A stretch of 64,000 nucleotides of DNA, taken from NCBI GenBank assembly GCA_026874595.1, contig CM049310.1, positions 68,030,056-68,094,055 on the forward strand, read 5' to 3'. Shown here piece after piece: positions 1 to 64,000 of this stretch (its first letter is position 1; each line of letters begins with the position of its first letter). The notes under the pieces were generated by a model. That model had not been told where the DNA came from. It saw only the letters and a list, made by a program, of their open reading frames with translations, and did not search any database. The stretch is from Sipunculus nudus (Eukaryota; Annelida; Sipuncula; Golfingiida; Sipunculidae). The translations under genes were made by a program, and so were the position numbers.

Positions 1-198
1 ACCAGTATATGCCTCGCCTCAAGCGTGCATAATTTGCCTGAAAGGTCACAAGGTGACATAAAGGTGACCGAAGAGGGGCTGGGTGGAGCCTGGGTGTGAC
101 AGGTCTCATAAAAACTTTAATAAAAAGCTACAGTTTATGGCCAATTTCTTTCAGCTTTCAAAACTAACAAGCTGAAATCCTTATGTGTGCATGATATG
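1..198 (+). mobile_element. Family A element, internal fragment
   Basis: This stretch matches 52970-53171 closely, which is the interior of a complete family A element. It shares the words GCCTCGCCTCAAGCGTGCAT and TTATGTGTGCATGATATGA. It stops at the 5' end of another A element at 199. The missing downstream half does not resume after that element at 2086, so this is a broken remnant, not a simple nested pair. Confidence 0.6.
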
Positions 199-2085
199 AC
201 AAGGGACCCATGGGTCTCGGCGCTCAGCTGAAGTTTGAAATTTTTGCAAATGCAAAATATTCTATTGTAATGTTTTTCATTTTTATAAGCATATGAGAAG
301 CTAACATGAGAAGCTAAGAGGAAAGGGGCCCTTCTACTTGGTTATATTAAAGTTCTAAATATATGACTGCAAAACGTTTACTCTGACAAGACTGTCATGA
401 AGAAAAACAGTAAAAGTTTTGAGATACTGTGATGCATATGAAAAATATACAGATGGACAGGCAAGTGGACAGAATGAACTAATACCTACATTTCACTTTC
501 AAGGAATAATGCATTTAAGTTCATATATAAGCCTATTTTTAGCATTTCCACTTTTTCCATTAATATTTTTATATGATTATTTTTTTTTTATTTACAAGTT
601 TTATCGATTTGTAAAAAAAAAATCTGAATATAAAAGTTAAAATATCAGAATTCTAAGTTGCAATCATTATATATCAAGAGTGAGCTCATATTGGGTCATA
701 TAATGCATACACATGTATTTTATTATTTTTAAATCACAAATGCCTAAACTGAATTTAAAAGAAAATAATGCCACAACATGGCATCTTCAAGATTATCCCG
801 TTGAACACTATTGAAGAGTTCAGCACATTGGAGTTTCAATACATGTTTAATTTCATTCACCGAAATAAAATAAAAGATTCAGTAAATTTGATAAAATAAA
901 AATATCTTTTCAAATAAAGTATAAACACTGTTGATTGAATGAGTGACAAACAATATCATTGTGCTAATTACTATCTCAACTATAATTTATTACTGGATTA
1001 AATAGTCAATTTCACACCTGATGAAGTTTTTACTCTTCTGAAGTAAGGAATTCCTTTTCTGATGAATATCCACACTTTCATAGCAATACGCCACTTTGTG
1101 GACACAATTAAATGTGTACTTTAATCATTATAACCCTGGTGGTACAATAAAAAATCTAAAATTTAGCATAGCCAAAAATAACAATGAATAAAATACAAAA
1201 AAAATATAACATTCATCTAGTTAATGCACCATCTGGGGCGGGGGGGGGGGGGGGGGGGGAGTGCAGGGAGGGGAAGCCTGTTAGTGGTGGCCAAGCTGAG
1301 CCAAGGCAAGTTGCCTGGGGTAGGTTACATAATTCAAGTGAAGGCTGTACTTCAAGGTGGACAAGATGACATGGTGTATGAAAACTTGAATAAAAGCTAC
1401 ACTTTTCAATCAATTCCTTTGAAATCTAGATTTTTAAAGATTAAATCCTTATGTATATATGCGGTGAAAATTAAATTAACAGTGTTTAACAGCCGTTGCC
1501 AAAGTTGGACAAAATTTAGGAATTGATTTTTTATTTATGCAAACAACTTGAAAAATTTGCAAAATTCAGATCTAATTTTGAGTAAACAATTGAATAATTA
1601 TTAAATAAAGTTATATTCCTGAAAAAAAGTCTCCAGCTTCAGCAATTCTCATGTTAAGTGGGTTAATATATATTTCCGAACTTTTTTAAAATTGCATTAT
1701 ATTTGGGCCCATAACTTCAAAACGATACGCAATACTGACCTAATGTTTAGTATGTTCATACAAAATTATGGAAGAATAGGATTACTAAATATGATCAATA
1801 ACAGATCAGTTGTTTTGAAATTAGGCAGCCTTGAAGTGTAACAATGGCTTTTTTATGGAAAACGGAGGTTTTTCCGTAATATCTCGAAGGAACGAAGTCC
1901 TAGTGACCCAATTCTTTGTATGGTAGGAGTTTTTGGAGACATCTAACAGTATGCAAAATTTTGGATTCGTAGGTCCAATGGTTTCAAAACGTGCCCTGTT
2001 AACGGACGGCCGGCCGGAGGGCCGGACGACGGACAAAGGACCACCGCTATAGCTCAGATGACTTATAGTCAGCTGAGCTAAAAAT
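199..2085 (+). mobile_element. Family A repeat element, complete (non-autonomous, Helentron-like ends)
   Basis: The 5' end carries the palindrome GACCCATGGGTC (205-216) followed by motif S, GCTCAGCTGA (222-231). The 3' end is a hairpin at 2050-2080, with arms TAGCTCAG-TGACT and AGTCA-CTGAGCTA, followed by A-rich DNA. S therefore occurs once at the 5' end and again in the 3' hairpin. A run of 20 G lies at 1240-1259. There is no coding potential beyond chance ORFs. The copy at 9321-11147 is a near full-length relative. The Helentron-type assignment rests on architecture only. Confidence 0.65.
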
Positions 2086-2195
2086 ATGACAAACAGAAAC
2101 AGGTTTTTATCCATATGCATTTGGGAAAAGATATGTCTGAAATAATGTGTGCAATAGAGAATCACCGAATGTAGTCTGTTGGCCATATTTGATTT

Positions 2196-3075
2196 TGAGC
2201 AAGTCGTAATTCAACAGGTCTGAAGAACTCATAGGTACCAACAATAAGGTTGTTGTTGAGTTATCACGCGCGAAAGGAAATCAACGATTGGGCTGTGGTG
2301 GCCATACTGGAATTCCGACAGGTCTGTTACTCGATACGTCTGGAGCCCTCACAGGTACCAATCATCCCTGTGAATTTAGGTAAGCTGCATTTGGTTGTTG
2401 TTGAGTTATTGCGCGCAAAAGAAAATCAGGGATCAGGCTGTGGCGGCCATTTTGGAATTCCGACAGGTCTGTAATTCAATGGGTCTGGAGCCCTCACAGG
2501 TACCAATCATCCCTGTGAATTTGGGTAAGCTGCAGTAGGGTGTTGTTGGGTTATTGCGCGCAAAATAAAATCATCGATCGGGCTGTGGCGGCCATATTGG
2601 AATTCTGACAGGTCTGTTATTCAATTTGTCTGGAGCCCTCATTATTACCAATCATCCCTGTGAATTTGGGAAGCTGCAGTAGGTTGTTGGTGAGTTATCA
2701 CGCGCGAAATAAAATCAGAAATCGGGCTCTGGCGGCCATATTGGAATTCCGACAGGTCTGTAATTAAATAGGTCTGGAGCCCTCATAGGTACCAATCATC
2801 CCTGTGAACTTGGGAAAGCTGCAGAAGGTTGTTGTTGAGTTATCGCGCGCGAAAAAAATTCAACGATCTGGCTGTGACGGCCATATTTGAATTCTGACAG
2901 GTCTGTAATTCAACAGGTCTGGAGCCCTCAAAGGTACCAATCATCCCCGTGAATTTTGGTAAGCTGCATTAGGTTGTCGTTGAATTATCGTGCGCGAAAG
3001 AAAGTGTCACTGACAGAAGGACGGATGGACGGACTGACACGGTGATCACTATAGGGCACCACTTGTCAAGCGGGG
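2196..3075 (+). repeat. Tandem array, about 145-bp unit, about six copies
   Basis: The word TGGAGCCCTC recurs at about 2341, 2486, 2631, 2775 and 2920, a spacing of 144-145 bp. Each unit also carries a GTGGCGGCCATATTGGAATT-like word and a GCGCGC-containing word. The array ends in an ACGG-like stretch (about 3010-3040), which suggests it is the core and 3' part of another non-autonomous element whose terminal hairpin I could not see. Related single units occur near 31145 and 31265. Confidence 0.7.
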
Positions 3076-3380
3076 TCCTAATTAAAAAGTTTTTAATCTG
3101 ATTGTTATTTAGAAACTGGACAAGCAGTTTCAGTATGACAGGTCAGCTAAATCATGCTAAGAGGGGGGCAACATTTCAATGTAAAAACAAGGCCTACAGG
3201 CCTAATGCGGACCTATGTAAAGGGATATACACCAGGTATAATGCTTCAGTGCAGGACCATTACTTCTCAAGTACATGTGTAACATGTACATGAACAATGC
3301 AAGTACTAAACATTTTGAACGAGAAACAATTACACACACATCACTGCTGAAATTCTGGCATGGGTGCACACAAAACAAAA
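3076..3380. other. Unassigned AT-rich spacer
   Basis: I see no gene, hairpin or tandem structure here. Short open frames in both strands lack splice or family support. Confidence 0.4.
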
Positions 3381-5706
3381 ACAAGGGACCCATGGGTCAC
3401 GGCGCTCAGCTGATCGTGATTGGACTATAAATGTTTCTCCACTGTGATACTATATCGAGTCGATAAAGCTTATGAATATCATGTACATGTTGGGCTATTA
3501 TAAAGGAATGTAATGTAATATGTGAGTAAATGATAAATGAAATTACCTGACTGATGGATTAATAGAGTCAAATAAAGTGGTTTATTTTTTATTTATTTAG
3601 GAGGGGTTGAAAATTGTGATATATTTGAGCAAATATGAATGCAATGACAGCAGTAATAAGCAGTAGTAGAATGATGATAAGGCTATTTGTTGAAGGATCT
3701 AAAGTGTATGGTAGTCTGCAAGCGTTCAATTTGACAGATATGATGTTATGATTAACTATGCTGATGAAGTGATTTATGAATATGTGACTGTATGACACAA
3801 TATCTCTTTAGTCTTGACAAGGTACATTATTGTGATGCCCACTATGTCTACATATTACACAATATTGACATAATTTCTTGCATGTACATAGGTACCTATG
3901 GACAAATAGTTATACAAAATATTAAAGTATGAATATATCTGATTCATCTTGTTCTTGCTTACTGAGGCTGACTTTGGGATGGGGTTCGGAGAAGGGAAAA
4001 GTGAGGGCAGCACGAAGGTGGATGTAGAAATATTCTATTTTAATATTTTTCATTTATATAAGAATATGAAAAGCTAAGAGGAAAGGGGCCCTCCTACTTG
4101 GTTATAGTAAAGTTCTAAATATATGATTGCAAACTAATACTCTGACAAGACTGTCATGAAGAAAAACAGTAAAAGTTTTGAGATACTGTGTTGCATACGA
4201 AAATTAACAGTTGGACAGGCAAGTGGACAGAATGGACTAATACCTTTATTTCACTTTCAAGAGAATAATGCATTTAAGTTTATATATAATCCTATTTTTT
4301 TAAGCAGATCCACTTTTTCCATTAAGAAGTTTTTATCTGAATCATTTTTTTATTTACAGGTTTATAAATTTTTATTAAAAACCTTAAAAAATAAGTTAAA
4401 ATATTAGAATTGTTGCAAAAGTTGCAATCATTATATATACAGAGTAAAAAACATTGGGTCATATTATGCATACACATATATTTTATTATTTTAAAATCAT
4501 AAATGTTTAAACTGATTTTAAAAGAAAATAATGCCATAACATGGCATCTACAAGAATATTCCTTGAATCACTATTAAAAAGTTTTGCACATTGGAGTTTT
4601 CAGGACATGCTTAATTTTATTCACCAAAATAAAATAAATGTAAATTTGACAAAATAAAACATCTTTTCAAATAAAGTATACACACTGTTGGTTGAATGAG
4701 GGACAAACAATATCATTGTGCTAATTTACTATCCCAGTTTTAATTAATTACTGGAATTAATTGTCAATTTCACACCTGGTGAAGTTTTTACTCTTCTGAA
4801 GTAAGGAATAACTTATCTCATGAACATCCACACTTTCACTGCAATACACCACTTTGTGGACACAATTAAATGTACACTTTAATCATTGTAACCCCTGGTG
4901 GTTCAATACAAAATCTAAAATGTAGCATGTCCAAGAATAAAATAAAATACAGAAAATTATAACATTCATCTAGTTTATGCACCAGCGGGGGGGGGGGGGG
5001 GGGATGAGTGCAGGGCAGAGGGGAAGTCTGCTAGTAGTGGCCAAGCTGGGCCAAGGTACGCTGCCTGGGGTGGGTTACATAATGCAAGTGAAGGCTGTAC
5101 TACTAGGTGGGCAGGATGTAAACAACACTTGACATGGTGTATGAAAACATGAATAAAAGCTATTCATTCCAATCAATTTCTTTTGAAAGTTCAGATTTTA
5201 AAAGATTAAATCCTTATGCATATATGCTGGGAAAATTAAATCAACAGTGCCAAAGTTGGACAAAATTTAAGGTATTGATTTTTTATTTATGCTAATAACT
5301 TGAAAAATTTGCAAAATACAGATCTAATTTTGGGTAAACAATTGAATCTTGATTAAATAAAGTTATATTCCTGAAAAAAAGTCTCTAGGTTCAGCAATTC
5401 TCATGTTAGGTGAGTAAATATATTTCCTGATTTTTTAAAAAATTGCATTATGTTTTGGCCCATAACTTCAAAATAATACCCAATACTGACCTTATTTTTG
5501 GTATGTTCATAGAAAATGTATAAAAGAATGTGAATACTAAATACGATCAAAAACAGATCAGTGATTTTGATATTAGGCAGCCTTGAAGTGTAACAATGGC
5601 TTTTTTTTATGGAAAACGGAGTTTTTTTCCTTAATATCTCGAAGGAACAAAGTCCTAATGACCCAATTTTCGGTATGGTAGGAGATTTTGGGGACATCTA
5701 AAATTA
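3381..5706 (+). mobile_element. Family A element, rearranged and lacking its 3' end
   Basis: The A-type 5' end is at 3381 (GACCCATGGGTC palindrome, then S). About 600 bp of sequence not seen in other copies follows (3414-4023). From about 4024 to 5706 it parallels the copy at 199-2085, including a run of 17 G at 4987-5003 at the same relative place. Similarity stops at 5706 before the expected ACGG stretch and 3' hairpin. Confidence 0.55.
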
Positions 5707-6552
5707 TGTCAACAGCCTGGGGAGCAAAGAGATGTGCACTGAATGACCTACAGTCATCAAAGTGGACTGCTGGACAATGTAAGGGAAAACAACAAGAGCC
5801 TTCAAAAAAATTCAATAACTAGCCAAATTTTGCAGCTTTTATTTTAAAATTTCAGATTTTAACAGATTAAACCCTTATGTATACATGGTGTGAAAATTAA
5901 ATCCACAGTACTTACAGGAAAAAAACGTGCCATGGCCAAAGTTGGGCAAAATTTAAGGTACCAATTTTATATTTTTGCCAATATTTAAAAAAATTTAACA
6001 ATTTTTGGTCTAATTTTTGGTATACAATTAAATTTTGATTAATTAAAGTTGTATTACTGGAAAAAAGTCCCTACCTTTAACACTTTTGGTTTTAAGTGAC
6101 CAAATATCTTCCTAATTTTTTTACAAAGTCCATTATGTTTGGGCCCATAACTTTTTAAATTATATAATACTGACTTAATATCTGGCATGTACATAGGAAC
6201 TATATAGAGGAATATTTATGGTAATAATGAATAAAACCAAATGAGTGGTTTTGATATTAGGCAGTCCTGAAGTGTGAAAATAGATTTCTAATAAAAAAAT
6301 TGAGGTTTTTCCTTAATATCTCAAAGGAACGAAGTCCTATTGACCCAATTTTTGGCATGGTAGGAGATTATGGCGACATCTAACTGTATGCCGAAATTCA
6401 GATTCGTAGGTCCAACGGTGTCGAAACGTGCCAGTCTTACGGACGGACATCCAGACTGACAGACAGACGGACAGACGGACGGACAGACGGACGGACGACG
6501 GACAATGGACCATGACTATAGCTCAGATGACTTAAAGTCAGCTGAGCTAATG
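5707..6552 (+). mobile_element. Family A element, 3' part with ACGG microsatellite and hairpin
   Basis: From about 5815 this is the 3' half of a second A subfamily, similar to 53820-54485. It has a long impure ACGG/ACAG array (6433-6505) and an intact terminal hairpin at 6519-6549 of the form TAGCTCAG...CTGAGCTA. The first 100 bp after the junction is unassigned. Confidence 0.6.
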
Positions 6553-7470
6553 ATTGGCGCTGGCACCACCAGTTTTGTATACAACGAAGCTATAAGAGTT
6601 ATATATATATATATGCCCAATTTAAGACTGATATGTCAAACCCCTCCTGCTAAATAAGCAGGGACAAACACTGTGCAAAAATAATTGTACGTGGCGCCAC
6701 CAGTCTTGTACACAATAAAGCTTTCCGATACGTATAAATATGCCCAATTTCAGGCTGATGTATCCAATTCCTCCGTAGAAATAAGCAGGCGCATACACTG
6801 TGCAAAAGTCATTGTAGGTGCCGATGGCCGTCTAGCGAACGAGAAAGTAATCAAAGATGCATAGACTGGTCAAAATATCAAACTTGACCCGTTGGTTTAA
6901 TTGATACAGTTGGCAGTCTGCCAAAGCTTTAAATAGATCCAGGCTGACCTTTGGCCTGTTGCTAAATCTGAAATAGTTGAGAGTCTGCCAAGCTATATAT
7001 AGATACAGACACAATCTTGGCCTATTGGTAAATCTGTTTACACATACTGAAAGACTTTGGCTAAAATGTTTTTTTTTTTAAATCTTTGCATTATCTGACA
7101 CAGTTGGCAGTTTGCCAAAGCTTGAATAGATCCAGGCTGAACTTTGGTGTCAAATCTGATGCAGTGGGCAGTCTGTCAAGCTATAAATAGAATACAGCTA
7201 CAGCAATGAGTCAACTCATGACCTATACCTGGCTGCACTGTGTGAACTCTTGACCCGTTGGTTTAATTGATACAGTTGGCAGTCTGCCAAAGCTTTAAAT
7301 AGATCCAGGCTGACCTTTGGCCTGTTGCTAAATCTGAAATAGTTGAGAGTCTGCCAAGCTATATAAAGATACAGACACAATCTTGGCCTATTGGTAAATC
7401 TGATTACACATACTGAAAGACTTTGGCTAAAATGTTTTTTTTTTAAATCTGATGCATTCATAAGATTTTT
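6553..7470. repeat. Direct duplication of about 200 bp and GGTGGCGCCACC-like units
   Basis: A block beginning CTTGACCCGTTGGTTTAATT occurs at 6883-7086 and again at 7249-7450 with few differences, both ending in a T-run followed by AAATCT. Upstream, two units of about 130 bp near 6560 and 6690 carry variants of the GGTGGCGCCACC palindrome followed by AGT(T/C)TTGTA. The short open frames in the two copies are the same repeat and not genes. Confidence 0.6.
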
Positions 7471-9320
7471 TTTAGCTCAGCTGACGGAAAGCAATTCCCA
7501 TTGTCCATCGTCCGACTGTTAACAGGGCACAAATTGTAACCACTGGACCTAGAACCTTCTAACTTGACAACCAGGAAGGTCCATGAAAAATTTCCTTGGA
7601 AACCGGAAATTAAGTCTCTGTTTCCCATATACTCCGAGCTGTGGGGTTCAGAAGTACCCCCCCCCTGAATAATTGAAAATTTGATACAAAAGCTCATGTA
7701 TCTGAAAAACTTATGCATTGATCACTATGATTCTGTGCATGCATATTCATCATGACGTGTTTCATCAGTTTCTGCAGACAGGTGGCGCCACCTGGATTTT
7801 TTTTTTCTCGAATTTTTACGCATTGTTTTCTCCATTTTTGAGTCCTTTAAAGATGCGGCTATCCGTTAATTGGGCACAAATCATAACCACTGAACCTAGA
7901 ATCTTTTAAAATGACATCCTGGGAGGTCATTGAAGTCTCCTAGGAATCCTGAAATTAGGTCTCCGTTTCCCATATCTTCCAAGCTACGGAGCTTATAAAT
8001 ACCCCCAGAATAATTAAAAATTTTATACCAGAGCAGGGTACAAATCATAACCATTGCACCTAGAATCTTCTAACTTTAGATCCTCAGAGTTTCTCAAAAG
8101 TTCACATCAGAAACCTGAAATTAGGTCTCTGTTATCTATATTATCCGAGCTAACAGGCTCTAAGGTTCCCCCAGATTAATTAAAAATTTGATACAAAGCT
8201 CCAGTATTCGAACAACTAATGCATTGATCACCATGATTTTTGTATGCATTTTGACCATGGAATGTTTCATCAGTTCCTGCAGACTGGTGGCGCCACCTGA
8301 AATTTTTTTTCGAATTTTTAAGCATTTTTTCCTCTATTTTTTAAACCTTTCAAGAGGCAGTCGTCTGTTAACAGGACAGAAATCATAACCACTGAACCAA
8401 TAATCTTCCAACTTGACATCCTCAAAAGTTCTCCTCAGAAACCTGTGACCTTTATTCTCCGAGTTACAGGCCATGTTTGAGCAACCTAGAAATAATGCAA
8501 AATACAAATTGACAGATTTCTCAGGAACGCCTGAATGGAAAAATTCATCAAACCAAAACCATTTGAACAAATTTTAGAGAGAGCTGGGTCTCAGGGGTCA
8601 TTCCTCTGAAATACTGAACCATTTGGCTGAAAGATTTTTGAGAAGAAGATTTAATTTTAGCTTTTGTCCCCCATAAAATATAAGGTAATGCTGGTGGCGC
8701 CACAATTTAAACACTCAATCCCATTACATTTGATGTGACAGATTTTTGCATAAAATTTGGGGATGCTAGCTCCTGCTATTCCTGAGAAATTATGGATTAA
8801 TGTACTGATGGCTGATGACCCCTGTACAAAAAAAATGTTCATGCAGGTGACGCCACCAATACCTCAATTTCAAATATGATTCATGTGACCAACATTTGCA
8901 TAAAATTTGGTGATGATAGCTCCAGCCATTCCTGAGATTGTAATTTTAGTATGCTTTTTTGGACAGATGACTAAGTTCAGATGTAACTCGGCCAAAAATC
9001 ACCGAACTTGAACCATTCCAACAAAATTGAGAGAGATTTTTCCAGGAATCATTTATATGAAATATTGGACATTTTGGTTGAACAGTTTCCGATAAGAAAA
9101 CTGTAAAGGTTTTTCAGCTTTTTTTTCTCTAAAATCTAAGAAAATGCAGTAAGCCAAAAAATAAGCAAAATCGGATAGAGTTTTTTAGATGACTAATTTT
9201 TTTTGCATAAAATTCGGTGATGCTAACTCCGGCCATTTTCAAGATAGCATGGGTTAATGTACAGATGAAAGGAGACGCCACACCGCACAAGCTCACAGGT
9301 TCGCTAAAAAAAAACAAAAA
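7471..9320. repeat. Old composite repeat block with GGTGGCGCCACC palindromes
   Basis: Near 7480 there is a degraded, inverted A-type 3' end (TTAGCTCAGCTGAC). Exact GGTGGCGCCACC palindromes occur near 7782 and 8286, with variants near 8692 and 8846. The segment from about 8840 to 9085 resembles 56600-56850. No coding region is supported. Confidence 0.45.
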
Positions 9321-11147
9321 AACAAGGGACCCCTGGGTCACAGCGCTCAGCTGAAGTTTGAAATTTTTGCAAATCCAAAATATTCTATTGTGATGTTTTT
9401 CATATATGTGGGAAGTTATGAGGAAGGGGGCCCTCCTTATTGGTTATAGTAAAGTTCAGAATATATGACTGCAAAACTAATACTCTGACAAGACTGTCAT
9501 GAAGAAAAACAAAGTTTTGAGATACTGTAGTGCATATGAAAAATTTACAGATTGACAGGCAAGTGGACAGAATGGACTGATACCTTTCTTTTACTTCAAG
9601 GGAATAATGCATTAAAGTTTATATTAAAACCTCTTTTTTAACATATCCACTTTTTCAATTTTTTTTATTTACAAGTTTTATAAATTTGTAATAAAAAAAT
9701 CTGAAAATTTAAATTAAAATATCAGAATTCTAAGTTGCAATCATTATTTATCCAGAGCCGTAGCTCATATCGGGTTATATTATGCATACACATATATTTT
9801 ATTATTTTTAAAATCACAAACGTTTAAACTGAATTTAAAAGAAAATAATGCCACAACATGGCATCTTCAAGATTATTCCTTGAATCACTATTAAAAAGTT
9901 TTGTACAAATGAGTTTTCAGTACATGCTTAATTTTATTCACCAAAATAAAATATTCAATAAATTTGATAAAATAAAAATATCTTTTCAAATAAAGTAAAA
10001 GCACTGTTGGTTGAATGAGGGACAAACAATATCATTGCTCTAATTACTATCTCAGCTATAATTTATTACGGGATTATATAGTCAATTTCACACCTGAGGA
10101 AGTTTTTACTCTTCTGAAGTAAGGAATTACTTATCTGATGAACATCACACTTTCATAGCACTTTGTGGACACAATTCAATGTGCACTTTAACCATTGTAA
10201 CCCTGGTGGTACAATACAAAATCTAAAATGTAGCATAGCCTAGAATAAGAATGAACTAAATACAGAAAATTATAACATTCATCTACTTTATGCACCAGCT
10301 GGAGGGGGGGGGGGGGGGGGAGTGCAGGCAGAGGGGAAGCTTGCTAGTAGTGGCCAAGCTGAGCCAGGGCAAGCTGCCTCGGGTAGGTTACTAAACACAA
10401 TAAGTGAAGGCTTTACTACTAAGTGGGCTTAATGTCAACAACACTTCACATGGTGTATGAAAACTTGAATAAAAGTTTCTCTTTTCAATCAATTCCTTTG
10501 AAATCTAGATTTTTAAAGATTAAATCCTTATGTATATATGCAGTGAAAATTAAATCAAGTGTTTACAGGGAAAAAACGTGCCATAGCCAAAGTTGGACAA
10601 AATTTAAGGTATTGATTTGTTTATGCTAATAACTTAAAAAAGTATTTTCAAAATTCAGATCTAATTTTGGGTATACAATTTAATCTTGATTAAATAAAGT
10701 TATACCCCTGAAAAAAGTCTCAAGCCTCAGCATTTCTCATGTTAAGTGAGTTAATATATTTCCTGATTTTTAAAAAATTCCATTATATTTGGGCCCTTAA
10801 CTTCAAAACAATACGCAATACTGACCCAATTTTTGGTATGTTCATAGAGAATTTATGGAAGAATATAAATACCAAATATGATCAAAAAAAGATCAGCAGT
10901 TTTGATATTTGGCAGCCTTGGAAGTGTAACAATTGCTTTTTTTTATAGAAAACGGAGGTTTTTCCTTAATATTTCAAAGGAATAAAATCCTAGTGACCCA
11001 ATTTTTGATATGTTAAGAGATTTTGGGGACATCTAACTGAATGCAAAATTTTGGATTCATAGGTCCAACGGTTTCAAAACATGCCCTGTTAATGGCCAGA
11101 CGGACAGACGGACGAATGACGGACTTATAGTCAGCTGAGCTAAAAAT
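9321..11147 (+). mobile_element. Family A element, near-complete, 3' hairpin missing one arm
   Basis: The 5' end is A-type with one mismatch in the palindrome, followed by S. It runs collinear with 199-2085, including a run of 17 G at 10304-10320. At the 3' end the ACGG stretch runs directly into the right hairpin arm (about 11123-11142); the left arm TAGCTCAG is deleted. The element ends about 80 bp beyond a candidate poly(A) signal of the zinc-finger gene. Confidence 0.65.
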
Positions 11148-11223
11148 CATTGTGACCTCTGACAAAAGTATTTGGAATTACTGTAAATCACAGGCAAAGA
11201 CTTCAGAATCAAAAAGCAATTGT

Positions 11224-11229
11224 TTTATT
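11224..11229 (-). promoter_or_regulatory. Candidate poly(A) signal of the zinc-finger gene
   Basis: On the minus strand this reads AATAAA, about 230 nt past the stop codon at 11462. The 3' untranslated region would then be about 250 nt. Other AT-rich near-matches occur nearby, so the choice is tentative. Confidence 0.4.
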
Positions 11230-11461
11230 TTACAGATAGAAAACAACTAAACATTCTTGTGGGCTAATAGCAGCAACTGAGTATTAATAATTCCACTACC
11301 AAAACAGTAGTGTTACTTTTGTCAATGTTATATCTAACATTCTGACATATATTATTATTAACATTATATATATGTACCATTATGACAGAAAAACAATGAT
11401 GAATATTAAATGGTATGTGTGGTATATAACTAATCATTCTTTGATAAATGCATTACTGATG

Positions 11462-13434
11462 TTATGAGATGTGATGTCGTGTCATCATGTGGCGTGTTAG
11501 GTAATATTTGGAGACATATTTTAAACAAACAGGACATTTCTTTCTGGGATTTTTTTGTGTCCCCGTATTGTATGTCCGCGTCCATTTTTTGTTGCGTCTA
11601 CGATGCATGAGTTCGTGTCTGACTAAATTCTCTTTGCTTGGAAAATCTTTTTCACAGTATTTACATGTGTGGAGAGTGAGGTCCATGGAATCGCCAAACG
11701 TGTGCACGGCCAGTATATGATCCTCCAGCTCACTCTTGGAAGCGAAAGTGGCGTCACATTCATCACAGGCAGGAGGCGCCACGTTCTGCTCTTTTGGCTT
11801 GTGTGACAGCGCAATGTGGTCATCAAGACCTGCTCTACTCCCATAAATCAACTCACAATGTTCACATGAAAAGCCCTTGTTGACCTTGGGTTTTTCATCT
11901 GTGTGTATTTCTTGGTGTTGTAGGTAATCATGCAGGTCACAGAATGTACTATTACAGCGATCACAAACATACCGTTCATCTTTGGTCTTACTTGTATTCA
12001 TGATATCTTTCAGTTTGACTGCTAGTTCAGACTTTTCCCCAGAACAGTTTTCTACTGTAATAAATGGTCCATCTGCTGGTATCTGACTCGCAGCAGCTAT
12101 TACGTCTTTTATACATGACACTTTTGGTACCAATGCACCAGTTGGCATATCTGATATAGCTGATAAATCCATTGAATTGCTTTTGAATGAACAGTGCATT
12201 ACCTGTGTACCCGTGAGGATACCTTGAGAGTATGTATCCAGCCTCACACATCCAATCCCTGAGCTTATTTCTACACATTTTGCTGGTGTTGGCTCGGCTC
12301 TCCTAACCATTCCCACATCAACAACAGGTTTCTGGGGGTATCTGAATGGTCGCATTTTGATTCCTTTTGTTTTGACTTTTCCTGACAATGCCGACCTGGC
12401 TCTCATACCATTCATATGGCGCTGTTCATGTTTCATGAGGTCATAGTTCCTCTCAAATGCTTTGCCACAGTATCTACATAGTTTGCGGCTATCAAAATGT
12501 GCCTTCACATGTTTTTCCATTTGTATGCGAGCCATGGTGCCATAAGAACAAAACTTGCACCGCATTCGCACCTGTCCTGTGGAACTTGGATACATTTGGA
12601 CAAAGTCAAATATACTCTGATCTGGTGACAGTTGAGGGGGACTCACCAGATTTGTGTGTTTGGAAGAAGTGATCGGTGACATCATTTGCATATGGTCAGT
12701 TTGGCCAGGAGACAAAATTGGCACAGGGGGGACTGGAGAAGCTGTGTGTGGTGCCTGGCTTGGCATAGCTGGATACAGTAACGTGGAGTCGGCTGTGGAT
12801 GGAGCCATGCCGTCATTTAACATGACCATGGGGTGATCATCTGTACTCAGTGCTGATGGTATTGCCGTCATTGCTGCAGCTGTAGAGTAAATCTGCTCAG
12901 CACCATGAGAGGAGGGGGCAGCCTCCAGGTCTTTGCTGTACAATATATCATCAGCAGCTCCGTCTACAGCTGTATCTACACTGAGGCAGGGTTTAGGGGA
13001 GATGCTGGATGACTGGGGGGTAGCACCTTCAGCATGCTTCACTTGGTCATTGCCTGCTGATCCAGTCACTGATAATATGACAGGTCCTTCCTTTGAAGTT
13101 ATTCCTTCTGTTTCAGTTTGTTCATCTTCAGCTGCTGTATCAGCTTCTTCCATCTTCTGTGAAGGATCAGGTCTAGATGGTTGCCTGGGTGACGTCTGCT
13201 CCTGTTTGACAGTCACTTGGTTCTCTGTGACAACTTGAACTGGTTCCTGACATTTACTGTGGGTGTCTGTGGTTTCTTCATCTGGATGTTCTTGGTTGGG
13301 TTCCTCTTTGTGAAGGTCCCTGCCTCCTGTTGCTGTACCCATGGCTGCGATGTCTGTGGGTGCTGGAGTTAAACTTGGCCAGCTATCATATTCACTTGTC
13401 TGCATAGGCGCCTGAAGACCAGACTCTATATTTT
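11462..13434 (-). CDS. Zinc-finger gene, terminal coding exon 6 (fingers 3-9)
   Basis: The acceptor follows a long T tract (TTTTTAG|AA) and enters in phase 1. It codes residues 500-1156. The first 290 residues are acidic and Ser/Thr/Pro-rich, with VKQEQTSP at 575-582. Fingers 3 and 4 (C792-H812 and C819-H839) are a pair. Fingers 5-9 fill 990-1153, with H-x4-H spacing in fingers 6, 7 and 9. A basic RRRNKK segment lies near 1111 between fingers 8 and 9, possibly a nuclear localisation signal. The protein ends HHIS. Confidence 0.9.
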
Positions 13435-16400
13435 CTAAAAAAAAAAACAAACAAAAGTTCATTTATCTGATGTGAATGCACTCATAAGGCACCTGAGATT
13501 AAATTAGGATCATCTCTTTTCGAAGAGAATTGTAATATTCTGCTGCATCCTGAACGTGTTGAAATGTCAGGGAAATATATTTATCATGTTCTCACATTAA
13601 TAAGTCCTAAGCTAATGAAACAGAAAATAAAAAAGGGACCATGGGGCATGGTGCTCAGTTGTCTCTAAGGGTTAATAATTTTAGCATATGGAAAAGAGAT
13701 AATGTTAAGTTTGATTTTTATACAGTTCTTGAAATATTCAGGGGAGGAGCTACTTATGTTTGGTTTGGCAAAGAGTTGGTAGTTCATATATCATGCTGCT
13801 GTTTTCCAAGATACGTGTATTGACTTTGTAATGCTTTGACTTTGTAATGTTTTCTGAGTATATGTATTGGTATTGTATATGTTTTGTCTGCATAAATGTT
13901 ATAAAAAAAAAAGTTGGTAGTTTTGGGATGGTTAGCACTAGGGCTGTATTAATTTACCGATATTTTGATACATAATGATACACCATGTTGATACTTTTAC
14001 TGATATACTATGCATGTTGTATATCGTCGTATTGATGGAACACAAAAACAGCTAACAAATATATATATGTCTTACAAAAATAACCTTAACTATAATCTAT
14101 ATTAATTATAAAGCATAAGCTGTTTTTTATTTCTGAATCATACCTTTAAAGACTACAATATGATCATGTTTTGTCATATGTTCAACTGGATGAGGAATGT
14201 ATATACTGTTCCATAACAATGATAGACTAATATAATGGTCTTTTTTATTTGTTTAGAAAAAAACTTTATCGACAGAGCTTTTACATAGAAATGATACACT
14301 AATGAAAATGAAGTGTATCATCCATAAGTATCGATTTCAGTATATAGCAATACAGATTGTACTTGAATAGGCTGACCAATAACCAGCCCTAGTTAGCGCC
14401 AAATAACGCTGAACTAAGGTCATTTCCACTGACATCAGCAGTTATTGATGGTCTTTCGAAGAAATTTACTCCAAACCAAAGTGGTTCATTCAGTCCTTGC
14501 CTATTGCCATGTTCTAGTTGGCTACTAATATTCTGATTTGATTGGTCTTTATATTATTAGGCCCTCCCATGTGTTGAGTCAAATAGCCATTCAGTAAGAG
14601 AATCACCAATGCAACCCTCAGACTTCTCAGAACCCTTAGATAAACAATGCCCGGTAATCAGTACCTGGTAGCAGGTTTTACAATTATTGAGTATCAGTCA
14701 AACACTCTTCAAAGTTGGCCTGTTTAAACAATGTGAAAAAAATTCTGGCTCAGTAAGGGCCCCAGTAAGGCTTCAAGTGTACCTGTGACAATGTTCTCTC
14801 CTGGGCACCATGTTAGCAGTCAAATCATAATAGATGTACCTGCTATCAGGGATTCACCATACGGATCTTACAAGGCTTTAGTGATAAGAGTTGGTACATC
14901 TATTGGTACATGAAATCACATTTTTTTTCCACCCTGGCAGGGTTGACAAAATACATAATAATTAATATTCTGGTCCATAACTTCCACAAGTTATGTAATA
15001 TTAAGATAATTCTTGCATGTACAAGGGAATATACAGAGCAATATTTATGCTGAATATGAACGAAATAACAGCTGTGGTTTGGTATTAGGTGGTCTTGAAG
15101 TAGAACAATACTTTTTCAACAGAAAATGGAGGTTTACCTTAAATTCTTGAAGGTGCAAGGTCCCAGTGAACCAGTGTCAGGTTTGGTAAGAAAATTTAGG
15201 GACATATTCCAAATTCATTGGTCCCATGGTTTTAAAATGTGCCTATCTAACAGATTGACAGACAAACAAATGATGGACAAATGGCCATTGCTATAGCCCA
15301 GATGACTTACGGTCAGCTTAGCTTAAAACTAATGCAAATGATAAAAGTATTGAAGAAACCCAAATGGATTAAAATCATACTCTGGCCAGGCAATGACGGA
15401 ATAAACTTGAAGAAGCTGCAGTTAAAAAAAAGGAATGTTAGCATCCTTCATTAAAATATCAGGAAAGCTGATAATGCCATGTCCAATACTTCTAAAAGCT
15501 GTACTACCTACAGTGGCCTCACCTAGTCTAAGCACCATCGCTGAGGAAGTTTTGGGTTTGTTAGGAACTGATGGGATGCGTACCCTCCCTGCGGCATGTG
15601 CTGCTTGGTGCCTAAACAAATCACAGTTCTGAAACAAACATAACAAATTAATGTTACCTTTTGATCCCTCCAAAATCTAGCATTCACTGCTACACAATAT
15701 AACTTGATTATTGAAATACATACCTTAATTTGAAAAACAACTATAGGGCCACCATCTAGAAAGGAAGCATGGTGCCCTCACTACAAAAGTGTCAGATATG
15801 TCCATAAGTGGGTGGAGGTTATAGTCTCTGATCCTAGAAACATGGGATATGTTTTAGAAATGTTTATCATTATTGGCTTGACACTAACTTTTGAAAGCAC
15901 TTGCCCTGTCAGGCAAGTAACATCTAGCTTTTACTTGCTCTACATGAATTCTTACTTGCCCTACAAAAATTATTGTTTGCAGTCATGAGCCCTAGCTATT
16001 CTCATTACTGTATACTGGTATTGCATGTTTCATTCCATTTTTGAAAATAAAAGTAAAAAAACATGTTAATTTCTTATTTTTCTCTTTAGTATTTGCACAG
16101 ATAAACATAAGTACTGGAAATTTACGTTAAAGCAATATTATCAGAATGATTTAATTTAAAAGAATTTAAAAGATAGAAAATGGCCAACTAAAGATTATTT
16201 TCTCTGAGTCTGATGCTACTGATGCTATGTAAAGTGGTTATGTAATCAGTCAAGAATTAATTACTGTTGCCTTGAGTTGGGAATTCTGTACTTGTGTGAA
16301 TATAAAAAGAATATAAGTAATTAAAAACATTATTTACCAGCAAGGTAGTGTGAAAGTCTACTGTCTGCTTAATGTGACATTGGAGTACCAGTATACATAT

Positions 16401-19400
16401 TGTGGCCCACCATTTGTTTCTTACAATTAAGTGTCTGAAACAACATGTCTACAGAATTTAGTTCCATTTGATCCACTCCAGAATTGATAACACTGACAAG
16501 AACTTTAACATAACAGACTGGTCAAGGCCAGGTGGAATATGGCAATAATAGGGGAACTTTGTTAAACACCAGACAGGCAAATGCTTACGACATAAAATAA
16601 AACGTTTTTACAGGGGGAAAGAGTAAAGCCACACAAGTCTTGGTAGATGGCCTTGAATGTGCAGAAACTTTGGGGGGGATATGTTTAGAATAAAGTCGAA
16701 ATTAAATTGACATAGTATTCAATGTGCAGAAAAAATATGACGTGACTACCAAATAGAATAGAGGAAAAATTATTCATGAAAGATGATTTACTAGATTTTC
16801 TTGCATATTTTAAGCATATATTTTACCACATTTCTAATTGTAATATGTACCAGTCAACGTGCATTTAAACAGACTTGTGTGACCCCAATGAGAGCACATT
16901 ATGGCACCTGTATTTCAGTGTTCATTTAAGAACTTTCCATTGTGAAGTGAAATAAGAAGCAGATTTTAAATGCACTTTTAGCCTGTACTTTAAACTCTTT
17001 AAATACAATAACTCTATAATATCTTACGGATATCTGAAAGCTTGTTTTTTGGGATACATGTTAACCCAACCAGATGTTACTGCGCATCTGTACAAGTGTT
17101 TTTTCTTAACTCCGTTGGGTTCCTGACACAAAGATCGTTTTTCTGGCCTTTGGGTTAAGGTTAATGTATGACCCACTTGCCCGGTCAGGAAAGAAGGAGG
17201 TGATTTTAGTTGCCCTAATACCATTTTCTGGGACTTCTCCTTGCCTTGGGCAAGTGGTTAACTGTAATTGTTGAGCCCTGCTATGATAGCACTGAACATC
17301 GTGGTGATAGATTGATGAAGGCGGCTGATCATGTCCTGATTTAATGAACTAAGTGCACATTCAAAAAGTTTAGTAGAGATAAGACTAACTTTGATGAAGG
17401 CCTTCCCACACAGTTCACACTTCCATTTGCCATTGTGTGCTTTAATGTGCTGTTCAATCTTGTCCAGTCTTGGTGAACCATAATAACACAGATGACACCA
17501 GTACTTGCTGCCGTCAAAGTGAAACGTAGCTTCGCTGAAGGCGGGTGACAACTTGCTGACAGCGTCCTCTTTTGTTGAAGAGGGTGATGTCTCCGTGCTC
17601 GAACCTATATCACCAACGTTTACTGTCAGTATAAATCCAATCAAGATTGCATTACCATTTGCTGACTGATGATTGTATGACAATATACGTCTAGTCATTG
17701 TACCCAGGGCAAGTACAGGGTGGGTGAAGTATGTATAATCACTGATAAACCTGAATATTTTCTATTCAAGCAAATGAAACAAGTCAAATATTGCCATCCT
17801 AAAGAGAAGTTGAATACATGCAGCTTGGTAAGTTTTCACAAATTCTGTTGTATGATATGGTTGCAACTCTATGTTTTTTAACAGAAATACCAAATCTACA
17901 GGACACACACGAAATATATAGATATACACATAACACTTGCCTTACCAAACAAATATAACACATATATAGATAGCTATTCTTGACAAAATCTCCAAAAATT
18001 AGAGGAAGAGAATGGAGGAAGTAGATTCATAACATAAAGTGAACATTAAAGAACAGTGGATGGTACAATACATGTTTAAGATACTGACCTTGACCTTGGT
18101 TGTGGGATTGTAGTGCTCTTGGAGAGTATCCCTGGTACCTCCCATAATCCTCTGGTGTTTCTGATCTGGTACTGACACCAATGGGAGAGGTACAGTTGTT
18201 GAGAGGACCTGTCTCTCTGGGTGAGGAAGCTGACAGTGTCCTTGTAGCCCTCCTGTTGCCAGTGGTACTGTGTAGTGCTGGTTCCTCTGGGCAGCCATTC
18301 AGCACTCTGGCAGATTCGTTCTCCCGCTTGTTATTACTGGGCGAGCTGACTATGATGATGTCCGGAGATTCTCTTCCTGCCAGCTCAGCTTCTTGTTTAA
18401 CGATGACATCCTGGTCACTGTAGGCTCGGTCGTGCGGGTCATTCTGTGTGCTGTCTGGCTGGACAAGTGATGCTGCAAGGCTGCTTGAGGATATGACAGG
18501 CAGGGGGTGAGCGTCTGTCAAAGCATGTGTTGTGTAGATCCCTGTGTCATGTGGCTGTACATCTATGTAACTGTTGCTTGTTTTGGCAGTTTCTTTAACA
18601 TAGTTCTGACTTGAGAAATGAGCTTGTTCCTGTACTGAAACAACACTGTGAGTGCCCAGGGCTGTGGGTGGTCCTACTGTTAGCAGTGGTTCACTGTGCT
18701 GTACAGCTATACTAGCAGGCCTGTCACTGCTCACCAATGATGGCTGTTTGCGAAGTGGTGGTGGTGGCGGCAACGGACTGTCTATTTTAGATATCATACC
18801 ATCCTGCGTAGAGCCGTTCTCCTTGGAAATGTTCATGGCTAACTGTAGAGGGACTTGTGTTAGAGGAAGAGAACCAGGTATGTATGTAGGCGGTGCACCT
18901 GCTAACTGGAATGGCTGCTGCAGTGATGACATGGCTGCTAACTGCTGCTGTTGCATCAGTTGCCAGTTTGCTGCAGCTTCTGTGTTGAATGCTGGAGCCA
19001 GAGGATTTATCCCTCCCATACCCCAGGCCTGTAAGCCAAATGCTGGATTCATCTGAAACAAAATAAACAATCACACTTCATGATGGGAACACCTACTTAC
19101 TTCTGTATATAATGACACATTCCAATACCTAGGGGACAATATTACTAGGTCAAACTAGAACTCTACAATGACAGTTCTCTGAGTGCAACACATTTTAGAG
19201 GTTACAGATATCTAATAGTATGTATCAACATTCTACATGGATTACCAGATGGCAAGTCACACCAAGTTCAACAAGAATCGCTTGTTTTTGACAGATATAC
19301 CCCCCTAAATCTAAGGAAAAATCATGCATTAAAGTATATACCTTCATGCATTCACAATAGTAAGGTGGCTTGCCGGACACGAAAAGCATCAAACTTTGTC

Positions 19401-22400
19401 CATGTATTAATCATGGCTTAACCTTTCAATTTTTAGCTCAGCTGACTATAAGTCATCAGAGCTATAGTCATGGTCCATTACCTGTTGTCTGATTGTCTGT
19501 CTGTCTGTCTGTCCGGATGTTCATCCGTAAGACTGGCACGTTTCGACACCATTGGACCTACGAATCTTAAATTCGGCATACAGTTAGATGTCCCCAAAAT
19601 CTCCTACCATGCCGAAAATTGGGTTAATAAGACTTCTTTCCTTCGAGATATTAAGGAAAAACCTCATTTTTTTATCTATTTTCACACTTCAGGACTGCCT
19701 AATATCAAAACCACTCAACTGGTTTTCTTCATATTTGCCATAAATATTCCTCTATATAGTTCCTATTTACATGCCAGAAATTAAATCAGTATTATATAAT
19801 TTAAACAAGGGACCCATGGGTCACTGTGCTCAGCTAAAGTTGACCATGAAGGTTAAAATCTAAAATAATATCAAATGGAGATAAAGTGTGAGAGGAAGTG
19901 GTAATATAGGCCATGGTTGGTTTATATGATTGGTTTTTATTGATAAGCAAGAATTAGTGCAAATAATATTTTGTGACCTGACCTTGTGTTTCCAAATGTT
20001 GAAACTGAAGCATGTGAGCAGTTTGTGAACAAATGATCTGTACTATTACTATGATCATTAGTTGGCTTTTTAATTAACTGTTGACTGTTCAGTAGTTTAC
20101 ATATTTGTTCAAATGATTCTTTTTTTTAAATATATATAATTAAATCCATGTATTTTTTATTTTATGAAATGTATACAGTTTAAATATAACTAATGTGCCC
20201 AGTCCACAGATGAAAGGACTTGGTGATGGGGGGGGGGGGGGGGTTAGGAATGATGGGAGTTACAACATATCTGTATTATTATAGTGTATATATGTCAAGG
20301 CCCAGATCCCGATCTGGACCAATCGGTGATTGGTCTACGGATTGGTCCAGACCGGATCCCAATCGGGATTTAGTCCGGCCTAAACCCCGATCAGGATCTG
20401 GTCCAGCCCTTGTCCAGACCAGATCCCGATCAGGGTTTAGGCCAGACCAAATCCCGATCGAGATCTGGTCTGGACCAATCGCCGATTGGTCCAGACCAAT
20501 CGGGAATTAGTCCAGACCGAATCTCGATCGGGATCTGGGCTGGACATACACATAGGATTTTCACTTAATTCAACAACGCTTACTTGATAAAAAGTTCATT
20601 CACAATTACTTAATATTTAATAAAGGATAGACAGTCTGGTAGACAAACAAAGCTGATAATATATGAAGTTTCAATTTTTTTCTTAATTTATTTATTATAT
20701 CAATTTTTTTAGGTTTAACATTTGCAATGATACACAACTGAATATATAAGTTGCTTTCAAATTTCAGACTTAAATAGCTTAATTCCATACACATACAGCA
20801 TGTGAAAATTATTTCAACAGTGCTTATAGGAAAAATTTCATAATTAATATATATTTAATGATAATGGAGAGATGATGGACAGACAGAGCTGATCACTTAT
20901 GTTCCATTCTCCTAAGGCAAGAATATGTTTCAATAGAATCTTAATTTTTTCTAATCCAATTATTTTTTAATTTGACCAGTGACCTGGAGTGGGACCCAGC
21001 ATATGGACATGCAAATGACTACAAAAGAGCCTCAAGAAAAATTTCAATAACTTGCCTATTTTCCAAGCTTTTATTTTAAAATTTCAGATTAAAACAGATT
21101 AAATACTTATATTTGCATGCTGTGAAAATTAAATCAATAGCACTTACAGGAAAAAATGTGCCATGGTCAAAGTTGGGCAATATTTAAGGTACTGATTTTA
21201 TTTTTACGCTAATAACTTAAAAAATTTACAAAATTCAGATCTAGGGACTTTTCACTAATACAACTTTAATTAATCAAAATTTAATCATATACCAAAAATT
21301 AGATCAAAATCTGTTAAATTTTTTTAAATATTGGAAAAAATATAAATTTGGTACCTTAAATTTTGCCCAAGTTTGACCATGGCACATTCTTTTCTTGTAA
21401 GAACATTTGATTTAATTTTTCACAGTCAGTATATATATAGTTTAAGTCTGTTAAATTCTGAAATTTGAAAGTAAAGCTAAAAAATTATTCTGGTTATTGA
21501 AGTTTTTCTGAGGCTCTAATGTATTTACATTTTGAACCTCCAGACCAGCCATGTCTGGTCCCTACAGCCATGTCTGGGTTAACGTATTAGTGATGCAACA
21601 CTGCTTTTACAAATGTAGAATCACATGTAGCAACCCTGGAGTTGGCAAATCTGTTGTTGTAACAGCACTCTATCAAACCTTGCATTGTCATTTGTGTTCA
21701 ACTGAAGGCCAAGATCCACCAGATGTCAAATACTCTTCACAGCACCAACCGGAAAAGCTGCCTACAATGTGCAAGGATCAGCCGTGCATAATGCTTTTCG
21801 TATTGACCCAAACAAAGGGTTTGAATACAAAAGGCTATCCTCAGACATTCTTAACACACTCAGAGAGTACACTATAGAAACCTGAAAGTTCTTATGATCA
21901 ATGAAATCAGCATGGTAGGAAATTGTATGTTCAACTTTGTCAACTTGAGACTTCAAGAAATAATGGAAACAATAAACATTTTGGAGGTATCCATATTATT
22001 GTCATAGGAGACCTCTTTCAATTGCAGCCAGTAATGGAGAGTTGGATTTTCAATGATCTTACTGATAACTAGAATACGGGTAGTCGACAAGCGACTACTT
22101 GTATCCGCCTAAATCAGAGTGGAACGGGTGAAGTGTTGCATATTAGCATGGATATTTTATCCCATGGCAGACAAACAGATGGGAGCTGTGCAAACATGGC
22201 TGCAGGTGGCGCCACCAGTTTTGCGTATGATAAAGAGCTATGTGAGATTTATACACATGCAAAATTTTGGCCCAATCGGTCAAACGGTTCCCTAGATATG
22301 AGCTTGGATGTCGCAGCGTAAACTTGATTGTAGGTGGCGCCACCTGTCATAAAATCAGAAAAGCTATCCAGGATGTATAAGCATGCCAAATTTCAGGTGA

Positions 22401-23584
22401 ATTAGTCAAACCACTGCAGAAATATGAGTGATTTTAACCCAAGGCAGACGAACAGATGGACACTGTGCAAACATGGTTGCAGGTGGTGCCACCATTTTCG
22501 GTGTATGTTATAAAGCTCTCCAAGGGCTACATTTGTGCAAAAAACTTTTCCTGATCGGTCAAACGGTTCCTGAGATATGAGCTTGGATGTCTGCAGCGTA
22601 AACGTGAATGTAGGTGGCGCCACCTGTCATAAAATCAGAAAAGCTATCCAGGATGTATACGCATGCTAAATTTCAGGTGAATTAGTCAAGTCACTGCAGA
22701 GATATGAGTGATTTTAACCCAAGGCAGACAAACAGATGGACACTGTGCAAACATGGTTGCAGGTAGCGCCACCATTTTTGGTGTATGTTATAAAGCTCTC
22801 CAAGGGCTACATTTGTGCAAAAGAATTTTCCTGATGGGTCAAACGGTTCCTGAGATATGACTTTTGATGTCTGCAGCGTAAACGTGAATGTAGGTGGCGC
22901 CACCTGTCATAAAATCAGAAAAGCTATCCAGGATGTATACGCATGCCCAATTTCAGGTGAATTAGTCAAGTCACTGCAGAGATATGAGTGATTTTAACCC
23001 AAGGCAGACGAACAGATGGACACTGTGCAAACATGGTTGCAGGTGGCGCCACCATTTTTGGTGTATGTTATAAAGCTGTCCAAGGGCTACATTTGTGCAA
23101 AAGAATTTTCCTGATCGGTCAAACGGTTCCCGAGATATGAGCTTGGATGTCTGCAGCGTAAACGTGAATGTAGGTGGCGCCACCTGTCATAAAATCAGAA
23201 AAGCTATCCAGGATGTTTACGCATGCCCAATTTCAGGTGAATTAGTCAAGTCACTGCAGAGATATGAGTGATTTTAACCCAAGGCAGACGAACAGATGGA
23301 CACTGTGCAAACATGGTTGCAGGTGGCGCCACCATTTTTGGTGTATGTAATAAAGCTCTCCGAGGGCTACATTTGTGCAAAAAAATTTTCCTGATCGGTC
23401 AAACGGTTCCCGAGATATGTGGGTTTATGTGTGGAAACAGACGCACAAACGGACGCAGAGCGCAAAGGAAAGGTCAGAGGTCAAAACAAAATCGGGGCGC
23501 AGCAGTTCACATGTGACCCGAACATAATCCCGGGTTTCGGAAAATTCCGCCCAGCGGTTACGGAGGAGTTCTCCGGACACCTAC

Positions 23585-23634
<50 letters not shown>

Positions 23635-26600
23635 CAGCTGAAAACATAGTATCCGCAAAACTCTGTTTTGGCGGATACAATTATGGCCCACTTGCAACAA
23701 ACCTCTGGAAAGAAGAATTCTTTGTATATGGACTAACTCAGATAATGTGTCAGAAAGAAAATGCATATTTTGCAGAACTACTAAAACGCTTGAGAGAAGG
23801 CAATCAGACACAAGCAGACATTCAGACTCTGAAATCTAGGATAATCAGCACTGACAGTTCATATCCCACCGATGCACCATATCTCTTCACAAACAATGCT
23901 GATGTAGACCAACACAATGTTCAAGTGTATCTTCAGTCAAAAACTGAGAAAGTCATAATTACTGCAGTGGACACAGTTCTTGCAGTTCTGACTGACAACA
24001 TCAAGCAAGAAGTCATATCAAGAATCCCTGATAATCCTTCAAAAACTGTTGGTCTGTTACACAAGTTACAAGCAGCTACAGGACTCCCTTATGATATTGC
24101 CTGTAATGTTTCTGTTCAAGATGGAATAACCAATGGGTGTTCATATGTGAAAAAAAATTCAGTATCTACAAAATAACCCTACACCAGCAATTCTATGGGT
24201 TCAGTTTCCAAACTGCAACATCGGTATTGAAACAAGAAGAAAATATCATTCCTTCTATACACCTGATATTGATAAAACATGGACCCCAGTATTTGCTATT
24301 GAACAGACATTTTATACAGGAAGGAAACATATATGTATTACTCGTTCAGAGTTCTCCCTAAAAATAGGAGCTGCAAAAACAATCTGGAAAGCACAAGGAT
24401 CCACATTGGATGAGGTGGTAATAGATATGACAAGCAGAAGGAAACTTATGCATGGTCACTATGTAGCACTTAGCAGAGCAAGACAGATGAATGGCGTATA
24501 CATACTAATTTAGTTGAACATAAAATTGCTACTGATCATCAGGTCAAAAATGAAATGAACTGATTATGCAATGACATGCCTCTGAAAGTGAATTTCAAAC
24601 AACCATCTGTTGAATCAAATGAATTATTACAGGTTATCTACCATAACACGTGGTCCCTACATTTGCATCATCAGGATGTAAAATCTGGTTGCCATATACT
24701 AAACACCCAAATCATTGCTTTTCCAGAGTCACGCCTTTGCTCTAGAGACCAAAATGAAATATATTGAAAACCTCATTACAAACGTATCAGAAACCAGAAT
24801 AAGGGTCGTCGACAAGCGACTACGTGTATCCGCAAAAATCAGAGTAGAATGGGTGAAGTGAGGCATGGATTGAGTCGCAAGGAGAAATAGAGTTAGATGT
24901 GTTACATATTAGCATGGACCCCTGCCATGTAAACATGACTGTAGATTATGCAACCTGTTATTTGAACGAGAAACTATCCAAGATGTATACACATGCAAAA
25001 TTGCAGGTGGAAAAGTCAAACCACTGCCGAGATATGAGTGATTTTATCCCACAGCAGACAAACAGATGGACTCTATGCAAAAATGGTTGCAGGTGGCACC
25101 ACCAGTTTCTTGTATGATAAAGAGCCATGTGAGATTCAAACAAATGCATCACTTCGGGAAGATATGTCAAACCAGTCCGGAGATATAAGCATGAATGTCT
25201 GCAGCATGAATGTGAAAGTAGGTGGCGCCACCTGTCATAAAATCAAGAAAGCTATCCAGGATGTATACGCATGCCAAATTTCAGGTGAATAATCAAACCA
25301 CTGCAGAGATATGAGTGATTTTAACCAAAGTCAAATGAACAGATGGGCTCTGTGCAAAATTGGTTGCAGGTGGCGCCTCCAGTTTTGCGTATGATAAAGA
25401 GCTATGTGAGATCTATACACATGCAAAATTTTGACTGAAACAAATGGACGCCGGGCAGAGAGGAAAGGTCAGAGTTCAACCAAAAATGAGGGCACAGCAG
25501 TTCACATGTGACCCAATCATAATTCCGAATTTTAAAAAATTCTGCCCAGTGGTTATGGAGGAGTTCTCTAGAAACCTATGCGGCAGCGGCGGCGTCCGAC
25601 TGAAAACAGTCTCCGCACAACTCTGTTCTGGCGGATACAATTATCAAGGTACTGGAGGTTTTGTATCAAATTTTTAATTATTCTGGGGGATATTTACAAT
25701 CCCTATAGCTCAGAGAATATAGGTTGCACTTACCTAATTACAGGTTTCCAAAGGGATTTTTCATTTACCTCCCTGGATGTTCACTTAGAAGTTTCTTAGT
25801 CCAGTGGTTATGTTTTGTGCACTGCTAACAGAAGGCTGAATGCCAGCATGGATGGGCAGACAGACTGATGGCTAGAGGGATGACAGACAAAGCGCCACAC
25901 CTATACCTCAGTTGACTTTCAGTCAGTTGAGCAAAAATTTTTTTGTTTAAGTGAGATAACAATTATTATTACAATGCCCCATATCAGTCACATAAACTAT
26001 ATTTTACCTGCAAGGCTGATGTTGTCCCAAGGGACGGCATGCCAGCTAGTCCAGGGAATGGAGAGACTCCTTAAACATGAAAGGAGAAACAAAACTGGTA
26101 TTAAGCTCATATCATGTAATTCAAAACCTCTTCCAACAACAAAAACACTCAAAATACATGTAGATAAAATGTGAAATTTATCAAATGACATCTTGGCTTA
26201 ACAAGTGACCTATGGGTCATGACACTCAGCTTACTAGGAAGACATTCACAAAAGGAATTTAATCATCTGAATGCCAAATTATATAGGTGGTTTCCCCATT
26301 CACCTGTAGCAATTACAGTTCTTCAAAATCAACAAGAAGAAAAAGTTTCATGATCATATGTCCAGCCAATCCCATGATATTTAGCCTTTTTGTATGTAGT
26401 CAGCATGTTAGAAATGACCATGCACATTTTTTAAGGAGAACCCTGGATGTCAAGACAGAAGTTTCTACGTCCAACGGTAAAGTTTGGCACCCTGTCCGAC
26501 TGTCTGGGTGTTTAAAATGTTTTTGGCCAGTAATATAGGTCATCATAACCTAATTTTAGGTTTCAATGGAGATTGCCCAAGATGTTTTGGCCGGTAGCAC

Positions 26601-29600
26601 ACAAAATAAGGCCAATATGACCTCATTTCAGGTTTCCATGGAGACTGCCAAAGATTCCTTGTATATTAGATTGGAACATTCTAAGGCTAGCAGATCCAAT
26701 TCGTGCCCATCTGATTTTCAGGTTTCTAAAAAATCATTCTTTTGGCCCATAGTTCACAGTATATAGATTGTGATGACCTAATGTCAGGTTTCCAAGCAGA
26801 TTTACCAAGGACTTGCCTGAATATCATGTTAGAAGTTCTAGGTCTTATGGTTTGGATTTATGCCCTGTTAAAGGTCGAACTGCTTCATCTGAAGGTCTAA
26901 ACAAATTGCCAGTGGGCCATGATGCTCAGCTAAATTTGACTTGGAGCTCATTTTTTTTATTAATATTATATACTCTCTGTAAAAATAGCCTATTGCTAAT
27001 GTTACTTTGTTGGAAAATGGACAGAAAATAAAAATTTCAGGATTCATAGGAGACCCGCCGTAGAACCCATCTGGATTTCACAATAGAAGGTTCCAAGGAA
27101 AATAGATACAATTTGTACCCTCTCTGTCTGGGTGGTTGAAATCATGTTCTGGGTCGGTCTTTTTACCGAGCACTACCGAAATTCCCTAGCGCTAGCTCTC
27201 GGTAGGAATTTTTACCGAGCGCTTCCCTGGATTCACAACAGGCATTGCTCTGACCCGCGTGGGGCTACCAGCGCTCGGACTTTTAACCGAGTGCTGCCCT
27301 GCTCTTACAACAGGCAGACTTCTTGCATACTTGGGACTACCGAGTCCTAAGGACTTTCTACAGACAGACCAACAAACAGATGGACAGCACGATGGACGGA
27401 CGATGGACAAAGAATGATCACTATAGCTCAGATGACAGGCATGCAGCTCATGAAATCTAGTCTCATGATAGTTAACAGCAGTAAATAAACTTCAAGGTTT
27501 TATGTTCCTGTATAAATGGTTGTACTCTTCAGGTAATATATAAAGTTTGACAAAGTGTATAAATCCTGAAGTAATACTAATAGACTATTTTTATAACTAG
27601 GATACGGGTAGTCAACAAGCGACTACGTGTATCTGCCAAAATCTGTGTGGGACGGGTGAAGTGAAGCATGGATAGAGTGGCTCAGGAAAATAGACAGGAT
27701 GTTTTGCATATAAGCAAGGATGACGCAAAACCAGAGTGGGACAGGTGAAGTGAGGCATGGATTGAGTGGCGAGGGGAAATAGAGAGAGGTGTGTTGCATA
27801 TAAGCATGAACGTCTGCAGCAGAAATGTGTATGTAGGTGGCGCCACCTGCCACAAAATCCAGAAAGTTATCCAAGTTGTATACAATTGCAAAATTTAGGG
27901 CAGATAAGTCAAACCACTGCTGAGATATGAGTAATTTTATCCCATGGCAGACAAACAGACGGACGCTGTGCAAAAATGGTTACAGGTGGCGCCAACAGTT
28001 TTGCGTATGATAAAGAGCTATGTGAGATCTATACACATGAAAAATTTTGGCCCAATCGTTCAGACATTTCCTGAGATATGAGCTTGGATGTCTGCAGTGT
28101 AAATGTGAATGAAGGAGGCGCCACCTGTCATAAAATCCAGAAAGCTATCCAGGATGAATACACATGTAAAATTTCAGGTGGATAAGTCCATTCACTGCAG
28201 AGATTTGAGTAATTTTATCCCAAGGCAGATGAACAGATGGATGCTGTGCAAAAATGGTTGCAGATGGTGCCGCCATTTTAAAAAAAATAGCATAAAGCTA
28301 TCCAAGGGCTACATTTGTGCAAGACTTTTTTCCTGATTAGTCAAACAAGTCCGAAGATGTGGATGAATGTGTCAAAACACACACATAGATAGACGCACTG
28401 GAGAGAGGAAAGGTCAGAGGTCAACGCAAAATATTTTGGCACCAGTTCACGAGACCCGATAATCGTGTAAAGTTTAGGTAAATGTGTCAAGTGGTCTCAA
28501 GAGTTCTATTCCGGAAACGAACGTGGCAGTGGCAGTGGAACCTGGTCAAAAACATAGTACCCGCAACACTTTGTTTTGGCGGATACAATTACCTAGTGCC
28601 TTTACTATTGCTTCAACAAAGGGAAGCCCTTAAGACCATCTGTTAAAACACTGGCTAGTTTCATGGTGGGTGAAGAGTGATCAGTACAGCTTAGTTAATT
28701 TGGGAGTCAGCTGAGCTTTAATCAACAGTTTAATAGCACAAGGGGCATGATGTCTAAATTTCCTCTGATGCAAGATCATAACGATGAAATGAATGCACTT
28801 ATGATGACTGCGAAACAACAATGACTGTGAGATAACAATGACTGTGAGATCACAATGACTGAGACATAAGGATGACTTGAGATAACGATGGCTGTGAGAT
28901 AATGACTGTGAGATAATAATGACTGAGATAATGATGACTGCAAGATAATGATGACTGTGAGATAACAATGGTGCTGAGATAACATTGACTGTGATATAAT
29001 GATGACTGTGAGTTAATGATGAATGTGAGATAAGTTGGTCAGCACAGAGAAATCTTGCTTTAGATGGGTTCCCCAACTGGTCTCATACCACAGGCTCCAT
29101 ATGACATCGTGACTGGATTTGTCTCACAACTAAAGCATTACAACCTCGTCATGCTCATGTTCACTTATTTAATGAACATAAAATTACATTGAATTTTTGC
29201 ATTAGTTTATGAAGAAATATTGATTTATTATGACAAGAGAGACTATTTTTTCAAAATAACTATGCATGATAGCAATGTAGAGACAATTCAGCAATAGGAA
29301 GTACAACATTGTTTTGATATGTCAGCAAAAAATCCACCTTGTTAAACTACTCTTAATATTCATTGTTCAAATTATTGCCATAGATTTTTTTTAATCCTTT
29401 GCCAATTTACCAAGATTGCTTTTATTTTTTATGCCCATTCTAGTCAATTATCCTTCTGTATTGACTGTTTTTCAGTTTTTTGCAGCGGGCCTTTTGCTGA
29501 CTATTTTGAGTTCCTCAAGCAACATACCTTGGTGTGTGGCTGGAGTGGGCATGCCTATGGCTGTTTGAGTCTGACCAGGCATGCTGTACTGGGCTGAGAT

Positions 29601-29660
29601 ACTGGTGCTGTCAGACTGGTATGAGCTGGAACAACTGGGCACCACATGCTGGAAGGCCAT
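11462..29660 (-). CDS. C2H2 zinc-finger protein, nine fingers, 1156 aa in six coding exons
   Basis: Joined exons: 29660-29528, 26069-26008, 19052-18089, 17622-17390, 15628-15523, 13434-11462. They total 3471 coding bases including the stop, with every phase compatible. Fingers start at about residues 429, 455, 792, 819, 990, 1023, 1056, 1090 and 1133. All are C-x2-C, mostly with 12 residues to H-x3/4-H. Residues 1-428 are Pro/Ser/Gln-rich and probably disordered; 156-169 holds a proline run. A SUMO-type VKQE lies at 283-286 with a hydrophobic DIIIV at 296-300; a second VKQE at 575-578 fits the phosphorylation-dependent form psi-K-x-E-x-x-S-P. This suggests a nuclear DNA-binding regulator, by family inference. 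The orthologue is not recognised, so no symbol is given. The start ATG has A at -3 and G at +4, but the exon is open upstream to its acceptor, so a further coding exon is possible. Confidence 0.85.
13633..13938 (+). mobile_element. Degraded family A 5' end inside intron 5
   Basis: AGGGACCATGGGGCATGGTGCTCAG at this site is a diverged copy of the A 5' palindrome plus S. The sequence after it is not recognisably A-like, and no 3' hairpin follows before the MITE at 13939. Confidence 0.35.
13939..14391. mobile_element. hAT-like MITE, 453 bp, with 8-bp target duplication
   Basis: The termini are TAGGGCTG and CAGCCCTA. They are flanked by GTTAGCAC (13931-13938) and GTTAGCGC (14392-14399), a 7/8 match. 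TAGGG-type ends with 8-bp duplications are typical of hAT elements. The interior has no transposase and includes inverted words such as GATACACCAT/ATGATACACT. It lies in intron 5 of the zinc-finger gene. Class is inferred from ends only. Confidence 0.65.
14900..15330 (+). mobile_element. Family A 3' portion in intron 5
   Basis: It contains the A-type 3' words (CCATAACTT..., CTTGAAGGTGCAAGGTCC-like) and ends in a diverged hairpin at 15292-15324 (TAGCCCAGATGACTTACGGT, then CAGCTTAGCTTA). The 5' part is missing. Confidence 0.5.
15523..15628 (-). CDS. Zinc-finger gene, coding exon 5 (completes finger 2)
   Basis: The acceptor is GTTTCAG|AACTGT and the donor is CTAG|GTGAGG. The exon starts NCDLFRHQAAH, so the joined finger has exactly 12 residues between C458 and H471 and H-x3-H. 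This is strong evidence for the exon 4-5 junction. A second in-frame donor (GTAG|GTAGTA) lies 15 nt downstream. If neither donor is used the frame stays open for 33 codons and stops at 15422, giving a 532-residue two-finger product. Confidence 0.8.
15629..17389 (-). other. Intron 4 of the zinc-finger gene
   Basis: No complete element is recognised. A perfect 7-bp-stem palindrome lies at 15899-15918 (ACTTGCC/GGCAAGT). A foldback with arms CCACTTGCCC (17173-17182) and GGGCAAGTGG (17248-17257) lies near the exon 4 donor. These may be the ends of an unrecognised foldback element. Confidence 0.4.
17390..17622 (-). CDS. Zinc-finger gene, coding exon 4 (finger 1 and half of finger 2)
   Basis: The donor is AAA|GTTAGT. 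The acceptor is either CTGACAG (exon end 17622, used here) or ATATAG (exon end 17604, six residues shorter); both give phase 1. It codes residues 387-464 with finger 1 (C429, C432, H445, H449) and the cysteine half of finger 2 (C455, C458, then GKAFIK). Reading past the donor meets a stop, so splicing is required to complete finger 2. Confidence 0.8.
18089..19052 (-). CDS. Zinc-finger gene, coding exon 3 (disordered region, SUMO motif)
   Basis: The acceptor is TTTTGTTTCAG and the donor is CAAG|GTCAGT. It codes residues 66-386: a Gln/Ala-rich start, a DSPLPPPPPL proline run at 156-165, then Ser/Thr-rich sequence. VIVKQEAEL at 282-290 matches the SUMO consensus psi-K-x-E. SPDIIIVSSPS just after it resembles a SUMO-interacting motif. 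It holds no zinc finger. It enters in phase 0 and leaves in phase 1. Confidence 0.8.
19434..19800 (-). mobile_element. Family A 3' portion, inverted, in intron 2
   Basis: Read on the minus strand it ends in the A hairpin (19434-19464), preceded by a GACA-type microsatellite (about 19491-19512) and the usual A 3' words. It is truncated at about 19800, where a plus-strand A 5' end begins. Confidence 0.6.
19804..20296 (+). mobile_element. Family A 5' end with unassigned interior
   Basis: GACCCATGGGTC followed by a near-S motif (GTGCTCAGCT) lies at 19804-19837. The interior does not match the other A copies. A run of 16 G occurs at 20228-20243. No 3' hairpin follows, and the palindrome array at 20297 interrupts. 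Confidence 0.4.
20297..20546. repeat. Nested palindrome array, about 250 bp
   Basis: The block is built from few words: GATCCCGATC, GGTCCAGACC, CCAATCGG, TTTAGGCC and their complements. The left half is an imperfect inverted copy of the right half about a centre near 20408, with arms of about 110 bp. Many of the words are themselves palindromic, for example GATCTCGATCGGGATC-like strings. GC content is much higher than the flanks. The 96-codon open frame across it is a by-product. Confidence 0.75.
20960..21500. repeat. Head-to-head inverted pair of family A internal segments
   Basis: A plus-strand A-internal segment (about 20990-21240) meets a minus-strand one (about 21241-21500). Both arms share the word TGTGCCATGGTCAAA and the flanking TTTAAGGTAC. 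The arms are about 250 bp and diverged. They sit directly upstream of the helicase remnant. Confidence 0.55.
21630..22068 (+). pseudogene. Helentron/Helitron-type helicase, N-terminal fragment
   Basis: The fragment begins with a Walker A motif, NPGVGKS. After a frameshift near 21735 it reads LFTAPTGKAAYNV (the conserved TAPTGKAA block). A Walker B-like MINEISMVG follows near 21900, in which the usual acidic D is N, and then IGDLFQLQPV. This order is that of Pif1-like helicases of rolling-circle transposons. There is a stop near 21880, so it is not functional. The Rep domain expected upstream is absent. It lies antisense inside intron 2 of the zinc-finger gene. The fragment ends exactly at the family B insertion. 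Confidence 0.8.
22334..23480 (+). repeat. 280-bp tandem repeats inside family B, each a diverged dimer
   Basis: The junction word GGTGGCGCCACCTGTCATAA recurs near 22334, 22613, 22893 and 23173, a spacing of 279-280 bp. Between these, a second GGTGGCGCCACC (or one-base variant) occurs about 130-150 bp along. Both halves continue with A(T)AAAGCT-TCC words, so each 280-bp unit is a dimer of related ~140-bp monomers. Neighbouring units are nearly identical. Confidence 0.8.
23585..23634 (+). repeat. (GCG)n trinucleotide run, about 17 units
   Basis: A pure GCG/CGG run of 50 bp lies next to the 3' hairpin of the B element. The same place in other B copies has only a few impure units (about 25580, 49320 and, inverted, 59872), so this copy has expanded. 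The poly-Ala and poly-Gly open frames across it are artefacts. Confidence 0.9.
23681..24765 (+). pseudogene. Helentron-type helicase C-terminal part and start of endonuclease domain
   Basis: It resumes in frame with YGPLATNLWKEE, then continues through a RLREG-containing helicase block and APYLFTNNADVDQHN. After a frameshift near 24150 it holds KAQGSTLDEVVIDM and HYVALSRARQMNGVYI, which are helicase motifs V/VI-like. Beyond the helicase, 24640-24765 reads IYHNTWSLHLHHQD and IIAFPESRL. This resembles the start of the apurinic-like endonuclease domain that distinguishes Helentrons, with the E of PESRL in the position of a catalytic Glu. It is truncated just before the next B element. Several frameshifts show it is dead. 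Confidence 0.75.
24794..25640 (+). mobile_element. Family B element, second copy, shorter
   Basis: The 5' palindrome is slightly changed (GTCGTCGACAAGCGACTAC); S follows as GTGTATCCGC. The core holds about four ~140-bp monomers with GGTGGCGCCACC or variants near 25089, 25218 and 25370. The 3' end is CTCCGCACAACTCTGTTCTG followed by GCGGATACAA. It abuts the truncated endonuclease segment. No target duplication is visible. Confidence 0.75.
25641..25943 (+). mobile_element. Family A-like 3' tail next to exon 2
   Basis: It shares words with 51890-52040 and 54600-54770 (TTTTGTATCAAATTTT, TTATTCTGGGGG). It ends in a diverged hairpin (about 25908-25943: CTCAGTTGACT/AGTCAGTTGAG). It lies about 65 bp below the exon 2 donor. 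Confidence 0.5.
26008..26069 (-). CDS. Zinc-finger gene, coding exon 2 (62 bp micro-exon)
   Basis: The acceptor is TTTAAG|GA after a pyrimidine-rich tract and the donor is CAG|GTAAAA. Entering in phase 1 from exon 1 it reads VSPFPGLAGMPSLGTTSALQ, then leaves in phase 0 into exon 3 (MNPAFGLQAW). The composition matches both neighbours, and both phases fit. Skipping it would break the frame (62 is not a multiple of 3). Confidence 0.75.
26199..27455 (+). mobile_element. Family A-like element with internal repeats, in intron 1
   Basis: The 5' end is an altered A palindrome (GACCTATGGGTC) followed by near-S. The interior (about 26560-26830) repeats units containing CAGGTTTCCA. At 27165-27350 there are two tandem ~75-bp units rich in ACCGAG and GCGCTCGG words. 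A short ACAGACGGAC-type stretch precedes a degraded terminal hairpin at 27423-27452 (TAGCTCAGATGACAGGCATG). Confidence 0.5.
27597..28588 (+). mobile_element. Family B element, third copy
   Basis: The 5' end is GTAGTCAACAAGCGACTAC then GTGTATCTGCC; the 3' end is GTACCCGCAACACTTTGTTT then GGCGGATACAA. The flanks are AA on the left and TT on the right, as at the helicase insertion. It has several ~140-bp monomers. The first 150 bp repeats part of the 5' end (GGGACGGGTGAAGTGA twice). It lies in intron 1 of the zinc-finger gene. Confidence 0.75.
28786..29032. repeat. Degenerate ~20-bp tandem array
   Basis: Units of the type GATGACTGTGAGATAA repeat about 12 times with many small indels. It is in intron 1. 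The open frames on the minus strand here (rich in Ser-His-Tyr) come from the repeat. Confidence 0.7.
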
Positions 29661-29699
29661 GATGACTCTAAGCCTGGTGCTGCCCCATCCTAAGAAAAC
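29528..29699 (-). CDS. Zinc-finger gene, coding exon 1
   Basis: The acceptor is GTTTGTCTGCAG before 29699 and the donor is G|GTATGT after 29528. The presumed start ATG is at 29660-29658 in a good context. It codes residues 1-44 plus the first base of codon 45, a Ser/Gln/Thr-rich segment beginning MAFQHVVPS. The 39 bases between acceptor and ATG contain no in-frame stop, so they may be 5' untranslated or coding. An 11-copy minisatellite ends only 21 bp upstream of the acceptor. Confidence 0.75.
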
Positions 29700-29720
29700 C
29701 TGCAGACAAACAGAGCAGTC

Positions 29721-30118
29721 ATTAACTATCCTGTTACCTTATGTAGGATGAAGGTTCATTAACTATCCTGTTACCTTATGTAGGATGAAGGTTCATTAAC
29801 TATCCTGTTACCTTATGTAGGATAAAGAATCATTAACTATCCTGTTACCTTATGTAGGGTGAAGGTTCATTAACTATCCGGTTACCTTATGTAGGATGAA
29901 GGTTTATTAACTATCCTGTTACCTTATGTAGGATTAAGGTTTATTAACTATCCTGTTACCTTATGTAGGATGAAAGTTCATTAACTATCCTGTTACTTTA
30001 TGTAGGATGAAAGTTCATTAACTATCCTGTTACCTTATGTAGGATGAAGGTTCGTTAACTATCCTCTTACCTTATTTGGGTGAAGGTTCATTAACTATCC
30101 TCTTATCTTATTTGGGTG
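29721..30118. repeat. 37-bp minisatellite, 11 units, adjoining the exon 1 acceptor
   Basis: ATTAACTATCC starts units at 29721, 29758, 29795, 29832, 29869, 29906, 29943, 29980, 30017, 30054 and 30090, an exact 37-bp period except the last. On the gene strand each unit contains AAGGTAACAG (donor-like) and GTTAATG (branch-point-like TTAAT). The array ends 21 bp from the splice acceptor of exon 1. Confidence 0.9.
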
Positions 30119-30589
30119 CCATAGTATCGCCAGATAATTAATCCTCCCCCCCCCCCAACCCTTATGAATAGTCCCCCAATCTTCAGCAGCATATACTGAC
30201 ATTTGGAAAGTGACTATGGTTTCTTTTATCTATCAACTTGAGAAACAATATTTTTCACCAAATATGGGGGCCAATAAAGAGAATCACTCTTATGAAAAGG
30301 GAATAAATTTACACTATAAAAATGGTAAGGTAGGTGGCACCACCTGTCTTGTTGATGAGATAACTCTCCAAGATGGATGTATACATGCCAAATTGAAGAC
30401 CAACACATTGAAGGACTCCTCAGATATGAGCAATTTTCATTTAAAACAAATATAAAGATGGACGCCATGGCATAACAATAGCTGATGGTGCCACCAGTCT
30501 TGTGTACAAGATGGAGGAGTCTAAGATCTATAGATATGCACAATTTCAGGCCAAATCACTCCTATGAAATTGGCATTAATTTAAACAAC

Positions 30590-30635
30590 TAACAAGGGAC
30601 CTATGGGTCACGGCGCTCAGCTGTTATATATGATA
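30590..30635 (+). mobile_element. Outer family A element, 5' end (split by an inner A element)
   Basis: The A 5' palindrome (GACCTATGGGTC) and S are followed by TGTTATATATGATAA, which matches 52105-52153 of a complete A element. It is interrupted at about 30635 by a second A 5' end and resumes at 33061. Confidence 0.65.
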
Positions 30636-33060
30636 AACAAGTGACCCATGGGTCATGACGCTCAGCTGCCAAGCATGACCTGTGACATCATGGACTGAGA
30701 TTCACAACTTCCAGTCAAATTTTGAAGAACCAATTTGCCAATTTGTTGAAAATTTTCTATGACAACAGAAATATATATCGCCTATGTCTGGTTAAAACAC
30801 AGTGAATTGATCGTCTGAGGAAAATGCATGATTGTTAAGCTATCAGGAACAATTCCAACAGCTTGCTTGAAACCTGTCAGTCTCAAAGGAACACCACAAA
30901 GGGCAAATATAAGATCAAAATATATAGCAAAAATCAAGGAAATACATGCAAGAATTACTGAGAAACAGGTGCTTCTGTATGAATTTTTATTTAATACAAG
31001 CCAACTGTAATGCACTTTTATAAATGATGGTAATATTTATTCAGAAATATTTGACCCAATCCTTTACAATATTACATAAATATACATCCAACTGCATTCA
31101 CTTTAACTGTTCTTGAGATAATATGATCAAAAGGAATTAAAAGATGGTTGCCTGGTGGCCATATTGGACTTCTGACAAGTCTAAAATCAGACAACAAACA
31201 TTCTCTAAATCGGACCAAACATTAAAGAAAAATTACTGAAACTGCACTAAAGAAAGAATTTCTAAGGTGGCTAACTGGCAGACATAATGGATTTCTGACA
31301 AGTATGACATTTGATATCCCACATTCTCCAATAAGAGACCAAACTTGGGGCAAATTATCCAGTAATGAATGCCCAAAATAATTCAAAAGGCATGTCCAGG
31401 CCCTCATATCAGATTTATAGATATGCAATTGTAAAAAGTGTAAGTCCAATATTTTTTATTATCACTCTGCTTTTCAATGGGGTCAGCAGGGTAGGTAAAC
31501 TGCCAAACCTGAAAGAAAAGAAATGCAGAAAGCATGACTAAGAGTCTTGAAATGAAACAAAAAGCCATCCTAAATCAAGGTACACATCCACATATTATGA
31601 GAACAAACACTTGCTTTTATATGTGGTGATATATATTAAAATATTCAGATATCTAGGAAACTAAGTTTATTGCTAGGATTCCATAAAATAAACTGCAAAA
31701 TGTTCCCATCATCTTATAAATCAGTAGCTAAACCTTAATTCTATACTCTCATAGTCTTAATGCCTGGCTGAAGCATTCTGACAACAGTGTTTTTGTTATG
31801 AAGTAAGGAGGTACTTATCACTGAGCCTTATCACTTAATAGGCTGATACAAAAGGGAGTCATATGTCACCAGTGTCACTCACAATTACAGCCACACAGGG
31901 AGATGTACCAGCTGGAGTGGGATGGTTATATATACAAGAAAAATAGAGATGGTCTATAAAATAATTGTGAACATCCCTGACCTATGACCTTGGCCTTTTG
32001 CCCATATATCAACTGGATTCTTTCTAAATGATGGGTAACTACTAACCACCTAAATCTGGTGTAATTACTTGGCAACCAATGGGTGAATAACTTTGACCTG
32101 CAACCTTTAACCTGCTGACCAGCTGACCCCAAAATCAATAAGTTATTTATTCAAGCAAAAAGACCCATAAATATGAAGTTTGAGTCAAACTGAGTGATGC
32201 ATAGATGTGGCATATGTGAAAGACTGAAGGTTTGGGTTGAACAGTTACACTTGAAATATGCTCACAAGCATTTAGAACAATTAAATATTGTGACCTTGAC
32301 CTTTGACTTTTTGACCTCAACATCAATAGGCTTCTTCCCTTATTGGTAGGTAAGCCATATATGACAGATGGAAGGTACAGATTGAAAAGTTTGCCTGAAA
32401 ATGACTCCACGCAAGAAGTGGGTGCTGTGAACTTGACCTTTGACCTCAAAATCAACAGGTCTTTTCCCCTGTTGGCAGAGAAGCGATATCAGTGCTGGAA
32501 GGTTTGGAATGAAAAGAAAGCTTGAAATGTGTCCACAACCTTTTCAAAGAAGTGGATCCTGTGACCCTGACCTTTGACCTTGTGACCTCAAAATCTATAA
32601 GATTCTTCTCCAACTTAGTAGGTGAGCTATATGTGAAAAATCAAAGTATTGGGATGAAAGGGTTGGCTTAAAATGCATCCACAGGCTTTTCAAAGAAGAG
32701 GCTCCTGTGACCTTGACCTTTGACCTTTTGACCTAAAAAAAATTATGGTTCTTCCCCTGTTGGTAGGTAAGCTGTATGTGAAAGATGGAAGGTTTGGGAT
32801 GAAAATTTTGTCTCAAAGAGTTATTTCTGGGGGGTGCAAACACACATCATAACTTCGAGAATATAGGTCGCAGTGACCTAATTTCAGGTTTGCAAGGAGA
32901 TCTTTTTATAACCTCTAAGACTGCATAGGGTTCATGGCCCTAGCCCCTACGGTTACGATTTGTGCCCTGCTAACGGCCAGCCGAACGGACAGACGGAAGG
33001 ACGCTGGACAAAGACCCATCGCTATAGCCCAGCATGACTGAAAGTCAGCTGAGCTAAAAA
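30636..33060 (+). mobile_element. Inner family A element inserted in another A element
   Basis: It starts with GACCCATGGGTC and S near 30645. It ends in an ACGG stretch (32990-33005) and a hairpin at 33024-33055 (TAGCCCAGCATGACT / AGTCAGCTGAGCTA). The interior carries two diverged ~120-bp units near 31140-31330 like the array at 2196-3075, and an AGGTCA-rich tandem array from about 31950. Confidence 0.65.
31950..32830. repeat. About 145-bp tandem array rich in AGGTCA half-sites
   Basis: Units contain TGACCTTTGACCT, then a TTCTTCCCCTGTTGGTAGGT-like word, then TTTGGGATGAAA. The best-preserved unit (32708-32734) has four AGGTCA half-sites on the minus strand, with spacers of 2, 1 and 0 bases. 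32562-32588 has the same layout with one half-site altered. Related units occur at 48060-48260 and 49380-49640. Confidence 0.75.
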
Positions 33061-34195
33061 ATCTTAAAATGAGGCACATGCTGGTTTTGTGTGGTAATAA
33101 ATATAAGCTGTATTATGAGTTGTTGTTGTTTAGCTTATGTATGATTTTGATAGTACCTTTGAAGACAGGGAAGAGGATTGATTTCATTTATTTTATTAAC
33201 AAATGGAGCACTATTGTCACACAGATTTTGACAGATATAATATAAGAGTTTAACTATTTATTAAAAAAAAATACAAATATTGTCCCAAATATAATTTTTA
33301 TTAAAAATAATAAGAGAATTGTATGATTTTTTAAAATGAAATATAACTGAAATGATTAAAATAATATTAAAGAATATATTCATGAATGCATTCATGAATA
33401 CATTTTGAAAGTATTTGCACTGGTATTCATATACTTTCATTTTTACCTGAATTCCCATTCTTTATGCAAAAAATTTTATAATGGAGTACATATTCGTATT
33501 CGTATTTAAATACAATTTCAAAGTATTCGCACCATGTCTGGTATTTATTCAGTTTTCACCAAACTATGATGTAAAGAATCCAGAATATACAAAATTCAAC
33601 ATTTAAATAATGATCATAAGTATCTGGTTTTATGGCTATTTATATTAAAAAAAATACATGTAATATATTCATTTTGGACTAATTTCACTTCGATGTACAC
33701 ACTAGACACAGTAGGAATCTAGATTAATATTATCAACTGCATCTTTGTCTATCATTAATTTCCTTCATATGATCCCTAATGATTAGTAATGAATTATATA
33801 ATTTACTTTTTTATCATTAAAATTGAACTGAATAATACCATAGGTGACTGCATGGTGTTATTTGGAATATGTGACATTCTATCCATCAATACAAGATTCT
33901 TATATCATCAGTAACTGCAAGTTAATTTCCTGTTATTATACACTAACAAATTCCTTTTCTATTTTTCTTTAATTTTTTATTAAAAAACAATAAAAATTTA
34001 TTAATTTATTGTTTATTGTTATGTTGTTGGTCAAAACTACTAGATGAGTTGGGTTGGACACCTGGATCAACTGTGGCTGTCCATAAACTGCCTGGCTGCC
34101 CCAGGCATAATTTGCTGAAAGTTCAATAAGGTCAACATACAGGTGACTCAAAGAGGGGCTGGAGAGAGCCAAGGTCTGACATGGTATCATAAAAA
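33061..34195 (+). mobile_element. Outer family A element, continuation
   Basis: From AAATGAGGCACATGC-like sequence onward it is collinear with 52160-53110 for about 1.1 kb, with small indels. It stops in AATAAAAGCAATTTCTCGAG at about 34195 where the other copy continues differently, so the 3' end is lost. Open frames shared by the two copies are repeat-derived. Confidence 0.65.
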
Positions 34196-35349
34196 CATTA
34201 ATAAAAGCAATTTCTCGAGACTTCGTCTGGTGATACAATAAGGGTCCTGGAGTGGAGCGTTTTGGTATCCCAGTGGTTTTCATATATATATAGTTGAACT
34301 GCTTAGTTGTATTCAACTAAATGGAATATAATTAATATAAAGTAATAAAATTCAAGGGCCACAACACGTATGGATCAATGGATCACACTATTAAGCTGAA
34401 ATTGTCTATGAGAGTGATACTGTAACTTAGTGTAAGTTCATACCACATGTAAAGAATTCCTCAATATAAATCAGGAAGGTGTGTGTGTGTGTGGGGGGGG
34501 GGGAGATTTCATATTCATTCCAAAAATCAAGTGAACCGAGTTAATATAACAGATTCAGTTTAGTGTATCAGTTTCTGACATTGATTTGGCGTGAAGACCA
34601 GTAATACTCGCACAGTGTATGAATTTCTTGTAAACAGTACACTAATACTTTAGGATCTACCAGATCTGATATAAGATTCATAAAAACATATTCATACAAA
34701 ACATAATGCTGAACATCCAAATAAAACTAAGTCAAAGGAGATGCCATGTGAAATACAAATATTGTGTTTAGGAAACTGAAATTTCAGATAATGAACTTAG
34801 ATGAATAATTTTGATTTATCTTTATGTATCTGTAATAAATAATCCAATAGTTAGAATGTTTTTAATGGTTTTTAGTCCTGGTTACCAAGGCTGAGTTGCT
34901 TGGAATGTAATGCCTCAATGCTTCAAGCAAATTATATAATGCTCCAATGCCCCAGAACACACACATCAATGAACTTGTGACCCAGACAACAACAGGTCAT
35001 GCAACAACTGGCTAAGAAGGCTTACTTAACCAGGGTCCTGTAAATGTACCCGATGCTGATCTACACTGGAGACCTGACAGGATGATTATAATTTTATCTG
35101 CCACTAAAATATGTGCAATTAAAAATTTAATTTGGTGCTTGGATAGAAGAAACTTAAGGAACTTACACGCTCACATGAATGGCTTGTAAAAGCACAAAAG
35201 TGAACCCCAGTCATTTGTATTTTATTACATTGGAAGTTTATTGAATATTGAAGAAATTGGTGAATCCCTCTCATTGGCATGAACATATATGTAATAGTTA
35301 AAAGATGAATATCCCTGAGCTATTACCGCTAAATAGATCATCCATTATG

Positions 35350-35660
35350 CCAATATATGGATTTAGTATGAGGAATTAGGGCTGGGAGGAACTGATTGGG
35401 TACCAGGAATTAGAGCTGGTATGAACTGATTTGGTACCAGGAATGAGAACTGGGAGGAACTGATTGGGTACCAGGAATTAGAGCTGGCAGGGACTGATCA
35501 AGTGTGATGAATTAGAGCTTGGAGGGACAAATTGGGTAGGAGGGATGAGTACTGGGAGGGATTGAAATGGTAGGAGGAATGAGTACTGGGAGGGACTGAA
35601 TGGGTATGAGAAAGCTAGGAGGGACCTATTGGGTATGAGGAATTAGAAATGGGAGGGACT
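35350..35660. repeat. Degenerate ~38-bp tandem array
   Basis: Units of the type GGAATTAGAGCTGGGAGGGA then CTGATTGGGTA recur about eight times with indels. Confidence 0.6.
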
Positions 35661-36746
35661 GGTGTGAAGAATAATGGCTGTAATATTTTAAGCCGTTAAA
35701 AAAATGTGAGTACAAATTATCTTGCAGCATTTTTTTTACCTGTATAACTAATAGCAACTCCTATCAGATATATCAGAAAGCATATGTGTGCCAATCCAGG
35801 AGACATCCAGAGACACTTGAATTGGTAATTTTCATAGATGGTATGTGCTGAATTTAGTTAAAGGGACATAATCAGGAGCAATATTATGCATATTCTTTCA
35901 TACTATCAGTTCAGTATTGCTGAATAAAAAGGTTTCCCAGCAAAACCCTCCCAGCACAATGTCCCAATACCTCTCCTTCAGCTGCTTTAAAAAAAACCTT
36001 ATGATTCTGCATGTGAATAACAGGGTCCATGTGTCTGTTAACCATAACAAAGCAACCTGACCCGAGGTCTGATTTTGCGAATGTGCGACAGACTTCAAGG
36101 AAAGCCCAAACATTTTATGTTCACAGTTGTGAAACACCAGATGTAAGCCTGAAAGAAAATCAAAAACGCAGGTGGGGTTTGCATGACATTTATGTTGGTG
36201 CCAGTGTTCGTGCCCTGTCCACTTACTCATGTAGAGGAGTAAGCCAATGGTTTCAGTACATTATTTTTGCAGGTACCATTTTATTTCAAAGAGAAGACGC
36301 CATTTTTTGTGTTAATTCAACATGTTTTGAATGTGATTAGTTCCCTTTAATGTTTATGAATGAATACAATGCTTCAAAAAGTAGGGAATGTAGCCACTAG
36401 GGCAGAGCCTCCTTGTATCTGTATAAAAGACTAATGCTGATAAGACTACCGAAATTATACGACATGGTAAGTGGTAAAGGACATGAGGATATATTTGAAA
36501 GGTCACAAAGTTCATGTTGGGGCCATATATTGCCACAGAGCATTGGAATGTGACATTTTACAATATCAAGCAATATTTGTTTTATTTAAATTACAATGAC
36601 TCTGACTGGAGTTATTTTAGGGTTAACATAGATGCTGCAAAAGCTGAAGATGCCTGCATTATTACCCAAATGATAGATGTATTTTGCGCTTAACTTTGTT
36701 CACCATTGTGCTTTAACCATTCATTTTGCTTTTAGTGGATGGATGT

Positions 36747-36934
36747 CAAGCAAAAACAATTGTAGCTGGTGCCAACAAGCTTTGTAAGGCACCAGTTCAC
36801 ACATGTACCCTATAAAGATTCCGGGATTTGGAAGTTTCATCCAGCAGTTTTAGAGGAGTTCTCCAGGAAAGAATGTGACAGTGGCCAGCACTGGCTTAAA
36901 ACAGCATCCGCTAACTTTGTACAGGCGGATACAA
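36747..36934 (+). mobile_element. Family B element, 3' fragment
   Basis: It contains the B 3' words (CACCAGTTCACACATGTACC, GAGGAGTTCTCC). It ends GCATCCGCTAACTTTGTACA then GGCGGATACAA. The 5' part is missing. Confidence 0.65.
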
Positions 36935-38640
36935 ATAAAGCTTGGGGTGAGCAGTTGGGCGAGAGGCCGTAGCAGCATGGCTGGATGCTACATGCCAGCT
37001 CCTAGTTAGACTGCTGCTGCAGGCTCTGAGGCTTGGTATTGATTCAGGACACAAAGGCACGGATGATGAAATTTTGTTTACACTGTTAATATCAAGCAGT
37101 TGAAAATCCATAAAGCAACATCAATGAGCGGGCGCACCATGAGTGATCCTGCATTTCTCACTGTATCCAGTCAACATCATACTTTTCATACGTAAATCGA
37201 GTGGGTGAAGCATATAAATTAAACTTGCTTTAATATGATAACTTACAAAAGAGGAAGATGGAAATACTGAGAACTATCAAATGTCTTGCTAAACAAGTTT
37301 ATTATATTTCACAAATACATATATAAAGAACATATAGAAAGATGTATTTTTACTGTAGCTTTCTCTATTTTTGCAAGGTTGAATTCCGTAATTTTTGTAT
37401 TTTTCGGTCAGATTCCAGTAATTAATGTTTTTGAGAAAGTGTCAGACACTATAAGGTAGTTTAAACTGAAAAATCTGTAATAAATCTGAAAATTTACAAA
37501 CTGTGACCAAATTAAACCTTAACTGTGGACCTACTATGACTATAACCACCATTATACTGAAGCAAGGGGACTCAGAGCACAAAAAAGGATGTTTCAAATG
37601 ATACTGCCAAATACTACATATATACAATAAGTTGCCCTGAATTCATGGTTTCACACTGTTCCATAATGGAAATTTGAAAAAAAATGGAAAAGAAATCTTG
37701 TCTAGCAATGAAGAAACTTCAGTGACAGACACCAGAAAGAATGAGGACGACTGAACACTACTGAAGGTGAGCGTGTGACAGCGAACTGTGGTGTGCAGTG
37801 CTGACCTACTTACACATGGGACACCTCATCATCATGCTGCTTCAATGTGTTATACATTATACGAGCTTCATGTGGCCATAACCATGATATGCAAAATTAA
37901 ATATCTGTTCTGTAAATGATGACAAAATGTGCAAGGTTTGGAACACACATTGTGAAGTATGTTATTTTACCAGTGACACTTTGTAATTTAAAAGATTAAC
38001 TATTCCAGGTCATTCTTTACTCATCTGTAATTAAATCTGTGCATCATAGATTGTAGTGTGGTCATATTCATTAAATATTTGGTCAACTAAGATCCAAACT
38101 GATAATGATTTGATAAACTAAGATCTAAACCAATGGAAGCCGGCACATACATCCAAGTCTGATACATATTTCTTTAACCTACACATTGCCAACAAAATAT
38201 TTACTGTATGCAACATGGCTGCTGTTAGCTCATTTGTTTCTCTTTGAATGCAAGTTATGTGTGGCCAACAAAACTGCCCTGTTACAAACAAAGTACCAGG
38301 TAACAAGCCACGCCATCCTTACCTAGCCCTTTATGCCCTTGTTCAATGGTATAAATCATTACACTGAACATCTCATTACTAAACATACTTATTTACTACT
38401 GTAAAATACGAGTAGCAGTGACTCAGAGCTATAAAGGATTGGATCATTAATATCTGAAAAAATAAGCTTCATATTCATTTATTTATACTGAAGGTGACAA
38501 CATGTTTTTATGGATTTCTTTAAAATGGATCAAGCCTATGAAGATGACAATCCACAAGTATATGCCAAATACAACCTTAACTGATAAAGCACCTTATTTT
38601 ATACAGCTAAAAATCATAATGATAACAAGACTGTACAAAA

Positions 38641-38830
38641 TGGCTGCCAAGTAACACTCAAAAACAAAATGGCGCCAGCTGAATCACTCCATCTGTCAGG
38701 TTGGCTTCCAGTGCTGAAGCGTTACCGCTCGTTCTCTGCTCCAGGAACCGCAGTATTGATTGTCTGCGCCTGCATTTAGCTCAGTACGTTGGTATTTTAG
38801 CTGATAACGTTCATCTAGAGTTGCCTCCTG
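38641..38830. promoter_or_regulatory. Candidate promoter-like segment
   Basis: A locally GC-richer, non-repetitive patch with two AAAATGGC words (AAAATGGCTGCC and AAAATGGCGCC, the latter resembling a YY1 core) and several CpGs. It would suit a TATA-less start of the upstream non-coding exon of the zinc-finger gene. No splice donor could be assigned, so this is speculative. Confidence 0.15.
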
Positions 38831-38922
38831 TATTTCACACCATCAGATCACAAAACAGCAGGAGGTCAATTTAATACATGTCAAATTTATCATGTACATG
38901 TAGACATGTCGTTTAGATAAAG

Positions 38923-38923
<1 letters not shown>

Positions 38924-39007
<84 letters not shown>
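38924..39007. repeat. (AT)n microsatellite, about 42 units
   Basis: Uninterrupted AT dinucleotides. Confidence 0.95.
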
Positions 39008-39008
<1 letters not shown>

Positions 39009-39276
39009 TTATATGCTGGATCAACAGAGCATTAATTTTTTAACGATATATTACTCATCTATAACTATAACTATATTAATGTGTTAATATATAGCACTTC
39101 GTAACACCTTTATGTATCGATGAAAATCTGTCATAAAATTAATTAGGCATCCTTTTAACTTCTGATTTCTATGTCAAACACTATATTTAATTGAGAATAT
39201 ATTCTACTGCTAAAGTGTAATTTGGCAAGTGAGAATAAAACTGCTCAGTCTATAATATCAAAAATTGGTGAGGTTA

Positions 39277-39612
39277 GGCCAAAAAAAAAATAAAAGGATA
39301 TGGTTCTCAGGCACTTTTTTTCAGAAATCAATGCAGTCGGGCGGTTTTTTAATTTTAATTTTTTTGTATGTTTCGATGAAATTTCAAATGATAAGGGAAA
39401 AGCCTGATAATAACAGATTAATTTTGCTTAAAAAGTAAAAGCACTACATAACAAAGAAAATTGAATGATTTTATCTTCTTGAAAGAAATGTCTGAGCGGC
39501 TGCAGCTCAAAATTGGTAAGATTCTATTGAAAATCAAAATAAAAATTTTTGATGCCGGGGTATAAATTGATGCGGGCGGTGCCTGAGAACCATACCTTTT
39601 ATTTTTTTGGCC
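39277..39612. mobile_element. PIF/Harbinger-like MITE, 336 bp, TTA target duplication
   Basis: The ends form imperfect inverted repeats of about 36 bp beginning GGCCAAAAAAA; both arms share TATGGTTCTCAGGCAC. They are flanked by TTA at 39274-39276 and 39613-39615. A 3-bp TTA duplication is typical of PIF/Harbinger elements. No transposase is present. Confidence 0.7.
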
Positions 39613-39615
39613 TTA

Positions 39616-42600
39616 GAATTATAATAATAATGTTCTTCTTTTCCAAAGATAAAGTATATAAATATTTACCTTAACGTACAGGTGAATTAAAGCGGAAAAT
39701 ATGAGATTTAATACTTTCAGGTATAAAATAATTTTCGTTAAATCCATGGAGACATAAGTGTGCAAACAAAGAGAATATATACATATACCTAGGTCAAATT
39801 TTAAAATAAAATTTAAAGCGCATATCATCAGAAGTGTGATATATAGTGCTAATTATGTGTTTTTATACACATCATCAAACTCTCTGGAGCTGTGTCTGAT
39901 ACCATGTATGGTCATATTTAAAAAGGAGAATCGCAAAAATTAATTTAACATTAACCTGAATATTTAATACTTTCATACCGGCACCAATAATTTTATGTTG
40001 TATGTGTTAAAAAGTTTAACAGACCATTGATTATAATATTTTATGATATCGCAGAGACGGATGTTTTTGCTTTATTCCGTGTTGCGAGTGTTTCGACAAC
40101 ACTGGAGTAACATGTTGCAGGATCATACTGCTAATTTCATACACTTAATTTCATACACTAGAGTTAAAATGTATCTCCTATTTAAATATTTAATACAATA
40201 AAAAATAAGTGTACCTAAAATACTTACTTTTTTAGGTGTTTAAATTTGCAAGCTCACACAAGCTGTTGCCAAACTTTTGATTCAAAGCAGCCTGACAAGT
40301 ATGACAACAAGAAACCTGGCCTGCCCCCTGAGCTGTGGACGGCTCTGACGTGAGAACAGGGCCAAGCCGCAGGTTGTTTAACCCATTTTACTGAGCACAT
40401 TCAACCAAGGTCACACTACGCCTGAGCCTGCCTGACAGTCACCACTAATTGGTTCCTCTAGTGGCGCTCCCAGGATCCCAGGATCCCCGCACCAGCTAAT
40501 GACCCTGTGACCCTGGTGAACCCTGTGGAGCGGGCTTGGGAGTATTCTCTGCCTACACAAACACAGCGCCAAGCATCTACTCTGCTTTCACTCTCACAAA
40601 GCAGGCACAACACTGCACAGTACAGGGTTTCCTTATATTATTGTGATAATGAAAATGCCTAGGCCATGCTCTTGATTAATCTGACACAGATAAGCACAGT
40701 CAACTACATATCCTAGTGCTATGAACATTTTGGTAGTTATATTATTTGCTGACTATTTGTGGTAAAATGCCGTACAACATTTTTGCATTTTAATGAACTA
40801 AATTAATTTTGGTTAAAGCATCGAATATGCAACATGTTTCCAATAACAATAAATGCGATAAACGATAAGAATCTCAATGATTTCAAATATTTACTTGTTA
40901 TACAAAAACTTCATTATCCATGCAAATAAACATTTCCAGTTAATATTTTGGTTCTGCAGCTTCCACTTTAATTAATCGATTGTATAAGTGACCGTTTTAC
41001 ATGTATAAGACTGGGATGATTACTGCTGACTGAAATGAGTGGTTAAACCATATTCCTGGACACAGGGCCAAGTAACAGAATGGATAAGTGTAATGAAAAT
41101 GTTAATCATTGATGAAACCAGGGTGAAGGAACTCATTATGAATTTATGGATCACTATGGACTATTTGATGCATGAAGCCATATATGTACATGTTCTGTGG
41201 AAGCCCAATCATCTGGACATGACATTTGGCTATCACATATTCATTTTTCCATTAGGGCAGTTTCTTTCCAAAATGTTAATCCCTGTACAAGTAAATCACA
41301 CAGATAATAGGCAGCCCTGTATTCAGTGGATATTCAATAAGGGCCGAAGGACCCAAGCTCACCTGTTACGTTTTGCCATAAGATAACACTGGAAAACTAA
41401 GTTCCATTTCACTCAGGATAATTTATTGAAATCAAATAGTTCACTTCAAAACCTGCAAAGAATTTTTATATAATATCGCAATAGGCATAATTAAAATCTT
41501 CTATTATATTGAATAGTTGGTAAATTTGATAGGCCTATTTTCAGGCATGATGAATCTCCTGTTATGTTGTAACAGTTTGCAATTAATGCAAGATTCATTT
41601 TTCTCAAAATACCCAAGGAAGTTTTGAGGAAACTGCTGGATTGACTCTCATAAAAACTTAGAATAACCACAGAGACAATATCGGGCATACATGATGAACA
41701 CAATTTTATATCTCTAATCATGGTAAGTATAATGCCTGAACAGAATCTGAATGATTGCTTAGAGCTGAAAATAAACAAAATCCCTCATAAATTCATATTT
41801 AATGCAGTTTGCCCACAAAAATGTACATGTTATGCAACCTAATTTTCGGTGAAAATACAAAGCCCAAGTTAAACAACAAAATCAACTGCATCAAGTACTG
41901 AGTCCTCTGAGACTAAAATCTTGTTGCTGATACTGGCCATTTTCTAATTCCTTTAGAATTGAAATAAAATATGATAGGGCCAAAATGTTTCTTGTTTAAC
42001 TCCCTTTGATTTAAAAGTTTAACCATACTTTAAGTGTTTTTATTCAAATTTTCCATTATCATGGCAACAAAAACTTCATTTTCTTTCTGAATCACCAGTC
42101 ATCAATTTGACATGCAGCAATTACCTCTACAACTATCATATGTTATTACTTGTGGAAGCCCTTTTTAAAACAGCAACCATTATAGCACATAGAAGATAAT
42201 ACTCCTGTAAAATTTTATGGTTTGAATGTCTCAATTAACCTGACTGAAGTCCGGGAAATCACCTTTTCAACCTTTGATACCATTTGATTAAACAATACAC
42301 TTAGCTACCAGGCATGAATATTCCTGAATATCTTCCAATCTCCCCTGTAGTGGCGTTCTAGTCCTAAAAATAGTTCTAGTTCAAAAATATTAATTCTATG
42401 GTCTTGGGACTATCTCAGGAATGTGAATAAATATGTTCCAGTATATCTCTGAAGCTACAGGAGACCTCTGGGCATTACTTAATTAAATACATACTAGTAT
42501 TTTTTTTATATGGGTTTTCACTTCTGACATTATGATTTCAAGGGGTGTTTTGAAATTTATTTTGGAATTTATTTTTTTTTCTAAAAATTAGTCCACATGC

Positions 42601-43316
42601 TTTTTCAAGAAGTGGGATGTGTGACCTTATTAAAAACCATACCATATTTGTGTATTAACCATATTTGTGTATTAGATGATGTTGTGTATTAGATGATGTT
42701 GTGTATTAGATGATGTTGTGTATAAGATGAGAGTCAATTTTAAGGTCTGAAATGGGGTAAAATTAATTTTGACAAATATCCATGGGCCCCAACTAAGAAT
42801 TAGCATGTCAAGAAAGCCTCCATTACATGACACTTTGCTCTCAATTATTGTCCCATATTAACCTTAAAGAGCCTCCCATGAGTGTGTTGCTCTCGCAACA
42901 CGAATATAACCTAATGTTCTGCACTCATGACATGTGAAAAGTCCATGTGGACAACAAATCTACATGTCCTAATGGTATGAAAGTTGTAAACCAACCAAGT
43001 AATGTGTTGTCTAAAATGCCTGTTTTGTCCTACGCCGCTTTTCGTTTTCCAAAGCACAATACTAATCTGGTTTAAAAATGAAGAAATAGCCATTCAAATG
43101 GCAAAGTTTTATGGTAAATGCCCATAATCCTGTCATACACCCCGTTCCAGTTTTAGCATACAAGTTGCAAAGTCATAGCAAATATGTCAGATACATGGTT
43201 TTCTAGCGGAGTTACATAGAATAATACACCTTTGATAGGTATGTTTAATTCTCAATCCAAGTTGAGAATGATCTTTTAAACTATGAAAAAAAAAACAATT
43301 TTTAGGCTTGTCCTGA
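39616..43316. other. Unassigned, low-repeat DNA
   Basis: No supported gene or element is seen. 40270-40600 is CpG-richer than its surroundings. A short tandem of about five 18-bp GTGTATTAGATGATGTT units lies at 42641-42730. The longest open frame (41039-41386) has no family signature. Confidence 0.4.
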
Positions 43317-44122
43317 CCAGGGCTGGCCAAAAGCCGGCTTTTACTCATATTGTCCGGGCTGTTGGCTATAGCCGGCTTTAACCAGCTAATACTGGCTGTA
43401 ACTGGTCAATACCGGTTAATGTTCTAGTCATCTGACAAATCATTCATACAATATTCTTTATTACTCAGACTTAGTAGTTGCAGTGATATACTGGTCATCT
43501 GACAAACAATTCACAATGTACACTTTTTTAAATGGGCTTTAAAGTAATGGCTGCAATATAATTTACCTGACACAAAGCCTAACTCTGGTCTAGTGCAGTG
43601 ACATGTAGTTACTAGATGGACAGTTGGAAGCCAGGCAGTTATGTGACCAAACTTAATTAGTCTTCATATGATCTTGAGCACAAAACTGGATCCACTGTAT
43701 GGTTCCTTGATAATCTTTGTTTGTTTTACAATACTGACTTGCATCATTAAAGGAAATTCAGTTGTTAAACCAGAGGCTATGGGGATGGAGATTAATTAAG
43801 TGAGCAAAATCAGAGTCAGTTTTGAGTCAATTTCAGTCTTGCCATTTTAAATCATTTACTTCAGTATTTCCTGGCACAATGTACAATGAACAAGCTTGTA
43901 CAACAATTAAAACATTTTAAAAATAATTCTGTTGTTGTTTACTAGGTTTGGGGCATTTTTTTATTCAATTGAGGAGTATTAGCCAGTAATAGCCAGTACT
44001 GACCACTTCTGAAGTACTGACTGGGCCAGCTAAAGCCTGCTTTAGCCAGCTGTTAAAGCTGGGGGTGGCTCTTACCGGCCAACCCTGCAAAAGTTGTTCA
44101 CTACAATGTCACAGCCCCCGCA
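43317..44122. mobile_element. Repeat with long imperfect terminal inverted repeats
   Basis: It starts CAGGGCTGGCCAAAAGCCGG and ends TACCGGCCAACCCTGCAA. About 100 bp at each end, rich in AGCCGG, CAGCTAA and TACTGGCT words, are inverted copies. CAGGG-type ends recall hAT elements, but no 8-bp duplication flanks it. Its right 90 bp, including flank, recurs at 47286-47376, so the true boundary may lie outside. Confidence 0.5.
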
Positions 44123-44262
44123 TTTTACCCATTTCACACAAAATAAATCATGTAAGTGAACACAATGTAAGGTCTGAACTGATTCTGTTGTGCTGGTGTG
44201 TCATCAGGTTATGACTACATAGCCATCCCCTGCATCCCTGGTATCCATGGCTAAATAATGTT

Positions 44263-46677
44263 TTTTTTTTTTTTTTAATGAAACAATAACATTACATCTT
44301 GTTAACAGTTACAAACTTGAAAACATACAATTACATGCACAGGTACTTGTAACACATACATCATTACATAGCCAAAAATACAAAGCATAAATTACATGCC
44401 TAATAGACATAACATGCTTAACAACTCTACACACGTGATATTTTATTGAAAATTGATTGTAAGTTTCAGTTATTGTCAGCCAATATAAACAAATTATTTA
44501 GTGTGCCCCATTTTTTTCTATGAGAGGCGGTTTTACTATTTTTTGCTGCAATTTTCTTCTCAGTGTTGTAGATCTTTTCAATATATAGTTTTAAATTAGT
44601 GAAAACCGGTTTTGCATTATTACACTTACGAGTGTATGTGTATCTCTTTATAAGAAGGAACAACATATCAGTCATACAGTTATTGGTTTTGTTAAAAATT
44701 ACAGTTGTTTCATTAAAAAGTTCTTCATTCACCATGATATGAAATCTTGACAGCCAGTTCTTCATTTGGGAAATTAGTTTTTGTGTTTCTCTACAGTCAT
44801 AAAATAAATGTAGCAAAGTTTCCTTCTCAGACATGCATAAAGAGCAAAGTGTGGTTTCTTTTTTTCCAATAAGATATAAAAAAGGGTTTAAGGCTATACA
44901 TCTGTGAAGTATTTTGAACTGGAACATTCTTAAATCTTCTGATATTGTTATTTTTTTTATGTTCTTAAAGGCCTCAAATAGGAGATCATGGTAATCACCG
45001 TTTAAATCTCTGTTCCATTTTTCTATAATTTTCAAGGGTTTGGTATATATATTAAGTACTAATTCTGTATATACTGTATGTGTTACCCTTTTCATCTCAA
45101 TGATTCTTTCAAGATTTGATTTATATGTGGGATTTGAATGAAGTTCATTCCTGATTACCATTTTCCTCCAATGAGATGGAATTGCATCTATAATGCTCAT
45201 ATATTGCATTTTATTTATACTTATATGAAACTTCTCTTTTAATTCAGTGTGGGATAAAAATAAATATTTATTTCCCTTTTGCTTAGTGATGTCTTTAATA
45301 CATGTTATTCCTGCTTTATGCAAAGTTTCATTATAAACAATATTATTGCCTACTTTTATATGAGAATTAAAGAGTATTACTTCTGATAATATTTCATCAC
45401 ATGAGTTTACATTTTTAAAGTTATATTTCCCCCATATCTCAAGTACTTCTTTCCAGAATGTATGGCATGTTTTCTTGAAATAACTGAAGTCTTGAGATTT
45501 TAAGTTGCATTTGAATATAAAAGGGCCTAATTTTTTAAGCTGCACATTAACTATTTGTCTCCATCCATCATCAATTGGTCCAGAAACAAATCTATTGATC
45601 CATGCAATTTTTAATGCTGCCATTTTGGATTTTAAATGAGTCATGCTTAGCCCCCCTTTATCTAATGGTGCAATTAATGTTGATCTGTTTATTTTATCCT
45701 GCTTTCCCCATATGAACTTATACAACAAATATTCAATTTCTTTAATATAACTTGATGAAGGATTTGGCAGAACTTGTAAGGCATATATTAACTGTGACAA
45801 GATATGAGTTTTTATAATAGCTATTTTACCTGATAGTGTCATTGATCTTGTTGACCATATATTTACAGTTGATTTTATTTTACTCAGAATTTCTTTGTAA
45901 TTGATATCTTTCATTATCCGCCAGTCTGGATGTAAGTAAATACCCAGAATTTTAATAGGATTTGTACACCATTTCAGTCCCAAATTCTGTATATTCTGAT
46001 TTACATTATTGATTTCCTGATCCAGTACTGGAATAATTACAGTTTTGTCCAAGTTTACCTTAAGGCCTGATATTTCCTGAAAATGTTTAAATGTTGAAAT
46101 AGCTTCCTTTATTGAATGATAACCTCCGGTCAAAAACAGAGCGGTATCGTCAGCATATTGAATTAATTTGTGTTCTCTATCTCCAACTGTTATACCACTA
46201 ATTTTTGAATTATTCCGAATTTTAATTGCTAATATTTCAGAAGCTAAAATAAATAAATATGGAGACAAAGGACATCCTTGTCTAACGCCACGAGTTATTG
46301 TGAAATAATCTGATACCCAACCTCTGTTTATTATACAACTGCTGATATCAGAATAGAGAATATTTATCCATTTTTTAAATATATTTCCAAAATTAAATAA
46401 ATCTAAAGTTTTTTGAATGTGGGTCCATTCTAAGAAATCGAAAGCTTTTTCAAAATCTATAGATATGAAATAGCTCTCTATATAGTGTTTTTTTGAATAG
46501 GCAAATAAGTCTGTGATTTTTTAAATATTTTCTCCAATATATCTATTTTTAATAAATCCTGTTTGGTCTGGACTTATTAATTTTTCTAGTACATTTTTAA
46601 GTCTATTAGCTAGAGTTTTAGCGATAATCTTATAATCAGTATTTAACATTGAAAGGGGACGCCAATTCTCAATTATT
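44263..46677 (-). mobile_element. 5'-truncated L1-like non-LTR retrotransposon with target duplication
   Basis: On the minus strand the reverse transcriptase begins at [14 protein letters not shown], followed by motif A DFEKAFDFLEW, then GVRQGCPLSPYLF and the catalytic YADD. A thumb region and a C-terminal CSLC-x8-H-x4-C cysteine motif follow. The frame is open for 684 residues (46520-44466), with one in-frame TAA upstream at 46521-46523. After about 190 bp of 3' UTR comes a 14-nt A-tail (T's at 44263-44276). A perfect 14-bp duplication, GGCTAAATAATGTT, flanks it (44249-44262, 46678-46691). The 5' half (ORF1, endonuclease) is absent, so it is dead on arrival but young. The L1/Tx1-type assignment is from motif wording. 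Confidence 0.9.
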
Positions 46678-46691
46678 GGCTAAATAATGTT

Positions 46692-48060
46692 ATAAGATCA
46701 GATATATATGTGGTGTATGTTCAATAGAACATCCTAATCCTGTTCCCAACCTGCCTTGCTCAAGCACTGTTTAGGTATTGTCACAGATTCTATTGGCAAA
46801 TCCCTCATCACGTTCTCTTGAAAACTTGTTTGAGATTGGAACTGCTTGTGTGTATGCATTTCTATATGATAACTGAAGGCATTTTGACATTACAATCAGC
46901 TGCATAATGATGAACATTTTCAGATTCATTAAAATATAGCAACAACTAGGGGTGTTTTAAAACCCCTTTTTGTGCATTATTTAAGGGGAAGTCTTGGCAC
47001 TTTCCTGGAGAAAGATCACAAATTTCAAACCGGTAATAGTACAACAGCACAATTACTTTTTTTGATGTACTATGACAAAGGGTTAATTACTTTATTCTTG
47101 TTTCAGAACTTATTTCAGTTTACAAAAGTAAATGTGTACCATTTGCAGAGATTGTAATACTTTGAAATTTTAAACTTTCAAACAGAAAGGCATAAATACA
47201 AGTTTGCCTTTCCACAGAAAAAATTGCCTTTCCAATTGCCACCAAGGATGCATCAAATCAAATTTTCAGACACACTTCACTCAGTGCAAAGCCTGCTTTA
47301 GCCTGCTTTAGCCAGCGGTTAAAGCTGGGGGTGGCTCTTACCGGCCAACCCTGCAAAAGTTGTCCACTACAATGTCCAATACATCTGTTCACACATACCG
47401 GTACTGAAAGACTTTTGCTAAAATGTTTTTTTTTCAAGCAGACATATTCATAAGCATTTTTTATCAAAATGTTTAACTTTGTTTACCAAAGCATGGCTGT
47501 TATTTCATAGTTAAAGGTCCAATAATTCTGCCAAAAATCATTTAAGTAAACTTGAACAAAGACCACCCAAGAATCATTTCTGTGCAATGTTACAGAAGTT
47601 GAAACAACAGTTTTGCAGAAGAAGACTATTGCAGCCCTCAGTTTGAAACGGCTTACACAAGACCAACCTCAGCTTTCAATGACTACCAAAGATCAATGAA
47701 CCAAATCTTTACTTATACAATTGAAAGAAACCTACCCTTGGATAATTCTTGTGAAAAATTAAACCATTCAGCTTGACAGTTTCCCATTAATACATTTTTA
47801 AGCTGAAAGAGCCTAAAATTACACAGTTTTTGCCTGTAAAAAACAGGTCAATGTAGATGGCACCTAAAAAACTGCAATTGCAACTAGAAATTTCTGGCAT
47901 TGGAGATGCCATAGTATCCCCAGACAAATAAAGCATTCCCCCTTTTTTAATAGCTTCTTCTGAAATATATATTGACACGTGACAGGGTCAGAGTCACAAA
48001 TACTTGTCCGACATCTTGACTTGGCGATTGAAGGAAACAGATGCAGTACTTCAAAATTAA
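46692..48060. other. Unassigned DNA with a fragment of the 43.3-kb repeat
   Basis: 47286-47376 matches the right end of the repeat at 43317-44122. 47385-47430 resembles the T-rich end of the duplicated block at 6883-7450. Otherwise nothing is recognised. Confidence 0.4.
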
Positions 48061-49640
48061 AAGGATTCTTCCTTTTTTAATGGGACATAAAAAGTCAAGT
48101 TTGAAATCCATATAACAATTAAGCTGGAATTATCATCTGGAAACTACTTTTTGGACAGATGGCTCTCATGACCTTGACCTCTGACCTCATGACCCAAAAA
48201 TGGATAGAGTTCTTGCCTTATTGATGAGACATATATCAGTCAAGTTTGAAATCAATATATCAATCCAATCCAGAACTAGAATACTGGTAGTCGACAAGCG
48301 ACTATGTGTATCTGCCCAAATCAGAGTGGTACATGTGAAGTGGTGAAAGGATATAGAGGTAAACGCCACCTGTCATATTAACAAAAAAAATCTATCCAAG
48401 ATGTATACACGTGCAAAATTTCATGTGAATAAGTCCAACCACTGCAGAGATATGCATGATTTTATCCCAAGGCAGACAAACAGATGAACACTGTGCAAAA
48501 ACAGTTGCAGGTGCGGCCACTAGTTTTGAGTATAATAAAGGGCTATGTTAGGCCAATACACATGCAAAATTTCAGGTTGATATGTCAAACCAGTCCTGAG
48601 ATATTAGCATGGTTGTCTGGAGCATAAATGGGGAGGTAGGTGGCGCCACCTGTCACAAAAATGGAAAAACTATCCAAGGTGAATAAACATGTAAAATTTC
48701 AGCCAAATCAGTCAAACGAGTCCTGAGATATCAGCATGGACGTCTACACTGCAAACAAATAGGTAGGTGGCGCTGTAATTATCAATGATACCTGTTATAT
48801 CAACGAAAATCTATCCAAGATGTATAAAATGTGCAAAATTTCAGGAGAATAAGTCCAACCACTGCAGAGATATGCATGATTTTATCCAAAGGCAGATAAA
48901 CAGATGGCCACTGTGCAAAAAATGATTGCAGGTGGCGCCACCAGTTTTGGGTATGAAAAAGGGCTATGTTAGACCTATACATATGTTAAATATCAGCTGA
49001 TCTGTCAAACCAGTCCTGAGATATTAGCATGAATGTCTGGAGCGTAAATTGAGAGGTAGGTGGCGCCACTTGTCACAAAAATCGAAAACCTATCCAAGAT
49101 GTTTAAATGTGCAAAATTTCAGCACGATTGGTCAAATGAGTCCAGAGATATGGGGGTTTATGTGTGAACACAGACACACAGATGGACGCAGAGTGCAGAG
49201 GAAAGGTCAGAGGTCAAAACAAAATCGGGGCGCAGCAGTTCACATGTGACCCGAACATTATCCTGGGTTTCATAAAATTCTGCCCAGCAGTTACGGAGGA
49301 GTTCTCTGGACACCTACCCTGCCGCGACGGCGGGCTGAAAACATAGTATCCGCAAAACTCTGTTTTGGCGGATACAATTATCATCTGGAAACCAATTTTA
49401 AACAGACGGCTTCTGTGACCCTCACAGGATTTTGATAGGAATCTTTCTCTATTGCAGGTGAGCTATATGTTCAAGATGGAAGATCTGGGTTGAAAAGTTT
49501 GGCTTAAAATGCAGCCACAATATTTTTAAAGATGTGAGTCCTGTGACCTTGACCTTTGACCTCATGACCTAAGAACCTATAGGATTCTAATTTTAGTGGT
49601 GGGCCTTACATAAGTCAAGTTTGAAATCAATATGGCTATC
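48060..49640. repeat. AGGTCA-type tandem array interrupted by a family B element
   Basis: Units contain CAAGTTTGAAAT, CATCTGGAAAC and TGACCTTTGACCTCATGACC words. They occur before (48060-48275) and after (49378-49640) the B element. 49544-49570 holds four AGGTCA half-sites on the minus strand with spacers 2, 1 and 0, the same layout as at 32708-32734. Confidence 0.65.
48276..49377 (+). mobile_element. Family B element, fourth copy, in a tandem host array
   Basis: The 5' palindrome is GTAGTCGACAAGCGACTA, then TGTGTATCTGCC. The core has GGTGGCGCCACC near 48638, 48931 and 49059. The 3' end is GTATCCGCAAAACTCTGTTT then GGCGGATACAA. The neighbouring unbroken host unit gives the empty site (GGAA|TTATCATCTGG); the insertion lies between AA and TT without duplication, as in the helicase copy. 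Confidence 0.8.
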
Positions 49641-50177
49641 AGTACTGAAGATATCATAGTGATTGTGATTTTCAAAAAATACAGAAATTTCAAGGTCAAG
49701 GCCACTCTCATTGTAATGGTAATGACCCAAATTTAAACAAACCTCATCCAATAACCCATCTCTCTACATATGCATAATATGAAAGAAATCTGTCCATTAG
49801 TTTTTGACTTATAATGCTCACAGTACTGTGAAGAAGCAATGATTGGGGTATTAAAAGGTGTAAAAACAAGAAAAGGATAATAGGTGGTGCCACCAGTTTC
49901 CGGCATATCACAAGGCCATCGAAGATCTTCGGTCACCTTGATTTTTGGACCAGTCCATGCAAGCTTTCTTGAGATATTTAAGAATTTGTGCCTTTTTTCA
50001 GCAACTAGTGGCCCATGGGCCATGACGCTCAGCTGAATGTCAGGAATGTTGAACAATAAGCAAAATGACTGCCTGAGTGCAAAAAAATCATGAATTTTGT
50101 GAAGAGTCCTTAGAAAAGGGTTTTAGTGGGCTTTTGGACAGATGACCACTTCATTTGAAGGTCTCATAAATAGAAAA
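49641..50177. repeat. Repeat block shared with 54900-55200, plus degraded A 5' end
   Basis: 49795-49995 is closely similar to 55010-55200 (CACAGTACTGTGAAGAAGCA, then the GGTGGTGCCACC variant, then GGCATATCACAAGGCCATC). Near 50008 a changed A palindrome (GGCCCATGGGCC) is followed by GACGCTCAGCTGA. Confidence 0.5.
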
Positions 50178-51356
50178 CTAGATGTGTCGGAACGACACAA
50201 ATGCCCCCGCCTTGGGCAAATTAGAAACATTTGTTAAATTTTGAAAAAAATTTTAAGTTCAGTAGGTGTCATATGGTCAAAATTAGGTCAACAAGGGCAA
50301 AATGCAAACGCGATCTGTTACGGGTCATTATCAAGCAACACACCAAAAATCAGGCCAGTATCTGCAGGCACTGTGAAAAAAAGTCCATACATGTGCATTT
50401 TCCATAAAAATTTCTGTCTTTCATGAAATTTTCTATGTTTAGGAGCCGTAAAACAATCAAAAGTAGGTCATGAAACGCGAACTCGATCTGTAACTGTCAT
50501 TATCTGCCCACACATAAAAAATCAGGGTGGTATCAGCAGGCACTGAGGAAAAAAAGTCAGTACATATGCATTTGTTATGAAAATTTCTATTTTTCATGAA
50601 ACTTTCTATGTTCAGGAGCAGTCAAATGGTCAAAAGTAGGTCAACTCAGACAAAACAAGAACTTGATCTGTAACTGGTCATTATCTGCCTACACACCAAA
50701 AATCAGGCCAGTATCTGCAGGTATTGCAAAAAAAAAGTCAGTACATGTGTATTTGTCATGAAAATTTATATTTTTCATGAAATTTTCTATGTTCAGGAGC
50801 CGTAAACGGTCAAAAGTAGGTCAACTGGGAAGAAACGCAAACTCGATCTGTAACTCATCAATATCTGCCCACACACCAAAAATCAGGCCAATATCTGTAG
50901 GCACTGCTAAAAAAAGTCTGTACATGTGTACTTGTCATGAAAATTTATAATTTTCATGAAATTTTCTAAGTTAAGAAGCCATTAAACGTACAAAAGTAGG
51001 TCAACTGGGACAAAACGCGAACTCGATCAGTAACTGGTCATTGTCTGCCTACACACCAAAAATCAGGCCAATATCTGCAGGCACTGCAAAAAAAAAGTCC
51101 GTACATGTGTATTTGTCTATTTTTCATGAAATTTTCTAAGTTTAGGAGCCGTAAAATGGTCAAAAGTAGGTCAACCGTGACGAAACTCGAACTCGATCTG
51201 TAACTGGTCATTATCTGCCCACACACCAAAAATCAGGCCAATATCTGCAGGCATAGCGAAAAAAAATCCGTACAACTGTTTGATTTCGGAATGACGGAAT
51301 GACGGACATGGGTAAAACTATATGCCCCGGCCACTTTGTGGCGGGGGCATAAAAAA
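50178..51356 (+). mobile_element. Family C element with ~178-bp tandem core and GC-rich terminal hairpin
   Basis: The 5' end has the palindrome GTGTCG-gaa-CGACAC (50184-50198) followed by S, ATGCCCCCGCC. The core is about six units of 170-180 bp, each with CAAAAGTAGGTCAA, CACACACCAAAAATCAGG and GCAGGCACTG. A GGAATGACGGAATGACGGAC stretch precedes the 3' hairpin at 51321-51351 (TATGCCCC-GGCCAC / GTGGC-GGGGGCATA), followed by A's. No coding capacity and no target duplication are visible. It appears inserted in A-related DNA. Confidence 0.75.
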
Positions 51357-51797
51357 TGTGTAAAAATTTGAAAAAAATACAGGAAGTGCCACCAGATGTC
51401 AAGTATAAAGATTCTAGGTCAAGGGGTTACAAATTGTGCCCTGTTACAAGATGAGGCTTAATTTGAAGGTCTAAAAATAGATAAAAACAAAGATATTTGC
51501 CTAGAACCTCCCAGGATATTGTGTTAGAAGATTCTACACCTAACAGATATGATTTGTGCCCATCTGACATTCAGGGTGCTCAAAAATCATGTTTTCGGCC
51601 TGTAGATCACAAAATATACATCATCATGACCTAATTTCAGGATTACAAGGAGATTTGCCCAGGAACTCCCTGGATGTACAGTTAGAAGTTTCTAGGTCTA
51701 ACGGTTATGATTTGTGCCCTGTTAACGGCCGGACTGATGCCGGACAAAGGGTGACTATATAGCTCAGATGACTTACAGTCAGCTGAGCTAAAAATCG
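51357..51797 (+). mobile_element. Family A-like 3' portion
   Basis: It contains CAGGTTTCCA/CAGGATTACAAGGAGA-type units and ends in an intact hairpin at 51760-51790 (TAGCTCAGATGACTTACAGT then CAGCTGAGCTA). Its ACGG-type stretch is nearly absent. The 5' end is unclear because the C element lies upstream. Confidence 0.5.
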
Positions 51798-52104
51798 AAA
51801 AAATACAGGTGGCACCACCAGACTGCAGAAACTGATGAAACATTCCATGATCAATATCCATGCAAAGAATCATGGTGATTAATGCAATAGTTGTTCAGGT
51901 ACTTGAGCTTTTGTATCAAATTTTCCATTATTCTGGGGGGTACTTCGGAGCCCCATAGCTCAGAGTTTATGGGTAGCAGAAACCTAATTTCAGGTTTCCA
52001 ATGAGACTTTTCATGGGCCTCCCCGCAGGTCAAGTGAGAAGCTTCTAGGTCCAGTCGTTATGATTTGTGACCTGTTTACAGATGACCACTTCTTAAGAGG
52101 TCTC
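51798..52104. repeat. Repeat segment shared with 54500-54780 and 7700-7960
   Basis: It starts with the variant GGTGGCACCACC at about 51806 followed by AGACTGCAGAAACTGATGAA, then TTTTGTATCAAATTTTCCAT and CTGGGGGGTAC. The same string of words is found at 54521 onward and, inverted, near 7650-7800. Confidence 0.5.
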
Positions 52105-54485
52105 AACAAGGGACCTATGGGTCACGACGCTCAGCTGTTATATATGATAAAAAAATATTATTTAGAAATGAGGCACATGCTGGTTTTGTGTGGTAATAAA
52201 TATAAATATATAAATGAAATATAACTGATATGATTATTAAAATAATATTAAAGAATATATTCATGAATGCATTCATGAATACATTTTGAAAGTATTTGCA
52301 CGAGTATTCATATATTTTCATTTTTACCTGAATTCCCATTCTTTATGCAAGAAATTTTATAATGGAGTACAAAATCATATTCGTATTTAAATACAATTAC
52401 AAAGTATTTGCACCATGTCTGGAATTTATTCAGTTTTCACCAAACAATGATGTTGAGAATCCAGAATATACCAAATTCACACATTTAAATAATGATCATA
52501 AGTATCTGGTGTTATGGCTTTTATTTATATTAAAAAATAACTAAAAAATTCATTCTGGACTAATTTCACATCAATGTACACACTAGACACAGCAGGAATC
52601 GAGATTAATATTATCAACTGCATCTTTTTCTAATTTCCTTCATATGATCCCTAATGATTAGTAATGAATAATATGATTTACTTCTTTATCATTAAAATTG
52701 AACTGAAAAATGCCATAGGTGACTGCATGGTGTTATTTGGAATATGTGACATTCTACCCATCGATACAAGATTCTTATATCATCAGTAACTGCAAGTTAA
52801 TTTCCTGTTATTATAAACTAACAAATTCCTTTTCTATTTTTCTTTAATTTGTTATTAAAAACCAATAAAAATTTATTAATTTATTGTTTTTTGTTATGTT
52901 CCTGGTTAAAACTACTAGATGAGTTGGGTTGGACACCTGGATCAACTGTGGCTGGCCATAAGCTGCCTGGATTCCATGTATGCCTCGCCTCAAGCGTGCA
53001 TAATTTGATGAAAGGTCAACAAGGTCAACATACAGGTGACTCAAGAGGGGCTGGAGAGAGCCAAAGTCTGACAGGGTCTCATAAAAAACATTAATAAAAG
53101 CTACAATTTTGGCCAATTTCTTTCAGCTTTTTTAAACTGAAAAGCTGAAATGCTTATGTGTGCATGATATGAAAATTATATCAACAGTGCTCACGGGAAA
53201 CAAACGTGCCATGGTCACAGTTGGGCAAAATTTAAGGTATAAATTTTATATTTATACTAAATAAAATTTGAAAAATTCAGAACTAATTTTGGGTATTCAA
53301 TTGAATCTTGATTAAATAATGTTACATCCCTGACAAAAAAATCTCTAGCTTCAGCAATGCTCTTGTTAAGGGAGTAAATATATTTCTTGATTTTTTACAA
53401 AGTGCATTATGTTTGGGCCCATAACTTAAAACAATTACACAATACTGACATCATTCTGGCATGTGCATAGAGAATGAAAAATATGTATATTATTTATGAT
53501 TAAAGTCAGATCAGTGGTTTTGATATTAGGCAGTCTTGAAGTGTAACAATGGGATTTTAATGGAAAAATGAAGTTTTTCATTAATATCTCTAATGTCCTA
53601 GTGACCAAATTCTTGGCATGGTAGGGCATTTTGGAGACATCTAACTGTATGCCGAATTTAAGGAACTTAGAGCTGAAGCTGGGGAGCTGAGCTCTTGCAA
53701 ACTGCAAAACACTAGCTTGATGTAAACAATATGTTACATGGTGCTTGAAAACTTGATTAAAATCTACAGTTTTTGATCAACTGGTTTCAAATTTTTGGTG
53801 TTAACAGTTGAAATGCTAACAAAAACAGGCTGTGAAAATTAAATCCACAGTACTTACAGGAAAAAAACGTGCCATGGTCAAAGTTGGGCAAAATTTAAGG
53901 TACCAATTTTTTATTTTTATTAATATTTTAAAAAATTTAAAAGATTTTCATCTAATTTTGGGTATACAATTTAATTTTGATTAATTAAAGTTATATTACT
54001 GGAAAAAAGGTCCATAGCATTAAAATTTTTTGTGTTAAGTGATCAAATATCTTTTCTGATTTTTTACAAAATGCATTATGTTTGGGCCCATAACTTTTTT
54101 AAATTGAATAATACAGACATAATTTCTGGCATGTACATAGGAACTATATAGAGGAATATTTATGGTAAATATGAGGTAAAACAGATGAGTGGTTTTGATA
54201 TTAGGCAGTCCTGAAGTGTGAAAATAGGTTTTTAATAAAAATTTGAGGTTTTTCCTTAATTTCTCAAAGGAACGAAGTTGCAAACACCCAGTTTTCGGCT
54301 TGGAAGGAGATCTTGGGGACATCTAACATTATGCCGAATGTTGGATTCCTAGGTCTTACGGTTTCAAAACGTGCCACATCTACGGACGGATGGACGGACG
54401 GACTGACGGACGGACAGACGGACGGACGACGGACAATGGACCACGACTATAGCTCAGATGACTTATAGTCAGCTGAGCTAAAAAT
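52105..54485 (+). mobile_element. Family A element, long complete copy (2.4 kb)
   Basis: The 5' end is GACCTATGGGTC and S (52105-52137). The interior is collinear with 33061-34195 and then with 1-198. The 3' part has an ACGG array (54373-54430) and an intact hairpin at 54450-54480. A junction of two A interiors near 53650-53820 suggests it is a composite. The 90-residue and 81-residue open frames inside it recur only with the repeat and are not genes. Confidence 0.65.
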
Positions 54486-54878
54486 AGAGAAAAAAATTTG
54501 TAAAAATTGAAAAAACATAGGTGGTGCCACCAGACTGCAGAAACTGATGAAACACTCCATGATCAATATCTATGCAAAAAATCATGGTGATCACTGCATT
54601 AGTTGTTCAGATAATTGAGCTTTTGTATCAAATTTTCCATTATTCTGGGGGGTACTCCGAAGCCCCATAGCTCGAAGAATATGGGTAACAGAGACCTAAT
54701 TTCAGGTTTCCAAGGAGATTTTTTATGAACCTCCCAGGATGTCAAGTAACAAGATTCTAGGTCCAGCAGTTACAGTTTGTGCCCTGTTAACAGACGGACG
54801 GCCTGACGGCCAGACGGACGACGGACAAAGAGTGATCGCTATAGCTCAGATGACTTACAGTCAGCTGAGCTAAAAATG
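54486..54878 (+). mobile_element. Short family A-like 3' segment
   Basis: It begins with a GGTGGTGCCACC variant unit and continues with the words shared with 51798-52104. It ends in an ACGG-type stretch and a third hairpin (54842-54872). With 51760 and 54450 this makes three intact A-type hairpins within 3.1 kb. Confidence 0.55.
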
Positions 54879-55340
54879 GACCTATTCAAGGTCAAGGTCA
54901 CTATCCTAGCAAAGGTCATGACCCCATTTTAAAAAGGCTTCATTCTCTTACCTATATCTATACAAATGTAAAGTTTGAAAAAGACCAGTGAAATATCTTT
55001 TTAGTTAGTTTTTGACTTATAATGCCCACAGTACTGTGAAGAAGCAATTACGGGGGTATTAAAAGGTGTAAAAACAAGAAAAGGATAATAGGTGGCGCCA
55101 CCAGTTTCTGGCATATCACAAGGCCATCAAAGTCACCTTGATTTTTGGACCAGTCCTTGCAAGCTTTCTTGAGATATCTAAGAATTTGTGCTTTTTTTCA
55201 GCAAAAATGGACCTATTCAAGGTCAAGGTCACTCTCCTAGCAAAGATCATGACCCCATTTTAAAAAAGGCTTCATTCTCTTACCTATATCTATACAAATG
55301 TAAAGTTTGAAAAAGATCAGTGAAATATTTTTTGAGTTAT
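54879..55340 (+). repeat. Tandem duplication, unit about 315 bp
   Basis: ATGGACCTATTCAAGGTCAA begins at about 54886 and again at about 55207. The second copy is cut at about 55340. The first contains an exact GGTGGCGCCACC near 55090. Confidence 0.6.
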
Positions 55341-55428
55341 CCCACTCACAAGATTTTTTTGTGGCGGCGGTGGCAGCGGGACCGTCGTGAAACCATTGTA
55401 TCCCGACTTTGTCTGGGGATACAATAAT
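55341..55428 (+). mobile_element. Family B element, 3' terminal fragment
   Basis: A GGCGGCGGTGGCAGCGGGAC stretch is followed by TTGTATCCCGACTTTGTCTG and GGGATACAA. It is a diverged B-type hairpin with only the last ~80 bp kept. Confidence 0.55.
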
Positions 55429-57206
55429 ACAATGAATTTACCATGAAAACACAACACCAAGCTGTTATAGTAGTCAGACTGCAGCACAAAGGCCTCTTCC
55501 AATCCTGGCACGGTGCCAAAGCTATTTATAGAACTGACATCGTCTTGGCCAGTGGCCAACATCCAGGCACTGGCAAATCTTGGCAATCTGCCAATGATAA
55601 GTGCTGCCATCTGTACACAAAAGTGGTCCCTACTAGAAATAACTTTGAAATAAATTTTCCCAATACAAAATGCTTTTCAGCTGACATTTTATAAAAAAAG
55701 AAATCTGGAATATATGAAAAATTATTACAGACACATACTGAGTGCCAAATTATAGTACTGATACATCTCACTGATGGCAAATTCTTGAATTGAGTATGGA
55801 TACCAATTATTTATAATCCATGTACACCCGTCTTTATGTAGCCACAGGGAGGTGTATACCCATGATTGTAATATTGCCTGGTATGATGAATAATTTAAAT
55901 AAAAAATCTAACTTTTTTATAAGCTTTAAATCAAAAATGGTCTTGTCAATATTAACCACAGATAACCGGGAATCTAAATGTCTACTTGGCATGATGTAAT
56001 ACATGCTGATAAACTGGTACCAGGCTAGATGTAACTGCTTCACACAGCTTACATATGGTAAAATGACACAATTCAATCTCCATAATTCAGCCAATAATCA
56101 TTCATGTGGAACCATTAAAGACAATTATTATAAAAATTATTTCTTAGGATTATTCTTGTAAAATATTAAACAAATTGGCTTCAGCGGCATCAGTCGAAAA
56201 ACCTTTTGCAGGTTTATAACTCATATCTATTAGGAAGATACAGCAAACTTCCCGTTACTCATCTGAAAAGCACTGAACCAAAACCATTTGAACAAACTTG
56301 TATTATCAACATCTGAGGTTAATTAATGTGTGAGATTTAAGAATTTGGCCCAGTGGTTTTTGAGAAGATCTTTTTGTAGCCACTGAGCTAAAATGGGCTA
56401 TTATTGCATATGACTAAATTCAGCTTTCCATAACTCAGCCAAAAGTCACTGAACAGAGACCATTTGAACAAACTTCAGAAAGCACTACCCTAGGATCATT
56501 TCTGTGCGATATTAAACACTTTAGTCACATGATTTCAGAGAAGAAGTTTTTTGTAGCCCTCAGTATGATACAGACACTAATGACCCCCGCACAATAAAGG
56601 CTGATGCAGGTGGCGCCACCAATACCTCAATTTCAGATATGACTCATGTCACCAACATTGGCATAATATTTGGTGATGATAGCTCCAGCCATTTCTGAGA
56701 TTGGAATTTTAGTATGCTTTTTTTGAAGGATGACTAAGTTTAACTTCCTGTAACTCGGCCAAAAATCACCGAACTGCAACCATTAGAACAAATCTGAGAG
56801 AAATTGTTTCTGGGATTATTTTTTGGGGGTGGGGGGTGCCTCCTCTATATTTTCCCCTGGTGATAAATTTAGTATTAAAAAAATATTACAAGTTTCTCAA
56901 AAAAAATTTTATTTGTGACTTAGAAATACATAATATCTGCATTTGAAAAACATGTTTACAAACTCAAATGCAAATACAGTGTAATGAGCAACTTTGCATT
57001 TGAGGCCATGAAAAAAAAATAACCTGTTCTACGGATTTGTCCCTCCCATTTTTGTTGACCTTTCTTTTTTAAAAGTGGGAACCAGGTGAATTAGTAATTC
57101 ACGCTCTTGCCTCAGTTCTTTAAAAGCACTCTACTTGGTGTGGAAAATCAACAAATTGCACCAATTCAAGCTTGCAAAATTCAACATATTTTGTCCTGAT
57201 AAATTA

Positions 57207-57210
<4 letters not shown>
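55429..57210. other. Unassigned DNA with one repeat segment
   Basis: 56600-56850 resembles 8840-9085 and carries an exact GGTGGCGCCACC near 56610. The rest has no recognised gene or element; open frames are short and unsupported. Confidence 0.4.

Positions 57211-57273
<63 letters not shown>
57211..57273. repeat. (AT)n microsatellite, about 31 units
   Basis: Uninterrupted AT dinucleotides. Confidence 0.95.
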
Positions 57274-57278
<5 letters not shown>

Positions 57279-57779
57279 TTGCCCATTCGCACCATATTTT
57301 TGGTCTCCTATGTCTGTATTACATTTTTTTTTAGTGTCATCTAAATGCAAATGCCACATTTTTGAACACAAATGCATACAGTCAAGAACCTGATCATATA
57401 GTCATTAGTACTTAACATTTAAAAAAATAATATTGGTTGTTCATATTATTTCCACTTAATATTACCAATAAATAATAAAAAAACATACTGAAGCCTAGTG
57501 CGAACATTCAGACTCCACAATTAAATATTAACTGTTTTTGTTACAGGTCTGAAGCCTTCCCTTTAAAAATTTAACAAACCGTACATGTATTCTGCTAGAA
57601 ATCTGTTCACACTTTCCCCCCTTATCATGAGACCCTGCTGTAATCCCCCCCCCCCCCCCATAAAAAAGTCTGCTGCTGTAGGCCTACTGGGGATTATATC
57701 AAATACACATTCCACGGCCTATAAACTTCCTGCTAAAGTTCAACAAGTCGGCTGCTATTACACGCACCGGGGAACTTAA

Positions 57780-58260
57780 TAACCTGAGAGTGATAACTGG
57801 GTATGGCCGCTCATGCCTGTGGCCCACATAGCGAGGTGTGGAGACCGGGCGGGCATCACTGCCGATCGTTGCCTGACACGACGGCCCGCCCGCTTATTTT
57901 AATATTATAATTAAGTAGGCCGCGCCGCGCCGTCGGCTTTGTACAGCGCCATTAAGGTCCTCCGTTTGCGGCCTTTAAAGCTTAACGCATCTACTGACTA
58001 CACAATACTGGGGGGCAGACATGCATTTTTGTGACTGTGAGCGCGTGTGACAGTGCTTTAACATGTGTTCCGTAAGCGTTTATGATTAGATTCTAACTCA
58101 CAAATTATCAAACGGGGTTAAACGTCTGCGCCGCGGCCGTCCGTCGGGCTTCGCTGGTCCGGCTCCTCCTGCTCTCGGATACCTGGTCAACAGAGTAACA
58201 GAGAGCCTACCAGATGGCAGCACCGTGCATGACGGCGAACTTTATCAAGCGGCAAGGCAG
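57780..58260. promoter_or_regulatory. GC/CpG-rich island, candidate promoter or insulator
   Basis: The only sizeable unique GC-rich patch in the window. It has GGGCGGGC/GCCCGCCC arms around a ~33-nt loop (about 57848-57890), a GGCCGCGCCGCGCCGTCGG string, and GCGCCGCGGCCGTCCGTCGG near 58130. At 58207-58220, CTACCAGATGGCAG matches the vertebrate/fly CTCF core at 13 of 14 positions. No known repeat word occurs here. It may serve a gene beyond the window or the far 5' end of the zinc-finger gene. Confidence 0.3.
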
Positions 58261-59821
58261 AGAGATGTGCCTTTGGGCTGGTGGCGTTCTCTGGTGTCAT
58301 TTGCAGTTACTAACGTAAAGCCGCCAACGAGATTATGCCCTCCCCGTGTCCGTTTGTGGTTTGCTTGTTTGTTAGCATAATTAGGACTACGAAAAAAGAA
58401 TTGTAACGAGTTCTTGTCTACCAACCGATTCACGACCTCTCCGTTAGCCCATTCGTCGATATGTATTCTATTAACCATACACGCACTAACGCATATATAT
58501 TAATGTGTGCTCCCTGTGTGCATGTGCGTAGGTTTAGTATCAGTTATTTTTTTTTAAATCCAGTGACTGAGTCACGTTTTCATGCAATACAAGTTAGATG
58601 GTAAAACATTAGTTACGTGACTCACCCAGTGCCACTGCCATTTTACTTTGGAAAAAACGTGTATGTATTTTTGTTCACAATTTATAAAGCACACTATCTG
58701 ACTGCCACAGCCACGCTTGTGTGATTTCCACATTCTTCAGAGACTCAGAGTATTACAAAATTTAGTGCAGATGTCTAGGTGACTCTCAGAATAAACAACA
58801 TACACAAGATTGATGATCAGACGCTAACAATATAATAAAAAAGAGATTCATTCAATACAATGAACACTGGCCGTACACAATTCACAAAAGTATACTATAG
58901 ACAACGTAAAATACCACAGTTATAATTCGTCACGAGACCTACTCTAGCTACTTAAACATTAACAACGTACCCTGACACTCCTGATACATTGAAATCCTAC
59001 TTAATGCTGATACGTCTCCCTAGCTCTACATAGCTAAGCTAAAGGAGGAAAAGATGTAGCCGTGACACCCGACTCAGTAGGCAATCGGATAATTAGGCTG
59101 GTAAGCCTGCTCGAGTCGTGATGCTAGTAATGTCGGGGAATGTATCGCAGTGGTCTTGCGTCAGGTTGCATTCATATTGTGGTAAACGGCCCATAATCTC
59201 AATATTATGCTTCGGATGGTGAATAAACACAAAAGTATATATATGTGAGCTCGCAACCAAAACTGAAACACCGTCTCCATGGACACTGGTCATTTCCTGT
59301 GTCGCCTGCAAGTTGCTTGCGTCCTGTAACCCGTGCGAACCATGCTTGTGTTCATGCGGTCATAAATTCAACAAACATGCCGAGTGGTTTATCAATGTGC
59401 TGGGTTAAACAGGAATTTTTCTCGCTTATATTGGGTATTATTAGAAAGTACACAAAAAATGCTAACGAATGGTCTGGTTTATTTTGATTGACAGTGTACC
59501 TGTAGCCAATGAAGCGTTGTCAGAAATGACTAAAATATTTGCATCTTCATAAGGCCTTATAATGCGATCCTCAGACGTAGATGCCATGACACTCTGGCAC
59601 CAGTAATCAGGTCGTAATGCCAGAGGGTCAATATGACGCTAGAAAAGATGGCGCTTAAGCGCTGTATTTGAGGAAGTCGGATAATTTGTAGGTGAGCAAA
59701 CTTTACAACAAGAATTAACTGTCACAGGAATATCAAGAGGTTTCTGTTTTTTTTTTTTCGATGAATAAATTCCCATCAATTTTAATCATGAGAACAATTT
59801 TAATCTGTACATTACGCCGGT
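58261..59821. other. Unassigned low-repeat DNA
   Basis: Open frames of 60-80 codons occur on both strands without splice support or family likeness. An AAGATGGCGC word near 59645 is YY1-like. Nothing else is recognised. Confidence 0.35.
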
Positions 59822-61052
59822 AACAGGCGTATTTCCACCAAAACAGAGTTTAGCGGATACTATGTTTTCGCCGGCCGCCGCCGCATAGGTTTCTGCAGAA
59901 CTCTTCCGTAACCACTTGACACTAGTTTTCACACATTAACCCACATATCTTCGGACTCGTTTGACCGAGCGGGCTGAAATTTTGTACCAGTGTAGCTAGT
60001 TCTTGGATAGCTTTATATCATACAAAAATGGTGGCGTTACCTGCACCATTTTTGCAATGCGTCCAAATGTTCGTCTGCCTTTGGTTAATATCACCCATAT
60101 CTCTGCAGTAGTTGGACTTATCCATCTGGAATTTTACATGCGTATACATCCTGAATAGCTTTCGTGATTTAAGACAGATGGCGCGACCTACATTCAAGTT
60201 CAAGCTGCAGACATCCAATGTAATATTTAAAGGACTGGTTTGACGTATCTTCCTATCTCTGCAGTAGTTGGACTTATCCATCTGAAATTTTACATGCGTA
60301 TACATCTTGGATAGATTTCTCGATTTTATGACAGGTGTCGACACCTACATACACGTTCACGCTGCAGACATCCATGCTAATATTTCAGGACTGGTTTGAC
60401 GTATCTTCCTGAATTTCTATATGTGTATAGATCTCAGATAGCTCTTTGTCATACGCGATATTGGTGGCGCCACCTGCAACCATTTTTGCACAGCGTCCAT
60501 CTGTTTTTCTGCCCTAGGGAAAAATCACTCATATCTCGGCAGTGGTTTGACTTATTCTTCCCAGAATTTTGCATATGTATACATCTTGGATAGCTTTCTC
60601 AATTTTGTGGCAGGTGGCGCCACTTACGTTTACTTTACGATACAAACATCCATATTAATATCTCAGGATTGGTTTGACGTTTACGCCTGAAATTTTGCAT
60701 GAGTATAAATCTAACATAGCACTACAGCCTATACAATTTGGTGGCCCAACTAACAACCATTTTATGCATGGTGTTCATCTGTTTGTCAGCCGCGGGGTAA
60801 AAATCACGCATATCTCAGCAGTGGTTTGACTTATCCTCCTGAAATTTTGCATATGTATACATCTAGGATAGCTTTCTCTTTCAAATAACGGGTGGCGCCA
60901 CCTACAATCATGTTTACGTGGCACACATCCATGCTGATATGCAAGACATCTCACTCTATTTTCCCGTGCCACTCAATACCTGCCTAACTTCACCCATCCC
61001 ACTCTGATTTCGGCGGATACACGTAGTAGCCTGTCGACCACCCGTAGTCTGG
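59822..61052 (-). mobile_element. Family B element, inverted copy
   Basis: Its 3' hairpin is at the left (about 59826-59862, diverged GCGTATTTCCACCAAAACAG then GCGGATAC), next to a CCGGCCGCCGCCG remnant of the GCG run. Its 5' S and palindrome are at the right (GGCGGATACACGTAGTAGCC, then TGTCGACCAC). The core has about eight ~140-bp monomers with GGTGGCGCCACC near 60462, 60614 and 60893. It is more diverged than the copies at 22 and 48 kb. Confidence 0.75.
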
Positions 61053-61984
61053 TTTATTCATATATCTGCTGCATCTAAAATAATAAAGATGATGCTTGTT
61101 AACCAAGCGGGGTGGATCAGTCACCACACGTACTGGTCAACATTGTGTAACAATGGCAGAAATAATGTATTTATATTTCTATGTGTCTAGATCTCTATGC
61201 ATCGAAAAAGGTATTTTTACTTGAATAAATTAAACTTGTCCTCTCTACACACTTACACAAAGCTTATGTAAAGTTTGGCGCTATGGTCTAAAGTTATCTC
61301 TCCTCACCCGCTTCCATTTTCTATCATCCGTGAAAATCGAGTCAGTTGAAATCCTGGCCATTGTAAAAGTTTGCATGTTTTTCCGTTCCATGCTCGCGGC
61401 CATTTACCGTCCACACAAATCGGTCTTTCTGCGGGAGCACTGCATGTGGAAGGGAGACGCTGAATATGACGTCATAGATAATAGAGGTTATTTTAGAATT
61501 TCAGTTTGAATCTCTGTATGGAAAATTGTTTGAACTGCTTTGTACGTGTGAGAAACACAGGCATTTTATTTATTTTTGATTGTTAAAAATTATATTTTAT
61601 GTATATACCTGTATGTAAACGAAGATTTCAAATGAACACTAAACAGAGGTTACAAAAATATGTGTAAATGTTGCACACAACAGAGGATAATTTTAACAAA
61701 GTCTGTAATATATTATTTATCATTTCATATTTTCGTAACTATGTAAATTAAAACATATTCTTGAATATATTCTTGTAGCCTTTGCCTTTCGTTTAATTTA
61801 GGTGTTACTTTTAACTTCAAAATTTTCTCATTGTTTAGAAATGTATCGTAAACAACGACATTTGTTTCACTTCATGGTTTCGTGTTGTGATAAACATTTT
61901 TTTAAACAAAAAGTAAAATAACATTAAAGTCATATACCAAGTATCAAGTAATAATTAAACAATATATATGCAACTTTCAGTAGT
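61053..61984. other. Unassigned AT-rich DNA
   Basis: No gene or repeat signature was seen. Confidence 0.4.
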
Positions 61985-62227
61985 TTATGACCATTCTGTG
62001 ACGGTTATGTATTCCCAAGATAGGTGTTTTATCGTTTCTTCTTCACACATATAAAAATTTAACTTTTCTGTAATTACAAGATTGTCTGGACTAAGCATCT
62101 CTGTAATATAAAACTCGTAAGTTGACACAGGATATAAGCATACATTGAGAGAATTTTCGATTATATTACCATGTAACTCTTTCTTCAAACAAAAGGCTAA
62201 CAAACACAAAGGCTCATGAGTACTCAA
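61985..62227 (-). pseudogene. Possible LINE C-terminal remnant
   Basis: On the minus strand the frame reads LNFYMCEEETIKHLSWEYIT. This resembles the C-terminal cysteine region of L1-like ORF2 proteins (C-x-x-C-x-E-x-E-T-x-x-H-L-x-W-x-C) with two of the cysteines lost. No other LINE domain is attached. Low confidence. Confidence 0.3.
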
Positions 62228-62379
62228 TCAAATACCTTGGAGAAATCCACTGAAGTACATGCAGTATAACCTATTCCTTTGATTTTAGGCATCATGATAA
62301 ACGAAATTCTTTTTGTTCATCATCAAAGTTCAAAGCTTCCCCTTTAGAAACCTAGAGGGACTAACAGAAACAAATCAGG

Positions 62380-62990
62380 GACTAACAGATTGTTTCATGC
62401 ACTATTGGCACCAGGCAAGGGTGCATATGAAGTCCCTTTTCGATATCTACACCTATATATCCATAGGTGGATATATTTGTTTTCCCGTTCTTCTTCTTAT
62501 TATTATAGTTATGCCAATTTTTAAAATCCGATTTCATTGCTTTTTATCCAAGATATACTTGAATTATGGTGTTTAAACATTGAGTTGGTTTTAAGGTAAG
62601 GAGAGGTGTTATTTTGATACACAAGAAATTCATAGGTTACCTGATTACAGGTATATTTAGGATTAATATTTAGCAGCAGACTATCATGGAGTGTTCCTCA
62701 AACATTAGCAGTACAGGCACAGAAAGCTTTTATTGTGTCTATTCTAGCTTTGTTGAATTGAAACAGCAATATATTGTTAAAATTTTTGTGCCAATTTTTA
62801 CATATGGATCAGAAATCCGTGGTGGTCAATGGGTGAATGATATAGAAACTGTACAAACTAAATTTCTGAAGAAACTCCTAAAGGGTAACGCCTTATTTCC
62901 AGTAACGTAGCAGTATTAGGTGAATGTGCTGTGTATCCTATAAAGTGTATCTTTATGGTATAAATCGGATAAAATATGAGATAACCCTGT
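62380..62990 (+). pseudogene. Decayed non-LTR reverse transcriptase fragments
   Basis: Around 62406-62440 one frame reads IGTRQGC, a stop, then SPF, matching the RT core G-x-R-Q-G-C-x-x-S-P-x-L. Near 62790-62880 FVPIFTYGSEIRGG and DIETVQTKFLKKLLKG match the post-RT region of non-LTR elements (LLYGSEIWG...EKVQxKFxKxLL). VLGECAVYPIKC follows near 62918 in another frame. A large part between the RT core and this region is deleted, and several frames are needed. Confidence 0.6.
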
Positions 62991-63225
62991 GACATGCATA
63001 TGGAGAGAAGAAGATTTCCAAAACGATGTTATTTGATGTTCAAAATCCTAGATAATGTAGGCAGAATCACTTGGGCAAGAAAAATGGGATTTACATAGAT
63101 GGACCAGTAAATTTCAATATACCCAAAAGTTTAAAGCAAATAAGGAAGCTTACTACAGTCGTTTATGTAAAGAAAATATTAGATTAACATTCATTGTCCA
63201 TCCAGCTCCAAATTTTTAAACATGC

Positions 63226-64000
63226 GACATCTGCTCTCGCTTGTTTGATTGCATCGCGACACCAGCTCTTGATTTAGGATTGCACCGGACACCAGCTCTC
63301 GCTAGTTTGATTGCACCGGGACACCAGCTCTCGCTGCTTTGATTGCACCGGGACACCAGCTCTCGCTGGTAGGATTGCACCGGACACCAGCTCTCCCTGC
63401 TTTTTGATTTCACCGGACACCAGCTCTCGCTGCTTTGATTGCACCGAACAACAGCTCTCGCTGCTTTGATTGCACCGGGACACCAGCTCTCGCTGCTTTT
63501 TGATTTCACCGGACACCAGCTCTCGCTGCTTTGATTGCACCGAACAACAGCTCTCGCTGCTTTGATTGCACCAGGACGCCAGCTCTCGCTGCTTTTTGAT
63601 TTCACCGATCACCAGCTCTCCCTGCTTTGATTGCACCGGACACAGCTCTCGCTGCTTTGATTGCACCGGGACACCAGCTCTCGCTGCTTTTTGATTTCAC
63701 CGGACACCAGCTCTCGCTGCTTTGATTGCACCGGGACACCAGCTCTCGCTGGTAGGATTGCACCGGACACCAGCTCTCCCTGCTTTTTGATTTCACCGGA
63801 CACCAGCTCTCGCTGCTTTGATTGCACCGGGACACCAGCTCTCGCTGCTTTGATTGCACCGGACACCAGCTCTCGCTGCTTTGATTGCACCGGGACACCA
63901 GCTCTCGCTGCTTTTTGATTTCACCGGACACCAGCTCTCGCTGCTTTGATTGCACCGGACAACAGCTCTCGCTGCTTTGATTGCACCGGGACACCAGCTC
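63226..64000. repeat. 32-bp minisatellite with 96-bp three-monomer higher-order unit, runs off the edge
   Basis: All monomers share CACCAGCTCTCGCTGC. The variant monomer TTTTTGATTTCACCGG recurs at about 63401, 63497, 63593, 63688, 63784 and 63912. Spacings are 95-96 bp, then 128 (96+32). Between them lie monomers with GATTGCACCGGGACACC and with GAACAACAG or GGTAGGATTG. The 85-130-codon open frames on both strands arise because 96 is a multiple of 3. Confidence 0.9.

Follow-up and report, generated by a model that had tools for sequence, protein, structure and literature searches.

Within a 64,000-nt stretch of Sipunculus nudus DNA (contig CM049310.1; hereafter the window), a 1612-bp block of a repeat family, family B, lies inside the helicase gene of a Helentron. 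The locus raises the questions of how the block entered the gene, whether the insertion left a target duplication and whether the interrupted element is of the kind that mobilises it. The block is very probably a protein-less Helentron of recent insertion (a HINE, or non-autonomous Helitron2) lying on the minus strand, whose transposition would involve nicking at T-N-R^TT.

Insertion into a Helentron helicase

The features at the insertion site are as follows.

21636–22068, plus strand: host Helentron helicase, left part, decayed (frameshifts, stops)
22067–22068, plus strand: target AA, left side; the same letters AA end the element at 23679–23680
22069–23680, minus strand: family B non-autonomous Helentron (HINE/Helitron2), 1612 bp, 5' end at 23680, 3' end at 22069
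23681–23683, plus strand: target TTA, right side; the third-place A is near-invariant across the family
23681–24793, plus strand: right part of the host Helentron helicase, continuing into the first part of its endonuclease region and reaching the second element

Judged by the domains predicted in its relatives, the host is a genuine Helentron with Rep, PIF1 helicase and endonuclease, and the initial annotation was right to place the block in a Helentron helicase. Relative L029 carries Helitron_like_N, PIF1 and Exo_endo_phos_2 within one 1684-codon frame; of the closer relatives, L023 has Rep and PIF1 and L022 the endonuclease. In the window itself the left helicase piece matches PIF1 at E 4.4e-5, under the curated cut-off, and the right piece has no PIF1 match. 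Other helicase copies are 70–94% identical to the window's. Over about 20 kb leading up to the 3' end, two host-lineage loci remain ~96–98% alike, possibly reflecting either a long Helentron or a larger duplication.

Removal of 22069–23680 fuses ...TTCAATGATCTTACTGATAA to TTATGGCCCACTTGC... and, as had been proposed from the window alone, restores the frame FNDLTDN/YGPLATNLW (the slash marks the junction here and below). By their coordinates, 22 of the 43 matches listed span this junction, the window's own two halves being excluded. Of these 22 copies 18 were read, and all 18 are gapless and lack the block. Their empty site, GATAA/TTATGG (GATAATTATGG), is exact in 13 copies and differs by one substitution within the 11 letters in the other five. 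Thus, the block-free helicase to which the initial annotation had looked in other genomic copies is present, and it confirms that the block entered cleanly and precisely between AA and TT, with no net loss of bases. The claim that both ends are fixed to the base goes too far for this locus alone. Because AA precedes the cut and also ends the block on the right, the cut can be moved by two bases, the same empty site resulting from removal of 22067–23678, 22068–23679 or 22069–23680, and a 2-bp AA duplication would look identical here.

The block-free copies might instead have arisen by precise excision from a filled ancestor, and such removal would indeed leave identical sequence behind. Against this, the empty sites occur at unrelated loci in two lineages that are ~70% identical (e.g. 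L021–L026 versus L029 and L040–L042), and the block hardly differs from its copies at other places, and so postdates the divergence of the helicase copies. We consider excision extremely improbable.

Anatomy and classification of family B

The following elements of the block were observed directly.

23670–23680, minus strand: TTGTATCCGCC, the asymmetric terminal inverted repeat of the 5' side, flush with the 5' end (0 nt)
23649–23678, minus strand: 5' terminal hairpin built from the 5' inverted repeat (DNA folding)
23585–23634, unstranded: 5'-module microsatellite of 16.7 GCG units
22154–23419, unstranded: central tandem array, 4.5 copies of a 280-bp unit with two GGTGGCGCCACC-like palindromes per unit, spaced 131/149 bp
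22099–22109, minus strand: GGCGGATACAA, the inverted copy that forms the asymmetric repeat of the 3' side, set 30 nt back from the 3' end
22080–22098, minus strand: 3' hairpin GTAGTCG-CTTGT-CGACTAC, set 11 nt back from the 3' end
22069–22072, minus strand: 3' terminal CTAG

The 5' hairpin is strong: the 40-nt end folds as DNA at -10.9 kcal/mol (z -7.7), a value equalled by none of 200 shuffles. It is retained when 121 nt are folded, GC-rich microsatellite included, although the structure as a whole does not then exceed chance (z -0.8). The 3' hairpin, in a 47-nt end, gives z -3.0 and is equalled by one of 200 shuffles. The two halves of the 280-bp unit are 52% identical over 166 columns, with a score of 88 versus a mean of 54 and a maximum of 71 in 200 single-base shuffles, a faint sign that the unit may itself descend from an older doubling. 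By open-frame length the block is protein-less, since the longest stop-to-stop frame wholly inside it has 84 codons at most; a 219-codon frame extends beyond the block into the helicase.

Helitron1 elements have 5' TC and no 5' hairpin, whereas family B has 5' TTG and a strong hairpin. By contrast, the block shows the features of HINE/Helitron2 elements: an 8–15 bp inverted repeat that lies flush with the 5' end or a few nt from it, a hairpin involving that repeat, and an inverted copy ~20–60 nt from the 3' end preceding a 3' hairpin. It also has a TT target without target duplication, although a 2-bp AA/TT duplication is still conceivable. Central tandem repeats and a microsatellite, common in HINEs and not obligatory, are both present. 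The repeats, hairpins and CTAG end bear out the rolling-circle type suggested initially, and the block is a typical member of the HINE/Helitron2 class, ordinary apart from its useful target rule.

Copy number and age

Family B is a high-copy repeat: 40 of the 41 matches listed, the window included, are full length at 97–100% identity, and an exact 30-base end occurs 3,959 times in the genome versus 0 for the reversed control. Mean substitution divergence between the window's block and its 20 nearest copies is 0.36%, so this subgroup is young. Three further members lie in the window.

24794–25640, minus strand: second, shorter and more diverged member; its left end reads CCAG... on the plus strand and it abuts the same Helentron fragment at ...CAGAAA/
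27597–28588, minus strand: third member
48276–49377, minus strand: fourth member

Two HINEs other than the block were met at copies of the same Helentron, namely 24794–25640 in the window and one in L036/L022. With thousands of family copies and a short AT-rich target, no particular cause has to be sought for an insertion in this helicase. Head-to-tail junctions gave five genome-wide matches, one of them direct. As this pair joins two different variants, it is no evidence of rolling-circle tandems; one element has probably inserted next to an older one, and a replication product is less likely.

A sharp family-specific target

We describe here a sharp target specific to the family, AA/TNA (TNA^TT on the element's strand), observed directly at the ends of its copies. 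Genome-wide, AA adjoins 3,880 of the 3,959 exact 3' ends (98.0%), equivalent to TT after the 3' end on the element's strand. At the 8,218 exact 5' ends, T comes next in 6,210 and A stands at +3 in 8,042 (97.9%), versus a background A content of 33% in the flanks of 21 copies. Each of these 21 copies has a left-hand AA, a right-hand ACAA and A at +3, and T comes next in 20. The target at the 22069–23680 locus is TAATT (AATTA on the plus strand).

Precise empty sites were also found outside the helicase. Joined flanks were prepared for 24 insertions and 11 were used as queries, one of them shortened by 8 bases. Among the matches listed, three of the 11 had spanning matches: L004 and L010, with clean empty sites at all loci read (6/6 and 2/2), and L054, whose left flank is TA. 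Each of the eight empty relatives of L054 that were read lacks two bases compared with the joined flanks; the alignment puts this gap within an adjacent AT run in three (AAAAA up to the junction) and at the junction itself in five. We take the AT run to be the cause of this shortfall and do not count L054 as confirming clean insertion.

With AA almost fixed on either side of the insertions, a 2-bp AA duplication stays strictly compatible with these sites. A cut-and-paste, MITE-like element of 1610 bp could produce it, in keeping with the filled sites AA[...]AA and the single AA of the empty sites in the helicase, L004 and L010. The extreme ends of the block, however, lack matching terminal inverted repeats, and the inverted copy lies 30 nt inside, with a hairpin and CTAG between it and the end, which is the arrangement of Helitron2. 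Moreover, the internal inverted repeat GGCGGATACAA includes AA, so that AA looks like element sequence. Copies with other letters on the left point weakly in the same direction: there are 79, of which 20 were fetched (14 with a readable right end, six unreadable), and all 14 readable ones have AA on the right and no matched pair such as GA...GA, although loss of an original left AA by later mutation would have the same appearance. Taken together, a MITE-like origin is very unlikely, and insertion of a Helentron without duplication is the reading we retain.

For such an insertion, the nuclease, the strand and the intermediates of family B transposition are those that we infer as follows. An autonomous Helentron would supply Rep and helicase in trans. 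The donor strand would be nicked before the 5' TT (TNA^TTGTATCC) and after the 3' CTAG (CTAG^TT), and, following published models, the 3' hairpin and the paired asymmetric repeats would mark the end of replication. The target would be nicked at TNA^TT and the single strand joined there. All three nicks would share T-N-R^TT, which would account for AA/TT on both sides of the insert without duplication. We tentatively suggest that helentron families in one genome have distinct strict five-base nick sites, TNA^TT in family B and TTT^TT in a second family. With T-N-R^TT at the donor 5' end, the donor 3' end (TAG^TT) and the target of family B, one HUH nuclease specificity per family would perhaps account for which ends and targets are chosen and for the lack of duplication alike.

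The mobilising partner

The initial annotation regarded the interrupted gene as of the type that may mobilise the block, which stands at the level of the superfamily only. That the host lineage itself mobilises family B would agree with their common superfamily, with the Rep, PIF1 helicase and endonuclease encoded by its relatives, and with a 3' end that likewise has a hairpin and CTAG/CTTG followed by T. Yet the host copy is a decayed fragment, and the 3' end of its family (...GACCCATGGGTCCCTAG/CTTG, then T) differs from that of the insert. Furthermore, TTGTATCCGCC and GGCGGATACAA are absent from 24,265 and 22,279 bases at two relatives, stretches that stop short of the host-lineage 5' end, and from shorter stretches of H23, H29, H40, H41 and H42; family B ends are thus absent from the stretches read in two Helentron lineages (~93% and 70% identical to the host). 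The host Helentron is probably not the insert's mobiliser, and its lineage is an unlikely one.

A partner was also sought by pairing 3' and 5' ends at the places listed in the first 13 Mb of C1. A 5' end lies less than 3 kb away for 39 of the 54 3' ends, giving elements of 407–2395 bp whose lengths, judged by eye, cluster ~285 bp apart, close to the 280-bp unit. For none of the 54 in these 13 Mb is the nearest matching 5' end 5–20 kb away, as sought for an autonomous element. Among the remaining 15 3' ends, one belongs to a 3.7-kb pair spanning the next element. The other 14, unpaired and read for ~2.9 kb each, contain no long open frame over that distance (longest, 140 codons), and all include family B interior sequence (296–2008 bases matching). 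An autonomous partner with the family B ends was thus not found in this search or in the stretches read of the host lineages.

Relation to known systems

The family B layout agrees with the published descriptions of Helitron2 and HINE elements (PMC3627910, PMC4067079, PMC7492417). Cg_HINE of the Pacific oyster (PMC7492417) shares with it the 5' subterminal repeat with an adjacent complementary repeat, the 5'-module microsatellite, the satellite-like tandem array, the 3' repeat followed by a palindrome, and a TT preference without target duplication, with empty sites found via joined flanks. The two differ in the repeat unit (280 bp, 131+149, versus monomers of 140–180 bp, compared by description) and in the microsatellite (3-base GCG versus mostly 4-base motifs, 3 to 8 being found), and TNA^TT is sharper than the T-rich or TT preference stated for Cg_HINE. 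HINE-Mo and DINE-1 (PMC4067079) are likewise described as Helentron derivatives without protein, with paralogous empty sites and at least two T on each side that can be assigned ambiguously to element or target; the 5' repeat is flush with the end in family B and 2–4 nt in for the mite HINE-Mo. In the Helitron2 group (PMC3627910), too, a 5' repeat 0–2 nt from the end forms a 5' hairpin, T stands at the 5' end, and a 3' repeat ~20–30 nt from the 3' end is followed by a hairpin, a likeness of DNA layout. With Helitron1/Helraiser (PMC4778049), family B shares the CTAG 3' end followed by T, a hairpin near the 3' end and, in about three quarters of its 5' ends, A^T insertion; it differs in having 5' TT instead of TC, asymmetric inverted repeats and a 5' hairpin.

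At this locus a Helentron gene copy has been broken up by a member of its own superfamily, and family B provides a clean example of how rolling-circle hitchhikers insert. Its thousands of copies allow the Helentron preference, so far loosely given as 'TT' or 'T-rich', to be measured as a word specific to the family, and given a known autonomous partner this word could be paired with a nuclease.

Empty site of the family B insertion

The decayed Helentron helicase in the window (C5:68030056–68094055) is split by a minus-strand copy of family B, an abundant non-autonomous Helentron (HINE), of 1612 bp (22069–23680).

Features of the helicase host and of the family B copies in the window
21636–22068: left piece of decayed helicase, with frameshifts and stops
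23681–24793: right piece of decayed helicase, with frameshifts and stops
Start of element, minus strand: 5′ end TTGTATCCGCC
22099–22109, minus strand: internal inverted repeat GGCGGATACAA
Close of element, minus strand: 3′ end GGCGGATACAA-GTAGTCGcttgtCGACTAC-CCGTATT-CTAG
Between the two element ends: GCG microsatellite
Between the two element ends: tandem array, 280-bp unit, 4.5 copies
24794–25640: second, more diverged family B member, adjoining the same host fragment

As the initial annotation had proposed, deletion of 22069–23680 repairs the helicase frame (FNDLTDN|YGPLATNLW). The joined flanks of the block, used as a query against the 1.43-Gb genome, matched 43 rows, 22 of which, judged by their coordinates, extend across the junction (not counting the two halves from the window itself). 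In all 18 of the 22 that were read, the junction is gap-free, with GATAATTATGG exact in 13 and carrying one substitution in 5; identity to the window's helicase is 80–94% for one group of these loci (L021–L028, L030–L035) and ~70% for the other (L029, L040–L042). The 18 gap-free junctions therefore favour a precise insertion at GATAA|TTATGG over an empty site with bases missing or duplicated and over a block carried by all helicase copies. One helicase copy (L031) contains an unrelated insertion of ~1.1 kb at ~975–2104, with inverted ends GGTGGCTCGTAT.../...ATACGAGCCACC.

The further claim that both ends are fixed to the base does not hold at the helicase locus: since AA stands before the block and AA also closes it, three placements of the cut yield an identical empty site. 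Placement is equally ambiguous across family B: all 21 copies compared (the window's and the best 20 after it) show AA as left flank and ACAA as right end. Three insertions with repeated flanks were compared with their relatives. Clean empty sites with a single AA were found in 6/6 loci read for L004 and 2/2 for L010; L054, whose left flank is TA, is not a clean case: each of the 8 relatives that were read lacks two bases of the joined sequence, and the alignment sets this gap in an AT run nearby in three of them and at the junction in five. We place the AA inside the element, because the internal inverted repeat at 22099–22109 also reads GGCGGATACAA and because HINEs are described as having an equally ambiguous T assignment and an unmodified target (PMC4067079).

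Target site

Family B ends were counted by exact match, so that duplicated segments are counted more than once. AA lies beside 3,880 of 3,959 exact 3′ ends (98.0%), 31 lacking A at −1 and another 48 lacking it at −2. T is next to 6,210 of 8,218 exact 5′ ends (75.6%) and A occupies +3 in 8,042 (97.9%), the A content of the flanks in the 21 family B copies being 33%. These counts therefore give AA|TNA as the family B target, which reads TNA^TT on the strand of the element. Among the first 100 listed 5′ ends with A at +3 required, T is found at +1 in 81 and A at +2 in 36. Another HINE family in this genome, searched with a pattern whose sole demand is not-G at +7, gave 2,588 ends; in the first 100 listed, A stands at +1 in 88, at +2 in 97 and at +3 in 97, which makes its target TTT^TT. 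T-N-R^TT describes both ends of family B (TNA^TT and TAG^TT) as well as its target, and a single nuclease may recognise all three.

Architecture and age of family B

At the 5′ end, TTGTATCCGCC pairs with adjoining bases in a strong hairpin (40-nt end, z −7.7), and a second hairpin is found at the 3′ end (47-nt end, z −3.0); in a 121-nt stretch including the microsatellite, the whole fold is at shuffle level and the 5′ hairpin is still kept. No stop-to-stop frame lying wholly inside 22069–23680 exceeds 84 codons. This layout is that of Helitron2 (PMC3627910) and of mite and oyster HINEs (PMC4067079, PMC7492417), as described in those reports. Paired copies (39 pairs from 54 3′ ends examined) are 407–2395 bp long, with length clusters ~285 bp apart as judged by eye. 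The mean substitution difference between the window's copy and its 20 nearest copies, 0.36%, marks the subgroup around it as young; resting on best matches, it speaks to this subgroup and not to the mean age of family B. A further stretch ending like the family B 5′ end (GGCGGATACAAAT) lies at 36880–36936. At C9:43969900–43974100 (L099), two different family B variants stand in direct head-to-tail order, an arrangement that would arise if the AA|TTA edge of one had served as the insertion site of the other.

The host and other insertions at Helentron copies

The host was rightly named a Helentron, because Helitron_like_N, PIF1 and Exo_endo_phos domains occur in its relatives, with the three together in a single frame in L029. 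In the window, the left helicase piece has a PIF1 match below the curated cut-off only, and the domain search found no PIF1 match in the right piece. The suggestion that family B had jumped into the type of gene that may mobilise it stands as regards a Helentron host, but probably not as regards this host lineage as partner. The lineage ends at its 3′ side in ...GTGACCCATGGGTCCCTAG or CTTG followed by T, which differs from the family B end, and family B end repeats are absent from 24,265 and 22,279 bases of two host relatives. These sequence comparisons are good evidence against the host lineage as partner, although not final, because its 5′ end was not found in the stretches read.

The left junction of the second family B member (24794–25640) is compatible with insertion at AAA|TG (CAGAAA|) of the endonuclease region. 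The DNA to its right (25641 onward) has no match to the Helentron stretch compared, so a later deletion, rearrangement or recombination between two copies probably occurred there. A different HINE family, with ends TTATGCCCC...CTAG and repeats of roughly 180 bp, occupies ~546–2254 of the joined pair L036/L022 (C3:10572138 onward), another copy of the host Helentron; its empty site is visible in L037/L021 and L038/L023.

Among the Helentron loci, tandem repeats of ~63 bp, varying among copies, lie within or close to the beginning of the protein region in L036, L037 and L039–L042. Two loci on different contigs (L067/L065/L064/L037/L021 and L068/L066/L063/L036/L022) remain ~97% alike over the ~20 kb that lead up to the 3′ end, which would fit a larger duplication as well as a Helentron of great length. 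Directly upstream of the window's helicase lies an imperfect inverted repeat, 21020–21523, which matches its reverse complement at 74% over 516 aligned columns; the adjoining stretch from ~21240 is also found next to the helicase pieces of L025, L027, L032 and L033, which are truncated at differing points. Short GATC-rich foldback repeats (73–84% self-complementary stretches) occupy 20340–20545, and long minus-strand open frames at 17258–19070 give the impression, from translation, of exons of a putative zinc-finger regulatory protein.

Relation to published elements

Published descriptions give a preference for TT or T-rich sites in oyster (PMC7492417) and mite (PMC4067079) HINEs, and for AT sites in AT-rich surroundings in Helraiser (PMC4778049), whereas family B uses TNA^TT. 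In a limited literature search covering parts of these three reports, no five-base target rule was seen for those elements; we do not claim that the rule is unpublished. Since family B has thousands of copies, its insertion in a helicase is an ordinary event for the family.
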